A stretch of 64,000 nt of DNA from an uncultured Alphaproteobacteria bacterium. Its GTDB lineage: Bacteria; Pseudomonadota; Alphaproteobacteria; CADEGL01. The notes under the pieces are model-generated. The model saw only the letters and a list, made by a program, of their open reading frames with translations. It made no database searches and had not been told where the DNA came from. Position numbers and translations under genes: made by a program. The number at the start of each line of letters is the position of its first letter. Position 1 is the first letter of the stretch. Below, piece after piece: positions 1 to 64,000 of this stretch. Location: the NCBI GenBank assembly GCA_902826885.1, contig CADEGL010000009.1:1-64000 (forward strand), written 5' to 3'.

Positions 1-314
1 CCGCCCAGGATGTTGCGGATCGAGCCGTTGGGCGAAACCCACATCTTCTTCAGGTTGAATTCCTTCACCCGCGCCTCGTCGGGGGTGATCGTCGCGCACT
101 TCACGCCGACGCCGTATTGCTTGATGGCATTGGCCGAATCGACCGTGATCTTATCTTCGGTCTTGTCGCGACTTTCGACGCTTAGGTCGAAATATTTGAG
201 GTCCACATCCAGGTGGGGATGGATCAGCTTGTCCTTGATCCATTGCCAGATGATCCGCGTCATCTCGTCGCCGTCGAGCTCGACGATGGGGTTTTTGACC
301 TTGATTTTGGCCAT
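1..314 (-). CDS. icd: NADP-dependent isocitrate dehydrogenase, N-terminal part
   Basis: This is the first 104 residues of isocitrate dehydrogenase; the rest lies beyond the window edge. The enzyme oxidatively decarboxylates isocitrate to 2-oxoglutarate in the TCA cycle, reducing NADP. The N-terminus reads [20 protein letters not shown], the hallmark opening of the homodimeric eukaryote-like/alphaproteobacterial IDH type, followed by a [20 protein letters not shown] segment with the conserved substrate-site region. A strong AGGAGG Shine-Dalgarno sequence lies just upstream of the ATG at 314. Family assignment is secure; completeness cannot be judged. Confidence 0.93.
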
Positions 315-489
315 TGCGGGCCTCCTGGGGGCGGAAGTGGACGGGCGCGGGCGCGGCCGGATTGGCAGTTTGAGGGTGGGGAAGATAGCACCGGGAGGCT
401 CTGGCGCAAGCCGTTAGCCCCGCGCTTTTCGCGCACCAGGCTTGACGGCGTGGCGCCGATGACGCCATAGGGCTGCCCGTGGACGCCAC

Positions 490-1491
490 ATGGGCGTCCG
501 GTCAGGGGTCTGGTTGCGTATTCTCGTCTTCATCGGCTTCGCGCTCGGCATCGCGGCCTTCATCGCACTGCTGCTCTATCACGGCGCGGGCGACATCTTC
601 GACGCGGTCGGCGCCGCGGGTTGGGGCTTGTTGGCGGTTTCCGCGTTCCATCTCATTCCGCTCGCCATCGATGCCCATGCGTGGCGCATCCTGATTCCCC
701 CCGCGCATCGGCGCCCCGGCCTTCTGTTCTCCTGCCGCCTGCGCTGGATTCTCGAATCCGTGAATGGTCTTCTGCCGGCCGCCCAGGTGGGAGGGGAGTT
801 CGTCCGTGCCCGGCTGGCCTCGTTCCGGAGCATCCCGCTGCCGGTGGCTGGCGGAGCCGCGACCGTCGACGTGACCTTGGCGGCGGTGACGCAGGCGCTG
901 TTCGCCCTGGTCGGCATCGGCGGCTTGGCCGCGCATGTGGCGGATGCCGACGATGGTCTGCTGCTGGCCTTGTCTTGCGGGTTGGCTGCGTTCGCGGCGT
1001 TGATCTGGTTGTTCTTCTGGTTTCAGAAGGCGGGGCCGGGCCGGATCGTAGCCGGTCTGGTGCGCAGGATTTCACGACGCCCGGCATCGGGCCCGTCCGG
1101 TGGCGAACTGGACCAGGCCATCAACCAGATCTACGCCCAGAGAAAGATTCTCGCGATCGCGTTCGCATGGCGATTGCTCGGCTGGGTGGTGGGCGCGGGC
1201 GAGATCTGGATCGCGCTGTGGGCATTAGGCTCGCCCGTCACGGTATGGGACGCGATTATCTTGGAAAGCTTGCTTCAGCTCGTGCGTGGCGTGGCCTTCA
1301 TCGTGCCTGCCGCGCTCGGCGTTCAGGAAGGCGCGCTGCTGGGCCTCGGCATCGCCTTCGGCCTTGCGCCAGAGACGGGCCTCGCGCTTTCGCTTGTGCG
1401 CCGCGTGCGGGACCTCAGTCTCGGGATTCCGGGCCTCATCGCCTGGCAGCTGTCGGAGGGATTTGCCGCAGGGTGGCGCAGGCGGCGATAG
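490..1491 (+). CDS. HpnL/LPG-synthase-TM-like integral membrane protein
   Basis: A 333-residue polytopic membrane protein with about seven to eight hydrophobic segments and few polar loops. It contains the family-typical LESVNGLLPAAQVGGEFVRA block (about residues 88-107) and a C-terminal GVQEGALLGLGIAFGLAP block, both typical of the lysylphosphatidylglycerol-synthase TM-region/UPF0104 superfamily. Within it, the HpnL subgroup is linked to hopanoid transport. No aminoacyl-transferase (DUF2156) domain follows, so it is a transporter or flippase-like protein rather than a lipid-lysylating enzyme. It stands alone, converging with the LOG gene with a 1-bp gap. No clear ribosome-binding site precedes the ATG. 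The hopanoid link is inference, since no hpn genes are nearby. Confidence 0.72.
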   Translation: MGVRSGVWLRILVFIGFALGIAAFIALLLYHGAGDIFDAVGAAGWGLLAVSAFHLIPLAIDAHAWRILIPPAHRRPGLLFSCRLRWILESVNGLLPAAQVGGEFVRARLASFRSIPLPVAGGAATVDVTLAAVTQALFALVGIGGLAAHVADADDGLLLALSCGLAAFAALIWLFFWFQKAGPGRIVAGLVRRISRRPASGPSGGELDQAINQIYAQRKILAIAFAWRLLGWVVGAGEIWIALWALGSPVTVWDAIILESLLQLVRGVAFIVPAALGVQEGALLGLGIAFGLAPETGLALSLVRRVRDLSLGIPGLIAWQLSEGFAAGWRRRR

Positions 1492-1492
1492 G

Positions 1493-2077
1493 CTAGAGCT
1501 TGCGCGTCGCGGCGGGCAGGACTGGCGCGCGCACGCGCGCCAATGCGGGCAACAATGCATCCACGTTGTCGACGACCTCCAGCAGCCGTTCCATGGTGCC
1601 CTTCGCATAGCCATCGGCCTCGATGGCATCGATCAGCGCCAGCAGCGGCGACCAGTAGCCGCCCTGGTCGACAATCACGATCGGCTTGTCATGGAGACGA
1701 AGCTGGCGCCAGGTCAGCATCTCGAACATCTCGTCGAGCGTGCCCAATCCGCCGGGCAGGATGGCGAAAGCGTCGGACAATTCGAACATTTTCTGCTTGC
1801 GCTCGTGCATGGACGAGACGATGTGCAGTTCGCTGACGCTGCCGTGCCCCACTTCGGCTTCGACCAAATGGCGTGGGATGACGCCGATCACGCGGCCTCC
1901 GGCCGCCAATGCGGCGTCGGCCATGAGACCCATCAGGCCTACCCTGCCACCGCCATACACGAGAGCGATTCCAGCCTCGGCCAGCGCATGCCCCAGCCGG
2001 GCCGCGGCATCCTTGTGGGGCGTGGGGACGGCGTTCGAGGAGCCGCAATAGACGCAAAGAGAGGAGATATGGGCCAT
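1493..2077 (-). CDS. LOG-family protein (nucleotide 5'-monophosphate phosphoribohydrolase)
   Basis: A 194-residue member of the LOG/TIGR00730 family, which hydrolyses the N-glycosidic bond of (cytokinin) nucleoside 5'-monophosphates to release the base and ribose 5-phosphate. The Rossmann-like phosphate-binding motif GGGRVGLMG is at residues 42-50 and the defining PGGLGTLDE motif at 108-116, with the catalytic Glu present. Length is typical for the family. It is a monocistronic cytosolic enzyme. Bacterial members are commonly named 'Rossman fold protein' or 'lysine decarboxylase', the latter a mis-annotation. The physiological substrate in this organism cannot be inferred from context. Confidence 0.9.
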   Translation of the reverse strand: MAHISSLCVYCGSSNAVPTPHKDAAARLGHALAEAGIALVYGGGRVGLMGLMADAALAAGGRVIGVIPRHLVEAEVGHGSVSELHIVSSMHERKQKMFELSDAFAILPGGLGTLDEMFEMLTWRQLRLHDKPIVIVDQGGYWSPLLALIDAIEADGYAKGTMERLLEVVDNVDALLPALARVRAPVLPAATRKL

Positions 2078-2190
2078 GGCTAAGAAATCTCGCCTGGAAG
2101 CCTAGTGTTTCCGGGGGAGAAGCGGGATAGCTTTTTATGCCGCATATGGACAATAGGCCGTAACTGACAACAGAATGTTTCCTAATCGCA

Positions 2191-2217
2191 TATAATAGCG
2201 TGGCGTGAAACCACGCT
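2191..2217 (+). promoter_or_regulatory. candidate cytochrome c' promoter: perfect -10 followed by an inverted repeat
   Basis: A perfect TATAAT (2191-2196) lies about 80 bp before the cytochrome c' start, immediately followed by AGCGTGG (2197-2203), a 7-nt spacer and its exact reverse complement CCACGCT (2211-2217). No good -35 hexamer sits 16-18 bp upstream; the nearest TTGACA-like string, CTGACA at 2164-2169, is 21 bp away. The palindrome could be an operator or a 5'-UTR hairpin. Assignment is by inspection only. Confidence 0.4.
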
Positions 2218-2277
2218 AACGTCATGGAAGCCGTCTAGCTAGGCGGAAGAGAAGAACAGTCTTTTGGGAGGAACGTG

Positions 2278-2736
2278 ATGAAGGTCTCTTATGTGACGGC
2301 GGCGCTGGCCGCGATCGCCGTGGGCGGCGTGGTTTGGGTCGCCCAGGCCGCGCCGGCCGATGACGTCAAGGCGCGCCAAGCGGTGATGAAAGAGTTGGGC
2401 TCCAACGTCGGCGCCATCACGAAGATGCTGAAGGGCGAAGCTCCCTACGATGCGGCCGTTGCGCAGAAGAGCGCCGATGCGATCGCCGCCGCTGCGAAGA
2501 AGGCACCGGACGCGTTCAAGCCGAACACCGGCGATGCTGGCCCGACGGAAGCCAAGGCGACCATCTGGAGCAACTGGCAGGGTTTCGCGGAAAAAGCCGC
2601 GGCGCTCGATACCGAGGCCTCGAAGCTGGCTGACGTCGCCAAGAAGGGCGATCAGGCCGCGCTGGCCGAGCAGATGAAGGCACTGGGTGGGACATGCGGT
2701 GCTTGCCATCGCGAATTCCGCGAAAAGAAAAGCTGA
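2278..2736 (+). CDS. cytochrome c' (periplasmic, class II c-type cytochrome)
   Basis: A 152-residue exported cytochrome with a Sec signal peptide ending near VAQA|APADD. The single haem motif CGACH lies near the C-terminus (C140, C143, H144), the arrangement specific to class II cytochromes c', four-helix bundles with five-coordinate haem that bind NO and protect against nitrosative stress. I start at the ATG at 2278 because GGGAGG (2266-2271) is six bases upstream; a GTG at 2275 would be too close. It is followed by a strong terminator and then a separate diheme cytochrome gene. A role in NO handling would fit the nitrate-respiration block far downstream, but that link is inference. Confidence 0.9.
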   Translation: MKVSYVTAALAAIAVGGVVWVAQAAPADDVKARQAVMKELGSNVGAITKMLKGEAPYDAAVAQKSADAIAAAAKKAPDAFKPNTGDAGPTEAKATIWSNWQGFAEKAAALDTEASKLADVAKKGDQAALAEQMKALGGTCGACHREFREKKS

Positions 2737-2755
2737 GCGGACGACGTTCCGATGA

Positions 2756-2793
2756 GCGGCGCGCGGGGTTGTCCCGCGCGCCGCTTTTCTTTT
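2756..2793 (+). terminator. rho-independent terminator after cytochrome c'
   Basis: A perfect 12-bp stem, GCGGCGCGCGGG (2756-2767) pairing with CCCGCGCGCCGC (2773-2784), closes a 5-nt loop and is followed by TTTTCTTTT (2785-2793). It ends the cytochrome c' transcript 20 bp after the stop codon, so the diheme cytochrome at 2805 probably has its own promoter or depends on read-through. Confidence 0.92.
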
Positions 2794-2804
2794 AGGGTCG
2801 AGAC

Positions 2805-3674
2805 ATGACGCGGTTCGCCTTTCTTCTCATCTTCGTGGCCCTGGGGCTGGCCGCGGCCCCGGTCCGCGCGGACGACCAGGTCGCGCGCGGTGAATATCTC
2901 TTCCGCGCGGGCGGTTGCCTGGGATGTCACACCGCGCCCGGCGGCGCGGCGCTGGCTGGTGGCCGCGCGCTGGTGACGCCCATGGGCACGTTCTATGGCC
3001 CCAACATCACGTCCGATCCCGAACACGGTATCGGACGCTGGACGGACGAGGAGTTCGTACGCGCGCTCCATCGCGGCGTGGGGCGGGGCGGCGAACAGCT
3101 CTATCCGGTTTTCCCTTATCCGTCCTTCACCAAAATCACCGATGCCGATGCGAAGGCCATCAAGGCTTACATCTTCACGTTGCCGCCGTCGTCCCAACCC
3201 AGCAAGCCGCATGACGTGCCGTTCCCGTTCAACATCCGGCTGCTGCTCATCGGCTGGAAGTGGCTCAATTTCTCGCCCGGTGTGTTCAAGCCGGACGAGG
3301 CGAAGACGCCGGAATGGAACCGCGGCGCCTATCTGGTCGAGGCCTTGGCGCATTGCGGCGAGTGTCATACGCCACGCAATCTGATGGGCGGGATCGAACG
3401 CAGCCGGGCTTTGTCCGGCACGGCGAAGGGGCCGGACATGAAACCCGCGCCAAACATCACGCCGGATCCGGAAACCGGAATCGGTAAGTGGAATCAAAAC
3501 GACCTGGCCTATTTTCTCGAGTCGGGTATCGACCCGGACGGAGACGTGACCGGATCGGTGATGGACGAGGTGATCCAGAACACCACTTCGAAACTCACGT
3601 CCGACGACCGGCGCGCCATCGCCGCGTATGTCCTGTCGCTACCGCCCGTGGTGCACAAAGTCGGCCGGAAATAG
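2805..3674 (+). CDS. periplasmic diheme cytochrome c
   Basis: A 289-residue protein with an N-terminal signal peptide (hydrophobic residues 4-19, cleavage near VRA|DD) and two cytochrome c domains. The haem motifs are CLGCH (C38, C41, H42) and CGECH (C184, C187, H188), with distal-ligand regions containing GRWTDEEF and GIGKWNQNDL. It resembles the cytochrome subunits of membrane-bound alcohol or gluconate dehydrogenases and related electron-transfer cytochromes. No dehydrogenase gene is adjacent, so the redox partner is unknown. The terminator at 2756-2793 separates it from cytochrome c'. An Ig-like membrane-anchored protein follows 72 bp downstream. Confidence 0.88.
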   Translation: MTRFAFLLIFVALGLAAAPVRADDQVARGEYLFRAGGCLGCHTAPGGAALAGGRALVTPMGTFYGPNITSDPEHGIGRWTDEEFVRALHRGVGRGGEQLYPVFPYPSFTKITDADAKAIKAYIFTLPPSSQPSKPHDVPFPFNIRLLLIGWKWLNFSPGVFKPDEAKTPEWNRGAYLVEALAHCGECHTPRNLMGGIERSRALSGTAKGPDMKPAPNITPDPETGIGKWNQNDLAYFLESGIDPDGDVTGSVMDEVIQNTTSKLTSDDRRAIAAYVLSLPPVVHKVGRK

Positions 3675-3746
3675 GCGTTGCCAGCCGTTGCGGCATGGGG
3701 AGTGGCGTATTACGGTGCCGCCGATAACGGGGGCGGATCTGGTATC

Positions 3747-4163
3747 GTGAAAAAGCTCATCTTGGTGGGGATAGCGGGAGTCGCGGCGCTCGCGGCGGCC
3801 GTGGCTCTCAACCGATGGTACGACGAGGACCCGAACGAGATGCCCGCTCCGGGCACCGTTGCACCTTCGACCCACGCGCTGCCCACGCAGGAGCAGCCCG
3901 TGATCAGCGTGGCGCGAGTCAATCAGAATGGCGACGTGATGATTTCCGGCAAGGCCCCGCCGGGCGTCGAAGTGACTATCCTCGACGGGACCCAGGCGCT
4001 GGGTCAGGTTAAGGCCGACGATCGCGGCAACTGGATTTTCATCCCGAACGACGCCGTTCTCCCGGGCACGCACGAGATCGCCGCGGAAGCGAAGCTGCCC
4101 GATGGCCGCGTGGTCCATTCGGCCGGCGCGGTGTTGCTGTTGGTTCCCACGAAGTCCGAATAA
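3747..4163 (+). CDS. membrane-anchored Ig-like domain protein
   Basis: A protein of 138 residues from the GTG at 3747 (MKKLILVGIAGVAALAAAVAL), with one N-terminal membrane anchor or uncleaved signal followed by a Pro-rich stretch and a single beta-sandwich module, roughly residues 50-125. That module contains GDVMISGKAPPGVEVTILDG and DDRGNWIFIP, typical of bacterial Ig-like domains. Similar modules in alphaproteobacteria usually sit upstream of a C-terminal LysM domain, which is missing here, so this is either a short paralogue or a stand-alone periplasmic adhesion/scaffold module. A TTG start at 3678 is possible, but it would bury the hydrophobic anchor behind 23 non-signal-like residues. 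Confidence 0.6.
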   Translation: MKKLILVGIAGVAALAAAVALNRWYDEDPNEMPAPGTVAPSTHALPTQEQPVISVARVNQNGDVMISGKAPPGVEVTILDGTQALGQVKADDRGNWIFIPNDAVLPGTHEIAAEAKLPDGRVVHSAGAVLLLVPTKSE

Positions 4164-4169
4164 CCGCTC

Positions 4170-5420
4170 TCACCACGGCAACCAGCCGCCGCCCACGAGC
4201 CAGGCGACCGCGCCCGCCATGGACAACAGCGTCATCGGGATGCCGCAGCGGGCGTGATCGCGAAACGGCAGCCGCGCGCCCACGCTGGCGGCACGTTCCG
4301 CCACGATGATGTTGGCCAGGCTGCCGACCAGAAGCAGATTTCCCGCCAAGGTCGAGAGAAGCGCCAGCGCGTAGTAGGCGCCTTCCGTGCCCTGCCAAAG
4401 CGACAAAAGCATGATCACGGCGGGAACGTTGCCGATGGTGTTTGAGGCGGCCAAGGCCAACGGCGCCATTACCGCGAGACGATCGGGCAGTAATCCGTGC
4501 GCCCCGAGCCATGTCAGCCCTTGGGCAGGCAGGCCGGTGTCGCGAAAGGCGGCGTTGACCGCGAAGAGGCACGCAAACAGCAGGATCAGGGGCCAATCCA
4601 CCTGTCCGAGCACCGCGCGGGTACGGAACCGGCGGCTGATGAGCAGCAGGGCCGCGACGACGAGGGCGCTCAACGCATGCGGAAGTTGCGTGCCCAGCAG
4701 CGCGACCACGATCACGGTCGCCGCGGTCGCTTTGAATAGCTGAAGACGATCGAGCGGCGGCAGAGGTTCTTGGACCGCCGGTATCGGCCGCGGTTCCAAT
4801 GTGCGGCGCCAAACGAACCAGGTCACGGCATAAACGACGATCAGGCCGAGCAGCGCGGGCGGTCCGCAAACGGCGAGAAAGTTCCAAAAGTTCAGTCCGC
4901 CGACTTGGCCGATCAGGATGTTCTGCGGGTTGCCGATCAAGGTCGCGGCGGAGCCCGCGTTGGTCGCGCCGGCGAGCGCGATCAGGAATGGCCGCGGGTC
5001 CAGGCCGCGCCGGGCGATCCCCTGGCATAAGAGCGGAGTCACCGCGAAGACGACGACGTCATTGGCCAGCACCGCCGACAGGAGGCCCGGGATGGCGACG
5101 GTGAGGCCTAGCAGGACCGCCGGGCTCCGATTCGCGCTGGCGATCCGCGCCGCGCACCAATCGTAGAATCCGGCCAAACCAAACTGTGCGGACACGATCA
5201 TCAGACCGAACAGGATGGCCAGAGTGGGCAGGTTGACCGCGCCGCGCAGCGATTCGCCCTCGAGGAGACCGAATGCCAGCAGCGCGACCGCCGCAAGCAA
5301 CGCGATGCCCGTCCGGTCGATCTTGAGGCCGGGCAAGCGGCCCAGGGCCATGCCGACATAGGTCAGCACGAACAGGCCGATGGCTACGGCTTCTGCCGAC
5401 GCGGGAAGGAGAGCGAACAT
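4170..5420 (-). CDS. SLC13/ArsB-type anion permease
   Basis: A 416-residue integral membrane protein with about 10-12 transmembrane segments and the two-repeat architecture of the ion-transporter superfamily (CitMHS/ArsB/SLC13). The conserved repeat signatures are LSAVLANDVVVFAVTPLL with GATNAGSAATLIGNPQNILIG in the first half, and PLALAASNTIGNVPAVIMLL in the second. The GNPQN motif fits the ArsB/YbiR-like branch. It exchanges or pumps anions or dicarboxylates across the inner membrane; the substrate is not decidable from sequence, and no arsR or arsC lies nearby. It is monocistronic and divergent from the AEC carrier. Confidence 0.82.
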   Translation of the reverse strand: MFALLPASAEAVAIGLFVLTYVGMALGRLPGLKIDRTGIALLAAVALLAFGLLEGESLRGAVNLPTLAILFGLMIVSAQFGLAGFYDWCAARIASANRSPAVLLGLTVAIPGLLSAVLANDVVVFAVTPLLCQGIARRGLDPRPFLIALAGATNAGSAATLIGNPQNILIGQVGGLNFWNFLAVCGPPALLGLIVVYAVTWFVWRRTLEPRPIPAVQEPLPPLDRLQLFKATAATVIVVALLGTQLPHALSALVVAALLLISRRFRTRAVLGQVDWPLILLFACLFAVNAAFRDTGLPAQGLTWLGAHGLLPDRLAVMAPLALAASNTIGNVPAVIMLLSLWQGTEGAYYALALLSTLAGNLLLVGSLANIIVAERAASVGARLPFRDHARCGIPMTLLSMAGAVAWLVGGGWLPW

Positions 5421-5480
5421 GCCCGGCTCTTATAACGTGGGGCGTGGCGAGGGAAAACGAAGGGCGCCGCGCTTGGCGCC

Positions 5481-6437
5481 ATGTTATACGTCGCCGCCGT
5501 GGAACCCATCGTCAACGTGGCGCTGCCGGTCTTCGCCGTCATCCTGTGCGGCTATCTCGCGGGCCGGTTGGGTATTCTCGGCCAAGCCAGTTCCGAAGCG
5601 CTGAACCGCTACGTCTATTATTTCGCGCTGCCGCCGCTGCTGTTCCTGGCCATGGCGCGGGTGCCGCTGGAAAAGATCCTGAATGGCCCGTTCATCGCGG
5701 CCTATTGCGGCGGCATGGCGTTGGCCGGCCTGCTCGCGTGTTTGGGCGCTTATGTCCTGTTCCGCCGCAAGGGACTTCCGTTGACCTTCCACGGCTTTGC
5801 CGCCACGTATTCGAACACGGGCTACATGGGCATTCCGTTGTTCATCGCGGCCTTCGGCGAGGCCGGCGTATTGCCCGCCATCATCGCGACCGTGATCAAC
5901 AGCTCCCTCGTGGTCGCTTGCGCCGTGGCCGCGGCGGAGTTGGCGCAAAGCGCGGGGCGGCGTATCGGCCATGTCGCGGCGGACGTCGCTCTGGCGCTCG
6001 TGACCAATCCCCTGGTCATAGCGCCCATCGCCGGAATCGCGGTTTCCACCCTCGGCTTGGCTCTTCCCCGCCCTGTGGTGACGTTGGGCGAACTTCTGGG
6101 CGCATCGGCTTCGCCCGGCGCGCTGTTCGCCATCGGCCTGTTCCTGGTCGGCCGTCCGGTCGCCAAGGGCACGGGGGAGTTAGCTTGGCTGACCTTATTC
6201 AAGCTGCTGGTTCATCCCGCCGCGACCTGGCTGTTGATCGCCATGTTCTTTCCCATGTCGCCCTTCTGGGCGGCTAGCGCCGTGCTGCTGGCGGCGCTGC
6301 CGGCAGGTACCTTGGTGTTCGTGATAGCGCAACGTTATGGCGTCTATGCCGAGCGCATTTCGGCCGCCATCCTGGCCTCGACGGTGCTTTCCGTGATAAC
6401 GGTTTCGGTGCTGATTGCCCGCATGCCGGCACCTTAG
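5481..6437 (+). CDS. AEC-family transporter (auxin efflux carrier type permease)
   Basis: A 318-residue protein of ten predicted hydrophobic helices in two inverted halves, typical of the AEC/PIN-like permeases (PF03547), which export or import small carboxylates such as malonate or malate in bacteria. The early NRYVYYFALPPLLFLAMARV and the YSNTGYMGIPLF crossover loop are characteristic. A GTG at 5499 is an alternative start. It is followed after 3 bp by the histidine kinase gene, so the two are probably co-transcribed, raising the possibility that the kinase senses or controls the transported compound (inference). Confidence 0.85.
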   Translation: MLYVAAVEPIVNVALPVFAVILCGYLAGRLGILGQASSEALNRYVYYFALPPLLFLAMARVPLEKILNGPFIAAYCGGMALAGLLACLGAYVLFRRKGLPLTFHGFAATYSNTGYMGIPLFIAAFGEAGVLPAIIATVINSSLVVACAVAAAELAQSAGRRIGHVAADVALALVTNPLVIAPIAGIAVSTLGLALPRPVVTLGELLGASASPGALFAIGLFLVGRPVAKGTGELAWLTLFKLLVHPAATWLLIAMFFPMSPFWAASAVLLAALPAGTLVFVIAQRYGVYAERISAAILASTVLSVITVSVLIARMPAP

Positions 6438-6440
6438 AAA

Positions 6441-8138
6441 ATGACCCGATCGACGTTCAGCATTCCCGCTAAACTGCTGCTGGGCCGTCCCATCCGGCCT
6501 CGCTGGTTCGAGCCTATGCTCGTGCGGCATCCTTTTCTTGCCTGGACGTCGACCAATCTGGTCGTCGTCGCGTTGTACTTCTCTCTTGGCATTGCGGTCA
6601 GCGAGTTTTTCTCGCGGTATGGGCTGTTTCCCGCGCCCATCTGGCTGCCCGCCAGCATCGCTCTCGCCGCGGCCATGCTGGGTGGGGCGCGCGTCATGCC
6701 GGGCATTTTCATCGGGTCGTTCCTAACGAACCTGGTTCTGTTCGAGCCCACGATCCATGTCGTCGCCTTGATCTCGTTGACCAATGCGGTCGGGCCGGTC
6801 GTGGGCGCCGTTTTGGTGGCCAGGGCGGCACCCGATGGCGAGCCGTTCCGGCGCCTGTCCGGCCTCTTCGCGTTTCTGGCCGGCGGCGTTCTGCTCCATG
6901 GCGCTATCGTGGCGACGGGCGGAAGCTTCGCCATCTGGCTGGGCGACCCGGCGATTCCGCGCGAGGCGCTGGAATCGATCTGGATGCGGTGGTGGTTGTC
7001 GGATTCGGGGGGCGCGCTCTATTTCGCGCCCGCCTTGCTGCTGTGGCTGTCGTCTCGACAGGCCGCGCCCAGCGGCAGGGCATCGTTCATGGAGGGGGCC
7101 ATCGTTTCCGGGGCGACGCTGATCGTCACGTTGCTGCTGTTCTCTTCGGCGGCACGGCGTCTCTATCTCGAGTCCGAGGTGCCGTATCTGCTCGCTTTGC
7201 CGCTGGCGTGGTTGACGCTCCGCATGTCGCTGCGCGCGGCATACACGCTCTTCACGTTGGTGACGATCGTCGCCACCGCGGGCACGGTCAGCGGCGTTGG
7301 GCCGTTTGTGACGGCGGGCCTCGAGCGACCGTTGACCGCGCTGGGCGCGATGTTGGTCTTGTTCAGCGTCAATATCCTATTGATCGCGGCTCTGGTCAGC
7401 GAACAGCGCGGCGCACAGGCCGAGAGCAAGGCCAAGTCGAACTTCCTGACCAACATGAGTCATGAGCTGCGCACGCCACTGAACGCACTGCTGGGCTTTT
7501 CCGATGTGATCCGGCATCAGCTGCTTGGCGCCATCGGCCATCCGAAGTATCGCGAGTATGCCGAACATATTCACCAAAGCGGTCAGCATCTCCGCTCGTT
7601 GATCGATGATCTTCTCGATCTGGCGCGGATCGAATCCGGACGCCTCAACCTCAAGCCGGTCAACCTTAGCCTTACGGTCGCGATTCAAGAGACTGTCGAG
7701 GTCATGGCTGGCTTGGCCGAGCAGCGAGGAATTTCCTTGGCTGTCGCGGACGAGGGGATGGACGATACGTCGGTCTATGCCGATCCGCGTGCGTTGCGTC
7801 AGATCCTGCTCAACCTCATGTCCAACGCGGTTAAATTCACGCCGCGCGGCGGCACGGTGACTTTGACGGCCTCGCTCGAACGGGATCAAGCGCTTGTATC
7901 CGTGGCCGATACCGGGGTGGGCATGAGCGATGCGGAAGTGGCGACCGCGTTGGAACCGTTCGGCCGATCGGACAATCCCTATATCCAACGTCAGGAAGGC
8001 ACGGGTCTGGGTTTGCCGATCGTCAAGGCGCTGGTCGAGCATCTGGGCGGCACGCTATCCATCCAAAGCGAGCGCGACGTCGGAACCGTGGTGACGGTCG
8101 GCCTGCCGCTGGCGCAAGAGCTGCGCGCGAGCGCGTGA
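6441..8138 (+). CDS. MASE1-domain membrane sensor histidine kinase
   Basis: A 565-residue kinase. Residues ~25-310 form an eight-helix MASE1 sensory membrane domain. A HisKA dimerisation domain follows, with the phospho-acceptor His at residue 341 in NMSHELRTPLNALLGFS, then a HATPase domain with the N-box LLNLMSNAVKFTP (~455-467), the G1 box DTGVGMS and the G2 box GTGLGLPIVKALVEHLGG. No receiver domain or neighbouring response regulator is present, so it is an orphan kinase whose partner lies elsewhere. It is translationally close (3 bp) to the AEC carrier. The ligand of MASE1 domains is generally unknown. Confidence 0.9.
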   Translation: MTRSTFSIPAKLLLGRPIRPRWFEPMLVRHPFLAWTSTNLVVVALYFSLGIAVSEFFSRYGLFPAPIWLPASIALAAAMLGGARVMPGIFIGSFLTNLVLFEPTIHVVALISLTNAVGPVVGAVLVARAAPDGEPFRRLSGLFAFLAGGVLLHGAIVATGGSFAIWLGDPAIPREALESIWMRWWLSDSGGALYFAPALLLWLSSRQAAPSGRASFMEGAIVSGATLIVTLLLFSSAARRLYLESEVPYLLALPLAWLTLRMSLRAAYTLFTLVTIVATAGTVSGVGPFVTAGLERPLTALGAMLVLFSVNILLIAALVSEQRGAQAESKAKSNFLTNMSHELRTPLNALLGFSDVIRHQLLGAIGHPKYREYAEHIHQSGQHLRSLIDDLLDLARIESGRLNLKPVNLSLTVAIQETVEVMAGLAEQRGISLAVADEGMDDTSVYADPRALRQILLNLMSNAVKFTPRGGTVTLTASLERDQALVSVADTGVGMSDAEVATALEPFGRSDNPYIQRQEGTGLGLPIVKALVEHLGGTLSIQSERDVGTVVTVGLPLAQELRASA

Positions 8139-8142
8139 CCCC

Positions 8143-8829
8143 CTAAACGGGGTTCTTTCTGAGGATGATCTGGATCTGCGCCATCGCACGGCCGAGCGTC
8201 TGGTCGACCGGACGTCCCAGGCGGTTCTCGATGCGATCGAACAGGGTCAAGGCGCGTTCGTTCCGCACGCCAAGGCGCCATAGGAGTTTGTATCGGGAAG
8301 AGGCTAACCGCAGCAGCAAGCGGCCGATTGTGTTTGGCTGCCGCCTTCTCAGCGTGTGGTCGTAGCCGTCACTCTGCACGCGAGCATCGATGATCGTGCA
8401 ATTCGAAAGCCCTTCCGCCAACCGGCGCAGATCGTGGGAGACCGGCGACCATGATGTGTCCCGGTCGAGGCGGAACGTGGCCTTGTGGTCGCTATTGAAC
8501 AGCGAAGGCCAATTGCCCTGTTCGTAGAGATCCTCGTCGGGCACGACCGTGATCATGTAGCCGCCGGGTTTCACCAGCGCCCACCAGTCGCGGAACGCCT
8601 TGGGCACGTCGCGCATATGCTCCAACGCGTGGGAGCTGTGCACGCAGTCGAATGATTCGGGCGGCAGGTAATCGAGAATGTTGTTGGCGTCGCCCTGCGG
8701 TCTGTCGAAGGGAACGGCTTGCGGCGTTACAGGGGCTTCGCCACAGCCGATATCGAGCACCCGACCGGAAAAGTAGCGCCCGGCGAAGCTCGGTCCCCGC
8801 GCGCGATTGGTCTTGGCGGCTTCATCCAT
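8143..8829 (-). CDS. class I SAM-dependent methyltransferase
   Basis: A 228-residue methyltransferase. SAM-binding motif I is VLDIGCGEA (residues 24-32), followed by an acidic PFDRPQGDANNI segment and a motif II/III region with FDCVHSSHALEHMRDV and LVKPGGYMITVVPDED, a methyltransf_11-type fold. The DCVHSSHxLEH signature is common in small methyltransferases associated with surface glycan or lipid modification. It converges with the histidine kinase (4-bp gap) and has no operon partner. The substrate is unknown. Confidence 0.82.
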   Translation of the reverse strand: MDEAAKTNRARGPSFAGRYFSGRVLDIGCGEAPVTPQAVPFDRPQGDANNILDYLPPESFDCVHSSHALEHMRDVPKAFRDWWALVKPGGYMITVVPDEDLYEQGNWPSLFNSDHKATFRLDRDTSWSPVSHDLRRLAEGLSNCTIIDARVQSDGYDHTLRRRQPNTIGRLLLRLASSRYKLLWRLGVRNERALTLFDRIENRLGRPVDQTLGRAMAQIQIILRKNPV

Positions 8830-8861
8830 GCCGTGAGCCTAAACGACCGATGGAATCCGGG

Positions 8862-9806
8862 CTAGGCGTGGGGTGCCAACGTGTCTATTTCCGTCAAATC
8901 GTCATGGCTTAGCGCCCATTCTACGGCCTTCACGTTCATCTCGACTTGCTCTGGCTTCGTGGCTCCGGCGATGATGCTGGAGACGGTGGCGCGCGCGGCG
9001 AGCCAGCCGAAAGCGAGTTCCAGAAGCGTATGCCCGCGCGCCGCGGCGAACTTGGAAAGCCGCTCGACGGAGTCCCAGTTCGAATCCGTCAGGTATCGTT
9101 TGGCCAGGTGAGCCCAGTGGGCGAATCGCGTATCGCCGCCGGCCGGCGCGCCACGGGTGTATTTTCCGGTCAGGAGTCCACTGGCCAGCGGAAAATAGGG
9201 CAGCAACCCCATCCCATAGGCTTGCATGGCTGGAACAAGCTCACGCTCAATGCCGCGAACCAGCAGGCTGTACTCGTCTTGACAGCTCACGAAGGAATCG
9301 AGCCTAGCCTCCCGGCATGCCCATTTGGTGTGGGCCACCTGCCATGCGGGCAAGTTGGAGCAGCCGAGATAACGCACTTTTCCCTGGCGAACGAGATCGT
9401 CCATGGCGCGCAAGGTCTCTTCCAGCGGCGTCAGCGGATCGGGGCGATGGATCTGGTACAGATCGATCCAATCCGTCTTGAGGCGCTTCAGGCTGGCTTC
9501 AACGGCGGTCATGATATAGCGGCGTGAGGCGCCTTTGAGCGTCTCGGCCTGATCCATCGGGTATCCGAACTTGGTCGCCAGCACGATATCCTTACGGCGA
9601 TCGCCCAAGATCTGACCCAGGCAGGTTTCGGAGCCGCCGCGGTTTCCGTACATATCGGCGGTGTCGAGCAGTGTGATGCCGAGGTCGAGCGCTTTGTGGA
9701 CGACTTTGCGCGAGGCCTCTAGGTCAATCCGCCCGCCAAAGTTATTGCAGCCCAACCCGACCAGGGATACGCGAAGACCGCTATGACCGAGATTGCGCGA
9801 TTTCAT
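8862..9806 (-). CDS. aldo/keto reductase
   Basis: A 314-residue NADPH-dependent aldo/keto reductase of the (beta/alpha)8 fold that reduces carbonyls to alcohols. The catalytic tetrad is complete: D48, Y53, K79 and H120 (in LLDTADMYG, LATKFGYP and LYQIHRPDP). The C-terminal nucleotide-binding segment is SSIIAGATKPEQVEMN. It resembles the general AKR subfamily of YghZ/Kvbeta-like and Tas-like enzymes. It is monocistronic, transcribed divergently from the small monooxygenase-like gene at 9908. Confidence 0.88.
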   Translation of the reverse strand: MKSRNLGHSGLRVSLVGLGCNNFGGRIDLEASRKVVHKALDLGITLLDTADMYGNRGGSETCLGQILGDRRKDIVLATKFGYPMDQAETLKGASRRYIMTAVEASLKRLKTDWIDLYQIHRPDPLTPLEETLRAMDDLVRQGKVRYLGCSNLPAWQVAHTKWACREARLDSFVSCQDEYSLLVRGIERELVPAMQAYGMGLLPYFPLASGLLTGKYTRGAPAGGDTRFAHWAHLAKRYLTDSNWDSVERLSKFAAARGHTLLELAFGWLAARATVSSIIAGATKPEQVEMNVKAVEWALSHDDLTEIDTLAPHA

Positions 9807-9907
9807 GGCGATGGATCTCCCTTGGGCTTATGGCCGGTGACGGCATAACTGGACCGTCCAGCGCGGGCAGGTCAAGATTATCAGCAACTCTTCAAGGGGA
9901 GGGAGAC

Positions 9908-10210
9908 ATGTTCGCGCGCGTAAACCGCTTCGAAGTCGCCGACGGTAAGTCCCAGGAACTACAGGCCGCCTATAAGAAGACGATCGATATCGTGAAACAG
10001 GAGAAGGGCTTCGAGGAGGCGATCCTGATGATCGAGTCCGAAACGGGTCAGGCCGTGTCGGTCACGCTCTGGGACACGAAGGAGAACATGGAGCGGACGG
10101 GGACAGCCGGTCCGGGCACGTTGCTAGAGAAAATCCTTCCTATCGTCCGCCCGTTCCAGAAAGCGCCGCCCGTACACAAGCATTATGAAGTGAAGTTGAG
10201 GGTCAAGTAA
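9908..10210 (+). CDS. ABM/dimeric alpha-beta-barrel small protein
   Basis: A 100-residue cytosolic protein with the antibiotic-biosynthesis-monooxygenase-like fold (ferredoxin-like dimeric barrel): an N-terminal strand MFARVNRFEVADGKSQE, a helix with KKTIDIVKQEKGFEEAILMI, and a ...SVTLWDTKENMER strand-helix. I start at the ATG at 9908, preceded by a GGGGAGGGAG ribosome-binding site. An in-frame extension to 9830 exists but has no such site and no homologous-looking sequence. The function is undefined; members include quinol monooxygenases and haem-degrading enzymes, and the catalytic residues of those are not evident. Confidence 0.7.
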   Translation: MFARVNRFEVADGKSQELQAAYKKTIDIVKQEKGFEEAILMIESETGQAVSVTLWDTKENMERTGTAGPGTLLEKILPIVRPFQKAPPVHKHYEVKLRVK

Positions 10211-10261
10211 TCGCGCGAACGACCGCCGCTATCGATCCGGCTTCTATTTCGGGGGATTAAC

Positions 10262-10861
10262 ATGATCGGCCGCACCGCGACCGCCTGTCTCATTCTGCTT
10301 TGGGCATGCTTCGCCTTGACGGGTTGCTCGGCCCAATCGTCCTACTTCACGACCGTCAAAAAAATTCCGTGCGATGACTGCTCCAACGCGGCCGTATATG
10401 CCAACGGCATACAGGTGCGTCAGATCACGGGCGACGAAGGCAGCGACTGGTTCGGCCTGGCTCAGCTGGATCATGATTCCGTGCAGAAGGCGGTCGCCGG
10501 CTCGCTCGAGAACAACGGTGCGCTCGCTCAGGGCGGACAGTCGCCTCGCTACGCCTTGGATATCGACGTGAAAGCGGTAAAGATCAGAGCTGGCGTTGCG
10601 CGTCTCAACATGCGCTACACCTTGATAAGGCTGTCCGACTCGCGCACAGTTCTCGATACGGAGCTCGCCACCGGGGCTTCCGCTACGGGAAGCAATCCGG
10701 GTGATCTCGCCGCAGGCGCCGCTATCAAAGAAAATATCCGTGGCTTTATATACGTGTTGCTGACCGGAAAGATGCCTCCCCAGGATGCGAAGGGTACGCT
10801 AAGGGAGCGCAGGACTTGCACGGAGAATTGCCCCCAGCACGTTGATCCCGCCCGGCCGTGA
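10262..10861 (+). CDS. hypothetical outer-membrane/periplasmic lipoprotein
   Basis: A 199-residue protein with a clear lipoprotein signal: a hydrophobic core, then LTGC with the lipidated Cys at residue 22, followed by SAQSS. The mature part carries a CDDC pair (residues 37-40) and segments such as ALDIDVKAVKIRAG and MRYTLIRLSDSRTVLDTELATG, resembling the beta-rich fold of lipoproteins that share strands with LPS- or envelope-transport factors. Serine after the Cys predicts outer-membrane sorting. I do not recognise the family. It overlaps the upstream region of the ectoine-synthase-like gene, whose ATG follows 28 bp after this stop, so co-transcription is possible. Confidence 0.65.
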   Translation: MIGRTATACLILLWACFALTGCSAQSSYFTTVKKIPCDDCSNAAVYANGIQVRQITGDEGSDWFGLAQLDHDSVQKAVAGSLENNGALAQGGQSPRYALDIDVKAVKIRAGVARLNMRYTLIRLSDSRTVLDTELATGASATGSNPGDLAAGAAIKENIRGFIYVLLTGKMPPQDAKGTLRERRTCTENCPQHVDPARP

Positions 10862-10889
10862 ACGGCCGGCTTTATCCGGAGGATGTCCG

Positions 10890-11720
10890 ATGTTCGTACG
10901 AACGCTGAAGGAATTGGAATCGCTCGGGCGAGTCAAATCGCTGGTGAATGGCACCACGAAATCCGCGCGATTCCTGGTTGCCGCCGATGGGATGGGGTTT
11001 TCATACAACGAGAATCGGATCGGTGACGGCTCGGACGTCAATCTTTGGTACAAGCATCACTGGGAAGCCAACTACATCGTCTCGGGACACGGCGAAGTGA
11101 CCGATCTGACGACCGGCCAGAAATGGACGCTCGAAGCCGGCGTTCTCTACGTGGTCGGCCCCAATGACCGCCATCGCTTCCATGTGGCGGGAAAGGAGCA
11201 TCACCTGAGCGTGTTTTGTCCGCCGCTGCGGGGGGATGAAAAACATGACAAAGACGGTGCCTACGAAGCCAGCGGTTCCTTGCCGAAGAAAACCGACCGG
11301 CGAATGTTCGTGAAGCGTGCCGACGAGATGCGTGCCCAGGGCAAGGAGATGGTTGCTGCCAACGGCCAGGCGCGCACCATCCGTATGCTGACACAGGCCG
11401 ATGATCTGGGCTTCGGACTGTCAGACGTTCATCTAAAGGCGGGCGCGGATGCCAACCTTTGGTACAAGCACCATTGGGAGGCCAATCACATTCTTTCCGG
11501 CACGGGCGAGGTCACCGAGCTTTCCACCGGAAAGTCTTGGAAGCTCGAGCCGGGCATGGCCTACAACGTCGGTCCCAAGGATAGGCACAGGCTGCGCGCC
11601 CATACCGACCTGCATCTCATCAGCGTCTTCTGTCCACCGCTCCGGGGGGACGAGCAGCACGATGCGGATGGCGCGTTGGGGCCAAGCGGTCCGGTTCCGC
11701 CCGGCCCGGCGGACGGCTGA
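10890..11720 (+). CDS. tandem (duplicated) ectoine-synthase-like cupin protein
   Basis: A 276-residue protein made of two ectoine synthase (EctC) domains in tandem, residues ~1-127 and ~139-263; standard EctC is a single domain of about 130 residues. EctC cyclises N-gamma-acetyl-diaminobutyrate to ectoine using a metal bound by Glu, Tyr and His. These align with E59, Y87 and H95 in half one (WYKHHWEANY, LYVVGPNDRHRF) and E197, Y225 and H233 in half two (WYKHHWEANH, AYNVGPKDRHRL). Both halves end in the EctC signature CPPLRGDE.HD.DGA. The ATG at 10890 has a GGAGGA site 6 bp upstream; the longer in-frame start at 10842 lies inside the lipoprotein gene. No ectA, ectB or ectD is adjacent, so real substrate and role are open: a solitary synthase acting on imported precursor, or a neofunctionalised cupin. 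Confidence 0.82.
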   Translation: MFVRTLKELESLGRVKSLVNGTTKSARFLVAADGMGFSYNENRIGDGSDVNLWYKHHWEANYIVSGHGEVTDLTTGQKWTLEAGVLYVVGPNDRHRFHVAGKEHHLSVFCPPLRGDEKHDKDGAYEASGSLPKKTDRRMFVKRADEMRAQGKEMVAANGQARTIRMLTQADDLGFGLSDVHLKAGADANLWYKHHWEANHILSGTGEVTELSTGKSWKLEPGMAYNVGPKDRHRLRAHTDLHLISVFCPPLRGDEQHDADGALGPSGPVPPGPADG

Positions 11721-11728
11721 CATTTTTG

Positions 11729-11758
11729 GCGGTATCCGGAAACGGCCGGATACCGCCA
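11729..11758. repeat. perfect 12-bp inverted repeat after the EctC-like gene
   Basis: GGCGGTATCCGG (11729-11740), a 6-nt loop and its exact complement CCGGATACCGCC (11747-11758) start 8 bp after the stop codon. There is no T-tract on either strand, so it is not a canonical intrinsic terminator. It may act as a 3'-end stabilising hairpin or with Rho. Confidence 0.7.
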
Positions 11759-11844
11759 ATTCCACGGGAATAAATCTTCCGGTTGGGCGTCTTCCTTGAA
11801 GGCGTATGCACGCATGCGCGTTTGAAAATTCAAGGAGGCCGCGC

Positions 11845-12546
11845 ATGTTTTCCCGCTTGTCCGAGCGCGTCGCGATGGCACGGCTTTCCCCGCTTGCCCG
11901 AGGCGTGCGCCAGGCTAACTTGACCTATCTTTCTCCGGCGAAGCTGGCCGCCCTTGAAGAGGCGATCGACGATGTCGAGCGGGACAATGTGCCCGGCGAC
12001 TTCCTGGAATTCGGCGTGGCGCTGGGTGGTTCCGCCATTCTGATCGCCGCGCGTCTCGATGACGTACGATCGTTCCACGGCTACGACGTGTTCGGCATGA
12101 TCCCGCCTCCTGGCGAACGCGACGATGCGCGTTCGCACGAACGCTACGCGGAGATCAAGGAAGGCCGTTCGGTGGGAATCGGCGGTGAAACATATTACGG
12201 CTATGTCGAGGATCTTTATGCGCAGGTGTGCGATTCGTTTCGCGCCTACGGGCTTCAGCCCGGCGAGGGCCGGATCACGCTCCATCGCGGGCTGTTCGAG
12301 GAAACCCTAGACCCTGGTGACAGGGCGCCGGTGGCACTGGTGCACATCGATTGCGATTGGCATCAGCCGGTGGCTTTCTGTTTGGCCGCCATCCGTCACC
12401 GCCTGTCGCCCGGCGCGCGGGTCGTGCTCGACGACTATAATGACTACGGCGGCTGCCGCCGGGCGGTGGACACGTTTCTCGATGCGCATCCGGATATTCA
12501 GCTTACGCGCAGCAGTCCCAACGCGGTGCTGACGGTCGAAAACTAG
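11845..12546 (+). CDS. TylF/MycF-family O-methyltransferase
   Basis: A 233-residue SAM-dependent methyltransferase of the TylF/macrocin O-methyltransferase family (PF05711), which methylates sugar hydroxyls. Motif I is GDFLEFGVALGGSA (about residues 50-63). The conserved metal/substrate acidic motif is VHIDCDWHQPV (~165-175) and the C-terminal one is GARVVLDDYNDYGGCRRAVD. The start is the ATG at 11845 with an AAGGAGG site; an upstream in-frame ATG at 11806 lacks one. Lying at the left edge of the polysaccharide locus, it probably methylates a glycan sugar (inference). Confidence 0.82.
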   Translation: MFSRLSERVAMARLSPLARGVRQANLTYLSPAKLAALEEAIDDVERDNVPGDFLEFGVALGGSAILIAARLDDVRSFHGYDVFGMIPPPGERDDARSHERYAEIKEGRSVGIGGETYYGYVEDLYAQVCDSFRAYGLQPGEGRITLHRGLFEETLDPGDRAPVALVHIDCDWHQPVAFCLAAIRHRLSPGARVVLDDYNDYGGCRRAVDTFLDAHPDIQLTRSSPNAVLTVEN

Positions 12547-12598
12547 CGCGCTTGCCTGAACCGCGTATATGAGCGGCCTGATCCGCCGGCCGCGGCCA

Positions 12599-12610
12599 CC
12601 GACTGGTCAC
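12599..12610 (+). promoter_or_regulatory. CCGACTGGTCAC element upstream of the 12686 glycosyltransferase
   Basis: A 12-bp string identical to one at 13959-13970. Its CTGGTCAC core (12603-12610) ends 75 bp before the glycosyltransferase start. An AT-rich GGATAATT follows about 21 bp after the core. Related cores precede three other EPS-locus starts. Confidence 0.3.
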
Positions 12611-12685
12611 ATGGCAGCCCGGGCCTCGCGCGGATAATTCCAGTCGCGCCTTGCATTGTGACGGGCGGAATGGAAATGGGGCGGC

Positions 12686-13891
12686 ATGGACGGCGAATCG
12701 AGACGGACCGCGCGGAAGCTGGTCTTCTTCGCCCAGGATATTTCCGATACCAGCACCGTAAAACGCGCTGAGGCCTTCGTCGCGGAAGGCTTCGACCTTG
12801 TCCTCTTCAGTTTCCTGCGCGGGCGCTACCATCGGGATTTCGCGCCGCCTTGGCCCGTCGTGGCTTTGGGCCGGACGGCCGATGGGCGCTACCTCCGGCG
12901 CACGGTTGCTCTCTTGCGGGGTGCCGTTACGGTGGCCCGCAAGGGACGCTACCTGCGCGGCGCCGAAGTGCTCTATGCCCGTAACATCGACCAGTTGGTC
13001 TTGGCGCTTTTCTCCCAGGTACTGTTTCGCAACGCGGCGCCCGTGGTCTACGAAGTGCTCGACGTCCAGCCCGCCTTCGTACGGCCGGGCGTTCTTTCCG
13101 CGCTTCTGCGCGCGATAGAGCGGCTTTGCTTGCGCCGCATCGCATTGCTCGTCGTGTCTTCGCCAGCCTTTGCCGAGCACTATTTTCGAGCGCGCCAACG
13201 GTATGGAGGTCCATGGCGTTTGCTGGAGAACAAGCTGCCATCCTCGGTGTTGGCCTTGCCCCGTGTTCCTGCCGCCGGCCCGCCAAGAGATGGCCACGTC
13301 TGGACGGTTGGATATTTTGGCCTCATTCGCGGTGATGCGACCTTCGAGATGATGGAGCGGGTCGCGGCCCGATTGCAGGGCCGTGTGCGATTCCATATCC
13401 GGGGTGTCTTCACCACCGTGGACCGGGCGCGCTTCGATGCCATGCTGTCGCGCAACGCGAACGTTGCCTATCTCGGTGAGTATGTCAGTCCGCAGGATCT
13501 TTCTTCGATCTATGGCGGCGTGGATTTCGCCTGGGCCATAGACCTGGAGAACCAGACACATAACTCGCGCTGGCTTCTGCCCTGCCGCTTTTACGAAGCC
13601 GGGTTCTTTGGCGTTCCGTGCCTGGGCGTGCGTGGCTTCGAAAGCGGCAATCAGATCGAGAGGCTGGAGGCTGGGTGGACCTTTCCGGAACCGCTGGAGG
13701 ACTCATTGGTGCGATTCTTCCAGACGCTGACGCCTGAGGAGTACACGGGCATGCGCTCGCGGCTGGCCGCCCTCCCGGCGAGGCACTTCGTGAGCATGGC
13801 CGGGGAACTGCCGCTCGATGCGCTTTTCGGCTGGCCGATGCCTGTGATCAAAAGCGAGCAGGCACGAAAGGAACTTGTGGACGCCGGATAG
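12686..13891 (+). CDS. glycosyltransferase (GT4/GT-B type)
   Basis: A 401-residue cytosolic glycosyltransferase with GT-B features: an N-terminal Rossmann domain beginning RKLVFFAQDIS, a central linker with VYEVLDVQPAF and, in the C-terminal half, VWTVGYFGLIRGD, a VRFHIRGVF strand and VAYLGEYVSPQDLSSIYGGV, followed by a donor-site region with NSRWLLPCRFYEAGFFGVPCLG. This profile is common in exopolysaccharide gene clusters. It is the first sugar transferase of the EPS locus on this strand and appears monocistronic. Donor and acceptor sugars cannot be read from the sequence. Confidence 0.8.
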   Translation: MDGESRRTARKLVFFAQDISDTSTVKRAEAFVAEGFDLVLFSFLRGRYHRDFAPPWPVVALGRTADGRYLRRTVALLRGAVTVARKGRYLRGAEVLYARNIDQLVLALFSQVLFRNAAPVVYEVLDVQPAFVRPGVLSALLRAIERLCLRRIALLVVSSPAFAEHYFRARQRYGGPWRLLENKLPSSVLALPRVPAAGPPRDGHVWTVGYFGLIRGDATFEMMERVAARLQGRVRFHIRGVFTTVDRARFDAMLSRNANVAYLGEYVSPQDLSSIYGGVDFAWAIDLENQTHNSRWLLPCRFYEAGFFGVPCLGVRGFESGNQIERLEAGWTFPEPLEDSLVRFFQTLTPEEYTGMRSRLAALPARHFVSMAGELPLDALFGWPMPVIKSEQARKELVDAG

Positions 13892-13958
13892 GGCATTCAA
13901 CCTTTTGAAATAATAGGAAAAAATGAAGTAAGGAAAACTTTCCGCGTGCTCGTATGCT

Positions 13959-13970
13959 CCGACTGGTCAC
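13959..13970 (+). promoter_or_regulatory. CCGACTGGTCAC element upstream of the Gly/His-rich protein gene
   Basis: This is the second exact copy of the 12-bp string at 12599-12610. Its core (13963-13970) ends 78 bp before the ATG at 14049. An AT-rich GTTAATAAAT stretch follows about 23 bp downstream of the core. Confidence 0.3.
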
Positions 13971-14048
13971 TGTCTGCCGTGGTTAGGATCGCCGTTAATA
14001 AATTTAGGCAGGATGTCTGCCGTGACAGAGAACGGGAGGAGTCCGGTG

Positions 14049-14375
14049 ATGGAGACGAAAACGGCGCAGAAGCAAGACGAGAGGGTTGTCGCCGCGCGAC
14101 GCCGCTTTCTTGCGAACTGCGGCAAGTTCGCCGTCGTTACACCGCCTGTCGTGTCGCTGATGTTGGCCGCGTCGGAGCGGAATTATGCGGTCGCGAATTC
14201 TTCCAACCATGGCGGCGGGCACGGCGGTCATGGCGGTTCCCATGGTCGCGGTCACAGCCATGGCCGCGGGCATAGTAATGGAGGAGGGCGAGGCGGGCAT
14301 AGCAATGGCCGTGGGCGCGGCGGCCGGGGTGAAGCCCGTAACCGCGGGGGAGACCACGATCGTTGGCGCGGCTGA
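14049..14375 (+). CDS. small Tat-like Gly/His-rich protein, candidate modified peptide
   Basis: A 108-residue protein with two parts. The N-terminal ~45 residues carry a twin-arginine-like leader: ARRRFLANCGKFAVVTPPVV followed by a short hydrophobic stretch. From about residue 50 on, the chain is almost entirely Gly, His, Arg, Asn and Ser, with HSNG and GHGG repeats and no Cys. A GGGAGGAG site sits 7 bp before the ATG at 14049; an upstream in-frame ATG at 14013 would incorporate that site. A strong terminator follows. It lies next to and convergent with the nucleotidyltransferase/PqqD-HprK operon. I do not recognise a named family. It could be an exported metal-binding or structural protein, or the substrate of the neighbouring kinase and nucleotidyltransferase (inference). 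Confidence 0.72.
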   Translation: METKTAQKQDERVVAARRRFLANCGKFAVVTPPVVSLMLAASERNYAVANSSNHGGGHGGHGGSHGRGHSHGRGHSNGGGRGGHSNGRGRGGRGEARNRGGDHDRWRG

Positions 14376-14397
14376 CGCGGCTGGAATTCAGAAGGCA

Positions 14398-14430
14398 AAC
14401 GGCGGGCTTGAAGGCCCGCCGTTTTTCTTT
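14398..14430 (+). terminator. intrinsic terminator between convergent genes
   Basis: AACGGCGGGC (14398-14407) pairs exactly with GCCCGCCGTT (14414-14423) across a 6-nt loop and runs into TTTTTCTTT (from 14422). It terminates the Gly/His-rich gene; on the minus strand the stem is followed by only three T's, so it is a weak stop for the nucleotidyltransferase operon. Confidence 0.88.
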
Positions 14431-14434
14431 GTGC

Positions 14435-15547
14435 TCAATGCGTGCGGAAGACACGCCGCGCAATGACCCGCGCTCTGCTCTTGCGCACGAAATGCCAGGC
14501 GTGGATGGCCCGCAAGCCGAGAAGGGGTATCCCTTCCCCATAAAGATTACGCATGCGGTGCCAGGCGAGGGCGCCGCGGAGATTGCCCAGCGGGGCCATA
14601 GCCTGAGGGATTTGTGGCGCCAGCAAGCCGGCAAGACATTGCGCCAGGTATATCCGGCTGATCGCACCCGGTCGCGCGGCCAGGGGCCAAGGCGCGTTGA
14701 AAAAGTGCCTTGCCGCCAGCAAGTAGGTTTGCAACGGACGATGCAGGCGGTGGGCTCGCAGTCGAGCCTCTATGAACGACCAGTCGACCGCCGGGCCAAA
14801 GCGGTGCATCGCGACCGCCAGGTCATACAGTTGGTGTAGATCCAGCACACCTCGATAGAAGTCCCCGAGGAAATGCACTTGCGCGTGCAGAATGTTGTGG
14901 AACACGAAATCGGTCGGGCAGGGCGCGCGCCAAGTCACGCCATCATGCTCATGCCGTTCGGAACGCGCCCAAACCTCTTCCGCGCCCAGCACATGCTTGG
15001 GGTCAACCAGCTCGACATGTAGATCCAGCGCGGCCGGATCATGCGGCCGCCGCAGTTCGGCGTGGGCGTGATGGCCGGCGGGGAAACGCTGGTCGACGCG
15101 ATAGCCGAGCGCATGAAGCGCATCGAGGGCGTTCGGAAGATCCTGCGGCTTTATCATCACGTCGATGTCGCGCAGCATCCGCACGCCCGCGCCACGATGA
15201 AGTTTGCCGAGCAATGTCCCGCAACCCTTGAGCAGCATGGCTTCGACGCCGTGCTTTCCCAAGTGATCGAGCATTTCCAGTGCTTGACGGCGTAGGGTCG
15301 CGTTGCGCCGTGCGTTCTCGCGGTATAGGTAGCCGAGGTAACGCCGCACTTCCACGGGCAGCTCGGCCAATGCGTCGCCATGGAGAAGGGAGGCGTAGAC
15401 GGCCGGGCCGAGCAGGTGGGCATTGGCCACACGCAAGGGTTCGGTCCAATCACGCACCATACGCCGCCGGCGCGCGGCGTCGGCCCCGCCAGTGCCGGGT
15501 TTCAGCGCGCCCGACAGGATTGCCAGGCCGCGCGCGGTTCCGATCAT
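14435..15547 (-). CDS. nucleotidyltransferase-family protein (NTP_transf_5 type)
   Basis: A 370-residue protein of the putative nucleotidyltransferase family PF14907. The N-terminal helical region is followed by LLKGCGTLL (K107), then MLRDIDVMIK with the metal-binding D127 and D129, and a DLHVEL strand providing the third acidic residue. A helical C-terminal half follows. Such proteins are expected to transfer NMP to a protein, peptide or small molecule; no substrate is established. It starts at the ATG at 15547, whose ATGA overlaps the stop of the PqqD-HprK gene, so the two are translationally coupled. It is the last gene of a galU operon. Confidence 0.8.
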   Translation of the reverse strand: MIGTARGLAILSGALKPGTGGADAARRRRMVRDWTEPLRVANAHLLGPAVYASLLHGDALAELPVEVRRYLGYLYRENARRNATLRRQALEMLDHLGKHGVEAMLLKGCGTLLGKLHRGAGVRMLRDIDVMIKPQDLPNALDALHALGYRVDQRFPAGHHAHAELRRPHDPAALDLHVELVDPKHVLGAEEVWARSERHEHDGVTWRAPCPTDFVFHNILHAQVHFLGDFYRGVLDLHQLYDLAVAMHRFGPAVDWSFIEARLRAHRLHRPLQTYLLAARHFFNAPWPLAARPGAISRIYLAQCLAGLLAPQIPQAMAPLGNLRGALAWHRMRNLYGEGIPLLGLRAIHAWHFVRKSRARVIARRVFRTH

Positions 15548-16722
15548 GCGCAAAGCAGTTGCAGGCGCGCGACGGCCTCGTCGAGTTCGCCATAGCGCAA
15601 ATCATGGCATTCGACGCGCGCGATCCATTCGACCAGCCGCTCGACCTTGGCTGCGTCGAGTTGCTCGCCTAGCGGGCAACAGCCCTCCATCAGGCGGTGT
15701 AGCGCCTCCGTGCGCGTAATCTCCTGCATGCGTAGCGAGGCGCCTTCGACATAGTGCGGGAAGACGATCCAGCCCACGGGGAGGTGCCGCGATTCTCGAA
15801 ACAGCGATAGGCGCGGCGGCAACAGATAGCGCACGCGAATGCCATCGATGCGGGTATGGACCGGCAGGTCCATGATTTGCGGCGCCCGGCCCGCGAGGGC
15901 AGACCAAGCGCCGGTCTTGAGGCAAGCGCCGAACGGCATGGTGCGCATGGCGGGCGCGGCGTCATCCGAGAGAATCATCGTGTCATCGCTCATCAGCGCG
16001 AAGCCGGTCATGGCCAGGGCCGCGGACAGGGTGCTTTTGCCGCGTCCGGACGCGCCGGGAAGGAGAAGGCATCGCCCCCCGCGCGCGAGCCCCGCCGCAT
16101 GGAAGGCGGCCAGGTCGCGGCTTTCCTTCAGAACCAGGCCGACCAACAGGGCTTTCAGTGTCGGAACAATTTCTTCGGGCCCGTGGCAGTACTCTACGGC
16201 GGCTTCGTCTATTCTGATCTCGCAATGATGGCCGCTGGCGGGAACGATTTCGACAAGGACGTCGCCCGCGCTAGACGACGCCGCGGACAACGCGGCCAGC
16301 GTAGGCTCCACGATGCGGGCATAGGGCGGAGGACAGCGAAGAGCGATCGACAAATCCAGCAAACGGTAGTGCCGCACGTCTGATGCGCGCACCGCCGCGC
16401 GATTCGGCGCTTGCGCCGTCTTGCCGTTGATGGCGTGTTCGACCTCGCCGTTCGAAGAGGCCGGGCCAACCAGCTTCAACGCGTGCCATTGGCGCAATGC
16501 CTGGCTGATGGCGGCACGAGCCGCGGCAGGCGCCATGTCGAATCGTTCGGCCATCGAGTCCGCGATCGCGGACGGCGTCATGCCTTCCTCCAGACAGCAC
16601 CAAATGAACGTCGCGGTGGTGTTCGAGGAATAGAGGCACTGACGCGCGGAATCGAACAGCACAGCCTCGGTGTCCAAGAAATGGAGGCTGATATGCTCGG
16701 CCTGCCGGATTTCGCCGACCAT
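15544..16722 (-). CDS. PqqD-like domain fused to HprK-related serine kinase
   Basis: A 392-residue two-domain protein. Residues ~8-92 form a PqqD-like winged-helix module (RiPP recognition element type), with LDTEAVLFDSARQCLYSSN and TATFIWCCLEEGMTPSAIA. Residues ~115-390 form an HPr kinase/phosphatase-like domain with Walker A GASGRGKST (223-231) and an SDDT motif (245-248) that includes the HprK-type acidic pair. HprK-like enzymes phosphorylate Ser in proteins or, in some lasso-peptide clusters, in ribosomal peptides. The two modules are commonly separate genes (the 'HPr-rel-A' arrangement). The ATG at 16722 follows the galU stop by one base; a further ATG at 16758 inside galU is an alternative start. 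No PTS HPr gene is nearby. Confidence 0.82.
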   Translation of the reverse strand: MVGEIRQAEHISLHFLDTEAVLFDSARQCLYSSNTTATFIWCCLEEGMTPSAIADSMAERFDMAPAAARAAISQALRQWHALKLVGPASSNGEVEHAINGKTAQAPNRAAVRASDVRHYRLLDLSIALRCPPPYARIVEPTLAALSAASSSAGDVLVEIVPASGHHCEIRIDEAAVEYCHGPEEIVPTLKALLVGLVLKESRDLAAFHAAGLARGGRCLLLPGASGRGKSTLSAALAMTGFALMSDDTMILSDDAAPAMRTMPFGACLKTGAWSALAGRAPQIMDLPVHTRIDGIRVRYLLPPRLSLFRESRHLPVGWIVFPHYVEGASLRMQEITRTEALHRLMEGCCPLGEQLDAAKVERLVEWIARVECHDLRYGELDEAVARLQLLCA

Positions 16723-16723
16723 G

Positions 16724-17650
16724 TCAGGCGTTGAGGATGCGTGGGCGGTAGGCGTCATCGCCGTTCGAGAGCGGTTTGGGCATACTGTGCTGGCGCGCGA
16801 TCTCGCGCGCGGCCTCGCCCATATCGGCCCGTTCCATGGCGAACGCCATGGTGGCCTCCAGGAAGCCGACCTTGTCGCCGCAATCGAACCGCCGCCCTTC
16901 GAACCGATAGCCGTGAAACGGTTCTTCGCCGATGGTCAGGGCCAATGCGTCGGTGAGCTGGATTTCTCCACCCGTGCCTTGCTTCAGGCGGCTTAGATGC
17001 GAGAACACGCTGGGTTGCAGGATATAGCGCCCGATGATCGAAAGGGTGGAAGGCGCCTCGGCCGGGGATGGCTTTTCCACCACGGTGCGCGCCGCGATCA
17101 GGCGGCCCTGGGTACGCAGGACGTCGAGCACGCCGTAGCGGTCGACTTGCGAGCGCGGCACATCCATCACGGCGACCAAGTTTCCACCCGTGCTTGCATG
17201 CGCCGTCATCATCTGCCCTAGGCACGGTTCTTCGGCCTGCACCAGATCGTCGGCCAGCAGCACCGCGAAAGGCTCGTCGCCGACCAGCGTGCGCGCGCAC
17301 CAGACGGCATGACCCAGGCCCAACGGCGCGGGCTGGCGGACATACGCGACCTTGCCCGCGGAGGGCAGCCAGCGCCGAATAGCGTCCAGTTCCTTGGTCT
17401 TACCGCGCGCGGCCAAGAACTTTTCCAGCTCATTGGCCTGGTCGAAATGGTCTTCGATCGCGGACTTGCCGCGCCCGGTAACGAAGATGAATTCCTCGAT
17501 GCCGGCGGCTTGCGCCTCCTCGACCGCGTATTGGATCAGGGGTTTGTCGATGATCGGCAGCATTTCCTTGGGCATGGCCTTTGTCGCCGGCAGAAAGCGA
17601 GTGCCGAGCCCGCCTACTGGAAAGACCGCCTTTTTCACGCGCTGCGCCAT
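16724..17650 (-). CDS. galU: UTP-glucose-1-phosphate uridylyltransferase
   Basis: A 308-residue enzyme that makes UDP-glucose from UTP and glucose 1-phosphate, the donor for many surface glycans. The N-terminal nucleotide-binding signature GGLGTRFLPATKAMPKEM is at residues 13-30, followed by DKPLIQYAVEEA, GLGHAVWCA, the LLADDLV metal-binding strand and a VEKP loop. The start is the ATG at 17650, just downstream of a GGAGGA site; a longer in-frame reading to 17887 adds non-homologous residues. It is the first gene of the operon with the PqqD-HprK and nucleotidyltransferase genes, implying that those two serve glycan production or its control. Confidence 0.95.
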   Translation of the reverse strand: MAQRVKKAVFPVGGLGTRFLPATKAMPKEMLPIIDKPLIQYAVEEAQAAGIEEFIFVTGRGKSAIEDHFDQANELEKFLAARGKTKELDAIRRWLPSAGKVAYVRQPAPLGLGHAVWCARTLVGDEPFAVLLADDLVQAEEPCLGQMMTAHASTGGNLVAVMDVPRSQVDRYGVLDVLRTQGRLIAARTVVEKPSPAEAPSTLSIIGRYILQPSVFSHLSRLKQGTGGEIQLTDALALTIGEEPFHGYRFEGRRFDCGDKVGFLEATMAFAMERADMGEAAREIARQHSMPKPLSNGDDAYRPRILNA

Positions 17651-17857
17651 GGCATTCCTCCGAAGCTTACGAGCGCAACGATGAACCGCCGTTCGTCCGT
17701 TGCAGGCGGTGACGCTCTGACTCATCACAGACGAGAGGCGGCGGGGCTTATTCCGCCCGGTACCGCGACCATGCTGTGGCGGCGCCGAGGTCACAGCCCG
17801 GTCCGGAATAGTGCGCTTTATCCGCGGTCTATCGATGAAAAGCGGAACGAGGGTGGG

Positions 17858-18073
17858 ATGGAAACCATTAGCGAGCGTGACCTCCACGCTTATGTGGACG
17901 GCCTGCTGGACGAAGGACGCTGCGCCGCGGTTGAGGCCTATCTGGTCGAAAGACCCGCGGTGGCGGCCCGGGTCGCGGACTATAAGCGCCAGAACCGTCT
18001 TCTACGTAGGCTAGACCGTAAGGCCGCTCAGAATCCGTACGTGAAACGCAAGGTCACCATGTCGCGGTTGTAA
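17858..18073 (+). CDS. truncated anti-sigma-factor-like protein
   Basis: A 71-residue protein: an N-terminal METISERDLHAYVDGLLDEG followed by VEAYLVERPAVAARVADYK and a basic tail. This matches the cytosolic N-terminal region of transmembrane anti-sigma factors of ECF sigma factors, which are normally about 200-260 residues with a membrane helix and periplasmic domain. Here the chain stops before any membrane segment, so it is a soluble short form or a decayed remnant. A GGGTGGG site precedes the ATG. It is divergent from galU, and its last 46 bp overlap the 3' end of the beta-barrel gene. The ECF sigma gene lies 1.4 kb away, so a functional pair is plausible but unproven. Confidence 0.55.
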   Translation: METISERDLHAYVDGLLDEGRCAAVEAYLVERPAVAARVADYKRQNRLLRRLDRKAAQNPYVKRKVTMSRL

Positions 18074-19392
18074 CTGGCGCCCTGCGTGTTGCTGGAGCGG
18101 TCGTCCCGCTGGTAGGCGGCCGTGACAGCCGCGCCCTGAAACAGAAGATAGCGCGCGGAAAACGCGCCAAGAATTGTGTTATCGACGCGGCTGATCCCCT
18201 CGAACGTCGTGTTCGTGTAACCGAACCGCGCGGTCAGGATGAGGTTGCGTAGCAGCTCATGATCGAGCGAGACGAAGCCTCCCGTATCGACTTCGGCGGA
18301 CGCGTCGTCCAGGGTCGTGGGGGTCACCGTCCGTTGGAAGTTCGCCTTCAACGTCGAGAGTCGCGTGATGTTCCAGGTGGCCAGCAGCGTGCCCGCCGCG
18401 TCGGAAACCGTTTTCAGCCGCGGATCGTCGTATGCGGAGTTGAGATAGCCCACGCTGGCTTCGAGCTTCAACAGATCGGTCATGTCGATGGCGATGCCGG
18501 TATCGATGCGATAGCCGCGTGAATCGCGGTCGAACCCGTTATCGTCCGGCGTATGGTCGTAGATATCCCGGCTGTAGGAGCCGCGCGTGAAGACCGCCGT
18601 GGTGGGCAGGAAGTTGTAGGAAACGCGAAGCGCGCCTTCCGTCTCGTATCTGTCGCGATCGCTGCTGTCGAGCGTTCCTCCGCCGAAAAGTGGAACGTCG
18701 TTAAAGGTCAGATGGTCCCCGCGCGCTTCCACCTGCGCGCCCAGCCGGTTGAAGCGATGGGCGTATTTCGCATTCAAGCCGGCGCGTTCATATGTCGTCG
18801 GCTTGGTGCCGCCCACATCGTCCGGTGAGCTGCGGTCTTCATGGAGATGGGCGTAGGAGGCGGAGCCCGTCAGGGCTTGATCCTTGGAAACATCCAATCG
18901 GCCGCCGGTCTCGGCAGTGTAGTCTTCGTAGTTCTCCGTCGTGAATGACTTATACAGCCCAAAATCGCCGGTCGCCCGCGCGTGGAGCTCGTGCCGTCCC
19001 CAATTCGATTGCAGGAGCAGGCGCGGCGACACGACGGTGATGTAGTCGTTCTTCAGATTCGATTCGGTGGCGTAGATATTATCGTTGTACGACTCGCCGA
19101 CACCGAGTGAGGGTAGAAAGAAAAAACTGCCAAGACGAATGCCGACTGGATCGTATTCCGGCCGATGCCGTGTCGCGACCGCTTGTTCGTCGACCGTGGC
19201 GTCGGCCCAGGGAACGGGGTCCAGCGGTGACGTGGAGCGGGGAATGGGCGGGCGCCCTTCTTGTGCGTCCGCCGATGGCATGCCGTAGAAAAGCGCGGCG
19301 ATGACGAGCGCGGGCAGTGACGCTCGTCGTGGAAACTTCCAGCCGGTCGCTTCAACAGCGATGCGAGCCACGACGGAGGGCCGATTACCCAC
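18028..19392 (-). CDS. outer-membrane beta-barrel protein (BBP2-type)
   Basis: A 454-residue outer-membrane protein. A long N-terminal region ends in a signal peptide (hydrophobic LPALVIAALFYGMP, cleavage near ADA|QE). The mature protein is a run of amphipathic strands such as LGVGESYNDNIYATE, LHARATGDFGLYKSFTTENYE and VTLRFTYGF, ending in the C-terminal Phe required by BamA. It fits the putative beta-barrel porin 2 family (PF10082), frequently found in EPS loci and thought to aid glycan export or anchoring. It lies directly downstream of the ECF sigma gene (51-bp gap) and so is likely in its regulon or operon. Confidence 0.85.
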   Translation of the reverse strand: MGNRPSVVARIAVEATGWKFPRRASLPALVIAALFYGMPSADAQEGRPPIPRSTSPLDPVPWADATVDEQAVATRHRPEYDPVGIRLGSFFFLPSLGVGESYNDNIYATESNLKNDYITVVSPRLLLQSNWGRHELHARATGDFGLYKSFTTENYEDYTAETGGRLDVSKDQALTGSASYAHLHEDRSSPDDVGGTKPTTYERAGLNAKYAHRFNRLGAQVEARGDHLTFNDVPLFGGGTLDSSDRDRYETEGALRVSYNFLPTTAVFTRGSYSRDIYDHTPDDNGFDRDSRGYRIDTGIAIDMTDLLKLEASVGYLNSAYDDPRLKTVSDAAGTLLATWNITRLSTLKANFQRTVTPTTLDDASAEVDTGGFVSLDHELLRNLILTARFGYTNTTFEGISRVDNTILGAFSARYLLFQGAAVTAAYQRDDRSSNTQGASYNRDMVTLRFTYGF

Positions 19393-19443
19393 GATTCCCC
19401 CTATGACGTACAGACGTTAAGCTCCGCTAAAACGAATGCTAGA

Positions 19444-20001
19444 TCAAGCAGCGGCGAGCTCGTCCACGCTTTTGACGCGGCGTGGAGGGGGTTTTTTCGC
19501 ATTCTGCACGTCTTTTTGGCCTCGTCCGGCCATAAGGTACCGAAGCGTTTCGCGCGCACGGAACAAACGGGACATCACCGTGCCGATAGGAATGGAGAGC
19601 CGGCGGCTAACCTCTTCATAGCTGAGGCCGTCTATGGCGATCAGAAGGACGATTTTCCGTTGCTCCGCCGAGAGCATGGCGAGCGCGCGCGACATATCTC
19701 GCAGCTCCAGCCGGACATCCTGATTTCCGTGAGCATGGAAGAGATGTTCGACCTGTTCTAGCGGCGCGGCGGGTAACCGCTTGCGCTGATCAGCCCGGTA
19801 GTCGACATGGGCATGATGGAGAACGGTGAAAAGATAGGCGCGCACGTTTCGGATCTGCGGCCAAAGATGCGACGCCGACAGCGCGCGCAGCATGCATTCC
19901 TGGACCAAATCGTCCGATTCTCCGGGATCTCCGACGAGGGAGCGCGCGTAGCGTCGAAGGCCGGTTATGTGATCTTCGAACGAGGACCGTAGATCGTGCA
20001 T
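19444..20001 (-). CDS. ECF-type RNA polymerase sigma factor
   Basis: A 185-residue sigma-70 family factor with only regions 2 and 4. Region 2 spans ~8-85 with GDPGESDDLVQECMLRALSA (2.1-2.2) and NVRAYLFTVLHHAHVDYRAD (2.4). Region 4 spans ~115-165 with LSAEQRKIVLLIAIDGLSYE and an IPIGTVMSRLFRARETLR recognition helix. The start is the ATG at 20001 behind GGAGA; an upstream in-frame ATG at 20055 lacks a site. It has an Ala/Lys/Pro-rich C-terminal tail and no SnoaL extension. A short anti-sigma-like gene lies nearby rather than immediately downstream. Its position amid the EPS locus suggests it controls envelope or EPS genes. Confidence 0.9.
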   Translation of the reverse strand: MHDLRSSFEDHITGLRRYARSLVGDPGESDDLVQECMLRALSASHLWPQIRNVRAYLFTVLHHAHVDYRADQRKRLPAAPLEQVEHLFHAHGNQDVRLELRDMSRALAMLSAEQRKIVLLIAIDGLSYEEVSRRLSIPIGTVMSRLFRARETLRYLMAGRGQKDVQNAKKPPPRRVKSVDELAAA

Positions 20002-20321
20002 GCGTCGTCTCCAACGTTTCGCGCGATGCTCCGCCCCGGTCCCTGACGGCATCACGCTCGATTCCCCGGGCTGCCGAGGCCGCCGGGGAAGGCGCTAATA
20101 AAACGCGACTTGCCGAAATGTTGGTGTGACAAGCGGACGATACGGGATGACAAAAATGGGACATCAAGCATTGGCCTGAAAGGTACCTTTAGAATCCCTT
20201 TTTCGGTCGAAGCGATATTTCCATTTCCCCTTGTCCGCCAACGATTTTCACCACTGCTTGGTCACTGGCTGAATCAGCCGCGCGCAGGTTGGATAGCCGC
20301 GGGGTGCTGGAGGCTGAGCGG
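20002..20321. other. 320-bp divergent intergenic region of the ECF sigma factor and EPS operon
   Basis: This region separates the sigma gene (minus) from the first gene of the rightward EPS operon (plus). I see no ORF, RNA gene or terminator. On the minus strand it contains TTGTCACACC (complement of 20119-20128), which resembles the GGTCAC-type cores and might be an autoregulatory -35. On the plus strand it carries TTGGTCAC at 20258-20265. Confidence 0.45.
20258..20265 (+). promoter_or_regulatory. TTGGTCAC element upstream of the rightward EPS operon
   Basis: A TTGGTCAC core, followed by TGGCTG, ends 56 bp before the operon's first ATG at 20322. A GGTTGGATAG stretch occurs ~21-31 bp downstream, at the same relative place as the AT-rich stretches after the other copies. 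Confidence 0.3.
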
Positions 20322-21524
20322 ATGGTTTTCGAGAGCGTTACGGGATCGGCGGCACCCCGGTCATTGGCTTCGCGTTCTGCGCGCGCGGCCACGCCCGCGG
20401 AGAGCGCCCCACATCTCGCGATCACCAGCGTGTTCGGTCCGCCTCTTGAGCCGTCCACGTGGTCGGGCGCGCCCGCCAATATCGGCGCGGGGCTTCGCGC
20501 GTTGGGTTATCGGGTCAGTGGTATCCAGCCTCGCTTCGACACGCTTTCCAAGTCGCTTCTAGCCGGCCGCCATCTTCTCGCGGGTCACGCTGGCTTTCCT
20601 CGCGGGGAAACCGTGCGGCGCGGCGCTGCGGCGCGGCGCCACTGTGCTCGAATGGTCGAGCGAGAACGCGCGCGGATCGGTGCGAGTCACATTCTCCATA
20701 CGGGCACATTCGATCTCCCCATCGCGAACCCTGATCGCGGCGTTCATCACTATCTGTTCTGCGACCACACCTGGGATCTCGCGCGACGCCATCATGTTCA
20801 AGCCGGCGAGTTCGATTCCCGGCAGACGAAGGAATTCGAGGCGTTGGAGCGGGAATCGTATGCCCAAATGCGACACATCTTCACGTTCGGCCGGTACGTT
20901 CGCGACAATCTGATTCAGCATTACGGCCTCGATCCCGCGCGCGTGACCGTGGTCGGCTCTGGCATGGGGCGCATCCGGCATTACGAAGGTGCCAAGGATT
21001 ACGTGAACGGCCCGTTGCTGTTCGTCGCGAAGCATCTGTTCGTCGAGAAAGGCGGGCGCCTGGTGCTCGATGCGTTTCGTATCGTCCGCAAGCGACGCCC
21101 TTCCACGCGCCTTGTCGTCGTGGGAAGCGAAGCGCACCGCGCCTTGGCGGGTGAACAAGATGGCGTGGAATTCCATGCCCACCTGCCGTGGAACGAGCTG
21201 GAGGCCCTCTATCATCAAGCCGCGTTGCTTGTGCAGCCCATGCTCAACGATCCTTGGGGACAGGTATACCTGGAGGCGCTTCTGTCGCGCGCGCCGGTGG
21301 TTGGGCTCCGGCGTAACGGCCTGCCCGAGATTCTGCTCGGCGGCCGGCTTGGGTTTTTGGTCGATACCGCGAGCCCCGATGCGGTGGCCGATGCCATTCT
21401 CGAGGCGCTTTCGAATCCGGACCGGTTGCCCGAAATGGGATGGGCCGGCCAGCGCCATGTCCTGACCAATTACTCATGGGACAGGGCGGCCATGCGGATG
21501 CACAAGGCCATGGCCGCGGCATAG
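20322..21524 (+). CDS. glycosyltransferase family 4 protein
   Basis: A 400-residue GT-B glycosyltransferase. The N-terminal acceptor domain holds LEPSTWSGAPANIGAGLRAL and HYLFCDHTWDLARRH. The C-terminal donor domain starts at GPLLFVAKHLFVEKGGRL and includes VEFHAHLPWNELEALYHQAA and the donor-site region VQPMLNDPWGQVYLEALLSR, with the retaining EX7E-like GQVYLEALL segment and VVGLRRNGLPE. I prefer the ATG at 20322, with GGAGG 8 bp upstream, over the TTG at 20289. It is the first gene of a rightward EPS operon that continues, after 45 bp, into gmd. Confidence 0.85.
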   Translation: MVFESVTGSAAPRSLASRSARAATPAESAPHLAITSVFGPPLEPSTWSGAPANIGAGLRALGYRVSGIQPRFDTLSKSLLAGRHLLAGHAGFPRGETVRRGAAARRHCARMVERERARIGASHILHTGTFDLPIANPDRGVHHYLFCDHTWDLARRHHVQAGEFDSRQTKEFEALERESYAQMRHIFTFGRYVRDNLIQHYGLDPARVTVVGSGMGRIRHYEGAKDYVNGPLLFVAKHLFVEKGGRLVLDAFRIVRKRRPSTRLVVVGSEAHRALAGEQDGVEFHAHLPWNELEALYHQAALLVQPMLNDPWGQVYLEALLSRAPVVGLRRNGLPEILLGGRLGFLVDTASPDAVADAILEALSNPDRLPEMGWAGQRHVLTNYSWDRAAMRMHKAMAAA

Positions 21525-21569
21525 CTCCGCGCCCGAACGTCAACGCAAGCAAAGAGAGAGATACAACGC

Positions 21570-22631
21570 ATGGCGGATAAAGTCGCTTTGATCACGGGTG
21601 TCACGGGGCAGGACGGTGCTTATTTGGCCGAGCTTCTTCTGGACAAGGGCTATGTCGTTCACGGCGTGAAGCGACGGGCATCGTCCATGAATACCGGACG
21701 CGTCGATCACCTTTATCGCGACCGGCATGAAAGCGACGTGCGGTTCCGCTTGCACTACGGCGACATGACGGATGCGACGAACCTGATCCGACTGGTTCAG
21801 GAATCCCAACCCACGGAGATCTACAACCTGGCCGCGCAAAGTCATGTGCAGGTCAGCTTCGAGACGCCGGAGTACACCGCCAACGTCGACGCGCTGGGCA
21901 CCTTGCGCCTGCTCGAGGCGGTCCGAATCCTGAAGATGGAAGAGAGGGTTCGTTTCTATCAGGCTTCGACGTCCGAGCTGTTCGGTTTGGTTCAGGAGAC
22001 GCCGCAGCGGGAAACCACGCCGTTTCGACCCCGCAGCCCTTATGCGGCCGCGAAGCTCTATGCCTATTGGGTCACGGTGAACTACCGCGAGGCCTACGGC
22101 ATGCATGCCTCGAACGGCGTGCTGTTCAATCATGAAAGCCCGATCCGCGGCGAGACTTTCGTCACCCGCAAGATCACGCGGGCCGTGGCGGCCATCGAAC
22201 TGGGTTTTCAAAAGCGTCTTTATCTCGGCAACATCGACGCCAAACGCGACTGGGGCCATGCGCGCGACTATGTCGAAGGCATGTGGCGCATCCTTCAGCA
22301 AGATGCGCCGGACGACTATGTCCTGGCCACCGGCGAAACGCATACGGTGCGCGAGTTCGTGGAGCGTGCCTTCAATTGCATCGGACGGCGTATCGAGTGG
22401 TCCGGCAACGGCGCCGATGAGAAAGGGCACTGCGCCCGCTCCGGCAATGTTCTGGTCGCGATCGACCCCATCTATTTCCGGCCCACCGAGGTGGATCTTT
22501 TGCTCGGCGACCCCGCCAAGGCGCGCGACAAGCTGGGCTGGGAACACAAGACCAGCTTCGAGCATCTGGTCGCCGAGATGGTCGAGGCCGATCTGGTCAA
22601 TTTGCAGCGGGAGCGCCTGGCCAATGCCTGA
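21570..22631 (+). CDS. gmd: GDP-mannose 4,6-dehydratase
   Basis: A 353-residue extended SDR enzyme converting GDP-D-mannose to GDP-4-keto-6-deoxymannose, the first committed step of GDP-fucose and related 6-deoxyhexoses. The NADP-binding [15 protein letters not shown] (residues 10-24) is diagnostic of Gmd. The catalytic set includes Y158 and K162 in [12 protein letters not shown], with [20 protein letters not shown] in the substrate region. Its product feeds Fcl, whose ATG overlaps this gene's stop by 8 bp, so they are translationally coupled. Its substrate GDP-mannose comes from the ManC module encoded at 39377-41740. Confidence 0.97.
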
Positions 22632-23598
22632 GACCTTGTACGCCCTGCGCGGCAAGCGTGTGTGGGTCGCGGGTCACCATGGCATGGTCGGCTCGGCTGT
22701 CGTGCGCCGTTTGGCGGCCGAGGATTGCCATGTCCTAGCCGTCGCGCGCGAGCGCGTCGATCTGCGGCGGCAAGAGCAAGTCGAGAATTGGATGGAGGAA
22801 GCGCGGCCTCAGGCCGTGTTCCTCGCGGCCGCCAAGGTGGGGGGGATCCTGGCCAACGACAGCCGCCCGGCCGAGTTCATTTACGACAATCTCGCGATCG
22901 AGGCGAACATCATCGAGGCCGCCCGGCGTTTCGGCGTCGAAAAGCTATTGTTTCTAGGCTCCTCCTGCATCTATCCGCGCATGGCGCCGCAACCGATACC
23001 CGAGGACGCGCTTCTGACCGGGCCGCTGGAGCCCACCAACCAGTGGTACGCCATCGCCAAGATCGCAGGCATCAAGCTGTGCCAGGCTTACCGCCGCCAG
23101 TATGGCTGCGATTTTATCTCCGCCATGCCCACCAACCTCTACGGTCCGGGCGACAATTTCGACCTGACGTCGAGCCACGTTCTGCCCGCGCTGATGGCCA
23201 AGGCCCATGCGTCAAAAGGGCTGCGAACGCCTGTTCTAGAGGTATGGGGGTCCGGCCGTCCGCGGCGTGAGTTCCTGCATGTCGACGATTTGGCCGACGC
23301 GGCCGTATATCTCATGCGCCATTACGGCGGGGAAGATGCGATCAATGTCGGGACGGGGACGGATGTCACCATCGCCGAACTGGTCGAACTGGTTTGCGAG
23401 ACGGTCGGATTTCGAGGGCGGACCCGTTTCGATGCCAGCAAGCCGGACGGCACGCCACGCAAGCTCTTGGATGTCGGCCGCCTTGAAGCCCTGGGCTGGC
23501 GCGCGCGTATCGATCTGCGCGCCGGAATAGCCGCGACGTATCGCTGGTTCACCGAGAACGAAGGCAGTTGGAGAGAGCGTGAGGCCGCCGGAGACTGA
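22624..23598 (+). CDS. fcl: GDP-L-fucose synthase
   Basis: A 324-residue epimerase/reductase (WcaG/Fcl) that converts GDP-4-keto-6-deoxy-D-mannose to GDP-L-fucose with NADPH. The cofactor motif is [10 protein letters not shown] (17-26), with the characteristic [10 protein letters not shown], and [11 protein letters not shown] with catalytic Y142 and K146. The [10 protein letters not shown] and [16 protein letters not shown] stretches are Fcl signatures. The ATG at 22624 overlaps the gmd stop, and the flippase GTG start at 23579 lies inside its 3' end, so three genes are tightly coupled. This predicts L-fucose in the polysaccharide. Confidence 0.97.
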
Positions 23599-25102
23599 TC
23601 GCCGCGCGATCCTCGACACGGAGCATCTGCTTGCCGACTTGAAGGTCCGGTCGGTACGCGGCGGCGCCGTGACCGTGGCTGCCCAGATCGTGAAGATGAT
23701 CGCCCAATTCGCGGCCATCGTGGTGTTGGCGCGACTCTTGGAGCCATCGGCCTTTGGCCTAGTCGCCATGACGGCCGCCGCCGTGGCCTTCCTAGAGTTG
23801 TTCAAGGATCTGGGACTATCCGCCGCCACCGTGCAGCGTCCGGTGCTGACCCACGCGCAAGTCAGCACGATGTTTTGGTTGAATGTCGGGCTGGGTTTTC
23901 TGGCTGCCGCCTTGACCGCCGCGTTGGCGCCGCTTTTGGCGTGGTTCTATGGCGAAAGCGCTCTGGTCGATATCACCCTATGTCTGGCGGTCGGCTTTAT
24001 CATTAGCGGTCTTTCCACCCAACACATGGCGCTGCTACGGCGGCAGATGCGCTTCGGCGCGCTCGCGTCGTTGCAGGTTGGCGCGGAACTGGTCGGCATG
24101 GCGGCCGCCATCGCCGCGGCGCTGGCGGGAATGGGTTATTGGGCGCTCGTGATACAGCGCCTGGCATGGGTCGTCGTCTTGACCGCCGGTGCCTGGTGCG
24201 TTTGCGCCTGGCGGCCTGGTCGCGCCGGACCCTTGCGCGACGTGCGCGAGCTTCTGCGCTTCGGCGGCAACGTGGCGGTGTCGAACCTGGTCGGCTTGCT
24301 GGCCCGGTCGGCCGACCAGATCCTGATCGGCTGGTTCTGGGGTGCCGCTTCTCTGGGTCTGTACGAGCGCGCGTCCAAGCTGGTGCTGGTGCCGCTAAAC
24401 AACTTGAACGCACCACTCCATGCCGTAGCCATGCCGGCCCTGAGCCGCGCGGCGGACGAGCCCGCGCGGCACCGCCGCGCTTATTTGGGAATGGTCGAAA
24501 AGCTGGCCATGGTGACCATGCCGGCCGGCGCGCTTCTGGTCACGGCACCCGACTGGGTCGTCTCGCTTGCATTGGGGTCGCAATGGATGGCGACGGCGCC
24601 CGTGCTGGCGTGGCTCGGTGTAACCGCCATCTACCAACCGGTCACTTATACGTTGAGCTGGCTTCTCATGTCTCAAAATCGCGCGGGCGAGATGAGCGTG
24701 TTCAGCTTCTTCAACGCGCTCGTCCTCGTGGCTTCGATCGCCGCCGCTCTGCCCTACGGGATGGAAGCGGTCGCGGCGGCCTATGCACTGAGCGGCTTGT
24801 GCGTGCGTGTGCCCGCGTTGCTTTGGATGGTGGGGCGGCGGGGCGAGATTCGCGCGGGCGAGATTGTCCATGCCTTGCTGCCGTCGTCTCTGGCGGCGGT
24901 TCTGTCGCTCGGTGGCGTTTACGCCCTACGGCAATCCGTGGTTTTCGACAGTATTGGACCGGTCGCCGGTCTGGCCGCGGCGGCCGGACTGACGATGTTT
25001 TTGGCGCTGGCCTGCTATCTGGGCCTGCCGAAAGGGCGAGACGCGTTGCGCGACCTCGTGCGCCTATCCGCCGTCATGTTTCAGCGGAGGGCTCGCGCTT
25101 GA
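23579..25102 (+). CDS. lipopolysaccharide/EPS repeat-unit flippase (Wzx/WzxC-type)
   Basis: A 507-residue MOP-superfamily membrane protein with about 12-14 transmembrane helices. The N-terminal SVRGGAVTVAAQIVKMIAQF followed by VVLARLLEPSAFGLVAMTAA is typical of the polysaccharide-transporter (PST/WzxC) branch. Wzx proteins flip undecaprenyl-diphosphate-linked repeat units to the periplasmic face for Wzy polymerisation. The GTG start at 23579 has a GGAGAG site within fcl. The stop at 25102 overlaps the TTG start of the pyruvyltransferase gene. It works with the Wzy-like polymerase at 30097-31464 and Wza/Wzc. Confidence 0.9.
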   Translation: MRPPETDRRAILDTEHLLADLKVRSVRGGAVTVAAQIVKMIAQFAAIVVLARLLEPSAFGLVAMTAAAVAFLELFKDLGLSAATVQRPVLTHAQVSTMFWLNVGLGFLAAALTAALAPLLAWFYGESALVDITLCLAVGFIISGLSTQHMALLRRQMRFGALASLQVGAELVGMAAAIAAALAGMGYWALVIQRLAWVVVLTAGAWCVCAWRPGRAGPLRDVRELLRFGGNVAVSNLVGLLARSADQILIGWFWGAASLGLYERASKLVLVPLNNLNAPLHAVAMPALSRAADEPARHRRAYLGMVEKLAMVTMPAGALLVTAPDWVVSLALGSQWMATAPVLAWLGVTAIYQPVTYTLSWLLMSQNRAGEMSVFSFFNALVLVASIAAALPYGMEAVAAAYALSGLCVRVPALLWMVGRRGEIRAGEIVHALLPSSLAAVLSLGGVYALRQSVVFDSIGPVAGLAAAAGLTMFLALACYLGLPKGRDALRDLVRLSAVMFQRRARA

Positions 25103-26352
25103 AGATTCTGATTACAAATGCTGTCTCGCTCAACACCGGAGACGCCGCGATCCTGCGCGGCGCGATCGGAATCCTGCGCAACACGTTTGGCAACGACATG
25201 GATGTCGTGGTCTACGATGCCAAGGCCGACACCGCGAAGCGGCATTATCCGGAGTTCAACTATCGCCCCGCCTTGTATGAGCAAGTCCGCTCGGCGGCCA
25301 AGGGTCGCTGGCGTGGTAAATTCGCGGCGGTCTTCATCCTGTTCCTCTCGCTGATTTGGCGAAAGTCCTTGGGGCGCCGGCTGGCGTACCGCCTGCCGCC
25401 GCGCTTACGCGACAGCTTGGATGAATATGCGCGCGCCGACCTGGTGGTGGCGACTGGAGGGACCTATCTGGTACCGGCCTATCGGCTTTTCCCGAAGATC
25501 TTCGACTTCATGGTCACGCTCCTGCTCGGGCGGCCTTTGGTCCTCTTCACTCAAAGCTTGGGTCCGTTTCCGCCCGGCCGCGACCGGCTTCTACTTCGAT
25601 GGGTCTTACGGCGCGCGCGGCTCATCCTCGTGCGCGACGACGCCTCCCGCCGCCATCTCGACGATCTCGGTGTGCCCGCCGATCGGGTGGCCCAGGCCGC
25701 CGACGCGGCTTTCGCCATGGCCCGCCTGGATACGCCGCCGCGGCGTTTTCCGCCCGCCGGCCGTCCATTGCGGGTGGCGATTTCCGTACGCGACTGGCCT
25801 CATTTCCGGCGCGAACCGCCCGCCGTGGGCATGCAGCGCTATCTGGCCGCCGTCGCCAAGCTCACGCGCGTCCTGGTCGAGGAACACGGCGTCCAAGTGA
25901 CGTTCCTGTCCACCTGCCAGGGTGTCCCCGAATACTGGACCGATGATTCGCGCGTGGCCGACCGGGTCGTTTCTCTTTTGCCCGGAGCCGTGCGGGTCCA
26001 TGTCACGGTCGACCGCGAGTTCCACCGGCCCGAGCGGCTGATCGGCTTGTTCGCCGAGCACGACATGGTTGTGGCGACACGCATGCACGCGGGCATCCTG
26101 GCGCTATGCGCGGGTGTGCCGGTGCTGCCGATCGCGTACGAGTTCAAGACCGTCGAGCTATTTCAAAGTCTCGGCCTCGGTGAAGTCACCCAGGACATCG
26201 AGGCTGTCACGCCGGAAAGCCTAGAACAGGCATTCCGGCATCTGTTGGCCGCCGGCCCGGCATTGTCCGCCCAAATCCGCTCCCGTGTTGGAGATTTGAA
26301 GGATTCGGCGCTGGGGGCGGGGCCAGTCGTTCGCAACGCCTTGGCTGCCTGA
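25099..26352 (+). CDS. polysaccharide pyruvyl transferase family protein
   Basis: A 417-residue GT-B-like enzyme of the CsaB/WcaK family, which transfers pyruvate from phosphoenolpyruvate to glycan sugars as a ketal. It opens KILITNAVSLNTGDAAILRG, the family's N-terminal signature, and contains LVVATGGTYLVPA, LFTQSLGPF, RDDASRRHL and ATRMHAGILALCAGVPVLPI, the His-containing C-terminal motif. It starts at a TTG (25099) overlapping the flippase stop, with GCGGAGG 8 bp upstream. A much longer in-frame reading back to 24139 is only an open frame over the flippase. Its presence predicts acidic pyruvylated EPS, as in colanic acid. Confidence 0.9.
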   Translation: MKILITNAVSLNTGDAAILRGAIGILRNTFGNDMDVVVYDAKADTAKRHYPEFNYRPALYEQVRSAAKGRWRGKFAAVFILFLSLIWRKSLGRRLAYRLPPRLRDSLDEYARADLVVATGGTYLVPAYRLFPKIFDFMVTLLLGRPLVLFTQSLGPFPPGRDRLLLRWVLRRARLILVRDDASRRHLDDLGVPADRVAQAADAAFAMARLDTPPRRFPPAGRPLRVAISVRDWPHFRREPPAVGMQRYLAAVAKLTRVLVEEHGVQVTFLSTCQGVPEYWTDDSRVADRVVSLLPGAVRVHVTVDREFHRPERLIGLFAEHDMVVATRMHAGILALCAGVPVLPIAYEFKTVELFQSLGLGEVTQDIEAVTPESLEQAFRHLLAAGPALSAQIRSRVGDLKDSALGAGPVVRNALAA

Positions 26353-27632
26353 TGGCGCCCCTGCGTATCGCCATCTTCGCACACGAGTTTCCCGCTCTCA
26401 GCGAGACTTTCGTGCTGCGGCATATCACGTCGCTGATCGAACGCGGGCACGAGGTTACGGTGCTTTCAACCGCACCGCGCGCGGAGCCCGCGCAGCATCC
26501 GGCCATCGAACGTTTCGATCTGCGCCGCCGGACCCGCTACCTTGAGATGCCCGCCGCGCGCCTGGCGCGCGTGCGCGCGGTGCCAGACGCCTTTGGGCGG
26601 GGTTGGGCATGCGGGCGCGCCGCTCCGTTCCGCGCCCTCAACGTGCTGCGCTACGGGCGCGAGGCCGCATCGCTTCGGCTCCTTCATTGGGCGGCGACGT
26701 TGTCGTCGGGCGGGGAGTTCGATGTCGTGCACTGCCATTTCGGTACGGTTGGGCGATTGGCCGCATTCCTGCGCGAGATTGGTGCCTTGCGCGGCCGTCT
26801 GGTCACGACGTTCCACGGTGTCGATCTCAGCGCGTGCTTGCGTGACGATCCGTCGCTCTATGACCATCTGCTGCGGCACGGCGACCTGTTTTTGCCGATT
26901 TCGGACGTTTGGCGTCAAAAGCTCCTATCCCTCGGCTGCCAGCCGGCCCGGACCGTCGTGCACCGTATGGGTGTAGAGCCGGGGCGCTTTGTCTTTCGCG
27001 CCCGACGCCCAGCGGCCGATCAACCGGTCAAGCTGTTGACGGTCGGCAGGCTGATCGAGAAGAAGGGCGTGGAGTATGGGCTTCGCGCGGCCGCGGAGTT
27101 GGTTCGGCGCGGCATCAGGGTCGACTATCAAATCGCGGGTGACGGGCCGCTGCGGGCGCATCTGGAGCAATTGGCGGCGGCGTTGGAGATCGGGCCGTCG
27201 GTGCGGTTCCTGGGTTGGCGGAACGAGGAGCAGGTGGCGGCGCTGATGGCCGAGCGCGACATGCTGTTGGCGCCCAGCGTAACGGACGCAACCGGCGACC
27301 AGGAAGGCATCCCGGTGACGATCATGGAGGCCATGGCCGCCGGTATGCCCGTGGTTTCCACCTGGCACAGCGGCATTCCGGAACTGGTAGAGCATGGGGC
27401 CGCCGGATTCCTGGCGCCGGAACGGGACGTGGTGGCCTTGGCCGAGGCCGTGGAACGCATCGTCCGTAATGATCTTTCCGCGGCGATGGGGCATGCGGCC
27501 CGCCGGCGCGTGGAACTGGATTACGATGTACGCCGGCTGGACGATACGTTGGAGCGGCATTATCGCGCTCTGGTCGAGCAGTCCGCGCCGCCACGGGCGC
27601 TAGGAGCCGACCCGGCGACCGTCGTCGTCTGA
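26352..27632 (+). CDS. glycosyltransferase family 4 protein (WcaL-like)
   Basis: A 426-residue GT4 enzyme. It opens LRIAIFAHEFPALSETFVLR, typical of the colanic-acid WcaL/AmsK branch, then has VVHCHFGTVGRLAAFLREIG, TTFHGVDLSA, a C-terminal LLTVGRLIEKKGVEYGLRAA and the EX7E-type GIPVTIMEAMAAGMPVVST (about residues 318-336). The ATG shares its A with the pyruvyltransferase stop (TGATG). It is the last gene of the rightward EPS operon. Its 3' end overlaps the convergent beta-helix gene by 33 bp, with no visible terminator in between. Confidence 0.92.
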   Translation: MAPLRIAIFAHEFPALSETFVLRHITSLIERGHEVTVLSTAPRAEPAQHPAIERFDLRRRTRYLEMPAARLARVRAVPDAFGRGWACGRAAPFRALNVLRYGREAASLRLLHWAATLSSGGEFDVVHCHFGTVGRLAAFLREIGALRGRLVTTFHGVDLSACLRDDPSLYDHLLRHGDLFLPISDVWRQKLLSLGCQPARTVVHRMGVEPGRFVFRARRPAADQPVKLLTVGRLIEKKGVEYGLRAAAELVRRGIRVDYQIAGDGPLRAHLEQLAAALEIGPSVRFLGWRNEEQVAALMAERDMLLAPSVTDATGDQEGIPVTIMEAMAAGMPVVSTWHSGIPELVEHGAAGFLAPERDVVALAEAVERIVRNDLSAAMGHAARRRVELDYDVRRLDDTLERHYRALVEQSAPPRALGADPATVVV

Positions 27633-28850
27633 TGAAGGGGCGCCCTTTTTGATGCGCAACTGGCCTTGCGCGTCGACCCAGATGCGATAGTCGCCGAGCC
27701 GAGCCAGATTCGGTCCGTCCCATTTTTCGCCAAAGCGCGCGCCGCTCTGCCCACCGCCTAAGACGAGGGGGTCGATGGCGTCGGTCGTATCAACGCCGCC
27801 GCTGCAGCCGATCAGGGTGACATTGGCCTGACGCTTGCCGTCCAACCGCACCAACTTGGCGTGATCGGCCTTGCCGTCGCCGCTGCCGGTGCAGCCGACC
27901 ATGACCAACCGGTTGGTCACATAGGCGTCCAAGAGATGGGTCTGGTTGTAGATCGAATACGCCGTACAGCCGACAAGCGTGCCAAAGATCTTCAACCTGA
28001 CTCCGGCGCCGCCCTTGTCGAAACCCGGCGCCTTCGCATGGTTGTTCTCGAAGCCGCAGTTGGTCAGCAGCGTGCATCCCATGCCAGCGGCCAGGCCGTA
28101 TTCGGCATTCAGCAGAAAATAGCAGCCGTGGAAGCCCACGTCGTAGGCGTTGTTGACCAGGGCGGCGCCGTGACGGCCATTGCCGCCGAAGACGCCGCCA
28201 TAGACGTGGATGGCGGATAGGACGGTGTCTTCCTTGCCATGGCCGAAGGTGGCGCCGTTGCCGCGATTGTCCCGGAAATAGCAGTTGAAAAGCTGCCCCT
28301 CGAAGACGTTGCCGATCAGATGGCAGCCGTCGCCGCCGCAGCCTTGGATCACCAAGTCACGCAGGCAAAAATTGTAGAAATAGCGTCCCCGCTGCTCGCA
28401 AGTAATGCTGAGCCCATGGCCTTCCTTGCCGTTGCCCTGGATCTGCAATCCCTCGATCAGCGCGAAGCGGACCGTCGCGCGGCTGACGATGTCGAGCACG
28501 GGACTGCCGTCGGCTATGGCGGACACCAGGATCGCCCCCTGGGCCAAAATACCGGAGCGATGGGTGATGTTGCCCGCGGGCTTGTCCGCCGTCTCCACAC
28601 GCAGCGTGCGGGTGATGCGGTAGATGCCCGGCGGGATGGTCAGGAGACCCGCCTCGCGGCCGGAGAAAGTGGCGTCAAGCGCCGATTGCAGCGCCTGCGT
28701 ATCATCGGCGGCGCCATCGCCGATGGCGCCGAACTCGTTCGCCGACAAGCGCTTGGCGGCGGGCCGTGCCGCTTCAGCGGCGGAGGGCGCCGTGGTGAGC
28801 GCCGCAGCCGCGCCAAGAGAAAGGATGCCCCGACGGGAAAAATCCATCAT
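27600..28850 (-). CDS. Tat-exported right-handed beta-helix protein (pectate-lyase-like)
   Basis: A 416-residue protein with a twin-arginine signal, FSRRGILSLGAAAALTTAPS, and a predicted cleavage near AEA|A. The mature part starts with ANEFGAIGDGAADDTQALQS, the N-cap of the pectate-lyase-3/GH28-like superfamily (PF12708), followed by repeated beta-helix rungs with many Gly, Asn and His residues and several Cys. Such proteins cleave or modify acidic polysaccharides, and EPS loci often encode one for chain-length control or release. It starts with ATGATG overlapping the upstream glycosyltransferase stop and ends the leftward EPS operon. Catalytic residues are not assignable by eye. Confidence 0.82.
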   Translation of the reverse strand: MMDFSRRGILSLGAAAALTTAPSAAEAARPAAKRLSANEFGAIGDGAADDTQALQSALDATFSGREAGLLTIPPGIYRITRTLRVETADKPAGNITHRSGILAQGAILVSAIADGSPVLDIVSRATVRFALIEGLQIQGNGKEGHGLSITCEQRGRYFYNFCLRDLVIQGCGGDGCHLIGNVFEGQLFNCYFRDNRGNGATFGHGKEDTVLSAIHVYGGVFGGNGRHGAALVNNAYDVGFHGCYFLLNAEYGLAAGMGCTLLTNCGFENNHAKAPGFDKGGAGVRLKIFGTLVGCTAYSIYNQTHLLDAYVTNRLVMVGCTGSGDGKADHAKLVRLDGKRQANVTLIGCSGGVDTTDAIDPLVLGGGQSGARFGEKWDGPNLARLGDYRIWVDAQGQLRIKKGAPSSDDDGRRVGS

Positions 28851-30100
28851 GCGGCCTGCTCCAGGATGCGCTCGTAAAGGCGGCGGTAACGCCGGGCGAT
28901 CACGGCGATATCGAACTGGGCTTCGACCGAGGCACGCGCGCGAGCGCCCAGTTCGGCGACACGGTCTTCATTCTCCATGCACCAGACGATGCCGCGCGCG
29001 AGATCCTCGGGATCGAAGGACTTCGCCAAGTATCCCGTCCGCGCATGCTCGATGATGTCGACCGGGCCGCCGCTGTCGAAAGCCACCACCGGCGTGCCGC
29101 ACGCCATGGCCTCGATCACGGTCTTTCCGAACGCCTCTTGAAGCGAGGGCACCACCATGACATCGGCCGCGCTATAGAGGCTGGCCAGCTTGCGGTCATC
29201 GGCGATTGGACCGAGGAAGCGCGCTCGCATCCCGAGGTCTGGCATGTCGGCCTCCGTTGGTCCGCCGAAGACCGCGACTTCGGCGCGATCGCTCCAGCCG
29301 AGCGCGGATACCTCGCGCAGCGCAGCGGCCATCTGGGGCAATCCTTTGCGAGGATCGTTCGCGGCTTCGAATGCACCGTAGAGGATGTACGAGCGTCCCG
29401 GTTCGAACCCCCACGCTTCTCGCGCTTCGCGCCGGTTCATGGGGCGAAAGCGCTTGGCGTCGACACCGTTGGGTATGACCTCCATCGGCTTGTTCTGAAA
29501 CAGCTCGCTCGAACGGCCGCAGCGGGCGAGCCATGTACTGATCGGAACCAGCCAGAGATCGAGGTCGCCCCATCCCTTCTTCTTTCGGTGCCACGTCCAG
29601 CGGCTCAGGTCATTGTCGTGCGTCGAGCGCAACTGCGGGCAGTGACCACAGGAATTCTTGTAGCGCTCGCAGCCGGCCGTGTAGTGGCATCCGCCGGTGA
29701 AGGCCCACATGTCGCGCAGGGTCCAGACAAGGGGGCGGTTGAGGCGGCTCAGGCTTTCCACTGACAAGAAACCCCCGCCGGTCCAATGCAGATGGATGAT
29801 GTCCGGGTCCAGCCGTTCGACCGCGCGTTCGATATGGTGGGGGATCCAGCCGACTGTCCAATAGGATTCGCCGGTCGAGCGATAGAAGCGCAATGGCAAC
29901 CGGTCGAGCTCGGCGCGTACCCACCGGGCAAGCTTGGCGAATGGCTCGTCTAGGGCCATCACGCTGTCGTCACTCCCGTATTTGCGGTTGACCAGCATGG
30001 CGGTCTTAACACCTTGCTGTTCCAACGCTTGGTGCAGCCAAAACGCGCCGCGCGCGGCGCCGCCCAGGACGTCGGTGGTGCTGAGGTGAAGGACCTTCAT
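28847..30100 (-). CDS. glycosyltransferase family 4 protein (WcaC-like)
   Basis: A 417-residue GT4 enzyme: N-terminal KVLHLSTTDVLGGAARGAFW, DIIHLHWTGGGFLSVE, and WTLRDMWAFTGGCHYTAGCE with a Cys-rich stretch typical of the WcaC/colanic-acid subgroup. The C-terminal donor half contains YILYGAFEAANDPRKGLP and VVPSLQEAFGKTVIEAMACG, the EX7E motif with the conserved Gly-Lys. It overlaps the polymerase gene (ATGA) and the beta-helix gene (ATGA), so it is co-translated with both. Confidence 0.92.
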   Translation of the reverse strand: MKVLHLSTTDVLGGAARGAFWLHQALEQQGVKTAMLVNRKYGSDDSVMALDEPFAKLARWVRAELDRLPLRFYRSTGESYWTVGWIPHHIERAVERLDPDIIHLHWTGGGFLSVESLSRLNRPLVWTLRDMWAFTGGCHYTAGCERYKNSCGHCPQLRSTHDNDLSRWTWHRKKKGWGDLDLWLVPISTWLARCGRSSELFQNKPMEVIPNGVDAKRFRPMNRREAREAWGFEPGRSYILYGAFEAANDPRKGLPQMAAALREVSALGWSDRAEVAVFGGPTEADMPDLGMRARFLGPIADDRKLASLYSAADVMVVPSLQEAFGKTVIEAMACGTPVVAFDSGGPVDIIEHARTGYLAKSFDPEDLARGIVWCMENEDRVAELGARARASVEAQFDIAVIARRYRRLYERILEQAA

Positions 30101-31464
30101 GGCGTGGCCAAGCTGGGCAAGGGGCTGATCCGCGGCTCGCGGCGAGGCGCCGGCCGGGCCGCGAGGGCGCGCGTGACCGCCAGGCGGTCATGCATGATCA
30201 CGCACAGAGCGGGCAGTATCAGCACGAACCAGGTCTTCGGCGAAACGTAAGCGCCGGATGCTTGGCCGAGAATGATCCAGACGCTCCAACAGAAGACCAG
30301 GCTGGAGACGCCGAGAACGCGCAGGAAGACCGACCATGCGATCATCAGGACAGAGCCCCAGAATAGGCCCAGGAAGATCCAGTGCAGCCAAAAGAAGTTC
30401 GTGATCGCGCTCGAGGCTTTGTCGAACGACCAACTGGTGGTGAGGGCGGCGGTCGTGTCGTAGATACGATGCAAGGCGGGTTCGATGAACTCCCACGCCG
30501 TCAGGCCTGCGCCGGCCACCGGATGCTCCGCCAATACCGCCTTGGCCGTCTGATAAGGAGCGATCACGCGCGAGAAAAAACTGGGGTCACCGCCGGAGGT
30601 GATCAACTCCAGGCGTTCCGCGTAAAGCGTAAGGGCTAGAGGTACGGCCACGGCCACGATGGCGACCGACAGGCAGATGGCGATCATCCCGCGCGTTGCG
30701 TTGTAGTGCATGCGCCCGCCAAATGCCTCGCGCGGCGCCAGGAAAATGGTGTACGGCACGACAAGCGCCAAGCAGAGCATCAGCGTCGGCCCCCGCATCA
30801 GGACGAAAGCGCAGAAGACGAGGAAGGTATAGAGCGGCAGTTTCAGCCGGAAAGCGGACAGCGCATACCAGGCGAAGGCGCACAGCGTGAACATGAAGCT
30901 GACAGCCGAGGGTTCCGACGAAAAGAATTTCGGACGTACCCGGCCGTATAGGATTTGGTCGCGTAGATCGGATTCATAGAGCCCATGCTGATAGATGCGC
31001 ACACGAAATGCGTCGCTGATGTCGCGGAACGCGGTGTAGTTTTCGAGCGCGCAGCCCACCAAGATCATCAACGTGAAAGCCAGGAATATTCGCGCGAGAC
31101 GGCGTCGGGGGAAGTCGCGCGCGGTCAAGAAGAAGGCATAGGTCAAGGCCAGGGAATAGCTGACCTGGACCACGCCCTTGAAACGCTCGATCAGATAGTC
31201 GGGCCGGGCGGCGCCGAGAATCGACAGCGCGTAAAGAAGAACGATCGCCAGGATCGCAATCAGATGCCGGGATTCTATGCGTCCCGCATGTTTCACCAGC
31301 ATCAACGCGCCGGCGATGCCCGCGAGGAACGACGGAATAGGTACGCCGGCGGCGACCTTGATCTCGATCTCGAGATAAATGCCGCACAAGAAGACGAGCA
31401 GGAGCAGGGTGTCGATCGGGTCCGGCCGACGCCGCGGTATGAGTTGGCGGGGGGACGGAGTCAT
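30097..31464 (-). CDS. O-antigen ligase/polymerase-like membrane protein (Wzy)
   Basis: A 455-residue membrane protein with about 10-12 hydrophobic helices and a large periplasmic loop after the mid-point (about residues 285-360, containing RVIAPYQTAKAVLAEHPVAG). This is the usual profile of Wzy polymerases and O-antigen ligases, which are otherwise poorly conserved. It sits between two glycosyltransferase genes with 4-bp overlaps on both sides. In context, with the Wzx flippase, Wzc and Wza, the polymerase role for the EPS repeat unit is the simplest assignment. Confidence 0.78.
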   Translation of the reverse strand: MTPSPRQLIPRRRPDPIDTLLLLVFLCGIYLEIEIKVAAGVPIPSFLAGIAGALMLVKHAGRIESRHLIAILAIVLLYALSILGAARPDYLIERFKGVVQVSYSLALTYAFFLTARDFPRRRLARIFLAFTLMILVGCALENYTAFRDISDAFRVRIYQHGLYESDLRDQILYGRVRPKFFSSEPSAVSFMFTLCAFAWYALSAFRLKLPLYTFLVFCAFVLMRGPTLMLCLALVVPYTIFLAPREAFGGRMHYNATRGMIAICLSVAIVAVAVPLALTLYAERLELITSGGDPSFFSRVIAPYQTAKAVLAEHPVAGAGLTAWEFIEPALHRIYDTTAALTTSWSFDKASSAITNFFWLHWIFLGLFWGSVLMIAWSVFLRVLGVSSLVFCWSVWIILGQASGAYVSPKTWFVLILPALCVIMHDRLAVTRALAARPAPRREPRISPLPSLATP

Positions 31465-32648
31465 AGCGGCGCCAGCGCACCGATCAGGCGCGCGCCGCGG
31501 TCGCTCCAGTCGAAGCGGTTTGCGCAGGCTGAGAACGCGCGTTCTTGCAGACGGTTGAGAAGAGGGATGTCGTCGACTGCCTGGAGAATTCCGGTGGCCA
31601 GATCTTGTTGGGTCGGAAACATCAGCATGCTGACCCCGGGCGTAAGAGGGGTGCCCGCCACCGAGCTGTCCAAGGCCGCTATCGGTGTTCGGTTGAAGAC
31701 GTATTCCAGGACCTTGAGTTTGAAGCCACCGCCGGTGCGTTCCGGCACCACCGCTAGGCGCGCTTCGTTCAGATAGGGCGTCACGGTCTCAACCCGGCCG
31801 ACCACGTCGACGGCGCGGAAGCGCCGCCGCAGGCGCGCGAAAAACGTCTCATCGCCATGTCCGATCACCCGCAAGCGCACGCCGGCTTCGGCGAAACGGT
31901 CGTCCGCGCTCTCGAGGAACTCTTCCAGATTCATCTGTTTGGCGATCCATTCGAAACTGCCCGCCACGACGACGGAGCGGGGGGTTTCCGTGGTGATCCG
32001 CCTCTCGCGCACGCGGCGTCCGCCATAGCCCGGGGGCAGTACGACCAAGGGTTTGCCGCCGCGGCGCTGATCGAACAAAGCGGCATCCTGGGCCGTAATG
32101 GCGGTGACCACGTCGGCGCGGTCTACCAGCTTCCGCTCGAGTGCGCGCACCTTGCGCGCGTCGAACTGGAGCATGCGCCTCTTGGTCCCGTTTCCGTCGA
32201 AGTTGTTGGCCAACGAACGGCGCAGCGTTTCTTCGTGGTTGTGGGATACATAGACCAAGCGCGGCCGTCGGCCGTTTGAAAAACACCGCTGATAAGGGCG
32301 CAGCGCCCAGCCGGCATAAAGTCCGTCCAGCACGACCGCGTCCCATGACGCCCCCCGCAGCAGGTCGTCGAAAGCCTCGCGCATGGGGGCTGTCGCCGAT
32401 CGGTGGGCGATGTGGGGAAGAGAGGACAGCACGCTGGTCCAGGCCGGGCGGGAGGGATAGGGCACCATGCGCCAGCGCACGCGTCCCTCGACCTCGCCGT
32501 CGCTTCGGGGAGAATTGCCGCTCGAGAAGCAGAGCACGCGGATCTGCGCGCCGGCTTTGGCTGCGGCCTCGATCAGGCGGCCGGAGTAAATCCTCTGGCC
32601 GTCATGCTCGGGTTTCGGATCAATCCAGGTCAGCCAGAGGCAGCGCAT
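31461..32648 (-). CDS. glycosyltransferase (GT-B type)
   Basis: A 395-residue glycosyltransferase with MRCLWLTWIDPKPEHDGQRI at its start, a typical nucleotide-sugar GT opening, then VVLDGLYAGWALRPY, LVYVSHNHEETLRRS and a donor half with VVVAGSFEWIAKQMNLEEFL, LRVIGHG, VDVVGRVETVTPYLNEARL and PERTGGGFKLKVLEYVFNRT, a GT4/GT1-like donor loop. Its stop overlaps the polymerase start (ATGA). The gene starts 25 bp after the glucose-phosphotransferase gene ends. The linkage formed is unknown. Confidence 0.85.
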   Translation of the reverse strand: MRCLWLTWIDPKPEHDGQRIYSGRLIEAAAKAGAQIRVLCFSSGNSPRSDGEVEGRVRWRMVPYPSRPAWTSVLSSLPHIAHRSATAPMREAFDDLLRGASWDAVVLDGLYAGWALRPYQRCFSNGRRPRLVYVSHNHEETLRRSLANNFDGNGTKRRMLQFDARKVRALERKLVDRADVVTAITAQDAALFDQRRGGKPLVVLPPGYGGRRVRERRITTETPRSVVVAGSFEWIAKQMNLEEFLESADDRFAEAGVRLRVIGHGDETFFARLRRRFRAVDVVGRVETVTPYLNEARLAVVPERTGGGFKLKVLEYVFNRTPIAALDSSVAGTPLTPGVSMLMFPTQQDLATGILQAVDDIPLLNRLQERAFSACANRFDWSDRGARLIGALAPL

Positions 32649-32673
32649 CAGCCGCTCCCGACCGGCGGCTGCA

Positions 32674-34146
32674 TCAGAATGCGTTCTTGCCGCCGAACCC
32701 TTTGACGACCGTGAGCAGGATGATCTTCACATCCAACCACACGGACCAATTCTCGATATAGGCCACGTCGTGCTCGACGCGCTTGCGAATCTGCAAGAGC
32801 GTCTCGGTCTCGCCGCGCCAGCCATTGATCTGCGCCCAACCCGTGATGCCGGGCTTCACGCGGTGGCGAGAGACGTAATCCTGCACGGCGTCCTGATACA
32901 GCGCGCCGGCCGCCTTCGCCGAGACGGCATGCGGGCGCGGACCGACGACCGACATGTCGCCACGCAGCACATTCAGAAACTGCGGCAGCTCGTCCAGGCT
33001 CCATTTCCGCAAATAGGCGCCTAGACGGGTGATGCGCGGGTCGTTGCGTTGCGTGAGCTGCTCGGCGTTCACATCCCGCATGTCGTGATACATGGTACGG
33101 AACTTGAACACTTCGATAAGCTGGTTGTTGTAGCCATAGCGCTTCTGCCGGAAGAGCACGGGTCCCCGGCTGTCCAGCTTGATCAGCGCGGCAATGGCCA
33201 GCATGAGGGGACTGATCAAGAGTAGGATGCCCGCGGCGACAACCCGGTCCTCGATTTCCTTCACCGCCCGGCTCCAGTCGGAAAGTGGGCGCCGCGCGAC
33301 GCTGAGCATGGGCACCCCGCCAACCTGCGTGAAACGCGGCTTGCCGCAATCCAGATTCACGGGTTCCGGGCACAGGTGGACGTCGACCGGCAAGATTCGC
33401 AACCGGTCCAGTACGGCCAGGATGCGCTGCTCCTCCGACCAAGGCAGCGTCAGGATGACGGCGTCGATCGCCTCCCGCTGAATGCGGTCGATCAATGCGT
33501 CGAGATCGCCGCTGAGAGGCAAGGCGTTGCGCGAGCGATTCCCGGGCTTGTCGTCGTACACGCCCGCCACGCGAATCCGCGCGTCCATGGCATGCGTCAT
33601 CTTGCGCAAGAGCCGAACCGCCCCTGGCCCCGACCCCACGATCGCGACATTGCGATAGAGACGGCCTTGCGACACCCACTTGGCGATTCGCTTGTGCAGC
33701 GCCCAGCGAAGCAGCGCTAGATGCGCGAAGGACGCGACGAACCAGATCATCGACCAGGCACGCGAGTAATCTTCCGAACTGCGCGTGAAGAAGCTGAGGG
33801 CGATCAGGAAGCTGGCCACGCCGATCCAGGCCGCGGACAGGCGCCGCAACGCGAGCCGGGGGTGCGTGATGGTTTCGAATTCGTAGAGGCCGGAAAGATA
33901 GAAGACGTTGATCGCTAGTAGCGTGCCGAGCACGGAGATGATGCCGTACTCGGACCAAGAAACCTGTGGCGCGTCGACGAGCCAAAGAGCGTACGCAAGC
34001 GCACTGCTCCACAGGATGGCCAATGCGTCGAGGGGAAGCGCAAGACCGCAAATGACGGGCACGGAAATGGGGCGCTGAGATGCACCTTCCGCCGCCACGC
34101 CGGATGAAAAATCCGCATGGGAATGAATGGATAGTGCCGACCGCAT
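32674..34146 (-). CDS. undecaprenyl-phosphate sugar phosphotransferase (WcaJ/ExoY-type)
   Basis: A 490-residue initiating enzyme that transfers sugar 1-phosphate, usually glucose or galactose, to undecaprenyl phosphate. The N-terminal half has four membrane helices and a CoA-binding-like Rossmann domain (NVAIVGSGPGAVRLL). A fifth hydrophobic segment follows (VVAAGILLLISPLMLAIAAL). The catalytic C-terminal domain has VFKFRTMYHDM, LRKWSLDELPQFLNVLRGDM, SVVGPRPH, and the VKPGITGWAQINGWRGET block. A GGAGG site precedes the ATG at 34146. A TTGGTCAC element lies 71 bp upstream in the only sizeable gap of this operon. Confidence 0.95.
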   Translation of the reverse strand: MRSALSIHSHADFSSGVAAEGASQRPISVPVICGLALPLDALAILWSSALAYALWLVDAPQVSWSEYGIISVLGTLLAINVFYLSGLYEFETITHPRLALRRLSAAWIGVASFLIALSFFTRSSEDYSRAWSMIWFVASFAHLALLRWALHKRIAKWVSQGRLYRNVAIVGSGPGAVRLLRKMTHAMDARIRVAGVYDDKPGNRSRNALPLSGDLDALIDRIQREAIDAVILTLPWSEEQRILAVLDRLRILPVDVHLCPEPVNLDCGKPRFTQVGGVPMLSVARRPLSDWSRAVKEIEDRVVAAGILLLISPLMLAIAALIKLDSRGPVLFRQKRYGYNNQLIEVFKFRTMYHDMRDVNAEQLTQRNDPRITRLGAYLRKWSLDELPQFLNVLRGDMSVVGPRPHAVSAKAAGALYQDAVQDYVSRHRVKPGITGWAQINGWRGETETLLQIRKRVEHDVAYIENWSVWLDVKIILLTVVKGFGGKNAF

Positions 34147-34217
34147 TGGGTCCTCCGGTCTGACGGTGTCGTTCCACCCGCCACGCGAAATATCGCGCGG
34201 CCGAGCGGTTCCGTGCC

Positions 34218-34225
34218 GTGACCAA
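34218..34225 (-). promoter_or_regulatory. TTGGTCAC element upstream of the sugar phosphotransferase gene
   Basis: Read on the minus strand this is TTGGTCAC, ending 71 bp before the ATG at 34146, within the 116-bp gap that divides the leftward EPS gene run. A GATATTT stretch lies ~24-30 bp downstream. It may mark an internal promoter. Confidence 0.3.
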
Positions 34226-34262
34226 GAAAGGGCCCTTTGTGATCAATCGAAGGGAGGAGGTT

Positions 34263-35510
34263 TTATGCATAGATGCGTGCGTTCGCCGGACTTTCGAGCG
34301 CGCCCCGCACGAGGGTTTCGACGAAAATCTGTGGTGTCTTGCCGGATAGAAAGGCGGCGGTACCTGACGGATCGCTGGTTGCGATCTCGGGCCGCGTCGC
34401 GATCGCGGTAAGGCCGCGCGCGAGCAAGGCGGGGTCTCGCGTATCGAGCGTGTGGCCAAGGCGATAGCGATGGACCAAATGCCCGAGTAGCCCATAGTTC
34501 TGAGTCAGGACCGGCTTCTGGTGCTTCGCGGCCCAGATCAGAACACCGCTCGAGCCGACGAAACGTTGATAGGGCGCCAATACGATGTCGCAATCCCGGA
34601 CCAGGGAATCGAGCTCGGTGTCCGATAGCCGTTTGTCTTCGATCCGCAACATGAGATGCGGCGATTGCCGCAAGGCTTCGACGGCCAGCGCCTGGGCGCG
34701 CGGTTTGAGTGGCGGATCAATGCGTCCCGCGATGGTAACGGAGATCCGCCCGGCCACGCTCGGTTCCAGGAATGCGAGCGCTTCCAGCAAAACCAAGAGG
34801 CCTTTCCGTTCCGTCAATTCCCCGAACAAGACGAAGCTGATCCGCGACGGCTCCGCATTCGGCGTACCGTGCGGCGCGGCGCCGGAGCTTACATGGAAGG
34901 GGTCGTTCAGGCTGTGCACCTTACCGCCTCCCGGGTAGTGCTCGAACGCGTAGGCGGCGAAGAACGGGTCGAGGGAAAGGATCGACGTCACCGATCCGTT
35001 ACGCAGCATCAGCCGGTAAAGGATTTCCTTCCGCAAATCGCGTATGCGTTCCGACCAGGTTGGCGCGTAGGAGCCGAGACGTCCGTAATGGACGGACGGC
35101 CGGAACAGGATGCCGGAAAGGCGGCAGGCGCGTGCGCCGAGTTGGAGGCCCAATGGCAAGGAAAGATGATCGAGGGCGAGAAACAGGGCCGTGTCGGCGC
35201 CCGTCTCGCGCGCCAGGCGGCGCACCGTCCACCAGCGGGCGAAGCCGCTGACCGCGAGGCGAGGGCTGTTGCAGCGTGCGAATGTCCGTTCGTCCAAGGC
35301 GATCACGCGAAGGCTGGGTATGGCAGATCCCTTGATGGCGGGCTCAAGCCGCCGCGCCAGCTCCGGTGCTACCGCGAGTGACAAGGCGTCGACCACGGCC
35401 AGGGCGGGAAGATGGCGAAGAAGGTGAAGCAACCATTCCTCGCTGTGGCCACGCGCATCCGGCTCGAAGACGAGAAGATGATGGCGCTGACCGCCCATAT
35501 CCGGCCGCAC
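34263..35510 (-). CDS. glycosyltransferase, GT4-like
   Basis: A 415-residue protein starting at a GTG (35510) three bases after the Wzc stop; an ATG at 35498 is an alternative. It contains HHLLVFEPDARGHSEEWLLH, a typical GT opening, and in the donor half ISFVLFGELTERKGLLVLLE, MLRIEDKRLSDTELDSLVRD, LAPYQRFVGSSGVLIWAAKH and KPVLTQNYGLLGHLV, the GT4 donor-loop arrangement in which the canonical acidic pair is weakly conserved. It is part of the leftward EPS operon; the sugar is unknown. A 116-bp gap separates it from the next gene. Confidence 0.78.
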   Translation of the reverse strand: MRPDMGGQRHHLLVFEPDARGHSEEWLLHLLRHLPALAVVDALSLAVAPELARRLEPAIKGSAIPSLRVIALDERTFARCNSPRLAVSGFARWWTVRRLARETGADTALFLALDHLSLPLGLQLGARACRLSGILFRPSVHYGRLGSYAPTWSERIRDLRKEILYRLMLRNGSVTSILSLDPFFAAYAFEHYPGGGKVHSLNDPFHVSSGAAPHGTPNAEPSRISFVLFGELTERKGLLVLLEALAFLEPSVAGRISVTIAGRIDPPLKPRAQALAVEALRQSPHLMLRIEDKRLSDTELDSLVRDCDIVLAPYQRFVGSSGVLIWAAKHQKPVLTQNYGLLGHLVHRYRLGHTLDTRDPALLARGLTAIATRPEIATSDPSGTAAFLSGKTPQIFVETLVRGALESPANARIYA

Positions 35511-35513
35511 CGG

Positions 35514-37790
35514 TCAGGCGAGCCGAACCGGGCCCGGGCCGCCGTAGGGATGGGCGATCGGGCCTGATCCGTAGCCCCGATACCGCTTGGGGTCGACCTG
35601 CGAGAGGACGACGCCGGAGATCTTGCCGTGCATTTCGGAGATCTGCTGCAGCCCGTCCAGAACGACCTGGCGCGGCGTGCGGCCCCAGCGCACGACGAAC
35701 ACCACCCGGTCGACCAGCGAAGCGATGGAAAGGGCCTCGGAGCCCGAAAGCACGGGCAGCGAATCGACGATAACGAGGTCGTAATGCTTGGCCAGGGTAC
35801 GCAGCAGCGGGCGCAACCGTTCGACCCGCTGCGGGTCATCGTTCATACGCTGGACGTTGCCGGCGAAGATTGCGTGCGCGCCCGTCATGCGGTCTTGGTG
35901 CACGACCTGTTCGGCATCCACATCGCCGTTCAACAGGTCGGCCAGGCCGGGATAGGACCGTTGCCCGAAGTGACGGTGGACCATGGGGCGTTGCCAGTCG
36001 CAGTCGACCACGATGACGCGCCGGCCCGTCCGCGCCATCAGCCGGGCCAGGGAGATGGATATCCGCGATTTTCCCTCGTGCGGCGCGGCGGAGGTGAACA
36101 TCACCACCTTGCCGCCTTTGCTGTTACCGTTGAACAAAAGGCGCATATGCAAGGCGCGCAACGATTCGCTGAAAGGCGAGTTCACGTCGTCCAGGATGCG
36201 GGCGGATTCTCGCGCCTTCACGGCCGGCACCAAAGCAAGCGTGGGCAGGCCGGTCAGTTCCTCCACCTGCTGGCGCGTGCGGAACGTGCGATCCAGCCCT
36301 TCGATCATGAGCGCGGCGCATGCGCCCAAAACCATCCCGATCATGCCGGCTACGGCCAGGATGATATTCGTGGGCGGATAGCTGGGCGATAGGGGCGTGG
36401 CGGCGCGCGAGATCAACCGGGCGCCGGAATCGCCCATGCTGGCTTGCGCGCGCGTCTCCTTCGAGCGCTCTAGGAAGCTGGAAAGGATGGTCCGGTTGGC
36501 TTCGGCCTCGCGTTCGAGTTCGCGCAGCTTGATCGAGCCGGAATTGGTCTCGTCCATGTCCCGCTTAATGCGGTTGAGGTTGCCGCGAAGAGCGCCCGTG
36601 CGTGCGCGCGCGGCTTGGGCCTCGTGCTTCAGGCCGGCGACGATGTTGCCGACCTCGGCTTTGACCGCGCTCTGAACGTCGCGCGCTTGTGCCTCGACCT
36701 CCTGCATCTTTGGGTGACGCGCGCCATAGGTCGACGCCATCTCGGCCTTCATGCGATCCACTTCGGCTTGTTTATCGCGCAAGGAATGGATCAAGGGCGA
36801 GCGCAGGACGTCGGGCAAGGCATTCAGGCCGTTCGGGCTGCGTTGCGCGGCCTCGGCCTGCCGCAGGCGGGCTTCGACCTCGGCCTGACTGCTCTCCGCA
36901 AGAATCAACTGGGAGTTCAATTCGCTGAGCTGCTGTTCGGTTACGCCCGTCGATTTGGACTGATAGATGCCATTCGCGCGTTTGTATTCCTCGACCGCGC
37001 GTTCGGACTCCTCGACACGCTGACGAAGCTCGCCGATCTGCTGGGTCAAGACACCGGTGGCCGTCTTGGCGGCCTCGGTCTTTCCGATCAGTTGCTGCTC
37101 CACATAGACATCGGCGAAGCCATTGGCGATGCGCGCGGCGGTCGCCGGATCTTCCGAGTCGGCGGTGATGCTCAGAACATGGGATCGGTTCAGCGGTGTA
37201 ACGTCTATGTGCGACAGAAGTACGCTGGTGACGACTTCTTGTTCGATCTTGTCCAACTCATCGTCGGATGCGCCGGCGCGCGCGCTTGGCGCGCCTTTCT
37301 GACCCGCCAACCACCGAAACCCCGACATGATCCCGCCGGTAACCCATTGAATCGCCCGGCGCCAGATGGGGGCGTCGCGCAAGAAGGGATTGAATTCGGG
37401 GTCCTGATCGAGCGCGAGCCGGTTGGCGACACGCGCGGCGATCTCGCGGGATTGAATGACATAACCCGCGGTCTGGACGGTCTCCATGTCCGCCACGGTC
37501 TGCTGGACCACGTTCTCCATCTTGGTGACACGCACGGGGTCCGTGCCCACCATGATCTGGGCCTCGGAGGAGAAGCGTGGCGTCATGAGGACAGCCACCA
37601 TCAGGCCCAAGGCCATGGCGCCGGCGATCGTGAGGAGGATCAGTTTTCTACGGCGCCAGAAGCGCAGAAGAACGTCGACCCCCTCGGCGGAAGCGCTCGC
37701 GCGCGGATAAGCGTCGGGGTCGTAGCCGAACCCGCCGCGCTGACGAGAGAGTTCGCCGCGTTGGAGATAGGGGCCGAGCGTCTGCATCAA
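35514..37790 (-). CDS. polysaccharide co-polymerase/tyrosine autokinase (Wzc/ExoP type)
   Basis: A 758-residue inner-membrane protein controlling EPS chain length and export. An N-terminal Wzz domain has a first membrane helix (~51-71) and long coiled-coil periplasmic arms (~270-470). A PSYPPTNIILA segment leads into the second helix (~500). The C-terminal BY-kinase has Walker A in FTSAAPHEGKSRIS (~565-578; the usual GKST is GKSR here), Walker A' VVDCDWQRP, and Walker B LVIVDSLPVL. The tail YRGYGSGPIAHPYGG has only three tyrosines, fewer than most Wzc tails. ATGATG overlaps the wza stop. Confidence 0.92.
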   Translation of the reverse strand: MMQTLGPYLQRGELSRQRGGFGYDPDAYPRASASAEGVDVLLRFWRRRKLILLTIAGAMALGLMVAVLMTPRFSSEAQIMVGTDPVRVTKMENVVQQTVADMETVQTAGYVIQSREIAARVANRLALDQDPEFNPFLRDAPIWRRAIQWVTGGIMSGFRWLAGQKGAPSARAGASDDELDKIEQEVVTSVLLSHIDVTPLNRSHVLSITADSEDPATAARIANGFADVYVEQQLIGKTEAAKTATGVLTQQIGELRQRVEESERAVEEYKRANGIYQSKSTGVTEQQLSELNSQLILAESSQAEVEARLRQAEAAQRSPNGLNALPDVLRSPLIHSLRDKQAEVDRMKAEMASTYGARHPKMQEVEAQARDVQSAVKAEVGNIVAGLKHEAQAARARTGALRGNLNRIKRDMDETNSGSIKLRELEREAEANRTILSSFLERSKETRAQASMGDSGARLISRAATPLSPSYPPTNIILAVAGMIGMVLGACAALMIEGLDRTFRTRQQVEELTGLPTLALVPAVKARESARILDDVNSPFSESLRALHMRLLFNGNSKGGKVVMFTSAAPHEGKSRISISLARLMARTGRRVIVVDCDWQRPMVHRHFGQRSYPGLADLLNGDVDAEQVVHQDRMTGAHAIFAGNVQRMNDDPQRVERLRPLLRTLAKHYDLVIVDSLPVLSGSEALSIASLVDRVVFVVRWGRTPRQVVLDGLQQISEMHGKISGVVLSQVDPKRYRGYGSGPIAHPYGGPGPVRLA

Positions 37791-38371
37791 AAATACCTTT
37801 CTCGGACGGTAATCACATCCCCTGGTGTTATTCGTGTGGCGGGACTCGCCCCTTGCTTCTGCGACGGACTGGACGCGCGCGTGATGTAGAAGTCTTCTTC
37901 GCGCGCGCGGTAGGTGAAACCGCCGGCAATGGCGACCGCGTTCAGAACCGTCATGCCCTCGACATACGGGTAGCTGCCGGGGTTCTTGACCTCGCCCAGA
38001 ACATAGAATGGCCTGGCGTTCACAACCTCGACACTGACGCTCGGGTTAGCCAAGTACTCGGGCTTCAAGCGGCTGGTGATCTTCTCTTCCAGCTCGCTCG
38101 GCGAAAGGCCGCGCGCATCGATGGCGCCGATCAACGGAAACGCCAGCCTGCCGGCGCCGTCGACGCGATATTCGCCGGTCAAGTTCGGCTGATCCAAGAC
38201 CGTCACACGCACGCGATCGCCGGAACCCAAATGGTATTCCGGTGAAACGGAGGCACCCTGATCCGCGGGCGGTGGCGTCGAACCGCACGCCATGAGGCCC
38301 GCGACAAGAAACATACCGACGAACCGAGAGGCACCTTTCGTCACGACCCCGAAGACGCTCACCGCACGCAT
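37787..38371 (-). CDS. outer-membrane polysaccharide export lipoprotein (Wza/GumB-type)
   Basis: A 194-residue lipoprotein: signal MRAVSVFGVVTKGASRFVGM, then a lipobox ending in Cys29. The polysaccharide-export domain (PF02563) is YHLGSGDRVRVTVLDQPNLT and a SLBB-like module is GEVKNPGSYPYVEGMTVLNA. It is shorter than E. coli Wza (379 residues) and resembles GumB, lacking extra SLBB repeats and the C-terminal amphipathic helix domain. A GGGGAG site and the galE stop sit directly before the ATG at 38371 (TAG-AC-ATG). Partnered with the downstream Wzc. Confidence 0.9.
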   Translation of the reverse strand: MRAVSVFGVVTKGASRFVGMFLVAGLMACGSTPPPADQGASVSPEYHLGSGDRVRVTVLDQPNLTGEYRVDGAGRLAFPLIGAIDARGLSPSELEEKITSRLKPEYLANPSVSVEVVNARPFYVLGEVKNPGSYPYVEGMTVLNAVAIAGGFTYRAREEDFYITRASSPSQKQGASPATRITPGDVITVRERYF

Positions 38372-38373
38372 GT

Positions 38374-39372
38374 CTATCTCCCCACTGCTTGCCGGCGGGA
38401 CCAACCCTGCGTCCAACGCCAGGCGTTGCCGATCTGCACGTTCAAGTCGGAGTAAGCGGGTTGCCAACCCAGTTCCGCGCGAGCGCGGCTTGCATCCGCC
38501 ACAAGGACTGGCGGATCGCCCGCGCGTCTTGGTTCTTGCTTGACCGCGATCTTGGTTCCGGAAACGCGCTCGGCCGCGGTAATAACCTCGCGTACGGTGA
38601 AGCCATTGCCGTTGCCGAGATTGAAGGCCTCCGCGCCATGGGCGCTTTTGAGGCGGGCGAGCGCCAGCACGTGGGCCGAGGCCAGGTCCGTCACATGCAC
38701 ATAATCGCGTACGCAGGTTCCGTCCGCGGTCGGATAGTCGGTGCCGAAGACGGCAACATGAGGACGGTCGCCGGCGGCGGCTTCCAGAACGATCGGAATC
38801 AGATGCGTTTCCGGCGCATGGCTTTCGCCAATCTCGCCATCCGGGTCGGACCCCGCCGCGTTGAAATAGCGCAGCGAGATCGAGCGCAACCCATGCGCGG
38901 CGGCACAATCCTGCAGGATGCGCTCCCCTATCAGTTTGCTCATCCCATAGGGGTTGATCGGCGCCAGCGGATGTTTTTCGTCGATGGGCGTGCTCTCGGG
39001 TGTCCCGTAGACGGCCGCCGTCGAGGAGAACACGATTTGATCGATCTTTTGCCGCCGCATGGCGTCGAGCAGGACTAGGAAGCGAGAAACGTTGTTTCGA
39101 TAGTACTTCGCAGGCTCGGCCACGGATTCGCCGGCCGCGATCAAAGCGGCGAAATGCATCACGGCGGCCGGCCGATAGCGATCCATGACCTGCTGCAGTC
39201 GGTCGCGATCTTCGATATCGCCGATCTCCAACGGCCCCCAGCGGACGGCCCAGCGATGACCTTGCGAAAGGTTGTCGTAGGTCACGGGCAAAAATCCCGC
39301 AGCTGCCAGCGCCTTGCAGGCATGACTGCCCACAAATCCGGCACCACCGGTGACGAGTACGGCCGCGCGCAT
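38374..39372 (-). CDS. galE: UDP-glucose 4-epimerase
   Basis: A 332-residue extended SDR epimerase interconverting UDP-glucose and UDP-galactose. The NAD-binding motif is VTGGAGFVGSHAC (7-19), with the SSTAAVYG and NPYGMSKLIGE motifs carrying the catalytic Ser/Tyr/Lys, and LRYFNAAGSDPDG, TCVRDYVHVTDLA and EAFNLGNGNGFTVREV, all typical of GalE. I start at the ATG at 39372; a longer reading to 39450 runs into the upstream gene and adds non-SDR residues. It lies 4 bp after the ManC-fusion stop and 2 bp before wza, and supplies UDP-Gal from GalU's product. Confidence 0.95.
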   Translation of the reverse strand: MRAAVLVTGGAGFVGSHACKALAAAGFLPVTYDNLSQGHRWAVRWGPLEIGDIEDRDRLQQVMDRYRPAAVMHFAALIAAGESVAEPAKYYRNNVSRFLVLLDAMRRQKIDQIVFSSTAAVYGTPESTPIDEKHPLAPINPYGMSKLIGERILQDCAAAHGLRSISLRYFNAAGSDPDGEIGESHAPETHLIPIVLEAAAGDRPHVAVFGTDYPTADGTCVRDYVHVTDLASAHVLALARLKSAHGAEAFNLGNGNGFTVREVITAAERVSGTKIAVKQEPRRAGDPPVLVADASRARAELGWQPAYSDLNVQIGNAWRWTQGWSRRQAVGR

Positions 39373-39376
39373 GGGG

Positions 39377-41740
39377 TCAGTGCCGCCCGTAGGTGTCGTC
39401 GAAGCGGACAATGTCGTCTTCGCCCAGATAGGCGCCGGACTGCACCTCAATCAGGTGTACGGCCACCTTGCCGGGGTTCTCCAGCCGGTGGGTCGCGCCG
39501 GCGGGGATGTAGATCGCTTCGTTCTCGCGCAGAAGCCGCGTTTCGTCGTTGCATGTCGTCAACGCCGTGCCGGACACCACCACCCAATGTTCGGCGCGAT
39601 GATGGTGCATCTGAAGGCTCAGCTTCGCGCCGGGCTTCACCATGATCCGCTTCACCTGAAAGCGCTCACCGATATCCACGGTCTGGTAGAAGCCCCACGG
39701 GCGGTAAACCTTGGTGTGATGCAGCCGCTCAGGCCGGTTGCGCAGGCGGGACACGAGCTTGCCCACGTCGGCGCTGTGCTCGCTGTCGGCCACCAGGATG
39801 ACGTCGTCGGTCGCCACTACGATCAGGTCCTCGACGCCGATGGCCGCGACCAGGTGTCCGTCACCGCGGATGTAGCTGTTGCGCACGCGGTCGAGGATGA
39901 CGTCGCCCTCGGTCACGTTGCCGGCTTCGTCGCTTTTCTTGACTTCGCGCAGCGAACGCCATGAGCCGATGTCGCTCCAGCCCATGTCGACCGGTACGAT
40001 GGCCGCGTGCGTCGTATGTTCCATCACCGCGTGGTCGATGGACAGATTGGGCGCTTGGCCGAACCTGTCGGCGTCCAGGCGAAAGAAGTCGAGATCGTCC
40101 CGCCCCTCGGCAATGGCGTGTTCGCACGCTTCCACCATCGCGGGCTGCAGGCGGCGCAGTTCGGTGAGATAGAGCGCGGCCGGCATCAGAAAGATGCCGC
40201 TGTTCCAACGGTAAGAGCCCTGCGTCAGATAGCGTTCGGCTTCGTCCAGGCTTGGCTTTTCCACGAAACGGTCGACATGGAGGATTCCGTCCGTGTCTTC
40301 CACGGGTTCACCGGCCGCGATATAGCCGTAACCTGTCTCTGGACGTGTTGGTTGGATGCCGAAGGTGCAGAGAAGATCGCGCTTGGCGCCCGTCATGGCC
40401 GAGTTGACGGCCTTACGAAAGGCTGCCGCATCGGCGATGTGATGGTCCGAGGGTTGGATCAGCATCACACCCTCCGGATCGTCGGCGACGACCAGAAGAG
40501 CGGCCACGGCGGCGGCGGGTGCCGTGTTTCGCGCAACCGGTTCCAAGACGATGCGGCGCGGCGCGATTCCGGCTTCCTGCAATTGCTCGGCGATCAGGAA
40601 GCGATGTTCGTCGCTGCACACGACAATGGGCGCGGCAAAGCCGGCGTCCGACGCCGTTCGAGACACGGTTTCCTGCAGCATCGTGCGCTCGGACATCAGC
40701 GGCAGAAGCTGCTTGGGATAGGCTTGGCGGGACAATGGCCAAAGCCGCGTGCCGGACCCGCCCGACAGGATCACCGGATGAATCTTGCCTTTGACCGAAG
40801 CCGACCGGACTGCCCGGTTCGGCGCGGGTTTTTCGGCCGCTGGCGGAACGGGGGCGGAGGTCCGCAGCTCGAGATTGGGGCTCTCTGGACTGGGGCGAGC
40901 TTCCGGGGGCGAAGAAACCTCCATCGCCGCGCTATTATTATAAGTGTCGACCGCGTTCTGATCGGGACTCACAACCGTTTCAAAGGCGCCATCTGGTACC
41001 CAGCGATAACCGAACGCCGGATAGTTCTCGATGGCCGCGAAGGAATCGTCGAGCTGGCGGAACTTCTGCCGGATGCGCTTGATCAGAGAGCGAACGTTCG
41101 TGCGATGGCCCAAGATGCCGTCGCCGGCGAAAAATTCCTTGCCGCGCACCACGTCGTAGATTTCCCGATAGGTTACGTCCTCGCCCGCGCGGCTGGCCAG
41201 CAAGCGGACGATGTTGAACTCGACGACGGTGAGGGGAACGGACTGCCCTTTCCACTGGGCGCGGTCGACCTTGAGGTTCAGATGAAGCGAGCCCAACTCA
41301 AGCGCTTCGTCCTTGGCAAGCTTGGGGCCCGAACCTTTGGCACCCTCGGCCACGACTCGCAGACGGCGCGCGATGACGGAGGAACTGCGCGACTTGTCCA
41401 TGAAGTCGACGGCACCGCCATCGAGCGCGATGACCTCGTTCTTCTCGCTGGCGAAGGCCGTTAGGATGACGACGGGCAAGTTGAATCCGAGCAGGCGCAG
41501 CTTCTTCAGCACCTCCGCGCCGGAGATGGTCGGCATGTGCCAATCCAGGAGCACCACGTCGCACGTGTGCCCATCCACCAGCCACTTAAGCGCTTCGTTG
41601 CCGTCCGCGAAGTGCTCCACGGCGAGCTGATGGTCCTCGAGATTGGGAACGATGGATTCCCGATACAGGGAATCGTCATCGATCAGCAGGACGTTAACGG
41701 CGTCCTCACGAGCACCCATGTCCGTCGTGACGGCTTCCAT
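39377..41740 (-). CDS. response regulator (REC-wHTH) fused to mannose-1-phosphate guanylyltransferase/phosphomannose isomerase
   Basis: A 787-residue fusion in one uninterrupted frame. Residues ~15-135 are a receiver domain with acidic pocket DDD (21-23), phospho-acceptor D66 in VVLLDWHMP, T94 and K116. Residues ~145-250 are an OmpR-type winged helix (VPLTVVEFNIVRLL ... LIKRIRQKFRQL ... FGYRWVP). A Pro/Glu/Ser-rich linker covers ~251-316. Residues ~319-787 are a complete type II ManC/AlgA/XanB bifunctional enzyme: pyrophosphorylase signature GGSGTRLWPLSR (327-338), YPKQLLPL, VEKP, and a C-terminal cupin isomerase domain with QMHHHRAEHWVVVSG. It makes GDP-mannose for Gmd/Fcl. No kinase partner is adjacent. 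It heads the leftward EPS operon. The linker DNA holds a 17-bp repeat shared with 43075-43091. Confidence 0.93.
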   Translation of the reverse strand: MEAVTTDMGAREDAVNVLLIDDDSLYRESIVPNLEDHQLAVEHFADGNEALKWLVDGHTCDVVLLDWHMPTISGAEVLKKLRLLGFNLPVVILTAFASEKNEVIALDGGAVDFMDKSRSSSVIARRLRVVAEGAKGSGPKLAKDEALELGSLHLNLKVDRAQWKGQSVPLTVVEFNIVRLLASRAGEDVTYREIYDVVRGKEFFAGDGILGHRTNVRSLIKRIRQKFRQLDDSFAAIENYPAFGYRWVPDGAFETVVSPDQNAVDTYNNSAAMEVSSPPEARPSPESPNLELRTSAPVPPAAEKPAPNRAVRSASVKGKIHPVILSGGSGTRLWPLSRQAYPKQLLPLMSERTMLQETVSRTASDAGFAAPIVVCSDEHRFLIAEQLQEAGIAPRRIVLEPVARNTAPAAAVAALLVVADDPEGVMLIQPSDHHIADAAAFRKAVNSAMTGAKRDLLCTFGIQPTRPETGYGYIAAGEPVEDTDGILHVDRFVEKPSLDEAERYLTQGSYRWNSGIFLMPAALYLTELRRLQPAMVEACEHAIAEGRDDLDFFRLDADRFGQAPNLSIDHAVMEHTTHAAIVPVDMGWSDIGSWRSLREVKKSDEAGNVTEGDVILDRVRNSYIRGDGHLVAAIGVEDLIVVATDDVILVADSEHSADVGKLVSRLRNRPERLHHTKVYRPWGFYQTVDIGERFQVKRIMVKPGAKLSLQMHHHRAEHWVVVSGTALTTCNDETRLLRENEAIYIPAGATHRLENPGKVAVHLIEVQSGAYLGEDDIVRFDDTYGRH
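40931..40947. repeat. 17-bp AT-rich direct repeat, copy 1 (inside the RR-ManC linker)
   Basis: GCTATTATTATAAGTGT occurs exactly here and at 43075-43091, in the same orientation. In this copy it encodes DTYNNS of the linker on the minus strand, just upstream of an in-frame ATG (codon 273) that precedes the ManC domain. The minus-strand reading contains TATAAT, but no matching -35 is visible. Confidence 0.6.
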
Positions 41741-41952
41741 CGATAACCCTCATTGATGTCACCCAACCGCCCCGCCGGCCTCGCCCAGACGTTTGAACTA
41801 GGACGATATTTCCGGGCCCGCCGCGGATCGCGCTCCGATGAAGGACAGACGGGGCCATAGGGGGTTTATTCCGCGCACCAGAGGTGGTGCGCCAGCGGCA
41901 TCGGAGTGACAAAACTGTGGCGAGGGCGAAGCCGGAAAGGCCGCGCGGTTCG

Positions 41953-42984
41953 CTATTTCTTTTGGCCGCGCAGGTAATCCGCGATCAGGCAGATCTGTTC
42001 GAACATGAGGACCATGCCGTTCATGGAGGTGATGTTGTTGGGGTTGTCCTTGGTCGGGATGATGCAGACCACGTCCCCGCCGATCACGTCCAGGCCGCGC
42101 AAGCCCTGCAACAGCGCGATGGCTTCACCGGTCATCAGGCCGGTATAGCCGGGCTCGAGGTTCGACACGGCGGGGGCGTGGGAGGGGTCCAGCACGTCCA
42201 TGTCGAAGGTGATGTAGACCGGTGAATCGCCCACCCTTTCCCGGATGGCCTCGATGGTCTTTTGCACGCCGAGCTCACGGTATTCGTCGATGGTGATGAC
42301 GCGGTAGCCCAGCCTGTCACTCGATTTGCGCCAGTCGAGCGTCACCACGTTGCCGCGGATGCCGACCTGCACGCTTTTGGAGGTATCGATATGGCCTTCG
42401 ATCGCGGCGTAGGAGGCCCAGTGGGCGGCCGAGCGCACGGCGCCGAGCCAATGCGGGATATGGTCGTAGGAATCGGTGTGGGCGTCGAAGTGGACGAGCG
42501 CTGCCTTACGCCCTTTCGAAATGCGGGCGTCCTTGCCCGCGATGGCCTTCAGGATCGGCCCGGTGATGGAGTGATCGCCCCCGACCGAGACGGGCCGCGT
42601 GCCGGCTGCGTCGAGCCGCTTGTAGAACGCCTCGATATGTTGGACCGAAACATCGTTGACCATGGCCTCGGGCAAGGGGGTATCGCCCAAGTCGTTGATC
42701 CGGCATTCGGTCCAGGGATTGAGCTGATATTTGAAATGCGCGCGCTTGTACCAGCAGGAGACGTGGCGCATGAAGCGCGGCGCCAGATGCTGGTCGCGTT
42801 CGGTCGAACCGTTGCCCGAGCTGTGGGGCACGCCGACAAGGGCGATGTCCGCCTCGGCGGGGTTCTCGTTCCAGGGCGCGCGGAAGAAGGTGGGTATGCC
42901 ATACCAGTACCAGCGGTTGGTTTCCGCCTTCATGCGCGCATAGGTCGCGTCGTCCATCGGCGGAATCTGCGGCCAGTCAGCCAT
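41953..42984 (-). CDS. ureohydrolase (agmatinase/guanidinase-like)
   Basis: A 343-residue arginase-superfamily amidinohydrolase that hydrolyses a guanidino group to urea. The binuclear-metal motifs are complete: SVGGDHS (H138), FDAHTDSYD (D167, H169, D171) and FDMDVLDPSHAP (D261, D263). The normally conserved TGTPEPGGLT loop after the third motif is replaced by AVSNLEPGYTG, so substrate specificity probably differs from ordinary agmatinase. The start is the ATG at 42984 with GGGAGGAG upstream; a TTG-type extension to 43023 is unlikely. It is divergent from the LLM monooxygenase and close to an M24 gene and a polyamine-type ABC transporter. Confidence 0.85.
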   Translation of the reverse strand: MADWPQIPPMDDATYARMKAETNRWYWYGIPTFFRAPWNENPAEADIALVGVPHSSGNGSTERDQHLAPRFMRHVSCWYKRAHFKYQLNPWTECRINDLGDTPLPEAMVNDVSVQHIEAFYKRLDAAGTRPVSVGGDHSITGPILKAIAGKDARISKGRKAALVHFDAHTDSYDHIPHWLGAVRSAAHWASYAAIEGHIDTSKSVQVGIRGNVVTLDWRKSSDRLGYRVITIDEYRELGVQKTIEAIRERVGDSPVYITFDMDVLDPSHAPAVSNLEPGYTGLMTGEAIALLQGLRGLDVIGGDVVCIIPTKDNPNNITSMNGMVLMFEQICLIADYLRGQKK

Positions 42985-43074
42985 CGCACTCCTCCCGTTT
43001 ATGGAATTTTTGTCCGGCGACACTCAAAAATGCATGAACCGATGGAGCTTAAGTCGAGACGGCGGTTTCTTCAG

Positions 43075-43091
43075 GCTATTATTATAAGTGT
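43075..43091. repeat. 17-bp AT-rich direct repeat, copy 2 (ureohydrolase/LLM intergenic)
   Basis: This second exact copy of the 17-mer lies in the 173-bp divergent region between the ureohydrolase and LLM genes, where it could contribute a TATAAT to the minus-strand ureohydrolase promoter (about 90 bp upstream of its ATG). Confidence 0.6.
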
Positions 43092-43157
43092 GCGGGGCAG
43101 ATTATGCTTGCTCTGCCTGCTCACTGTTCTTCGCGCCGCTGAGTTCGAGGGGATCGC

Positions 43158-44516
43158 ATGGCCAAGAAAATGATGCGTATCGGCATGTCCATCCGAGGGC
43201 TGGGTTATCACCCGGCCGCATGGCACCACCCGGATGTCCCCGCGGATGGCACCTTTCGGTTCGAACACTATGTGCGCAGCGCCCAGTCGGCGGAACGCGG
43301 CAAGTGCGATTTGATCTTCTTCGCCGACGGTATCGGCATCCGCGAACGCGATGCGCCGCGCGGTTCGCTCGCACGTTCGGGCTATGAAATCGTCGAGATG
43401 GAGCCGATGACGCTTCTGCCGGCGCTGGCTGTCGTGACGAAGCATGTCGGGCTCGTGACCACCGCTTCGACGACCTACAACGAGCCCTATCACATCGCCC
43501 GCAAGTTCGCGACGCTCGACCTGATCAGTAACGGCCGGGCTGGCTGGAACATGGTCACGTCCTGGTCTGAGGCCGAGGCCAAGAATTTCAACCGTGAGGA
43601 GCATCTCGACTACGACACGCGCTATGAGCGCGCGGCCGAGTTCGTCGAGGTGGTGAAGGGCCTGTGGGATGGCTGGGAGAAGGACGCGTTTCTGTTCGAC
43701 CGGAAGGCTGGCCAGTTCTACGACGAGAGCAAGGCCCATGTGCTGAACCACAAGGGCAAGCACTTCCAGGTCAAGGGTCCCCTCAACGTGGCCGGCATGC
43801 CGCAGGGACATCCCGTGCTGGTGCAAGCCGGCGCGTCCGAACAGGGACGGGAGATCGCGGCGGAGACGGCGGATGTGGTCTATGCCGTGCACGGCAAAAT
43901 CGCGCAGGCGCAAGCTTATTATGCCGACGTCAAGGGCCGCATGGCCAAATACGGCCGCGACCGGGACGACCTGAAGATTCTGCCCGCGATATGCCCCGTG
44001 GTCGGACGCACGGTCGCGGAGGCCCAGGCCAAGTTCGACCAGTTGCAGGAACTGCTCGATCCCCTCGTCGGCCTGGCGCGGCTGTACAACACGTTCGGCG
44101 ATTTGTCGGGTTATCCGCTCGACGAACCCGTTCCGGTGGATGCGCTGGGGCCGCAGGAAATTCGCAGCATGAGTGAGACCCTCCTGAAACGCGTGCGCGA
44201 GGAAAAACCCACGATCCGTGAACTCTATAAAGAAGTGGCAGGCCGGGTGACGGGCTTCGGCGTGATCGGGACGCCCGCCCAGGTTGCCGATGCGATGCAG
44301 GAGTGGCTGGAGAACGATGCCTGCGACGGCTTCAATGTCACGCCCACCCATCTTCCGGGCGGGTGCGACGATTTCGTCGACATGGTCGTTCCCGAGCTGC
44401 AGCGCCGGGGTATCTTCCGCAAGGAATATGAAGGCAAGACCCTGCGTGAGAATCTAGGCCTCAAGCCCGCGGTCAACCGCTACACCGTGGCGCGCAGCCG
44501 CAACGCCGCGGAATAG
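43158..44516 (+). CDS. LLM-class flavin-dependent monooxygenase (NtaA/SnaA/DszA type)
   Basis: A 452-residue luciferase-like enzyme of the two-component FMNH2-dependent monooxygenase group (NTA/EDTA, dibenzothiophene sulfone and dimethylsulfide oxygenases). It shows WHHPDVPADGTFRFEHYVRS, LIFFADG, TTYNEPYHIARKFATLDLIS, AGWNMVTSWSEAEAKNFNRE and HPVLVQAGASEQGREIAAE, the subgroup's marker segments. It needs a separate flavin reductase, which is not encoded here. It lies divergent from the ureohydrolase and converges with the M24 gene. It probably oxidatively opens a C-N or C-S compound brought in by the neighbouring transporter (inference). Confidence 0.88.
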   Translation: MAKKMMRIGMSIRGLGYHPAAWHHPDVPADGTFRFEHYVRSAQSAERGKCDLIFFADGIGIRERDAPRGSLARSGYEIVEMEPMTLLPALAVVTKHVGLVTTASTTYNEPYHIARKFATLDLISNGRAGWNMVTSWSEAEAKNFNREEHLDYDTRYERAAEFVEVVKGLWDGWEKDAFLFDRKAGQFYDESKAHVLNHKGKHFQVKGPLNVAGMPQGHPVLVQAGASEQGREIAAETADVVYAVHGKIAQAQAYYADVKGRMAKYGRDRDDLKILPAICPVVGRTVAEAQAKFDQLQELLDPLVGLARLYNTFGDLSGYPLDEPVPVDALGPQEIRSMSETLLKRVREEKPTIRELYKEVAGRVTGFGVIGTPAQVADAMQEWLENDACDGFNVTPTHLPGGCDDFVDMVVPELQRRGIFRKEYEGKTLRENLGLKPAVNRYTVARSRNAAE

Positions 44517-44546
44517 GCGGGTTCGGGATTCGATCCGCGGCTCGGT

Positions 44547-45707
44547 TCAGACCGAGATGATCTCGCGCGGGACGTTGCTGATGCGCTCGGCCGCGCCGTT
44601 GGTGACGATGACGCTCTCGCCGATGCACATGCTGAGGTCCTTCGGCCGATCGAACACGATCATGTGGGTGAAGAACACCATGCCCGGTTCGATCACCTGC
44701 GGATTGTCGGCATAGATCATCGGCCAATCCATCCAGGTGGGCGGATACATGGCACCCATGGTGTAGCCGCAGGCCGCCTGGGTCGCATGGCCGAAGCCGG
44801 CCTTCTCGAACGTCTTCTGGTGCGCGGCGAACACCTCGCCGACGGTCCGGCCCGGGCGCAGGATGTCCTGGCACGCGGCGATCGCGTCCGCGCAGGCTTT
44901 GTTCATGTCGCGCAAGCGCGAGTCCACTTTGCCGACGATCACGTTGTACATCGTGGCTGCGTGATAGAGGCGGTAGGACGCGCCCGGTTCGAACAGGACG
45001 TTGTCCTCCTTGCCGACGATGTTCTCGCCCGTGTGATAGCGGCCGAAGAATTTGGCCTCGCCGCCGCCGAAGGGCCAGCGGCTGGCTGCGGGGTCGCCGC
45101 CGGCCGACATCTGGGCGTCCATCATCTTGCCGAAGACGGCCTTGGTGGAGGCGCCCGGCTTCACGTGCTTGAGGCTCACTTCGCGGATGAGATCGCAGAG
45201 CGCGCCGGCCTTGCGTGTGTACTCCAACTCCTTCGGGCTTTTCACGAGGCGCAAAAGCCGGACGAGATCCGAGGCATCCGTTGTCTTGCAGAAACCCTCC
45301 AGCGCCGCATCCACCATCTTGCCGCGCTGCGCCGTGAGGCCATAGGCGTGGTACTCGATGCCCAGGCGCTTTCCGCGGCAGCCGTAATCCTCCAGCATCT
45401 TCCTCAGATCGTCGCCCGGGGTGGCGCCGGCGCGGTCGTACCAGATGCGGATGTCATCGATGATCGAGGTGGCGCGGGACTGCAATTTGTCGGCCGTGCG
45501 GGTAAGAAGCGCGATGCGGCCATCGGCGCCCATATAGAGCCCCTGAAACATGGTGAAGCCCATCGTGTCGTAGCCGGTCAGATAGTACATGGACTCCTGC
45601 CGGAACATGACCAACCCGTCGAGACCCTGTTCCGCCATCTTCGCGCAGGCGGCTTTTTGCCGCGCCGCGAACTCTTCCCGCGAGAAATGCAAGATCGGTC
45701 CGGCCAT
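44547..45707 (-). CDS. M24-fold creatinase/Xaa-Pro-peptidase-like protein
   Basis: A 386-residue protein with an N-terminal creatinase domain (FSREEFAARQKAACAKMAEQ ... SMYYLTGYDTMGF) and a C-terminal pita-bread domain. The metal ligands of true M24 peptidases are missing: the usual D.G..Y.GY.SD.TR block reads EPGASYRLYHAATMYN, and the later EPG and ED positions read THMIVF and GESVIV. It may therefore be a metal-independent C-N hydrolase like creatinase. GGGAGA lies 6 bp before the ATG at 45707; an ATG at 45713 is too close to that site. It is followed on the strand by the ABC transporter genes. Confidence 0.85.
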   Translation of the reverse strand: MAGPILHFSREEFAARQKAACAKMAEQGLDGLVMFRQESMYYLTGYDTMGFTMFQGLYMGADGRIALLTRTADKLQSRATSIIDDIRIWYDRAGATPGDDLRKMLEDYGCRGKRLGIEYHAYGLTAQRGKMVDAALEGFCKTTDASDLVRLLRLVKSPKELEYTRKAGALCDLIREVSLKHVKPGASTKAVFGKMMDAQMSAGGDPAASRWPFGGGEAKFFGRYHTGENIVGKEDNVLFEPGASYRLYHAATMYNVIVGKVDSRLRDMNKACADAIAACQDILRPGRTVGEVFAAHQKTFEKAGFGHATQAACGYTMGAMYPPTWMDWPMIYADNPQVIEPGMVFFTHMIVFDRPKDLSMCIGESVIVTNGAAERISNVPREIISV

Positions 45708-45767
45708 GTTCATTCTCCCTGTCGCGTATGGAATTTTGGGTGTCCGCCCCGTTCCGCGGCTTCGTGT

Positions 45768-46844
45768 TTAGGCGCCTGGCAGCACGAGCACGCGGGCGGG
45801 ATCGATGGCGAGTTCGACGGCGGCGCCGGGCTGGAGGGCGCTTGCGCGCATGCCGTGGTCCTCGACCAGGAGATCGGCGCCGGCGGCTTCCACGCGGATA
45901 TGGCTCGCCTTGCCGAGATAGGTGACCGTTCGCACGCGGCCGGGCACGCGATTGTCGTTCGGGCCTGGATTGCCGATGCGGATATTCTCCGGCCGCACGG
46001 CCAGCATGGCTTTGGTGCCAATGGCGGGCGCGCTCGCCGCGCGCGCCGCGCGCAGCCGCGCGCCCTGACCGGCCTCGAGGACCAGGGCGTCGCCGGCGGA
46101 TTCCGCGACCGTGGCCGGGATGAAGTTGCACAGACCGATGAACTGGGCGACGAAGCGCGTCTTGGGCCGGTCATAGATCTCGCGCGGCGGGCCTACTTGC
46201 TCCACCCGGCCTTGGTTCATCACCACGATCCGGTCGGCCAGGACCAAGGCTTCCTCCTGGTCGTGGGTCACGAACAGGGTGGTCGTGTCCAGCTTGCCGA
46301 TCAGCCCGCGAAGCTCCTCGCGCATGCGCACGCGCAGCTGCGCATCCAGGTTGGAGAACGGCTCGTCGAGCAAAAGCACGGCGGGGCGGATGGCCAGCGC
46401 GCGGGCCAGGGCCACGCGCTGCTGCTGGCCGCCTGAGAGTTGGCGCGGCAGCCGGCCGCCCAGCGCGCCCAGTTCCACCATCTGCAGCATCTCCTGCACG
46501 CGCGTCTTCCGGTCCGCGGCGGGCACTTTCAGGTTCTTGAGGCCGAACTCGATGTTCTCGGCCACGGTCAGGTGCGGGAAGAGGGCATAGCTCTGGAACA
46601 CCATGCCCGTGTCGCGCTTGTAGGGCGGCAGGCGGGTGATATCCCGCCCCTGGATGCGGATCTCGCCCGCGGTCGGTTCGATAAAGCCGGCGACCATGCG
46701 CAAGGTGGTGGTCTTGCCGCAGCCGCTCGGCCCCAACAGGCAGACCAGCTCGCCCTTGGGCACGTCGATGGACAGATCGTCGACCGCCACCATGCGGCCG
46801 AACTCCTTGCGCAGGGACTGCATCGAAAGGACGGAAGCACTCAT
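45768..46844 (-). CDS. ABC transporter ATP-binding protein (PotA/spermidine-putrescine type)
   Basis: A 358-residue ATPase with Walker A GPSGCGKTT (38-46), signature LSGGQQQR (136-143), Walker B LLLDEP (157-162), a Q-loop YALFPHLT and a C-terminal TOBE domain with AVRPENIRIG. This is the polyamine/iron/sulfate-type CUT1/POPT architecture. It energises the two permeases at 46848-48538. The gene order is M24, ATPase, permease, permease on one strand, a single operon. No periplasmic binding protein gene is present. Confidence 0.95.
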   Translation of the reverse strand: MSASVLSMQSLRKEFGRMVAVDDLSIDVPKGELVCLLGPSGCGKTTTLRMVAGFIEPTAGEIRIQGRDITRLPPYKRDTGMVFQSYALFPHLTVAENIEFGLKNLKVPAADRKTRVQEMLQMVELGALGGRLPRQLSGGQQQRVALARALAIRPAVLLLDEPFSNLDAQLRVRMREELRGLIGKLDTTTLFVTHDQEEALVLADRIVVMNQGRVEQVGPPREIYDRPKTRFVAQFIGLCNFIPATVAESAGDALVLEAGQGARLRAARAASAPAIGTKAMLAVRPENIRIGNPGPNDNRVPGRVRTVTYLGKASHIRVEAAGADLLVEDHGMRASALQPGAAVELAIDPARVLVLPGA

Positions 46845-46847
46845 GGG

Positions 46848-47645
46848 CTAAACCACTTTCTGTAGGCCCGCGACCCGCTCGACAACGGCGAGCAGCGCCA
46901 CGGTGACCAGGATGACGAGGGTCGAGACGGCGGCCAGCGTCGGGTCCGAGCCGTAGTCGACATAGGTGAAGATCTGGATTGGCAAGGTCGCCCGCCCGCC
47001 ATGGGCCAGGAAGAGGGAGACCGTGATGTTGCCGAACGAGGTCACGAACGCAAACACCGAGGCCGAGAGGAGACCGGGCAAAAGGATCGGCAGGGTCACC
47101 CGGCGCACGACGGTCAAAGGCGGCGCGCGCAGGTTCATGGCGGCCTGCTCCAGCGCGCGGTCAAACAGGCTGAAGCTCGCGGTCATGGTGCGCACGACAT
47201 AGGGCATGGTGATCACGATGTGGCCCAGGAACAGGGCCGCGAAGGATTGGCTCAAGCCCGCCCAGACCAGGAACTGCAACAGGCCGATGCCCAGCACCAC
47301 GGCCGGCACGATCATGGGCGAGAGGACGAAGGCCTGCAGCGCGTTGCGCCCGCGGAAGCGGTAACGCTCGATGGCATAAGCCGCGGGCGTGCCGATGATC
47401 AGCGAAGCCACCGTCGCCAAGAGCGCGAGCTGCGTGCTGAGCGAGAGGCTGTCCATGAACGGCTTGCTATCGAACGCCGCCCAGTACCATTTGAGAGTGA
47501 AGCCTTGGGGCGGAAAGCCGAGGAAGTCGACCGGGTTGATCGAGGCGCAGATCACCACGATCGCGGGCAACGCCAGGAACAGGTAGATGGCCGTCCGCAG
47601 GACGATGCCACCCACATCCGTCGCGCGATGGAGAAAGCGATCCAT
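46848..47645 (-). CDS. ABC transporter permease (PotC-like)
   Basis: A 265-residue inner-membrane permease with six predicted helices and the BPD_transp_1 EAA loop in DRALEQAAMNLRAPPLTVVR followed by VTLPILLPG. It starts at an ATG at 47645; the longer open frame to 48269 is an out-of-context read through the upstream permease gene. It pairs with the other permease as the second half of a PotB/PotC-type heterodimer and couples to the ATPase. Confidence 0.92.
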   Translation of the reverse strand: MDRFLHRATDVGGIVLRTAIYLFLALPAIVVICASINPVDFLGFPPQGFTLKWYWAAFDSKPFMDSLSLSTQLALLATVASLIIGTPAAYAIERYRFRGRNALQAFVLSPMIVPAVVLGIGLLQFLVWAGLSQSFAALFLGHIVITMPYVVRTMTASFSLFDRALEQAAMNLRAPPLTVVRRVTLPILLPGLLSASVFAFVTSFGNITVSLFLAHGGRATLPIQIFTYVDYGSDPTLAAVSTLVILVTVALLAVVERVAGLQKVV

Positions 47646-47647
47646 GG

Positions 47648-48538
47648 TCAACTCCGCGTCTCGGAGAAGCGCGTGCGGGACAAACGGTTCACCCCGGCCA
47701 CGAACACGAACACGATGGCCAGCAGGATCAGCGACATGGCACCGCCGAAGGGCCAGTTCAAAGTTACCAATGTCTGCTCGTAGATCATGCTGCCCAGCAT
47801 CTGGACGCGGGTGCCGCCGATCAGGCGTGGGGTGATGAAGGCCGAGACGGTCAGGATGAAGACGAGGGTTGAGCCGGCCAGGATGCCCGGCATGGCGAGG
47901 GGCAGAACGACGCGCCGCAAGGTGGTCCAGCGGCCCGCGCGCAGGTTCGCGGCCGCCTGTTCCAAAGCCGGGTCGATCTGGGCGACCACGCTCATGATCG
48001 ACAGAACCATGAAGGGCAGGAAGGTCTGCGCCATCACCAGCATGACGGTGAAGGACGAGAACAGGAGCTGGACCGGCGCGTCGATCAGGCCCAGTCCGAG
48101 CAAGAATTTGTTCACCAGCCCGCCGCGCCCGAGGATGATCAGCCAGCCGAACACGTTGACGACCAGGCTCAAGGTTAAGGGCAGGATCACCATGGGAATA
48201 CGCCAGCGGCGTCCGCGCGCGCTCATGCGTGCGAGCGAATAGCCGAGAGGGAAGCCCACCACGACGCAAAAGACAGAGACGATGAGGCCATAGAGAAGCG
48301 TCTGGCCTAAGACGCTGAGATAGAACCCATCGCCCAGGAAACGGACATAGTGGCGCAAGGACCAGCCTGCGCCACCGAAGGACTTATCCGAATCGTAGAG
48401 GCTTGTCCGCACCAGGGTGAGGAGCGGCACGAGCATGAACAGAAGTAGGAAGATGGCCGCCGGCCCGGCCAGCGTGGTAACGCTGCGCCGCGCGGATCGG
48501 GTTGTTAGGCCGGTTGGACCTGGTAAGGGCGTAGCCAT
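47648..48538 (-). CDS. ABC transporter permease (PotB-like)
   Basis: A 296-residue permease with six predicted helices: an N-terminal helix AAIFLLLFMLVPLLTLVRTS and an EAA loop DPALEQAAANLRAGRWTTLR. The start is the ATG at 48538; a TTG at 48553 is an alternative. It is the first gene of the transporter operon, immediately upstream of permease 2 (2-bp gap). The substrate class is cationic small molecules by family analogy; uptake here would have to rely on a binding protein encoded elsewhere. Confidence 0.92.
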   Translation of the reverse strand: MATPLPGPTGLTTRSARRSVTTLAGPAAIFLLLFMLVPLLTLVRTSLYDSDKSFGGAGWSLRHYVRFLGDGFYLSVLGQTLLYGLIVSVFCVVVGFPLGYSLARMSARGRRWRIPMVILPLTLSLVVNVFGWLIILGRGGLVNKFLLGLGLIDAPVQLLFSSFTVMLVMAQTFLPFMVLSIMSVVAQIDPALEQAAANLRAGRWTTLRRVVLPLAMPGILAGSTLVFILTVSAFITPRLIGGTRVQMLGSMIYEQTLVTLNWPFGGAMSLILLAIVFVFVAGVNRLSRTRFSETRS

Positions 48539-48815
48539 AAGCGGTTTTTTCAATCCGCGTAAGTCAGCGAACCATTGTGTCGCTCCCGCGACATCGTCTT
48601 ATTGAGCCGTGTTTCGCCGCCGCCGTCCAGTCGGGCCATGAATCGTCCGTGACGAAACCCTGTTCGCGGCAACCGCTTCTTCGGTGGCAGAAAGCTCCTG
48701 AGCCTAGCATCTGGCGGCGAGCATTCAGATCGGCAGCATTTGCATACGTCCATCACGGACATTCCGTATGCGGCCAGAGCGATTGCGCGCGAGAACGCTT
48801 CCGATACGCCGTGCT

Positions 48816-49523
48816 TCAACCTCTCGACTCCTCGGCAATTCGCGTGAGTCGCGAAAGATTCCGAATGGTGAGACGGCGGCGATGACTGGTCAGAAATCCT
48901 GCCCTTTCCCAGCCGGTCAGGACACGGCTTGCGGTATGGAGCGTCGTGCCGGCCATGTCGGCAACGTCCTTGCGACGCAGCGGAAATGCGATTGTCGTAC
49001 CGACCGCCGTGTTATGCCCGGAATGCCGGGCAAGCCTGAGCAAGGTACGTGCGATACGCTGGTCGGCTCTCTGGGTGCCTAGCTCGCGCATCCGTTCCTG
49101 CGCGTCCTGTAGGCGCGTTCCGACGATGCGGATCGTATTGATGGCGATCTGCGGATGACGCGTTATGAGGTCCAAGAGCGCGGCTTCGCTCCAACTCGCT
49201 TCGGTGGTTTCCGTCAGCGCGATCGCGTCGGCCGGGTAGCGGCGGTTTGTGAAGAGGGGGACCGTACCGAACAGTTCGCCAGGGCCGATGAACCGGAGCA
49301 CCATATGAGTGCCATCGGTGCCGTACTGCGAAATTCGCACGCTTCCCTTGATGACGATATGGGCGCGTATGCCTTTGTCGCCCTGGTTGAATATCGGTGC
49401 CCCGGCTGGAATTCGCCTTTCACGTGCCGCGCTGGCAACGGTCTTCAGGACCGAGAGCGGCAGCCCGGCGAACAGATCCGTTGCCGCAAAGGCTTGCGGT
49501 GATATGCGCGAGATGGTCGTCAC
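48816..49523 (-). CDS. Crp/Fnr-family transcriptional regulator (Dnr/Nnr-like)
   Basis: A 235-residue regulator: a cyclic-nucleotide-binding-like sensor domain (~18-130) with AHIVIKGSVRISQYGTDGTH and FIGPGELFGTVPLF, a long dimerisation helix, and a C-terminal wHTH (~165-225) with RRKDVADMAGTTLHTASRVL, the CRP-family recognition helix. The protein contains no cysteine at all, so it cannot bind a FNR-type [4Fe-4S] cluster. Dnr/Nnr relatives use haem to sense NO. It lies next to, and divergent from, narK-narGHJI, which it likely controls (inference). Confidence 0.9.
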   Translation of the reverse strand: MTTISRISPQAFAATDLFAGLPLSVLKTVASAARERRIPAGAPIFNQGDKGIRAHIVIKGSVRISQYGTDGTHMVLRFIGPGELFGTVPLFTNRRYPADAIALTETTEASWSEAALLDLITRHPQIAINTIRIVGTRLQDAQERMRELGTQRADQRIARTLLRLARHSGHNTAVGTTIAFPLRRKDVADMAGTTLHTASRVLTGWERAGFLTSHRRRLTIRNLSRLTRIAEESRG

Positions 49524-49979
49524 CCGGGAACTTTAGCCTGTTCCGCCGAAACATGGAAAAAAGTTGCTCCAGCGCAAACTTCTAAGCCGTTACTTGCCGC
49601 AGGATGCCCGCGGTTTGGCGGTATTCGGTTGCGGGGAACGCCTCTGATTTTCCAGCATCGTCACGATAAAGGACGCGGCGGCGGATGGTCGGGAGTGGGG
49701 ATGTTCTGATGGCCCAGAGGTCTGACGACCCAGAAGCATGTCGAGCTTGGAGAGGCGCGAATCTGCGCCCATCGGACGCCAAGTTGGCGACCGCAAGAAC
49801 GCCACCGCCGTTCGAAGAGAAGCGTTTAGAGGAATTCCCTGGATCGCGCGGATTGGCGGGAAGATCGCGCCGCCCGACGGCACCATTGGGCCGGCAGCGA
49901 GGCCCGCGATCTGAAGCGCGTCGAAGATGCTTCGCCTCTTCTCGCGGCCGTGTCGAAAAGCCGAACGTATGAGACGCCC
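49524..49979. other. 456-bp divergent intergenic region (crp/fnr regulator and narK)
   Basis: No ORF here is supportable; short open frames on both strands lack ribosome-binding sites and recognisable residues. It should hold the promoters of both the regulator and the nar operon. One Fnr/Dnr-like dyad is visible at 49564-49577, near the regulator. No TTGAT-N4-ATCAA site is visible near narK. Confidence 0.5.
49564..49577. promoter_or_regulatory. candidate Fnr/Dnr-type box TTGCTCCAGCGCAA
   Basis: A dyad with TTG-N8-CAA spacing, matching the layout of Fnr-family sites. It sits about 40 bp upstream of the regulator's start on the minus strand, where it would permit autoregulation. It lies ~400 bp from narK. 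Both half-sites deviate from the TTGAT consensus. Confidence 0.35.
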
Positions 49980-51317
49980 ATGCCCAGACGGCCGACCGCA
50001 TCTCCCCGTTCCGCATCGCGTGATTTAATGGCGAGATCCGGAAACCTCTCGGTTCTGTTCGTTACCACCTGGGCCTTTACCGTTTGTTTCGCGGTTTGGA
50101 TGATGTTTGGCGTGACTGGGATTCCCATACGCGGGCAGCTCGGTCTCGATTCGACGGAGTTCGGTCTCCTCACCGCGACGCCTGTGCTCACGGGCGCAAT
50201 ATTTCGTTTGCCCTTGGGCATCTGGACCGACCGCTTCGGCGGCCGAATTATCATGGTGCTTCTATTGGCGGGCTGCGCGATCCCGCTTTGGTTGTCATCC
50301 TACGCAACCGAGCTCTGGCAGTTTCTCTTGCTTGGACTGGCGCTTGGATTGGTCGGCGCTTCGTTTTCCGTCGGCACGCCTTACGTCGCCCGATTTTTCT
50401 CCAAGGAACGTCGGGGCTTCGCCATGGGCTTTTTCGGCGCGGGAACCGTCGGTGCGGCGCTGAACATGTTTGTGGCACCGGTTCTCATCGACGCCTATGG
50501 CTGGCAGATGGTTCCGAAAGTCTACGCCATTGCGCTGTTGGTCACTGCCATCGTGTTCTGGCTGTTGTCCAAGCCCGATCCCGGTGTCGGCAAGGGGGGC
50601 GCGCCATCCTCGATGTGGCGCCAGCTGTCCGTGCTTCGAAACCCGCGTGTGTGGAAATATTGCCAATACTACTCGATCGTGTTCGGCGGCTTTACCGCGC
50701 TGTCGATTTGGATGCCACAGTACTTCAAGACCGAGTACGGCTTTTCCATCGCGCAGGCATCGTTGCTCGCCGCCTGTTTTTCGTTGCCGGGCGGCGCCTT
50801 TCGCGCCCTCGGCGGCTGGCTTTCGGATCGGTTCGGTGCCCACAACATCACGTGGTGGGTGTTGTGGACCGCGTGGATTTGCCTGTTCCTGCTCTCCTAT
50901 CCCAAGACGGAGTTGATCGTCCACACGGTCGACGACCCGCTCCGCTTTGGTATCGCTGTGCCGTCGTGGATGTTCACAGGCCTGCTTTTCGTGCTTGGCG
51001 TGGCCTTCGCCTGTGGCATGGCCTCGACGTTCAAGTATGTGGGCGATGACTTCCCCGACAACATGGGGGTGGTCGCCGGTGTCGTCGGCATGGCGGGCGG
51101 CCTGGGCGGCTTCCTGCTGCCGATCATGTTCGGTGTCATCCTGGACCACTTAGGCGTGAACTCCAGTTGCTTCATGCTTCTCTACGGCATCGTCTGGGTT
51201 TCGCTGACACTAAACTATCTGACCGAGGTTCGGCGCGCTCCGGTGATGGGGGAGGCCGTCCTCTCGCCAGAACATGGTGTGGCCATGACCGGGACAAAGA
51301 AAGGAACGGCGACATGA
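49980..51317 (+). CDS. narK: nitrate/nitrite transporter
   Basis: A 445-residue MFS protein of the nitrate/nitrite porter family. From the ATG at 49980 (a GTG at 49950 and an ATG at 50028 are alternatives), it has 12 predicted helices with TTWAFTVCFAVWMMFGVTGI in helix 1, the GIWTDRFGGRIIMVLLLAGC loop and GRG-like conserved segments, and VAFACGMASTFKYVGDDFPD, a nitrate-signature region. It imports nitrate and/or exports nitrite for respiration. Its stop overlaps narG (ATGA), so it is the first gene of the nar operon. Confidence 0.92.
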   Translation: MPRRPTASPRSASRDLMARSGNLSVLFVTTWAFTVCFAVWMMFGVTGIPIRGQLGLDSTEFGLLTATPVLTGAIFRLPLGIWTDRFGGRIIMVLLLAGCAIPLWLSSYATELWQFLLLGLALGLVGASFSVGTPYVARFFSKERRGFAMGFFGAGTVGAALNMFVAPVLIDAYGWQMVPKVYAIALLVTAIVFWLLSKPDPGVGKGGAPSSMWRQLSVLRNPRVWKYCQYYSIVFGGFTALSIWMPQYFKTEYGFSIAQASLLAACFSLPGGAFRALGGWLSDRFGAHNITWWVLWTAWICLFLLSYPKTELIVHTVDDPLRFGIAVPSWMFTGLLFVLGVAFACGMASTFKYVGDDFPDNMGVVAGVVGMAGGLGGFLLPIMFGVILDHLGVNSSCFMLLYGIVWVSLTLNYLTEVRRAPVMGEAVLSPEHGVAMTGTKKGTAT

Positions 51318-54300
51318 GCCATTTCCTCGAACGCTTGACCTATCTGTCGCGTAAGCGGGAAAGCTTCGCCGCCGGCCATGGCGAGTTGCGCGATGAAGAC
51401 CGCACCTGGGAAGAGGGGTATCGGCAACGCTGGCAGCACGACAAGATTGTTCGCTCCACGCACGGCGTGAACTGTACCGGCTCCTGTTCCTGGAAGATCT
51501 ACGTCAAGAGCGGCGTCGTTACCTGGGAAACGCAGCAAACCGATTATCCCCGGACCCGGCCGGGCATGCCGAACCACGAACCGCGCGGCTGCTCGCGCGG
51601 AGCGTCCTATAGCTGGTATCTCTATAGCGCGAGCCGCATCAAGTACCCGATGGTACGAGGTCGCCTCGCGAAGGCTTGGCGCGAGAAGCGCAAGAGTTTG
51701 GCCCCGGTCGAGGCATGGGCCGCGATCACCGGCGATCCCGCGACCGCGCAATCCTACAAGTCGATGCGCGGGCGCGGCGGGTTTGTCCGCTCCACCTGGG
51801 AAGAGGTGGCCGAGATCATCGCTGCCGCCAATATACACACCATCAAGACGTTCGGGCCTGATCGCGTCGTCGGCTTCTCGCCGATCCCCGCGATGTCGAT
51901 GGTTTCGTACGCATCTGGCTCGCGCTATCTCAGCCTGATCGGCGGCACGCTGCTCTCCTTCTATGACTGGTACTGCGACCTGCCGCCGTCGAGCCCGCAA
52001 ACCTGGGGCGAGCAGACCGACGTGCCGGAGTCGGCCGACTGGTACAATTCCGGGTACATCATCGCCTGGGGCTCGAACGTGCCTCAGACACGCACGCCTG
52101 ATGCGCACTTCTTCGTGGAAGCGCGCTACAACGGCACGAAGGTCGTGGCCGTGACGCCCGATTACGCCGAGGTGGCGAAGCTTTCCGACCTTTGGCTGCA
52201 TCCCAAGCAAGGCACCGACGCCGCGCTTGCGATGGCGATGGGCCACGTGATCCTGAAAGAGTTCTTTCTCGATCGCCAGACGCCGTATTTCCAGGATTAC
52301 TGCCGCCGCCTGACGGACATGCCGATGCTGGTGCGGTTACGTCGGGATGGAACCCGATTTGTGCCGGATCGTTATGTGCGGCAAAGCGATTTACCCGATG
52401 CGCCGGCATCGGACCGGGCCACGTGGAAGACCGTGGCTGTCGCGGAAGACACCGGCGACCTCGTCGTGCCGCAAGGCTCGATCGGATATCGCTGGCCGAA
52501 GGACGGCGAGCCCGCCGGCCGTTGGAACCTTGAAGAGAAGGATGGCGAGACGGGTGCGGCGGCGCGCCTTGCGCTCTCTCTTATCGATCGGCGTGACGAT
52601 GTGCTGTCGGTCGCCTTCCCTTACTTCGGCGGCAAGCCGCATGAGCATTTTCGCGCGAACGACCAAGGCGGAGACGTTCTGCTGCGAAATGTACCCGCGC
52701 GGCGCATCACGCTCGCCGACGGCGATGCGTTTGTCACGACGGTTTTCGATCTGCTCTGCGCCAACTATGGGTTGGATCGCGGGCTCGGTGGGGATTTCGC
52801 GGGAAGCTACAGCGACAACGTTCCCTATACGCCGGCCTGGCAAGAGGGCATCACGGGGGTCGGGGCCGACAAGGTCATCGCGGTTGCCCGTGGGTTCGCC
52901 GAGAATGCCGAGAAGACCAAGGGCCGCTCGATGGTGATCATCGGCGCCGGCATGAACCATTGGTATCACCAGGATATGGGGTACCGCTCCATCATCAACA
53001 TGCTGATGATGTGTGGCACCGTCGGCGTCCAGGGCGGTGGCTGGGCGCATTACGTGGGGCAGGAGAAGCTCCGGCCGCAAACGGGCTGGACCATGCTTGC
53101 CTTCGCGCTCGATTGGATGCGGCCGCCGCGACAGATGAACGGCACGTCATTTTTTTATGCGCATAGCGACCAGTGGCGCTACGAAAAGATCGATGTCGCG
53201 GAACTCCTGTCGCCCTTGGCTGATCCCGCGCCATATCGCGGTAGCATGATCGATCTCAACGTGCGTGCCGAGCGCATGGGGTGGTTACCTTCGGCGCCGC
53301 AATTGTCGCTCAATCCGTTGACGCTCGCCGCCGAGGCGGATCGCGCGGGCAAGGCCGTGAAGGAGCATGTGGTCGCCGGGTTGAAATCCGGTGCGATTTC
53401 CATGGCCAGCGAGGACCCGGATAACCCGGTGAACTTCCCGCGCAACCTTTTCATTTGGCGTTCGAACTTGTTCGGTTCATCCGGCAAGGGGCACGAATAT
53501 TTCCTCAAGCACTTTCTCGGCACCCGCCATGGCCTTCAAGGCAAGGATCTTGGAGAGATGGATGGCGCGAAACCGCGAGAGGTTACCTGGCGCGACCCCG
53601 CGCCCGAAGGCAAGCTCGATCTCGTAACGACGCTCGACTTCCGCATGTCGACCAGTTGCCTCTATTCCGATGTCGTGTTGCCGACCGCCACCTGGTACGA
53701 GAAAAACGACCTCAACACGTCGGACATGCACCCGTTCATCCATCCGCTCTCGGCGGCGGTGGACCCGGTCTGGGAGGCGCGCAGCGATTGGGAAATTTAC
53801 AAGACGATCGCCAAGCGCTTCTCGGAGCTCTCGGTCGGCCATCTCGGCGTCGAGCGAGATGTGGTGTTGACTCCGATCCAGCACGATACGCCGGGCGAAC
53901 TCGCGCAGCCGCTTGATGTGAAAGATTGGAAGAAGGGCGAATGCGACCTCATACCTGGGGTGACCGCGCCGCAGATAACGGTCGTCGAGCGTGATTACCC
54001 GAACACGTATCGGCGCTTCACAGCACTCGGTCCGCTCGCGGACAAATTGGGTAACGGCGGGAAGGGAATCGTTTGGAATACCGAGAAGGAGGTAAAGGGC
54101 CTAGGCGACCTCAATTATCGGGTAAACGACGGTGGAGAATCCCACGGGCGGCCGCGCATCGAAACCGACATTGATGCGGCCGAAGTCATCCTTTACTTGG
54201 CGCCGGAGACCAATGGTGAGGTCGCGGTCAAAGCCTGGGAAGCGCTGGGCAAGGTGACCGGACGAGACCACGCCCACCTAGCCAAGCCGCGGGAAGATGA

Positions 54301-55072
54301 AAAGATTCGTTTCCGCGACATTCAGGCTCAGCCGCGCAAGATCATCTCCTCTCCGACCTGGTCCGGCATCGAAAGCGAGCACGTCAGCTATACGGCGGGT
54401 TACACCAACGTTCAGGAGCTTATTCCCTGGCGCACGCTTTCCGGACGCCAGCAATTTTACCAGGACCATCGCTGGCTTCGCGATTTCGGCGAATGCTTTG
54501 CCGTCTACCGGCCTCCGATCGACACGCGCGGGATTGAAGGCATGCTCGGCGCTCGAAGCAATGGCGAGCGAGAAATCGTGCTCAATTTCATTACTCCGCA
54601 TCAGAAATGGGGCATCCATTCGACCTATACCGACAATCTTCTGATGCTGACGCTGTCACGCGGTGGCCCGATCGTCTGGCTGTCGGAAACGGATGCGAAG
54701 AAAGTTGGAATCTCCGACAACGATTGGATCGAACTGTTCAACTTGAATGGCGCTATCGCGGCGCGCGCGGTTGTCAGCCAGCGCGTCCAAGACGGCATGT
54801 GCATGATGTATCACGCACAGGAGAAGATCGTGAACGTGCCGGGATCACAGATCACCGGCCAGCGCGGCGGTATTCATAACTCCGTCACACGCACGGTGCT
54901 CAAGCCGACGCACATGGTCGGGGGCTACGCTCAGCTTTCTTATGGTTTCAATTACTACGGCACTGTCGGTTCCAACCGTGACGAGTTCGTGGTCGTGCGC
55001 AAGCTTAATAAGGTCGACTGGCTTGACCGCCCCGATCCCTCCGACCGCGCCGTCGAGGAGATTGCGTCATGA
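51314..55072 (+). CDS. narG: respiratory nitrate reductase alpha subunit
   Basis: The 1252-residue molybdenum catalytic subunit of the membrane-bound nitrate reductase, reducing nitrate to nitrite on the cytoplasmic face. It aligns so closely with E. coli NarG that key residues keep their numbers: the FS0 cluster ligands H50, C54, C58 and C93 and the Mo ligand D222 (YCDLPPSSPQTW). The start is the ATG at 51314 overlapping the narK stop; the open frame extends further back into narK. The stop overlaps narH. Full length, no frameshift. Confidence 0.98.
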   Translation: MSHFLERLTYLSRKRESFAAGHGELRDEDRTWEEGYRQRWQHDKIVRSTHGVNCTGSCSWKIYVKSGVVTWETQQTDYPRTRPGMPNHEPRGCSRGASYSWYLYSASRIKYPMVRGRLAKAWREKRKSLAPVEAWAAITGDPATAQSYKSMRGRGGFVRSTWEEVAEIIAAANIHTIKTFGPDRVVGFSPIPAMSMVSYASGSRYLSLIGGTLLSFYDWYCDLPPSSPQTWGEQTDVPESADWYNSGYIIAWGSNVPQTRTPDAHFFVEARYNGTKVVAVTPDYAEVAKLSDLWLHPKQGTDAALAMAMGHVILKEFFLDRQTPYFQDYCRRLTDMPMLVRLRRDGTRFVPDRYVRQSDLPDAPASDRATWKTVAVAEDTGDLVVPQGSIGYRWPKDGEPAGRWNLEEKDGETGAAARLALSLIDRRDDVLSVAFPYFGGKPHEHFRANDQGGDVLLRNVPARRITLADGDAFVTTVFDLLCANYGLDRGLGGDFAGSYSDNVPYTPAWQEGITGVGADKVIAVARGFAENAEKTKGRSMVIIGAGMNHWYHQDMGYRSIINMLMMCGTVGVQGGGWAHYVGQEKLRPQTGWTMLAFALDWMRPPRQMNGTSFFYAHSDQWRYEKIDVAELLSPLADPAPYRGSMIDLNVRAERMGWLPSAPQLSLNPLTLAAEADRAGKAVKEHVVAGLKSGAISMASEDPDNPVNFPRNLFIWRSNLFGSSGKGHEYFLKHFLGTRHGLQGKDLGEMDGAKPREVTWRDPAPEGKLDLVTTLDFRMSTSCLYSDVVLPTATWYEKNDLNTSDMHPFIHPLSAAVDPVWEARSDWEIYKTIAKRFSELSVGHLGVERDVVLTPIQHDTPGELAQPLDVKDWKKGECDLIPGVTAPQITVVERDYPNTYRRFTALGPLADKLGNGGKGIVWNTEKEVKGLGDLNYRVNDGGESHGRPRIETDIDAAEVILYLAPETNGEVAVKAWEALGKVTGRDHAHLAKPREDEKIRFRDIQAQPRKIISSPTWSGIESEHVSYTAGYTNVQELIPWRTLSGRQQFYQDHRWLRDFGECFAVYRPPIDTRGIEGMLGARSNGEREIVLNFITPHQKWGIHSTYTDNLLMLTLSRGGPIVWLSETDAKKVGISDNDWIELFNLNGAIAARAVVSQRVQDGMCMMYHAQEKIVNVPGSQITGQRGGIHNSVTRTVLKPTHMVGGYAQLSYGFNYYGTVGSNRDEFVVVRKLNKVDWLDRPDPSDRAVEEIAS

Positions 55073-56592
55073 AGATCAGAGCTCAGGTCGCAATGGTGCT
55101 CAACCTCGACAAGTGCATCGGCTGTCACACGTGCTCGGTCACCTGCAAGAATGTTTGGACGTCGCGCCAAGGCATGGAATACGCCTGGTTCAACAACGTC
55201 GAGACCAAGCCCGGAGTCGGCTATCCCAAGGACTGGGAAAATCAGCGCCGATGGCGCGGCGGCTGGGAGCGCAAGAAGAATGGCAAGATAACGCCGAAAC
55301 AGGGCGGGCGCTTGGCGATTCTCGCCAAGATCTTCGCCAATCCGCACTTGCCCGAGATAGACGACTACTACGAGCCCTTCACTTTCGACTACGAGCACTT
55401 GCAGAAGGCACCGGAGTTGCAGACCTCTCCGGTCGCCCGTCCGCTCTCGCTCGTTACGGGCCGAACGATGGAAAAGATCGAATGGGGGCCGAACTGGGAG
55501 GAAATCCTCGGCGGCGAGTTCGACAAGCGCTCACAGGATTACAATTTCGAAGCCGTGCAGAAGGACATCTACGGGCAGTTCGAGAATACCTTCATGATGT
55601 ACCTGCCAAGGTTGTGCGAACACTGCCTCAACCCGAGCTGCGTTGCTTCTTGCCCGTCCGGCTCGATCTACAAGCGCGAGGAGGACGGTATCGTCCTCAT
55701 CGATCAGGACAAGTGTCGCGGCTGGCGCATGTGCGTCTCTGGCTGCCCCTATAAGAAGATTTATTATAATTGGACTACCGGAAAGGCGGAAAAATGCATT
55801 TTCTGCTATCCGCGCATCGAGGCCGGCCAGCCGACCGTGTGCTCCGAGACCTGCGTCGGCCGTATCCGGTATCTCGGCGTGCTGCTTTATGATGCTGATG
55901 GCATTGCGCAAGCGGCGGCGACCGAAAGCGAACAGGACCTTTACGAAGAGCAGCTCAAGCTCTTCCTCGATCCGAACGATCCGGAGATTGCGGCCAGGGC
56001 GAGCGCTGACGGCGTGCCGGATGCTTGGATCGAGGCGGCGAGACGGTCGCCGGCGTATAAGATGGCGGTCGACTGGAAGATCGCCTTTCCGCTGCATCCC
56101 GAATACCGGACCTTGCCGATGGTCTGGTACGTGCCGCCGCTCTCGCCGATTCAATCGCACGCCAATGCCGGCGCCATCGAGGCGGTAGGCGATATTCCCG
56201 ACGTGCGCTCGTTGCGCATTCCCGTGCGCTATCTCGCGAACCTCCTGACGGCTGGCGCCGAAGCGCCGATTGTGTCGGCGCTCGAGCGCATGTTGGCGAT
56301 GCGCGTTTACTTTCGACAGCGCCAGTTGGGAGAGGGCGGCGGCGATGCGGTGCTGGCGCAGGTCGGTCTCAGCGTGTCGCAAGTCGAGGAAATGCACCGG
56401 TATCTTTCCATCGCCAACTATGAGGACCGATTCGTCATCCCGACCAGCCACCGCGAACAGGCGGAGGATGCATACGGTCTGAGGGGCTCCTGCGGTTTCA
56501 GTTTCGGTAACGGCTGTGATTCCGGGGCTCCGCATTCGACGCTGTTTGGCGGTCAGATGGGCCGGCGGAAGCTCACGCCTGTACGACCTTAA
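55069..56592 (+). CDS. narH: respiratory nitrate reductase beta subunit
   Basis: A 507-residue iron-sulfur subunit passing electrons from NarI to NarG through four clusters. The first ligands are C16, C19, C22 and C26 (KCIGCHTCSVTCKNVW); further groups are CEHCLNPSCVASCP and, at residues 216-227, CRGWRMCVSGCP, where W219 replaces a Cys and specifies the [3Fe-4S] cluster as in other NarH. The C-terminal nitrate-reductase beta domain follows. It starts at an ATG overlapping the narG stop. Length is typical. Confidence 0.98.
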   Translation: MKIRAQVAMVLNLDKCIGCHTCSVTCKNVWTSRQGMEYAWFNNVETKPGVGYPKDWENQRRWRGGWERKKNGKITPKQGGRLAILAKIFANPHLPEIDDYYEPFTFDYEHLQKAPELQTSPVARPLSLVTGRTMEKIEWGPNWEEILGGEFDKRSQDYNFEAVQKDIYGQFENTFMMYLPRLCEHCLNPSCVASCPSGSIYKREEDGIVLIDQDKCRGWRMCVSGCPYKKIYYNWTTGKAEKCIFCYPRIEAGQPTVCSETCVGRIRYLGVLLYDADGIAQAAATESEQDLYEEQLKLFLDPNDPEIAARASADGVPDAWIEAARRSPAYKMAVDWKIAFPLHPEYRTLPMVWYVPPLSPIQSHANAGAIEAVGDIPDVRSLRIPVRYLANLLTAGAEAPIVSALERMLAMRVYFRQRQLGEGGGDAVLAQVGLSVSQVEEMHRYLSIANYEDRFVIPTSHREQAEDAYGLRGSCGFSFGNGCDSGAPHSTLFGGQMGRRKLTPVRP

Positions 56593-56605
56593 GGGAGACG
56601 TGTTC

Positions 56606-57235
56606 GTGATCGTTTTCAGGGCCTTGAGCGCGCTGCTTTCCTATCCCAGCGAGGAGGCGCGGGCGGCGTTGCCGGAGATTGCCGCGGTGATTACGTCTTC
56701 CCGCCTGATAGGCCCGCGCGAGCGGGCGGGCCTTCTCGCGCTCATCGCGGAGATAGCGAAGGGCGATACGCTGCGCGCCGAGGAAAATTATGTCGATCTG
56801 TTCGACCGCGGCCGCTCGCTGTCGTTGCATCTGTTCGAGCATCTGCACGGCGACGGCCGCGATCGCGGCAAGGCCATGGTGGAGCTAAAGCAGATCTACA
56901 ACAACGCCGGCTTCGAACTCTCGCCGAAGGAGTTGCCGGACTATCTTCCGGTCATTCTCGAATATCTGAGCTGCCGTAACCTCGCCGAGGCGCGTGCGAT
57001 GCTGTCGGATTGCGCGCATATCCTGGCATCGATCGCCCGCTCGCTGCTGGCGCGCCGCAGCCCGTACGCCGCTGTGCCGCAGGCGCTTCTCGTCATGGTC
57101 GGCGAACAGCCAATCGATGTGGCGAAAGTGCTGCCAGTGCCGGAGCGGATCGAGCGGCTTGACGACGATTGGGCCGAACAGCCGGCATTCTCTGATGTGA
57201 CGCCGCGCCGAGACGTGGCTGAAAGAGAGGTCTGA
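56606..57235 (+). CDS. narJ: nitrate reductase molybdenum cofactor assembly chaperone
   Basis: A 209-residue dedicated chaperone (TorD/NarJ fold) that binds the NarG N-terminus and permits Mo-cofactor insertion. Characteristic segments: FRALSALLSYPSEEARAALP, NYVDLFDRGRSLSLHLFEHL with the NarJ-type HGDGRDRG, and LPDYLPVILEYLS. I choose the GTG at 56606 because AGGGAG lies 8 bp upstream; a GTG at 56600 is nearly on top of that site, and an upstream open frame reads through narH. It is followed by narI after 2 bp. Confidence 0.92.
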   Translation: MIVFRALSALLSYPSEEARAALPEIAAVITSSRLIGPRERAGLLALIAEIAKGDTLRAEENYVDLFDRGRSLSLHLFEHLHGDGRDRGKAMVELKQIYNNAGFELSPKELPDYLPVILEYLSCRNLAEARAMLSDCAHILASIARSLLARRSPYAAVPQALLVMVGEQPIDVAKVLPVPERIERLDDDWAEQPAFSDVTPRRDVAEREV

Positions 57236-57237
57236 TC

Positions 57238-57954
57238 ATGCTTTCCAGCAGCTACGTGAACACATTTCTCTTTGGCATCTATCCATATATCTGTCTTGTG
57301 GTGCTCCTGATCGGCAGCCTGATCCGGTTTGACCGCGAGCCCTATACCTGGAAGAGCGATTCATCGCAGATACTGCGGAAGCGTCAGTTGCGGCTTGGCT
57401 CCAACTTGTTTCATTACGGTGTGATCACCGTTATTTTTGGACACTTTGTCGGCTTCCTGGCGCCGCATTGGATGGTCGATTGGGCGCTCGATGCGGCGTC
57501 TCACCAGCTTCTCGCCATGGTGATCGGTGGCATCGCGGGGGTTGTGGCCATCATCGGTCTGACGATCTTGATTCATCGCCGTCTCGCGGACCCGCGTATC
57601 CGGCTCAACAGCCGCAAATGGGATATCGCAATCACGCTCATGCTGTGGCTTCAACTGGCGCTTGGCTTGCTTACCGTTCCCCTCTCCGCCCGTCACATGG
57701 ACGGCAGCATGTTCGTGACGCTGACAGATTACGTCAAAGGCGTTGTTACCCTAGATGGTTCCGCGGCGGCGTTGATGATAGGGGTGCCGCTCACTTACAA
57801 GCTGCATATCCTGCTTGGCTTCACGTTGTTCCTGGTTTCGCCGTTCACCCGCATGATCCATATATGGAGCGGTGCAGGGGTGATATCTTATCTATTCCGC
57901 CCATATCAGATCGTGCGCACGCCGAAAACACGGGCGCGAGAGTCGCGATCGTGA
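57238..57954 (+). CDS. narI: respiratory nitrate reductase gamma subunit (cytochrome b)
   Basis: A 238-residue diheme cytochrome b with five membrane helices, oxidising quinol at the periplasmic side. Haem ligands are H59 and H69 (NLFHYGVITVIFGHFVG) and a distal pair near residues 190 and 208 (YKLHILLGF ... RMIHIW). Conserved Nar-type SRKWDIAITLMLWLQLALGL follows. Its stop overlaps the GTG start of the PpiC-like gene. Confidence 0.96.
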   Translation: MLSSSYVNTFLFGIYPYICLVVLLIGSLIRFDREPYTWKSDSSQILRKRQLRLGSNLFHYGVITVIFGHFVGFLAPHWMVDWALDAASHQLLAMVIGGIAGVVAIIGLTILIHRRLADPRIRLNSRKWDIAITLMLWLQLALGLLTVPLSARHMDGSMFVTLTDYVKGVVTLDGSAAALMIGVPLTYKLHILLGFTLFLVSPFTRMIHIWSGAGVISYLFRPYQIVRTPKTRARESRS

Positions 57955-58670
57955 CCGTCTCGGTCAATGGCGTCGAGGTTCCAGTCGAAGGCGCGGCCTC
58001 GCCCGAATTCGCGGCAACGCGGGAGTTGCTTCGTCAGCGCGCAAGCGCGCTCGGCTTGATCTCTGCGGAAGCCCGGGAGGAAAGCGAAGTCGAGGTCGCG
58101 ATCGAAGCCTTGCTCGAGCGGGAGGTTGTGATACCGGCGCCGACGGAAGCCGAGTGTCTGCGTTATTACGAGCAGAATCCCATGGTGTTCGAGAGCGGTG
58201 ATCTCGTGCACGCCCGGCATATCCTGTTCCAAGTGACGGCGCGCGTGAACGTGCCGGAAATACGCGCCCGCGCCGAAAATGCGCTCAACGCGTTACTTGC
58301 CGATCCCGGCCGTTTTCCGGCCCTGGCCGCGGAGCTCTCCAACTGTCCTTCCGGTCAGCAGGGCGGCAACCTCGGGCAGATCGGGCGCGGCGATACCGTA
58401 CCGGAGTTCGAGAAGGCGTTGTTCCGGCTCGGACCAACTGGGCTGCTGCCGGAGTTGGTAAAGACACGTCACGGTTTCCATGTTGTTGCGGTCGACCGGC
58501 GGATCCCCGGAACGAAGCTCCCCTTCGATACCGTCGGCCAGGACATCGCGGAAGTTCTTCGCGCCACCGTCGAAAAACGGGCACTTCATCAATATGTCCG
58601 CATTCTCGCGGGGAAGGCGGACATCATCGGAGCAGACCTCCAGGGGACGGAGGTGCCGCTCGTTCAGTAA
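57951..58670 (+). CDS. PpiC-type peptidyl-prolyl cis-trans isomerase (nar operon)
   Basis: A 239-residue parvulin-like protein without an obvious signal peptide. Residues ~80-190 form the rotamase domain: VHARHILFQVTARVNVPEIR, LAAELSNCPSGQQGGNLGQI, PEFEKALFRLGPTGL and VKTRHGFHVVAVDRR. Such NifM/PpiC-like genes commonly close nar operons and are thought to help assemble the reductase. The GTG at 57951 overlaps the narI stop; a longer open frame back to 57468 runs across narI. Confidence 0.88.
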   Translation: MTVSVNGVEVPVEGAASPEFAATRELLRQRASALGLISAEAREESEVEVAIEALLEREVVIPAPTEAECLRYYEQNPMVFESGDLVHARHILFQVTARVNVPEIRARAENALNALLADPGRFPALAAELSNCPSGQQGGNLGQIGRGDTVPEFEKALFRLGPTGLLPELVKTRHGFHVVAVDRRIPGTKLPFDTVGQDIAEVLRATVEKRALHQYVRILAGKADIIGADLQGTEVPLVQ

Positions 58671-58684
58671 GGGGGGAAGCTGGT

Positions 58685-58758
58685 TGGTTGGGGGACTAGG
58701 ATTCGAACCTAGACTGGCGGAGTCAGAGTCCGCTGTCCTACCATTAGACGATCCCCCA
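58685..58758 (-). tRNA. tRNA-Gln (anticodon CTG)
   Basis: A cloverleaf is readable on the minus strand: a 7-bp acceptor stem TGGGGGA / TCCCCCA, an anticodon arm GCGGA-CTCTGAC-TCCGC giving anticodon CTG (reads CAG, Gln), and a T arm with GGTTCGAATCC. The CCA 3' end is encoded (58687-58685 on the minus strand). The DNA between the PpiC stop and the next gene holds nothing else I can support. Confidence 0.92.
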
Positions 58759-58984
58759 CCAGGGCGGTGGTCTGCGGCGCTGGGGCGCTAAGGCCGAAAT
58801 CGCAGGCAGGGCTTGGACATAGACCGGGCGACCCGGCCCGTCAAGCTACCCCGCGCGGCTACTTTGACGGGCCGGCGATTCCGCCAATCTTGCCCGATAA
58901 GGTCTTTCTACACCCTTCCTGTCCTGCCCGAATTTCGGTAGACCGTTTCCAAGCGCAAAATGGCGGCTGGCCTTCTAGGAGGCC

Positions 58985-59998
58985 ATGCCGGCCGGCGGAG
59001 TTGGCATGAATCCACGCGGCGGGACAGCGGGGGAGAACGGGGTGGCCGAGGGCCACGTCTACGCCGCGCTCGACCTTGGCACCAACAACTGTCGCCTTCT
59101 GATCGCGCGGCCGACGCGCGGGGGCTTCCGTGTCATCGATTCCTTTTCGCGCATCGTCCGCCTGGGCGAGGGGTTGGGCGCGAACGGGCGTCTGGGCGAG
59201 CCCGCGGTCGAGCGCGCCATCGCTGCCCTCAAGGTCTGCGCCGGCAAGATCAAACGGCGGGGCGTCACGCGGGCCCGCCACGTGGCGACCGAAGCCTGCC
59301 GGCGCGCCGCCAATGGCGACGATTTCCTGGCCAAGGTTTCGGCGGAAACCGGCATCGCGTTCGAGATCATCTCGGCCGAGGAGGAGGCGGCCCTGGCGCT
59401 TGCCGGCTGCGCGCCCTTGATCGAGAACGGCGCCTCCCACGCGCTGGTGTTCGACATCGGCGGCGGTTCCACCGAGGTGGCTTGGGCCGAAGTGGGGGCG
59501 GAGCCGCGCATCATCGATTCCCTGTCGCTGCCATGCGGCGTCGTGGATATGAGCGAGCGTTACGACGGCCGCGATGTCGTGCCGGAGGCCTATCGGGCAA
59601 TGATCGGCGAGGTGGCCGCGCGCCTCGCGCCGTTCGAGGCGCGCAACGGCATCCGCGCGCGGGTGGCCGGCGGCGGCGTGCAGATGATCGGCACGTCGGG
59701 CACGGTCACCACGCTGATGGGCATGCTGCTCGACCTGCCGCGTTACGACCGCGCGCGGGTGGACGGCACGCGGCTGGAATTCGACGCCATGTGGGCCGTC
59801 GCCGACCGGCTCCTGGGCATGGATTACGACACGCGCGCGGCGCATCCCTGCATCCTGGGCGCGCGCGCCGAGTTCGTCATTCCCGGCACCGCGATCTTGG
59901 CCGCCATCTGCGAAACCTGGCCGGTCGGCCGCGTGACGGTGGCCGACCGGGGTCTGCGCGAAGGCATTTTGCTCCACCTGATGGCGGACCAGCGATGA
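58985..59998 (+). CDS. Ppx/GppA-family exopolyphosphatase/guanosine-pentaphosphatase
   Basis: A 337-residue ASKHA-superfamily phosphatase. It shows ALDLGTNNCRLLIARP (phosphate 1 loop), ATEACRRAANGDDFL, SAEEEAALALAG and VFDIGGGSTEVAW (phosphate 2), then GTSGTVTTLMGMLLDLPRYD. Without the C-terminal HD-like domain of long Ppx it resembles the short alphaproteobacterial form. It hydrolyses polyphosphate or pppGpp. Its stop overlaps the rlmE start (ATGA). An ATG further downstream, at residue 8, is an alternative start. Confidence 0.92.
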   Translation: MPAGGVGMNPRGGTAGENGVAEGHVYAALDLGTNNCRLLIARPTRGGFRVIDSFSRIVRLGEGLGANGRLGEPAVERAIAALKVCAGKIKRRGVTRARHVATEACRRAANGDDFLAKVSAETGIAFEIISAEEEAALALAGCAPLIENGASHALVFDIGGGSTEVAWAEVGAEPRIIDSLSLPCGVVDMSERYDGRDVVPEAYRAMIGEVAARLAPFEARNGIRARVAGGGVQMIGTSGTVTTLMGMLLDLPRYDRARVDGTRLEFDAMWAVADRLLGMDYDTRAAHPCILGARAEFVIPGTAILAAICETWPVGRVTVADRGLREGILLHLMADQR

Positions 59999-60654
59999 AG
60001 ACACTGAAGGACGGTAAGCGGCGGACGACCTCGTCGCGCCGCTGGCTGGAGCGTCAACTGTCCGATCCCTTCGTCGCCGAGGCTAAGCGCCAGGGTTATC
60101 GCAGCCGCGCGGCGCTCAAACTCGTGGAGATGGAGGCCAAGGCCAAGCTTCTGCGCCCGGGGCGGCGCGTCGTCGATTTGGGTGCCGCGCCCGGCGGCTG
60201 GACCCAGGTCGCGGTCGAGCGGGTGAAGCCGGCGCCGGGAAAGGGCGCGGTCGTCGCCATCGACATCACGCCCATGGCGGCCATCGGGGATGCGACGCTG
60301 CTCGAACTCGATGCCTTCGCGCCGGACGCCCCCCAACGCATCCTAGAGGCGCTGGGCGGGCCGGCCGATATTCTGCTAAGCGACATGGCGCCGCCCGCGA
60401 CCGGCCATGGCTCCACCGACCATCTGCGCAGCATGGCACTGGCCGAGGCGGCGCTGGCGCTGGCGGACGATCTCCTGCGTCCGGGCGGGGGCTTTCTCGT
60501 GAAGATTCTGCAGGGTGGCGGCGAGGTGGAGTACGAACGACTCATGCGCCGGAAGTTCGAAGGGACGCGCCGCTTGAAGCCTGCGTCCAGCCGCGCCGAT
60601 TCGCGCGAAATCTACATGCTGGGCACCGGCTTCCGCGGGCCGGGCATCAACTAG
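59995..60654 (+). CDS. rlmE: 23S rRNA 2'-O-methyltransferase (U2552)
   Basis: A 219-residue RrmJ/FtsJ-type methyltransferase that methylates the 23S A-loop U2552 with SAM. The SAM motif is VVDLGAAPGGWTQVAVERV, with the catalytic KDKE tetrad present (K in YRSRAALKL, D in LLSDMAPPATGH, K in GGGFLVKILQGG, E in SSRADSREIYMLG). It starts at the ATG overlapping the ppx stop. The C-terminal tail FRGPGIN is typical of alphaproteobacteria. Confidence 0.95.
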   Translation: MKTLKDGKRRTTSSRRWLERQLSDPFVAEAKRQGYRSRAALKLVEMEAKAKLLRPGRRVVDLGAAPGGWTQVAVERVKPAPGKGAVVAIDITPMAAIGDATLLELDAFAPDAPQRILEALGGPADILLSDMAPPATGHGSTDHLRSMALAEAALALADDLLRPGGGFLVKILQGGGEVEYERLMRRKFEGTRRLKPASSRADSREIYMLGTGFRGPGIN

Positions 60655-60744
60655 GCTCGGCCCCTTGCCCGCCGTCCAACCGAGGCGTATCTGACCCGGA
60701 AACCACTGCAAATCCGGAGATGGGGGCGCCGGCCGCTCCGATGA

Positions 60745-62259
<1,515 letters not shown>

Positions 62260-62323
62260 CGCGGAGAGCCAAGCTCCCGCGCACCGTCCTTCCCCAGCAA
62301 AGTGCGTCCGAAGCAGGTGCGGC

Positions 62324-63601
62324 ATGACGCCGGGCGCGCGCCTTCAGGCCGCCATCGAACTGCTCGACGCGATCGACGCGGACGGCCGCCCGCCGGACCG
62401 GCTGATGACGGCTTATACCCGCGCGCGCCGCTATATGGGCGGAGGCGACCGGGCGGCGGTGCGCGAGCGCGTCTACGGCGTCATGCGGCGGCGTGCGCGG
62501 CTGGATTGGTGGCTGCGGCAAACCGCGCCAAGCCTGCCACGCGATGGGCGCCGCCGCGTGATCGCCGACCTGGCGCTGACGGACCAGGCCGAAGCCCCCG
62601 CGCTGGCCGCGTTGTTCGACGGCGGCCAGTACCGCGCGGCGCCGCTGGTTTCGGACGAGGCCGCGCTGTTCGCCACGCTCCGGGGAAAATCGCTCGACGA
62701 CACGGCGCAACCGGAATCCGTGCGCGCCGAGGCGCCCGAGGCGCTGTGGTCTGAATTGTCCGCGTTGGGCGTGGCCGAGCTTCAGGCGCTCAACCGCCCG
62801 GCCACCGTCGATCTAAGGGTCAACGCGCTGAAAGCGACGCGCGACGAAGCCATCGCGGCGCTGCGGGCGGAAGGCATCGCGTCGAGCGCGACCGGCCTAT
62901 CGCCCTGGGGTCTGCGATTGGACAAGCCCGCCGCGCTGGACCAGGTGAAATCGTTCCGCGCCGGATTGATCGAGGTGCAGGATGAGGCCTCGCAAGTGGC
63001 GGCGCTTCTGACCGGCGCCAGGCCGGACATGGTCGTGGTGGATTTCTGCGCGGGCGCGGGCGGCAAGACACTGGCGCTGGCCGCTTCGATGGAAAACCGG
63101 GGCCGCATCCTGGCCTGTGACATCGCACCCGAGCGGTTGGCGCGCATGGTGCCGCGGCTTGCGCGGGCGGGTGTCACGATCGTCGAAACCGATGCGGGTG
63201 GGGGGGCGCCGGCAACCGCCGACCGCGTGCTGGTCGACGCGCCTTGCAGCGGCAGCGGCACCTGGCGGCGCGATCCCGCCGCCAAATGGCGGCTGACGCG
63301 CGAGCGGCTTGCGGAGCTTGTGGCGTTGCAAGCCGATATTCTGGCCCAAGCGGCGCCGTTGGTGCGGCAAGGCGGCCGGCTGGTCTATGCGGTATGCTCG
63401 CTGATCGAAGCGGAGGGCAGCGCGCAAGTGCGGCGTTTTCTCGAAACCCATCCTTCATTCGCGCCTCTGCCCGCGCACGGCCTTTGGCCGGAGACCATCG
63501 GCGGCGGCGCGCCCGAGGGATGTGGCGAGTTCCTGCGTCTGACTCCCGCGCGTGATGGTACCGACGGTTTCTTCGCCGCCGTTCTGGAGCGGCGGTCATG
63601 A
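62324..63601 (+). CDS. rsmB: 16S rRNA m5C methyltransferase RsmB-family
   Basis: A 425-residue RNA:m5C methyltransferase. It has an N-terminal NusB-like/RNA-binding helical region, then SAM-binding VVVDFCAGAGGKTLALAASM and the two catalytic cysteines: C308 in LVDAPCSGSGTWRRDP and C358 in LVYAVCSLIEAEG. It methylates 16S rRNA C967. It appears shortened in the NusB domain compared with enterobacterial RsmB. It overlaps the following GNAT gene's ATG (ATGA). Confidence 0.92.
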   Translation: MTPGARLQAAIELLDAIDADGRPPDRLMTAYTRARRYMGGGDRAAVRERVYGVMRRRARLDWWLRQTAPSLPRDGRRRVIADLALTDQAEAPALAALFDGGQYRAAPLVSDEAALFATLRGKSLDDTAQPESVRAEAPEALWSELSALGVAELQALNRPATVDLRVNALKATRDEAIAALRAEGIASSATGLSPWGLRLDKPAALDQVKSFRAGLIEVQDEASQVAALLTGARPDMVVVDFCAGAGGKTLALAASMENRGRILACDIAPERLARMVPRLARAGVTIVETDAGGGAPATADRVLVDAPCSGSGTWRRDPAAKWRLTRERLAELVALQADILAQAAPLVRQGGRLVYAVCSLIEAEGSAQVRRFLETHPSFAPLPAHGLWPETIGGGAPEGCGEFLRLTPARDGTDGFFAAVLERRS

Positions 63602-64000
63602 CCGGCTTTCTTTCGCGCGCGGAAGCCCGCATCCGGCCTGCCGACGGCCAGGATGCCGAGGCCGTGGCGCGCATCTTCGTCGAGACCTGGCAGGCCGCTT
63701 ACCCCGGCATCCTGGCCGAGCGGGTGCTGACCGGCCTTTCGGTCGAGCGGCAGTTCGCCTATTGGCGCGGCGTCATCGCCGGGCGCGAGCAGACCGTCTT
63801 CGTCGCCGACTCCCAGGGCGTCGTCGGCTTCGCGGCCTGCGGCGTGGCGCGCCCTCGCCTGGCCGGCTACCGCGGCGAGGTGTTCACGCTTTACATATTG
63901 CCGGACCGCCAGGGCGAGGGGATCGGCCGCGCGTTGTTCTCCGTGGCGCTCACCCGCCTGGCCAAACGCGATCTCATGCCCGCTTTGGTCTGGGTGCTGG
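63598..64000 (+). CDS. GNAT-family N-acetyltransferase, N-terminal part
   Basis: The first 134 residues of an acetyltransferase; the 3' end is outside the window. It opens MTGFLSRAEARIRPADGQDA and includes a VARIFVETWQAAYPGIL helix and FTLYILPDRQGEGIGRALFS, the acetyl-CoA-binding Q-x-x-G-x-G motif. Its ATG overlaps the rsmB stop. The substrate is unknown; in related genomes such a gene often accompanies guaB-rsmB. Confidence 0.88.
   Translation, partial: MTGFLSRAEARIRPADGQDAEAVARIFVETWQAAYPGILAERVLTGLSVERQFAYWRGVIAGREQTVFVADSQGVVGFAACGVARPRLAGYRGEVFTLYILPDRQGEGIGRALFSVALTRLAKRDLMPALVWVL

Follow-up and report, generated by a model that had tools for sequence, protein, structure and literature searches.

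Proteins in which two EctC-type (ectoine synthase) cupin domains are joined in one chain constitute a real, previously undescribed family, which, judging from its sequences, has probably moved away from ectoine synthesis. Of this account, the fusion and the lost ectoine pocket are firm; the catabolic role that we propose is its weak part. In the open-licence literature searched, we found no paper describing EctC in fused or tandem form, or together with Rieske or demethylase genes. What orphan EctC proteins do is a question that the ectoine literature leaves open (PMC5924519, PMC6344544), and the fused family bears on it in two ways: in its natural variation the metal site and the ectoine pocket come apart, and it supplies candidate pathway partners.

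Two complete EctC domains share one chain

The gene under study lies in a 64,000-nucleotide stretch of DNA from an uncultured alphaproteobacterium, the whole of which we call the window (Table 1). A sequence-only reading had described two EctC domains in one chain, each with its E, Y and H metal ligands and a terminal CPPLRGDE.HD motif, and all three features were borne out. The EctC profile PF06339 makes two full matches within the single open frame (whole protein E 6.5e-69; 230.5 bits against a cut-off of 27), the predicted ligands are E59/Y87/H95 and E197/Y225/H233, and the terminal motif is present in both halves, as CPPLRGDEKHD and CPPLRGDEQHD. In PlEctC, the iron ligands are Glu57, Tyr84, and His92 (PMC6344544). 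The halves are identical at 68 of 132 residues. NF009806, the NCBIfam ectoine synthase model, also takes in the protein (238.2 bits against a cut-off of 128), but its two domains share one frame, whereas EctC is a homodimer of single domains.

An AlphaFold2 model built with 28 relatives (pLDDT 94.8, pTM 0.92) packs two cupin barrels in one chain and superposes on bicupins over residues 1–269 (Z about 22, 10–15% identity), with DR1152, YlbA, ureidoglycine aminohydrolase, and quercetin dioxygenase among the whole-length fold matches. The model supports a built-in pair of predicted barrels; it neither demonstrates a copy of the EctC homodimer interface nor informs on function. (S)-ureidoglycine aminohydrolase/YlbA and the quercetin dioxygenase YxaG likewise carry two barrels per chain, but an independent origin is likely, the tandem protein deriving from EctC, and for (S)-ureidoglycine aminohydrolase the likeness (12–13% identity) is one of fold alone.

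Table 1. Features of the window in and around the tandem EctC gene
Feature	Position	Strand	Details
Tandem EctC-type bicupin ORF	10890..11720	+	ATG 10890, stop 11718-11720, 276 aa
N-terminal EctC cupin domain	10890..11270	+	PF06339 E 1.1e-33
C-terminal EctC cupin domain	11304..11675	+	PF06339 E 3.2e-33
N-half predicted metal ligands	11064..11174	+	E59 11064-11066, Y87 11148-11150, H95 11172-11174
C-half predicted metal ligands	11478..11588	+	E197 11478-11480, Y225 11562-11564, H233 11586-11588
RBS-like GGAGGA	10878..10883	+	6 nt before ATG of tandem EctC
14-bp perfect hairpin, terminator-like or 3' end element	11726..11759	+	directly past stop; core kept in G001
Lipoprotein-like gene, upstream	10262..10861	+	199 aa; kept in G001, absent from more distant relatives
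ABM-domain (antibiotic biosynthesis monooxygenase-type) small protein, upstream	9830..10210	+	kept in G001
NTP_transf_5 protein	14435-15553	-	beside His/Gly-rich small protein
Protein with PqqD domain	15544-16758	-	404 aa; beside His/Gly-rich small protein

The neighbours of the window gene encode an aldo-keto reductase, the ABM protein, the lipoprotein, and a TylF-like protein, and a promoter scan returned sites no more frequently than in shuffles. Elsewhere in the window, at 14013–16758, a 120-aa His/Gly-rich small protein (HGGGHGGHGG...) lies near the NTP_transf_5 and PqqD-domain proteins, in what looks like a peptide-modification or envelope cluster.

Metal ligands are kept while the ectoine pocket is lost

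We aligned the 98 halves of 49 tandem proteins, together with 69 single EctCs, to PlEctC and read the pocket at EctC positions 21, 23, 25, 38, 40, 52, 57, 84, 92, 104, and 106. True EctCs almost all read W-S-R-H/N-T-Y-E-Y-H-C-F, with Trp21 and Thr40 present; the window protein reads T S R N N Y E Y H S F in its N half and A T R S V Y E Y H S F in its C half, with T/N and A/V, respectively, at these two substrate positions. Across the family, 97 of the 98 halves have lost Trp21 (present in no N half and one C half) and none retains Thr40; most C halves have Ser at position 38, and Cys104 has become Ser. Of the 49 N and 49 C halves, by contrast, 47 and 46 retain Glu57, 48 and 43 retain Tyr84 (5 more have Phe), and 46 and 48 retain His92, and Arg25, Tyr52, and Phe106 are mostly retained as well. 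Ligands kept and Trp21/Thr40 lost point to a metal chemistry that is retained and an ectoine pocket that is not. In some members of gene arrays, metal ligands are lost from one half (L053_7587, L068_9945).

In EctC crystal structures, Thr40 holds the alpha-amino group of the substrate and Trp21 presses on its chain (PMC6344544). Activity falls to 26%, 21%, and 12% in the SaEctC mutants Trp21Ala, Ser23Ala, and Thr40Ala, with iron fully retained where measured (PMC4795551), and to 9.7% in PlEctC Trp21Ala (PMC6344544). Conservation of this Trp is stated for 437 operon-encoded and 145 orphan EctCs (PMC6344544). With both residues gone, N-gamma-acetyl-diaminobutyrate is probably not the substrate, and ectoine production by a tandem EctC is unlikely on these residues, although a residue change alone is no proof of lost ectoine synthase activity, single mutants retaining 10–26%.

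The suggestion that neither half is degenerate therefore holds for predicted metal binding but not for the pocket of a true ectoine synthase, from which Trp21 and Thr40 are missing. A built-in dimer had also been suggested; one compact bicupin is predicted, but because the two window pockets are unlike at positions 21, 23, 38, and 40, the dimer would be unequal. This inequality suggests that a single main catalytic site is accompanied by an auxiliary or second-step one.

Tandem EctC occurs where EctA is not found

A whole-genome profile search of the window's genome (3.87 Mb in 134 contigs, reported 96.9% complete) found no EctA anywhere and no EctB above the curated cut-off of 552 bits (generic aminotransferases only, the best scoring 173 bits), extending genome-wide an absence of ectA and ectB first remarked near the gene. 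The EctB search covered this genome; EctA was sought in 22 tandem-carrying genomes, none of which gave a match over the cut-off. The window's genome encodes two further tandem EctCs, at C31:3226-4047 and from C4:103724 onward (the end of the latter gene reads N), and one orphan single-domain EctC (C25:27585-27959), which is flanked by two EamA-type permeases and whose pocket, GSRTTYEYHCF, also lacks the Trp.

Could the tandem protein nevertheless be a working ectoine synthase, a built-in dimer that cyclises imported precursor, a role already proposed for the Pseudomonas syringae orphan EctC? Its metal ligands, Arg25, Tyr52, and Phe106 are retained, NCBIfam assigns it to ectoine synthase, and orphan single EctCs are common (PMC5924519). 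We consider this highly improbable, however, since both halves lack Trp21 and Thr40 while published EctCs conserve the Trp (PMC6344544), EctA is found in 0/22 carriers, and a single genome without ectA holds three tandem paralogues plus a single EctC. Because those residues are absent and none of the 22 carriers searched has EctA, an imported ectoine precursor is unlikely, and of the two substrates entertained by the sequence-only reading, it is the different amino-acid derivative that is favoured. The automatic "ectoine synthase" annotation is probably wrong for tandem genes, from which ectoine synthesis should not be predicted.

Compared with EctC (PF06339, NF009806; 5ONM/5ONN/5ONO, 5BXX), tandem proteins share the cupin fold, the E/Y/H ligands, Arg25, Tyr52, Phe106, and the C-terminal lid motif, but differ in having two domains per chain, no Trp21 or Thr40, Ser for Cys104, unequal pockets, and no EctA in the carriers searched. 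Orphan single-domain EctCs (Czech 2018 groups 1–3) resemble them in lying outside an ectABC cluster and in often having Ser at position 104; unlike tandem proteins, they are described with the Trp kept, and no fused form appears in the literature searched.

The family is broadly but patchily distributed, forms arrays, and fits one old fusion

Tandem EctC occurs in about 28 genomes of Alphaproteobacteria, Gammaproteobacteria, and Binatota, many of them metagenome bins; Dongia deserti SYSU D60009 and Taklimakanibacter lacteus SYSU D60012 are named strains among the 28. All five examined genomes of the window's order carry it, two of them with four such genes consecutively, and genome_contigs yielded 31 tandem loci (Dongia deserti, Taklimakanibacter lacteus, Rhodospirillaceae, Hyphomicrobiales, and gammaproteobacterial and Binatota bins). 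PF06339 is present in 39 of 385 sampled genomes of the class, in clearly tandem form in only 7, and among 398 sampled genomes of the phylum, tandem EctC was found in the window's own genome only. Among plasmids there are 118 matching records; in each of the 30 listed, both pieces overlap the same ~360–475 bases, indicating a single domain. Arrays of 3–6 tandem genes occur in some genomes, the longest being six in a row (L053:5481-11722; 12 EctC domains) and five in a row (L055:1187-5189), with others at L068:7036-11185, G003:C194, and G004:C81.

That the gene is an assembly or duplication artefact is a negligible prospect. The source genome is fragmented and many relatives are bins, but the halves are unlike at half of their residues, the carriers include named strains, and an 87%-identical orthologue occupies the same genomic place in a second genome (G001); the relatives carrying tandem EctC refute this explanation.

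A phylogeny of each half against single EctC had been proposed; in a domain tree of 127 columns, many forks of which are open, one branch with support 92 splits tandem-type rows from 51 other single EctCs. Some N and C halves were scattered when the quick search ran unconstrained, but requiring either the N halves or the C halves to stay together raised the likelihood above that of the free search, by 9.9 and 13.5 log units, respectively (p-AU 0.75), with L053_8409, an array member whose halves are sisters, assigned to the C halves. One main fusion origin is compatible with these results, and a single old duplication-fusion followed by a few later rearrangements would fit them. Two free-standing C-type single-domain proteins are present (G166, G002), and free-standing C-half-type single domains, whose 700 upstream bases contain no N half, lie at L144:9415-9831 and L138:1145-1627.

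Both halves evolve under purifying selection, with dN/dS against the G001 orthologue of 0.11 for the N half and 0.03 for the C half (dN 0.148 and 0.019). The fast-changing N half, like the ligands lost from one half of L053_7587 and L068_9945, would suit a non-catalytic cupin that binds or senses a ligand as a regulator or chaperone. We regard such a role as very unlikely, given metal ligands that are invariant or nearly so in most members, the absence of a DNA-binding domain, and neighbours that are mostly enzymes and transporters.

Gene neighbourhoods and a possible catabolic role

Rieske oxygenase genes neighbour the C31 copy in the window's genome and tandem genes at L051, L055, L057, L061, L069, and L133. 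DMGDH-type FAD/GcvT proteins stand beside tandem genes at L043 (on both sides) and L137, GcvT genes lie inside the arrays L053 and L068, and TauD/PhyH dioxygenases, AspA-type deacylases, and an M24 DoeA-like protein also recur. We collapsed the loci by hand to 23 independent ones and took per-genome counts as background. A Rieske or FAO_M/DMGDH-type gene is the immediate neighbour at 5 of the 23, against 0.33 expected (Poisson p 2.5e-5), and 4 of the 23 have a Rieske gene within 4 kb, where 0.74 would be expected (p 0.007); because these families were picked after viewing, the p values are optimistic and the enrichment is suggestive only. The census used simple ORF calling, by which genes may be missed. 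The window gene has no neighbours from any of these recurrent families; G002:C60, one of its nearest relatives by sequence, has a DMGDH-type gene 35 bp away. Where they occur, such neighbours suggest catabolism of N-methylated or osmolyte-like amino acids.

We give an even chance to the reading that the protein is an EctC-derived fused iron bicupin acting on another amino-acid derivative, probably in catabolism. A single ancient fusion of two EctC-type cupins would have produced a one-chain bicupin, each half of which would bind Fe2+ or a similar metal through Glu-Tyr-His. As in EctC, the metal would serve as a Lewis acid towards a small amino-acid derivative, acting on its amide, amidine, or carboxylate group. 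The more constrained C half would be the one main catalytic site, and the N half an auxiliary or second-step site. The wider family would most likely help to break down or salvage amino acids of N-methylated or osmolyte type, alongside Rieske/DMGDH-type demethylases.

An enzyme working in the reverse sense, by metal-dependent hydrolysis of an ectoine-like cyclic amidine, lactam, or N-acyl amino acid, would feed EutE/AspA-type deacylases and M24 EutD-like enzymes. EctC itself has a minor ectoine-hydrolysing activity (PMC4795551), and the fold resembles that of ureidoglycine aminohydrolase. AstE/AspA deacylases adjoin tandem genes in L053, L068, and L133, an M24 DoeA-like gene is found in L045 and an M20 deacylase in L054, and the M24 EutD/ectoine-hydrolase model gives 38 EutD/creatinase-like matches in the window's genome (best 562 bits against a cut-off of 613). 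We judge this hydrolase unlikely, as the M24/AspA-type neighbours score far under the ectoine-specific models or match none, and are missing at most loci. The 38 matches suggest an organism that may be well stocked with enzymes acting on small amino-acid derivatives; four score 440–562 bits, and two of these adjoin Rieske oxygenase genes (C5, C19).

Taking the fused catabolic bicupin further, we consider it possible, if doubtful, that one EctC-type fusion gave rise to a distinct enzyme family whose two iron sites are unequal and which catalyses a new reaction in N-methylated or osmolyte-type amino-acid breakdown, the arrays of up to six genes being an enzyme set with different substrates.

Orphan single EctCs outside the tandem family have neighbours of their own: ehuBCD and amidase genes in Rhizobium bangladeshense p4 (L161), an amidase and oxidoreductases in Caballeronia (L159), and a non-ribosomal peptide synthetase in Mycetohabitans (L162). 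These settings suggest other uses of EctC-type proteins.
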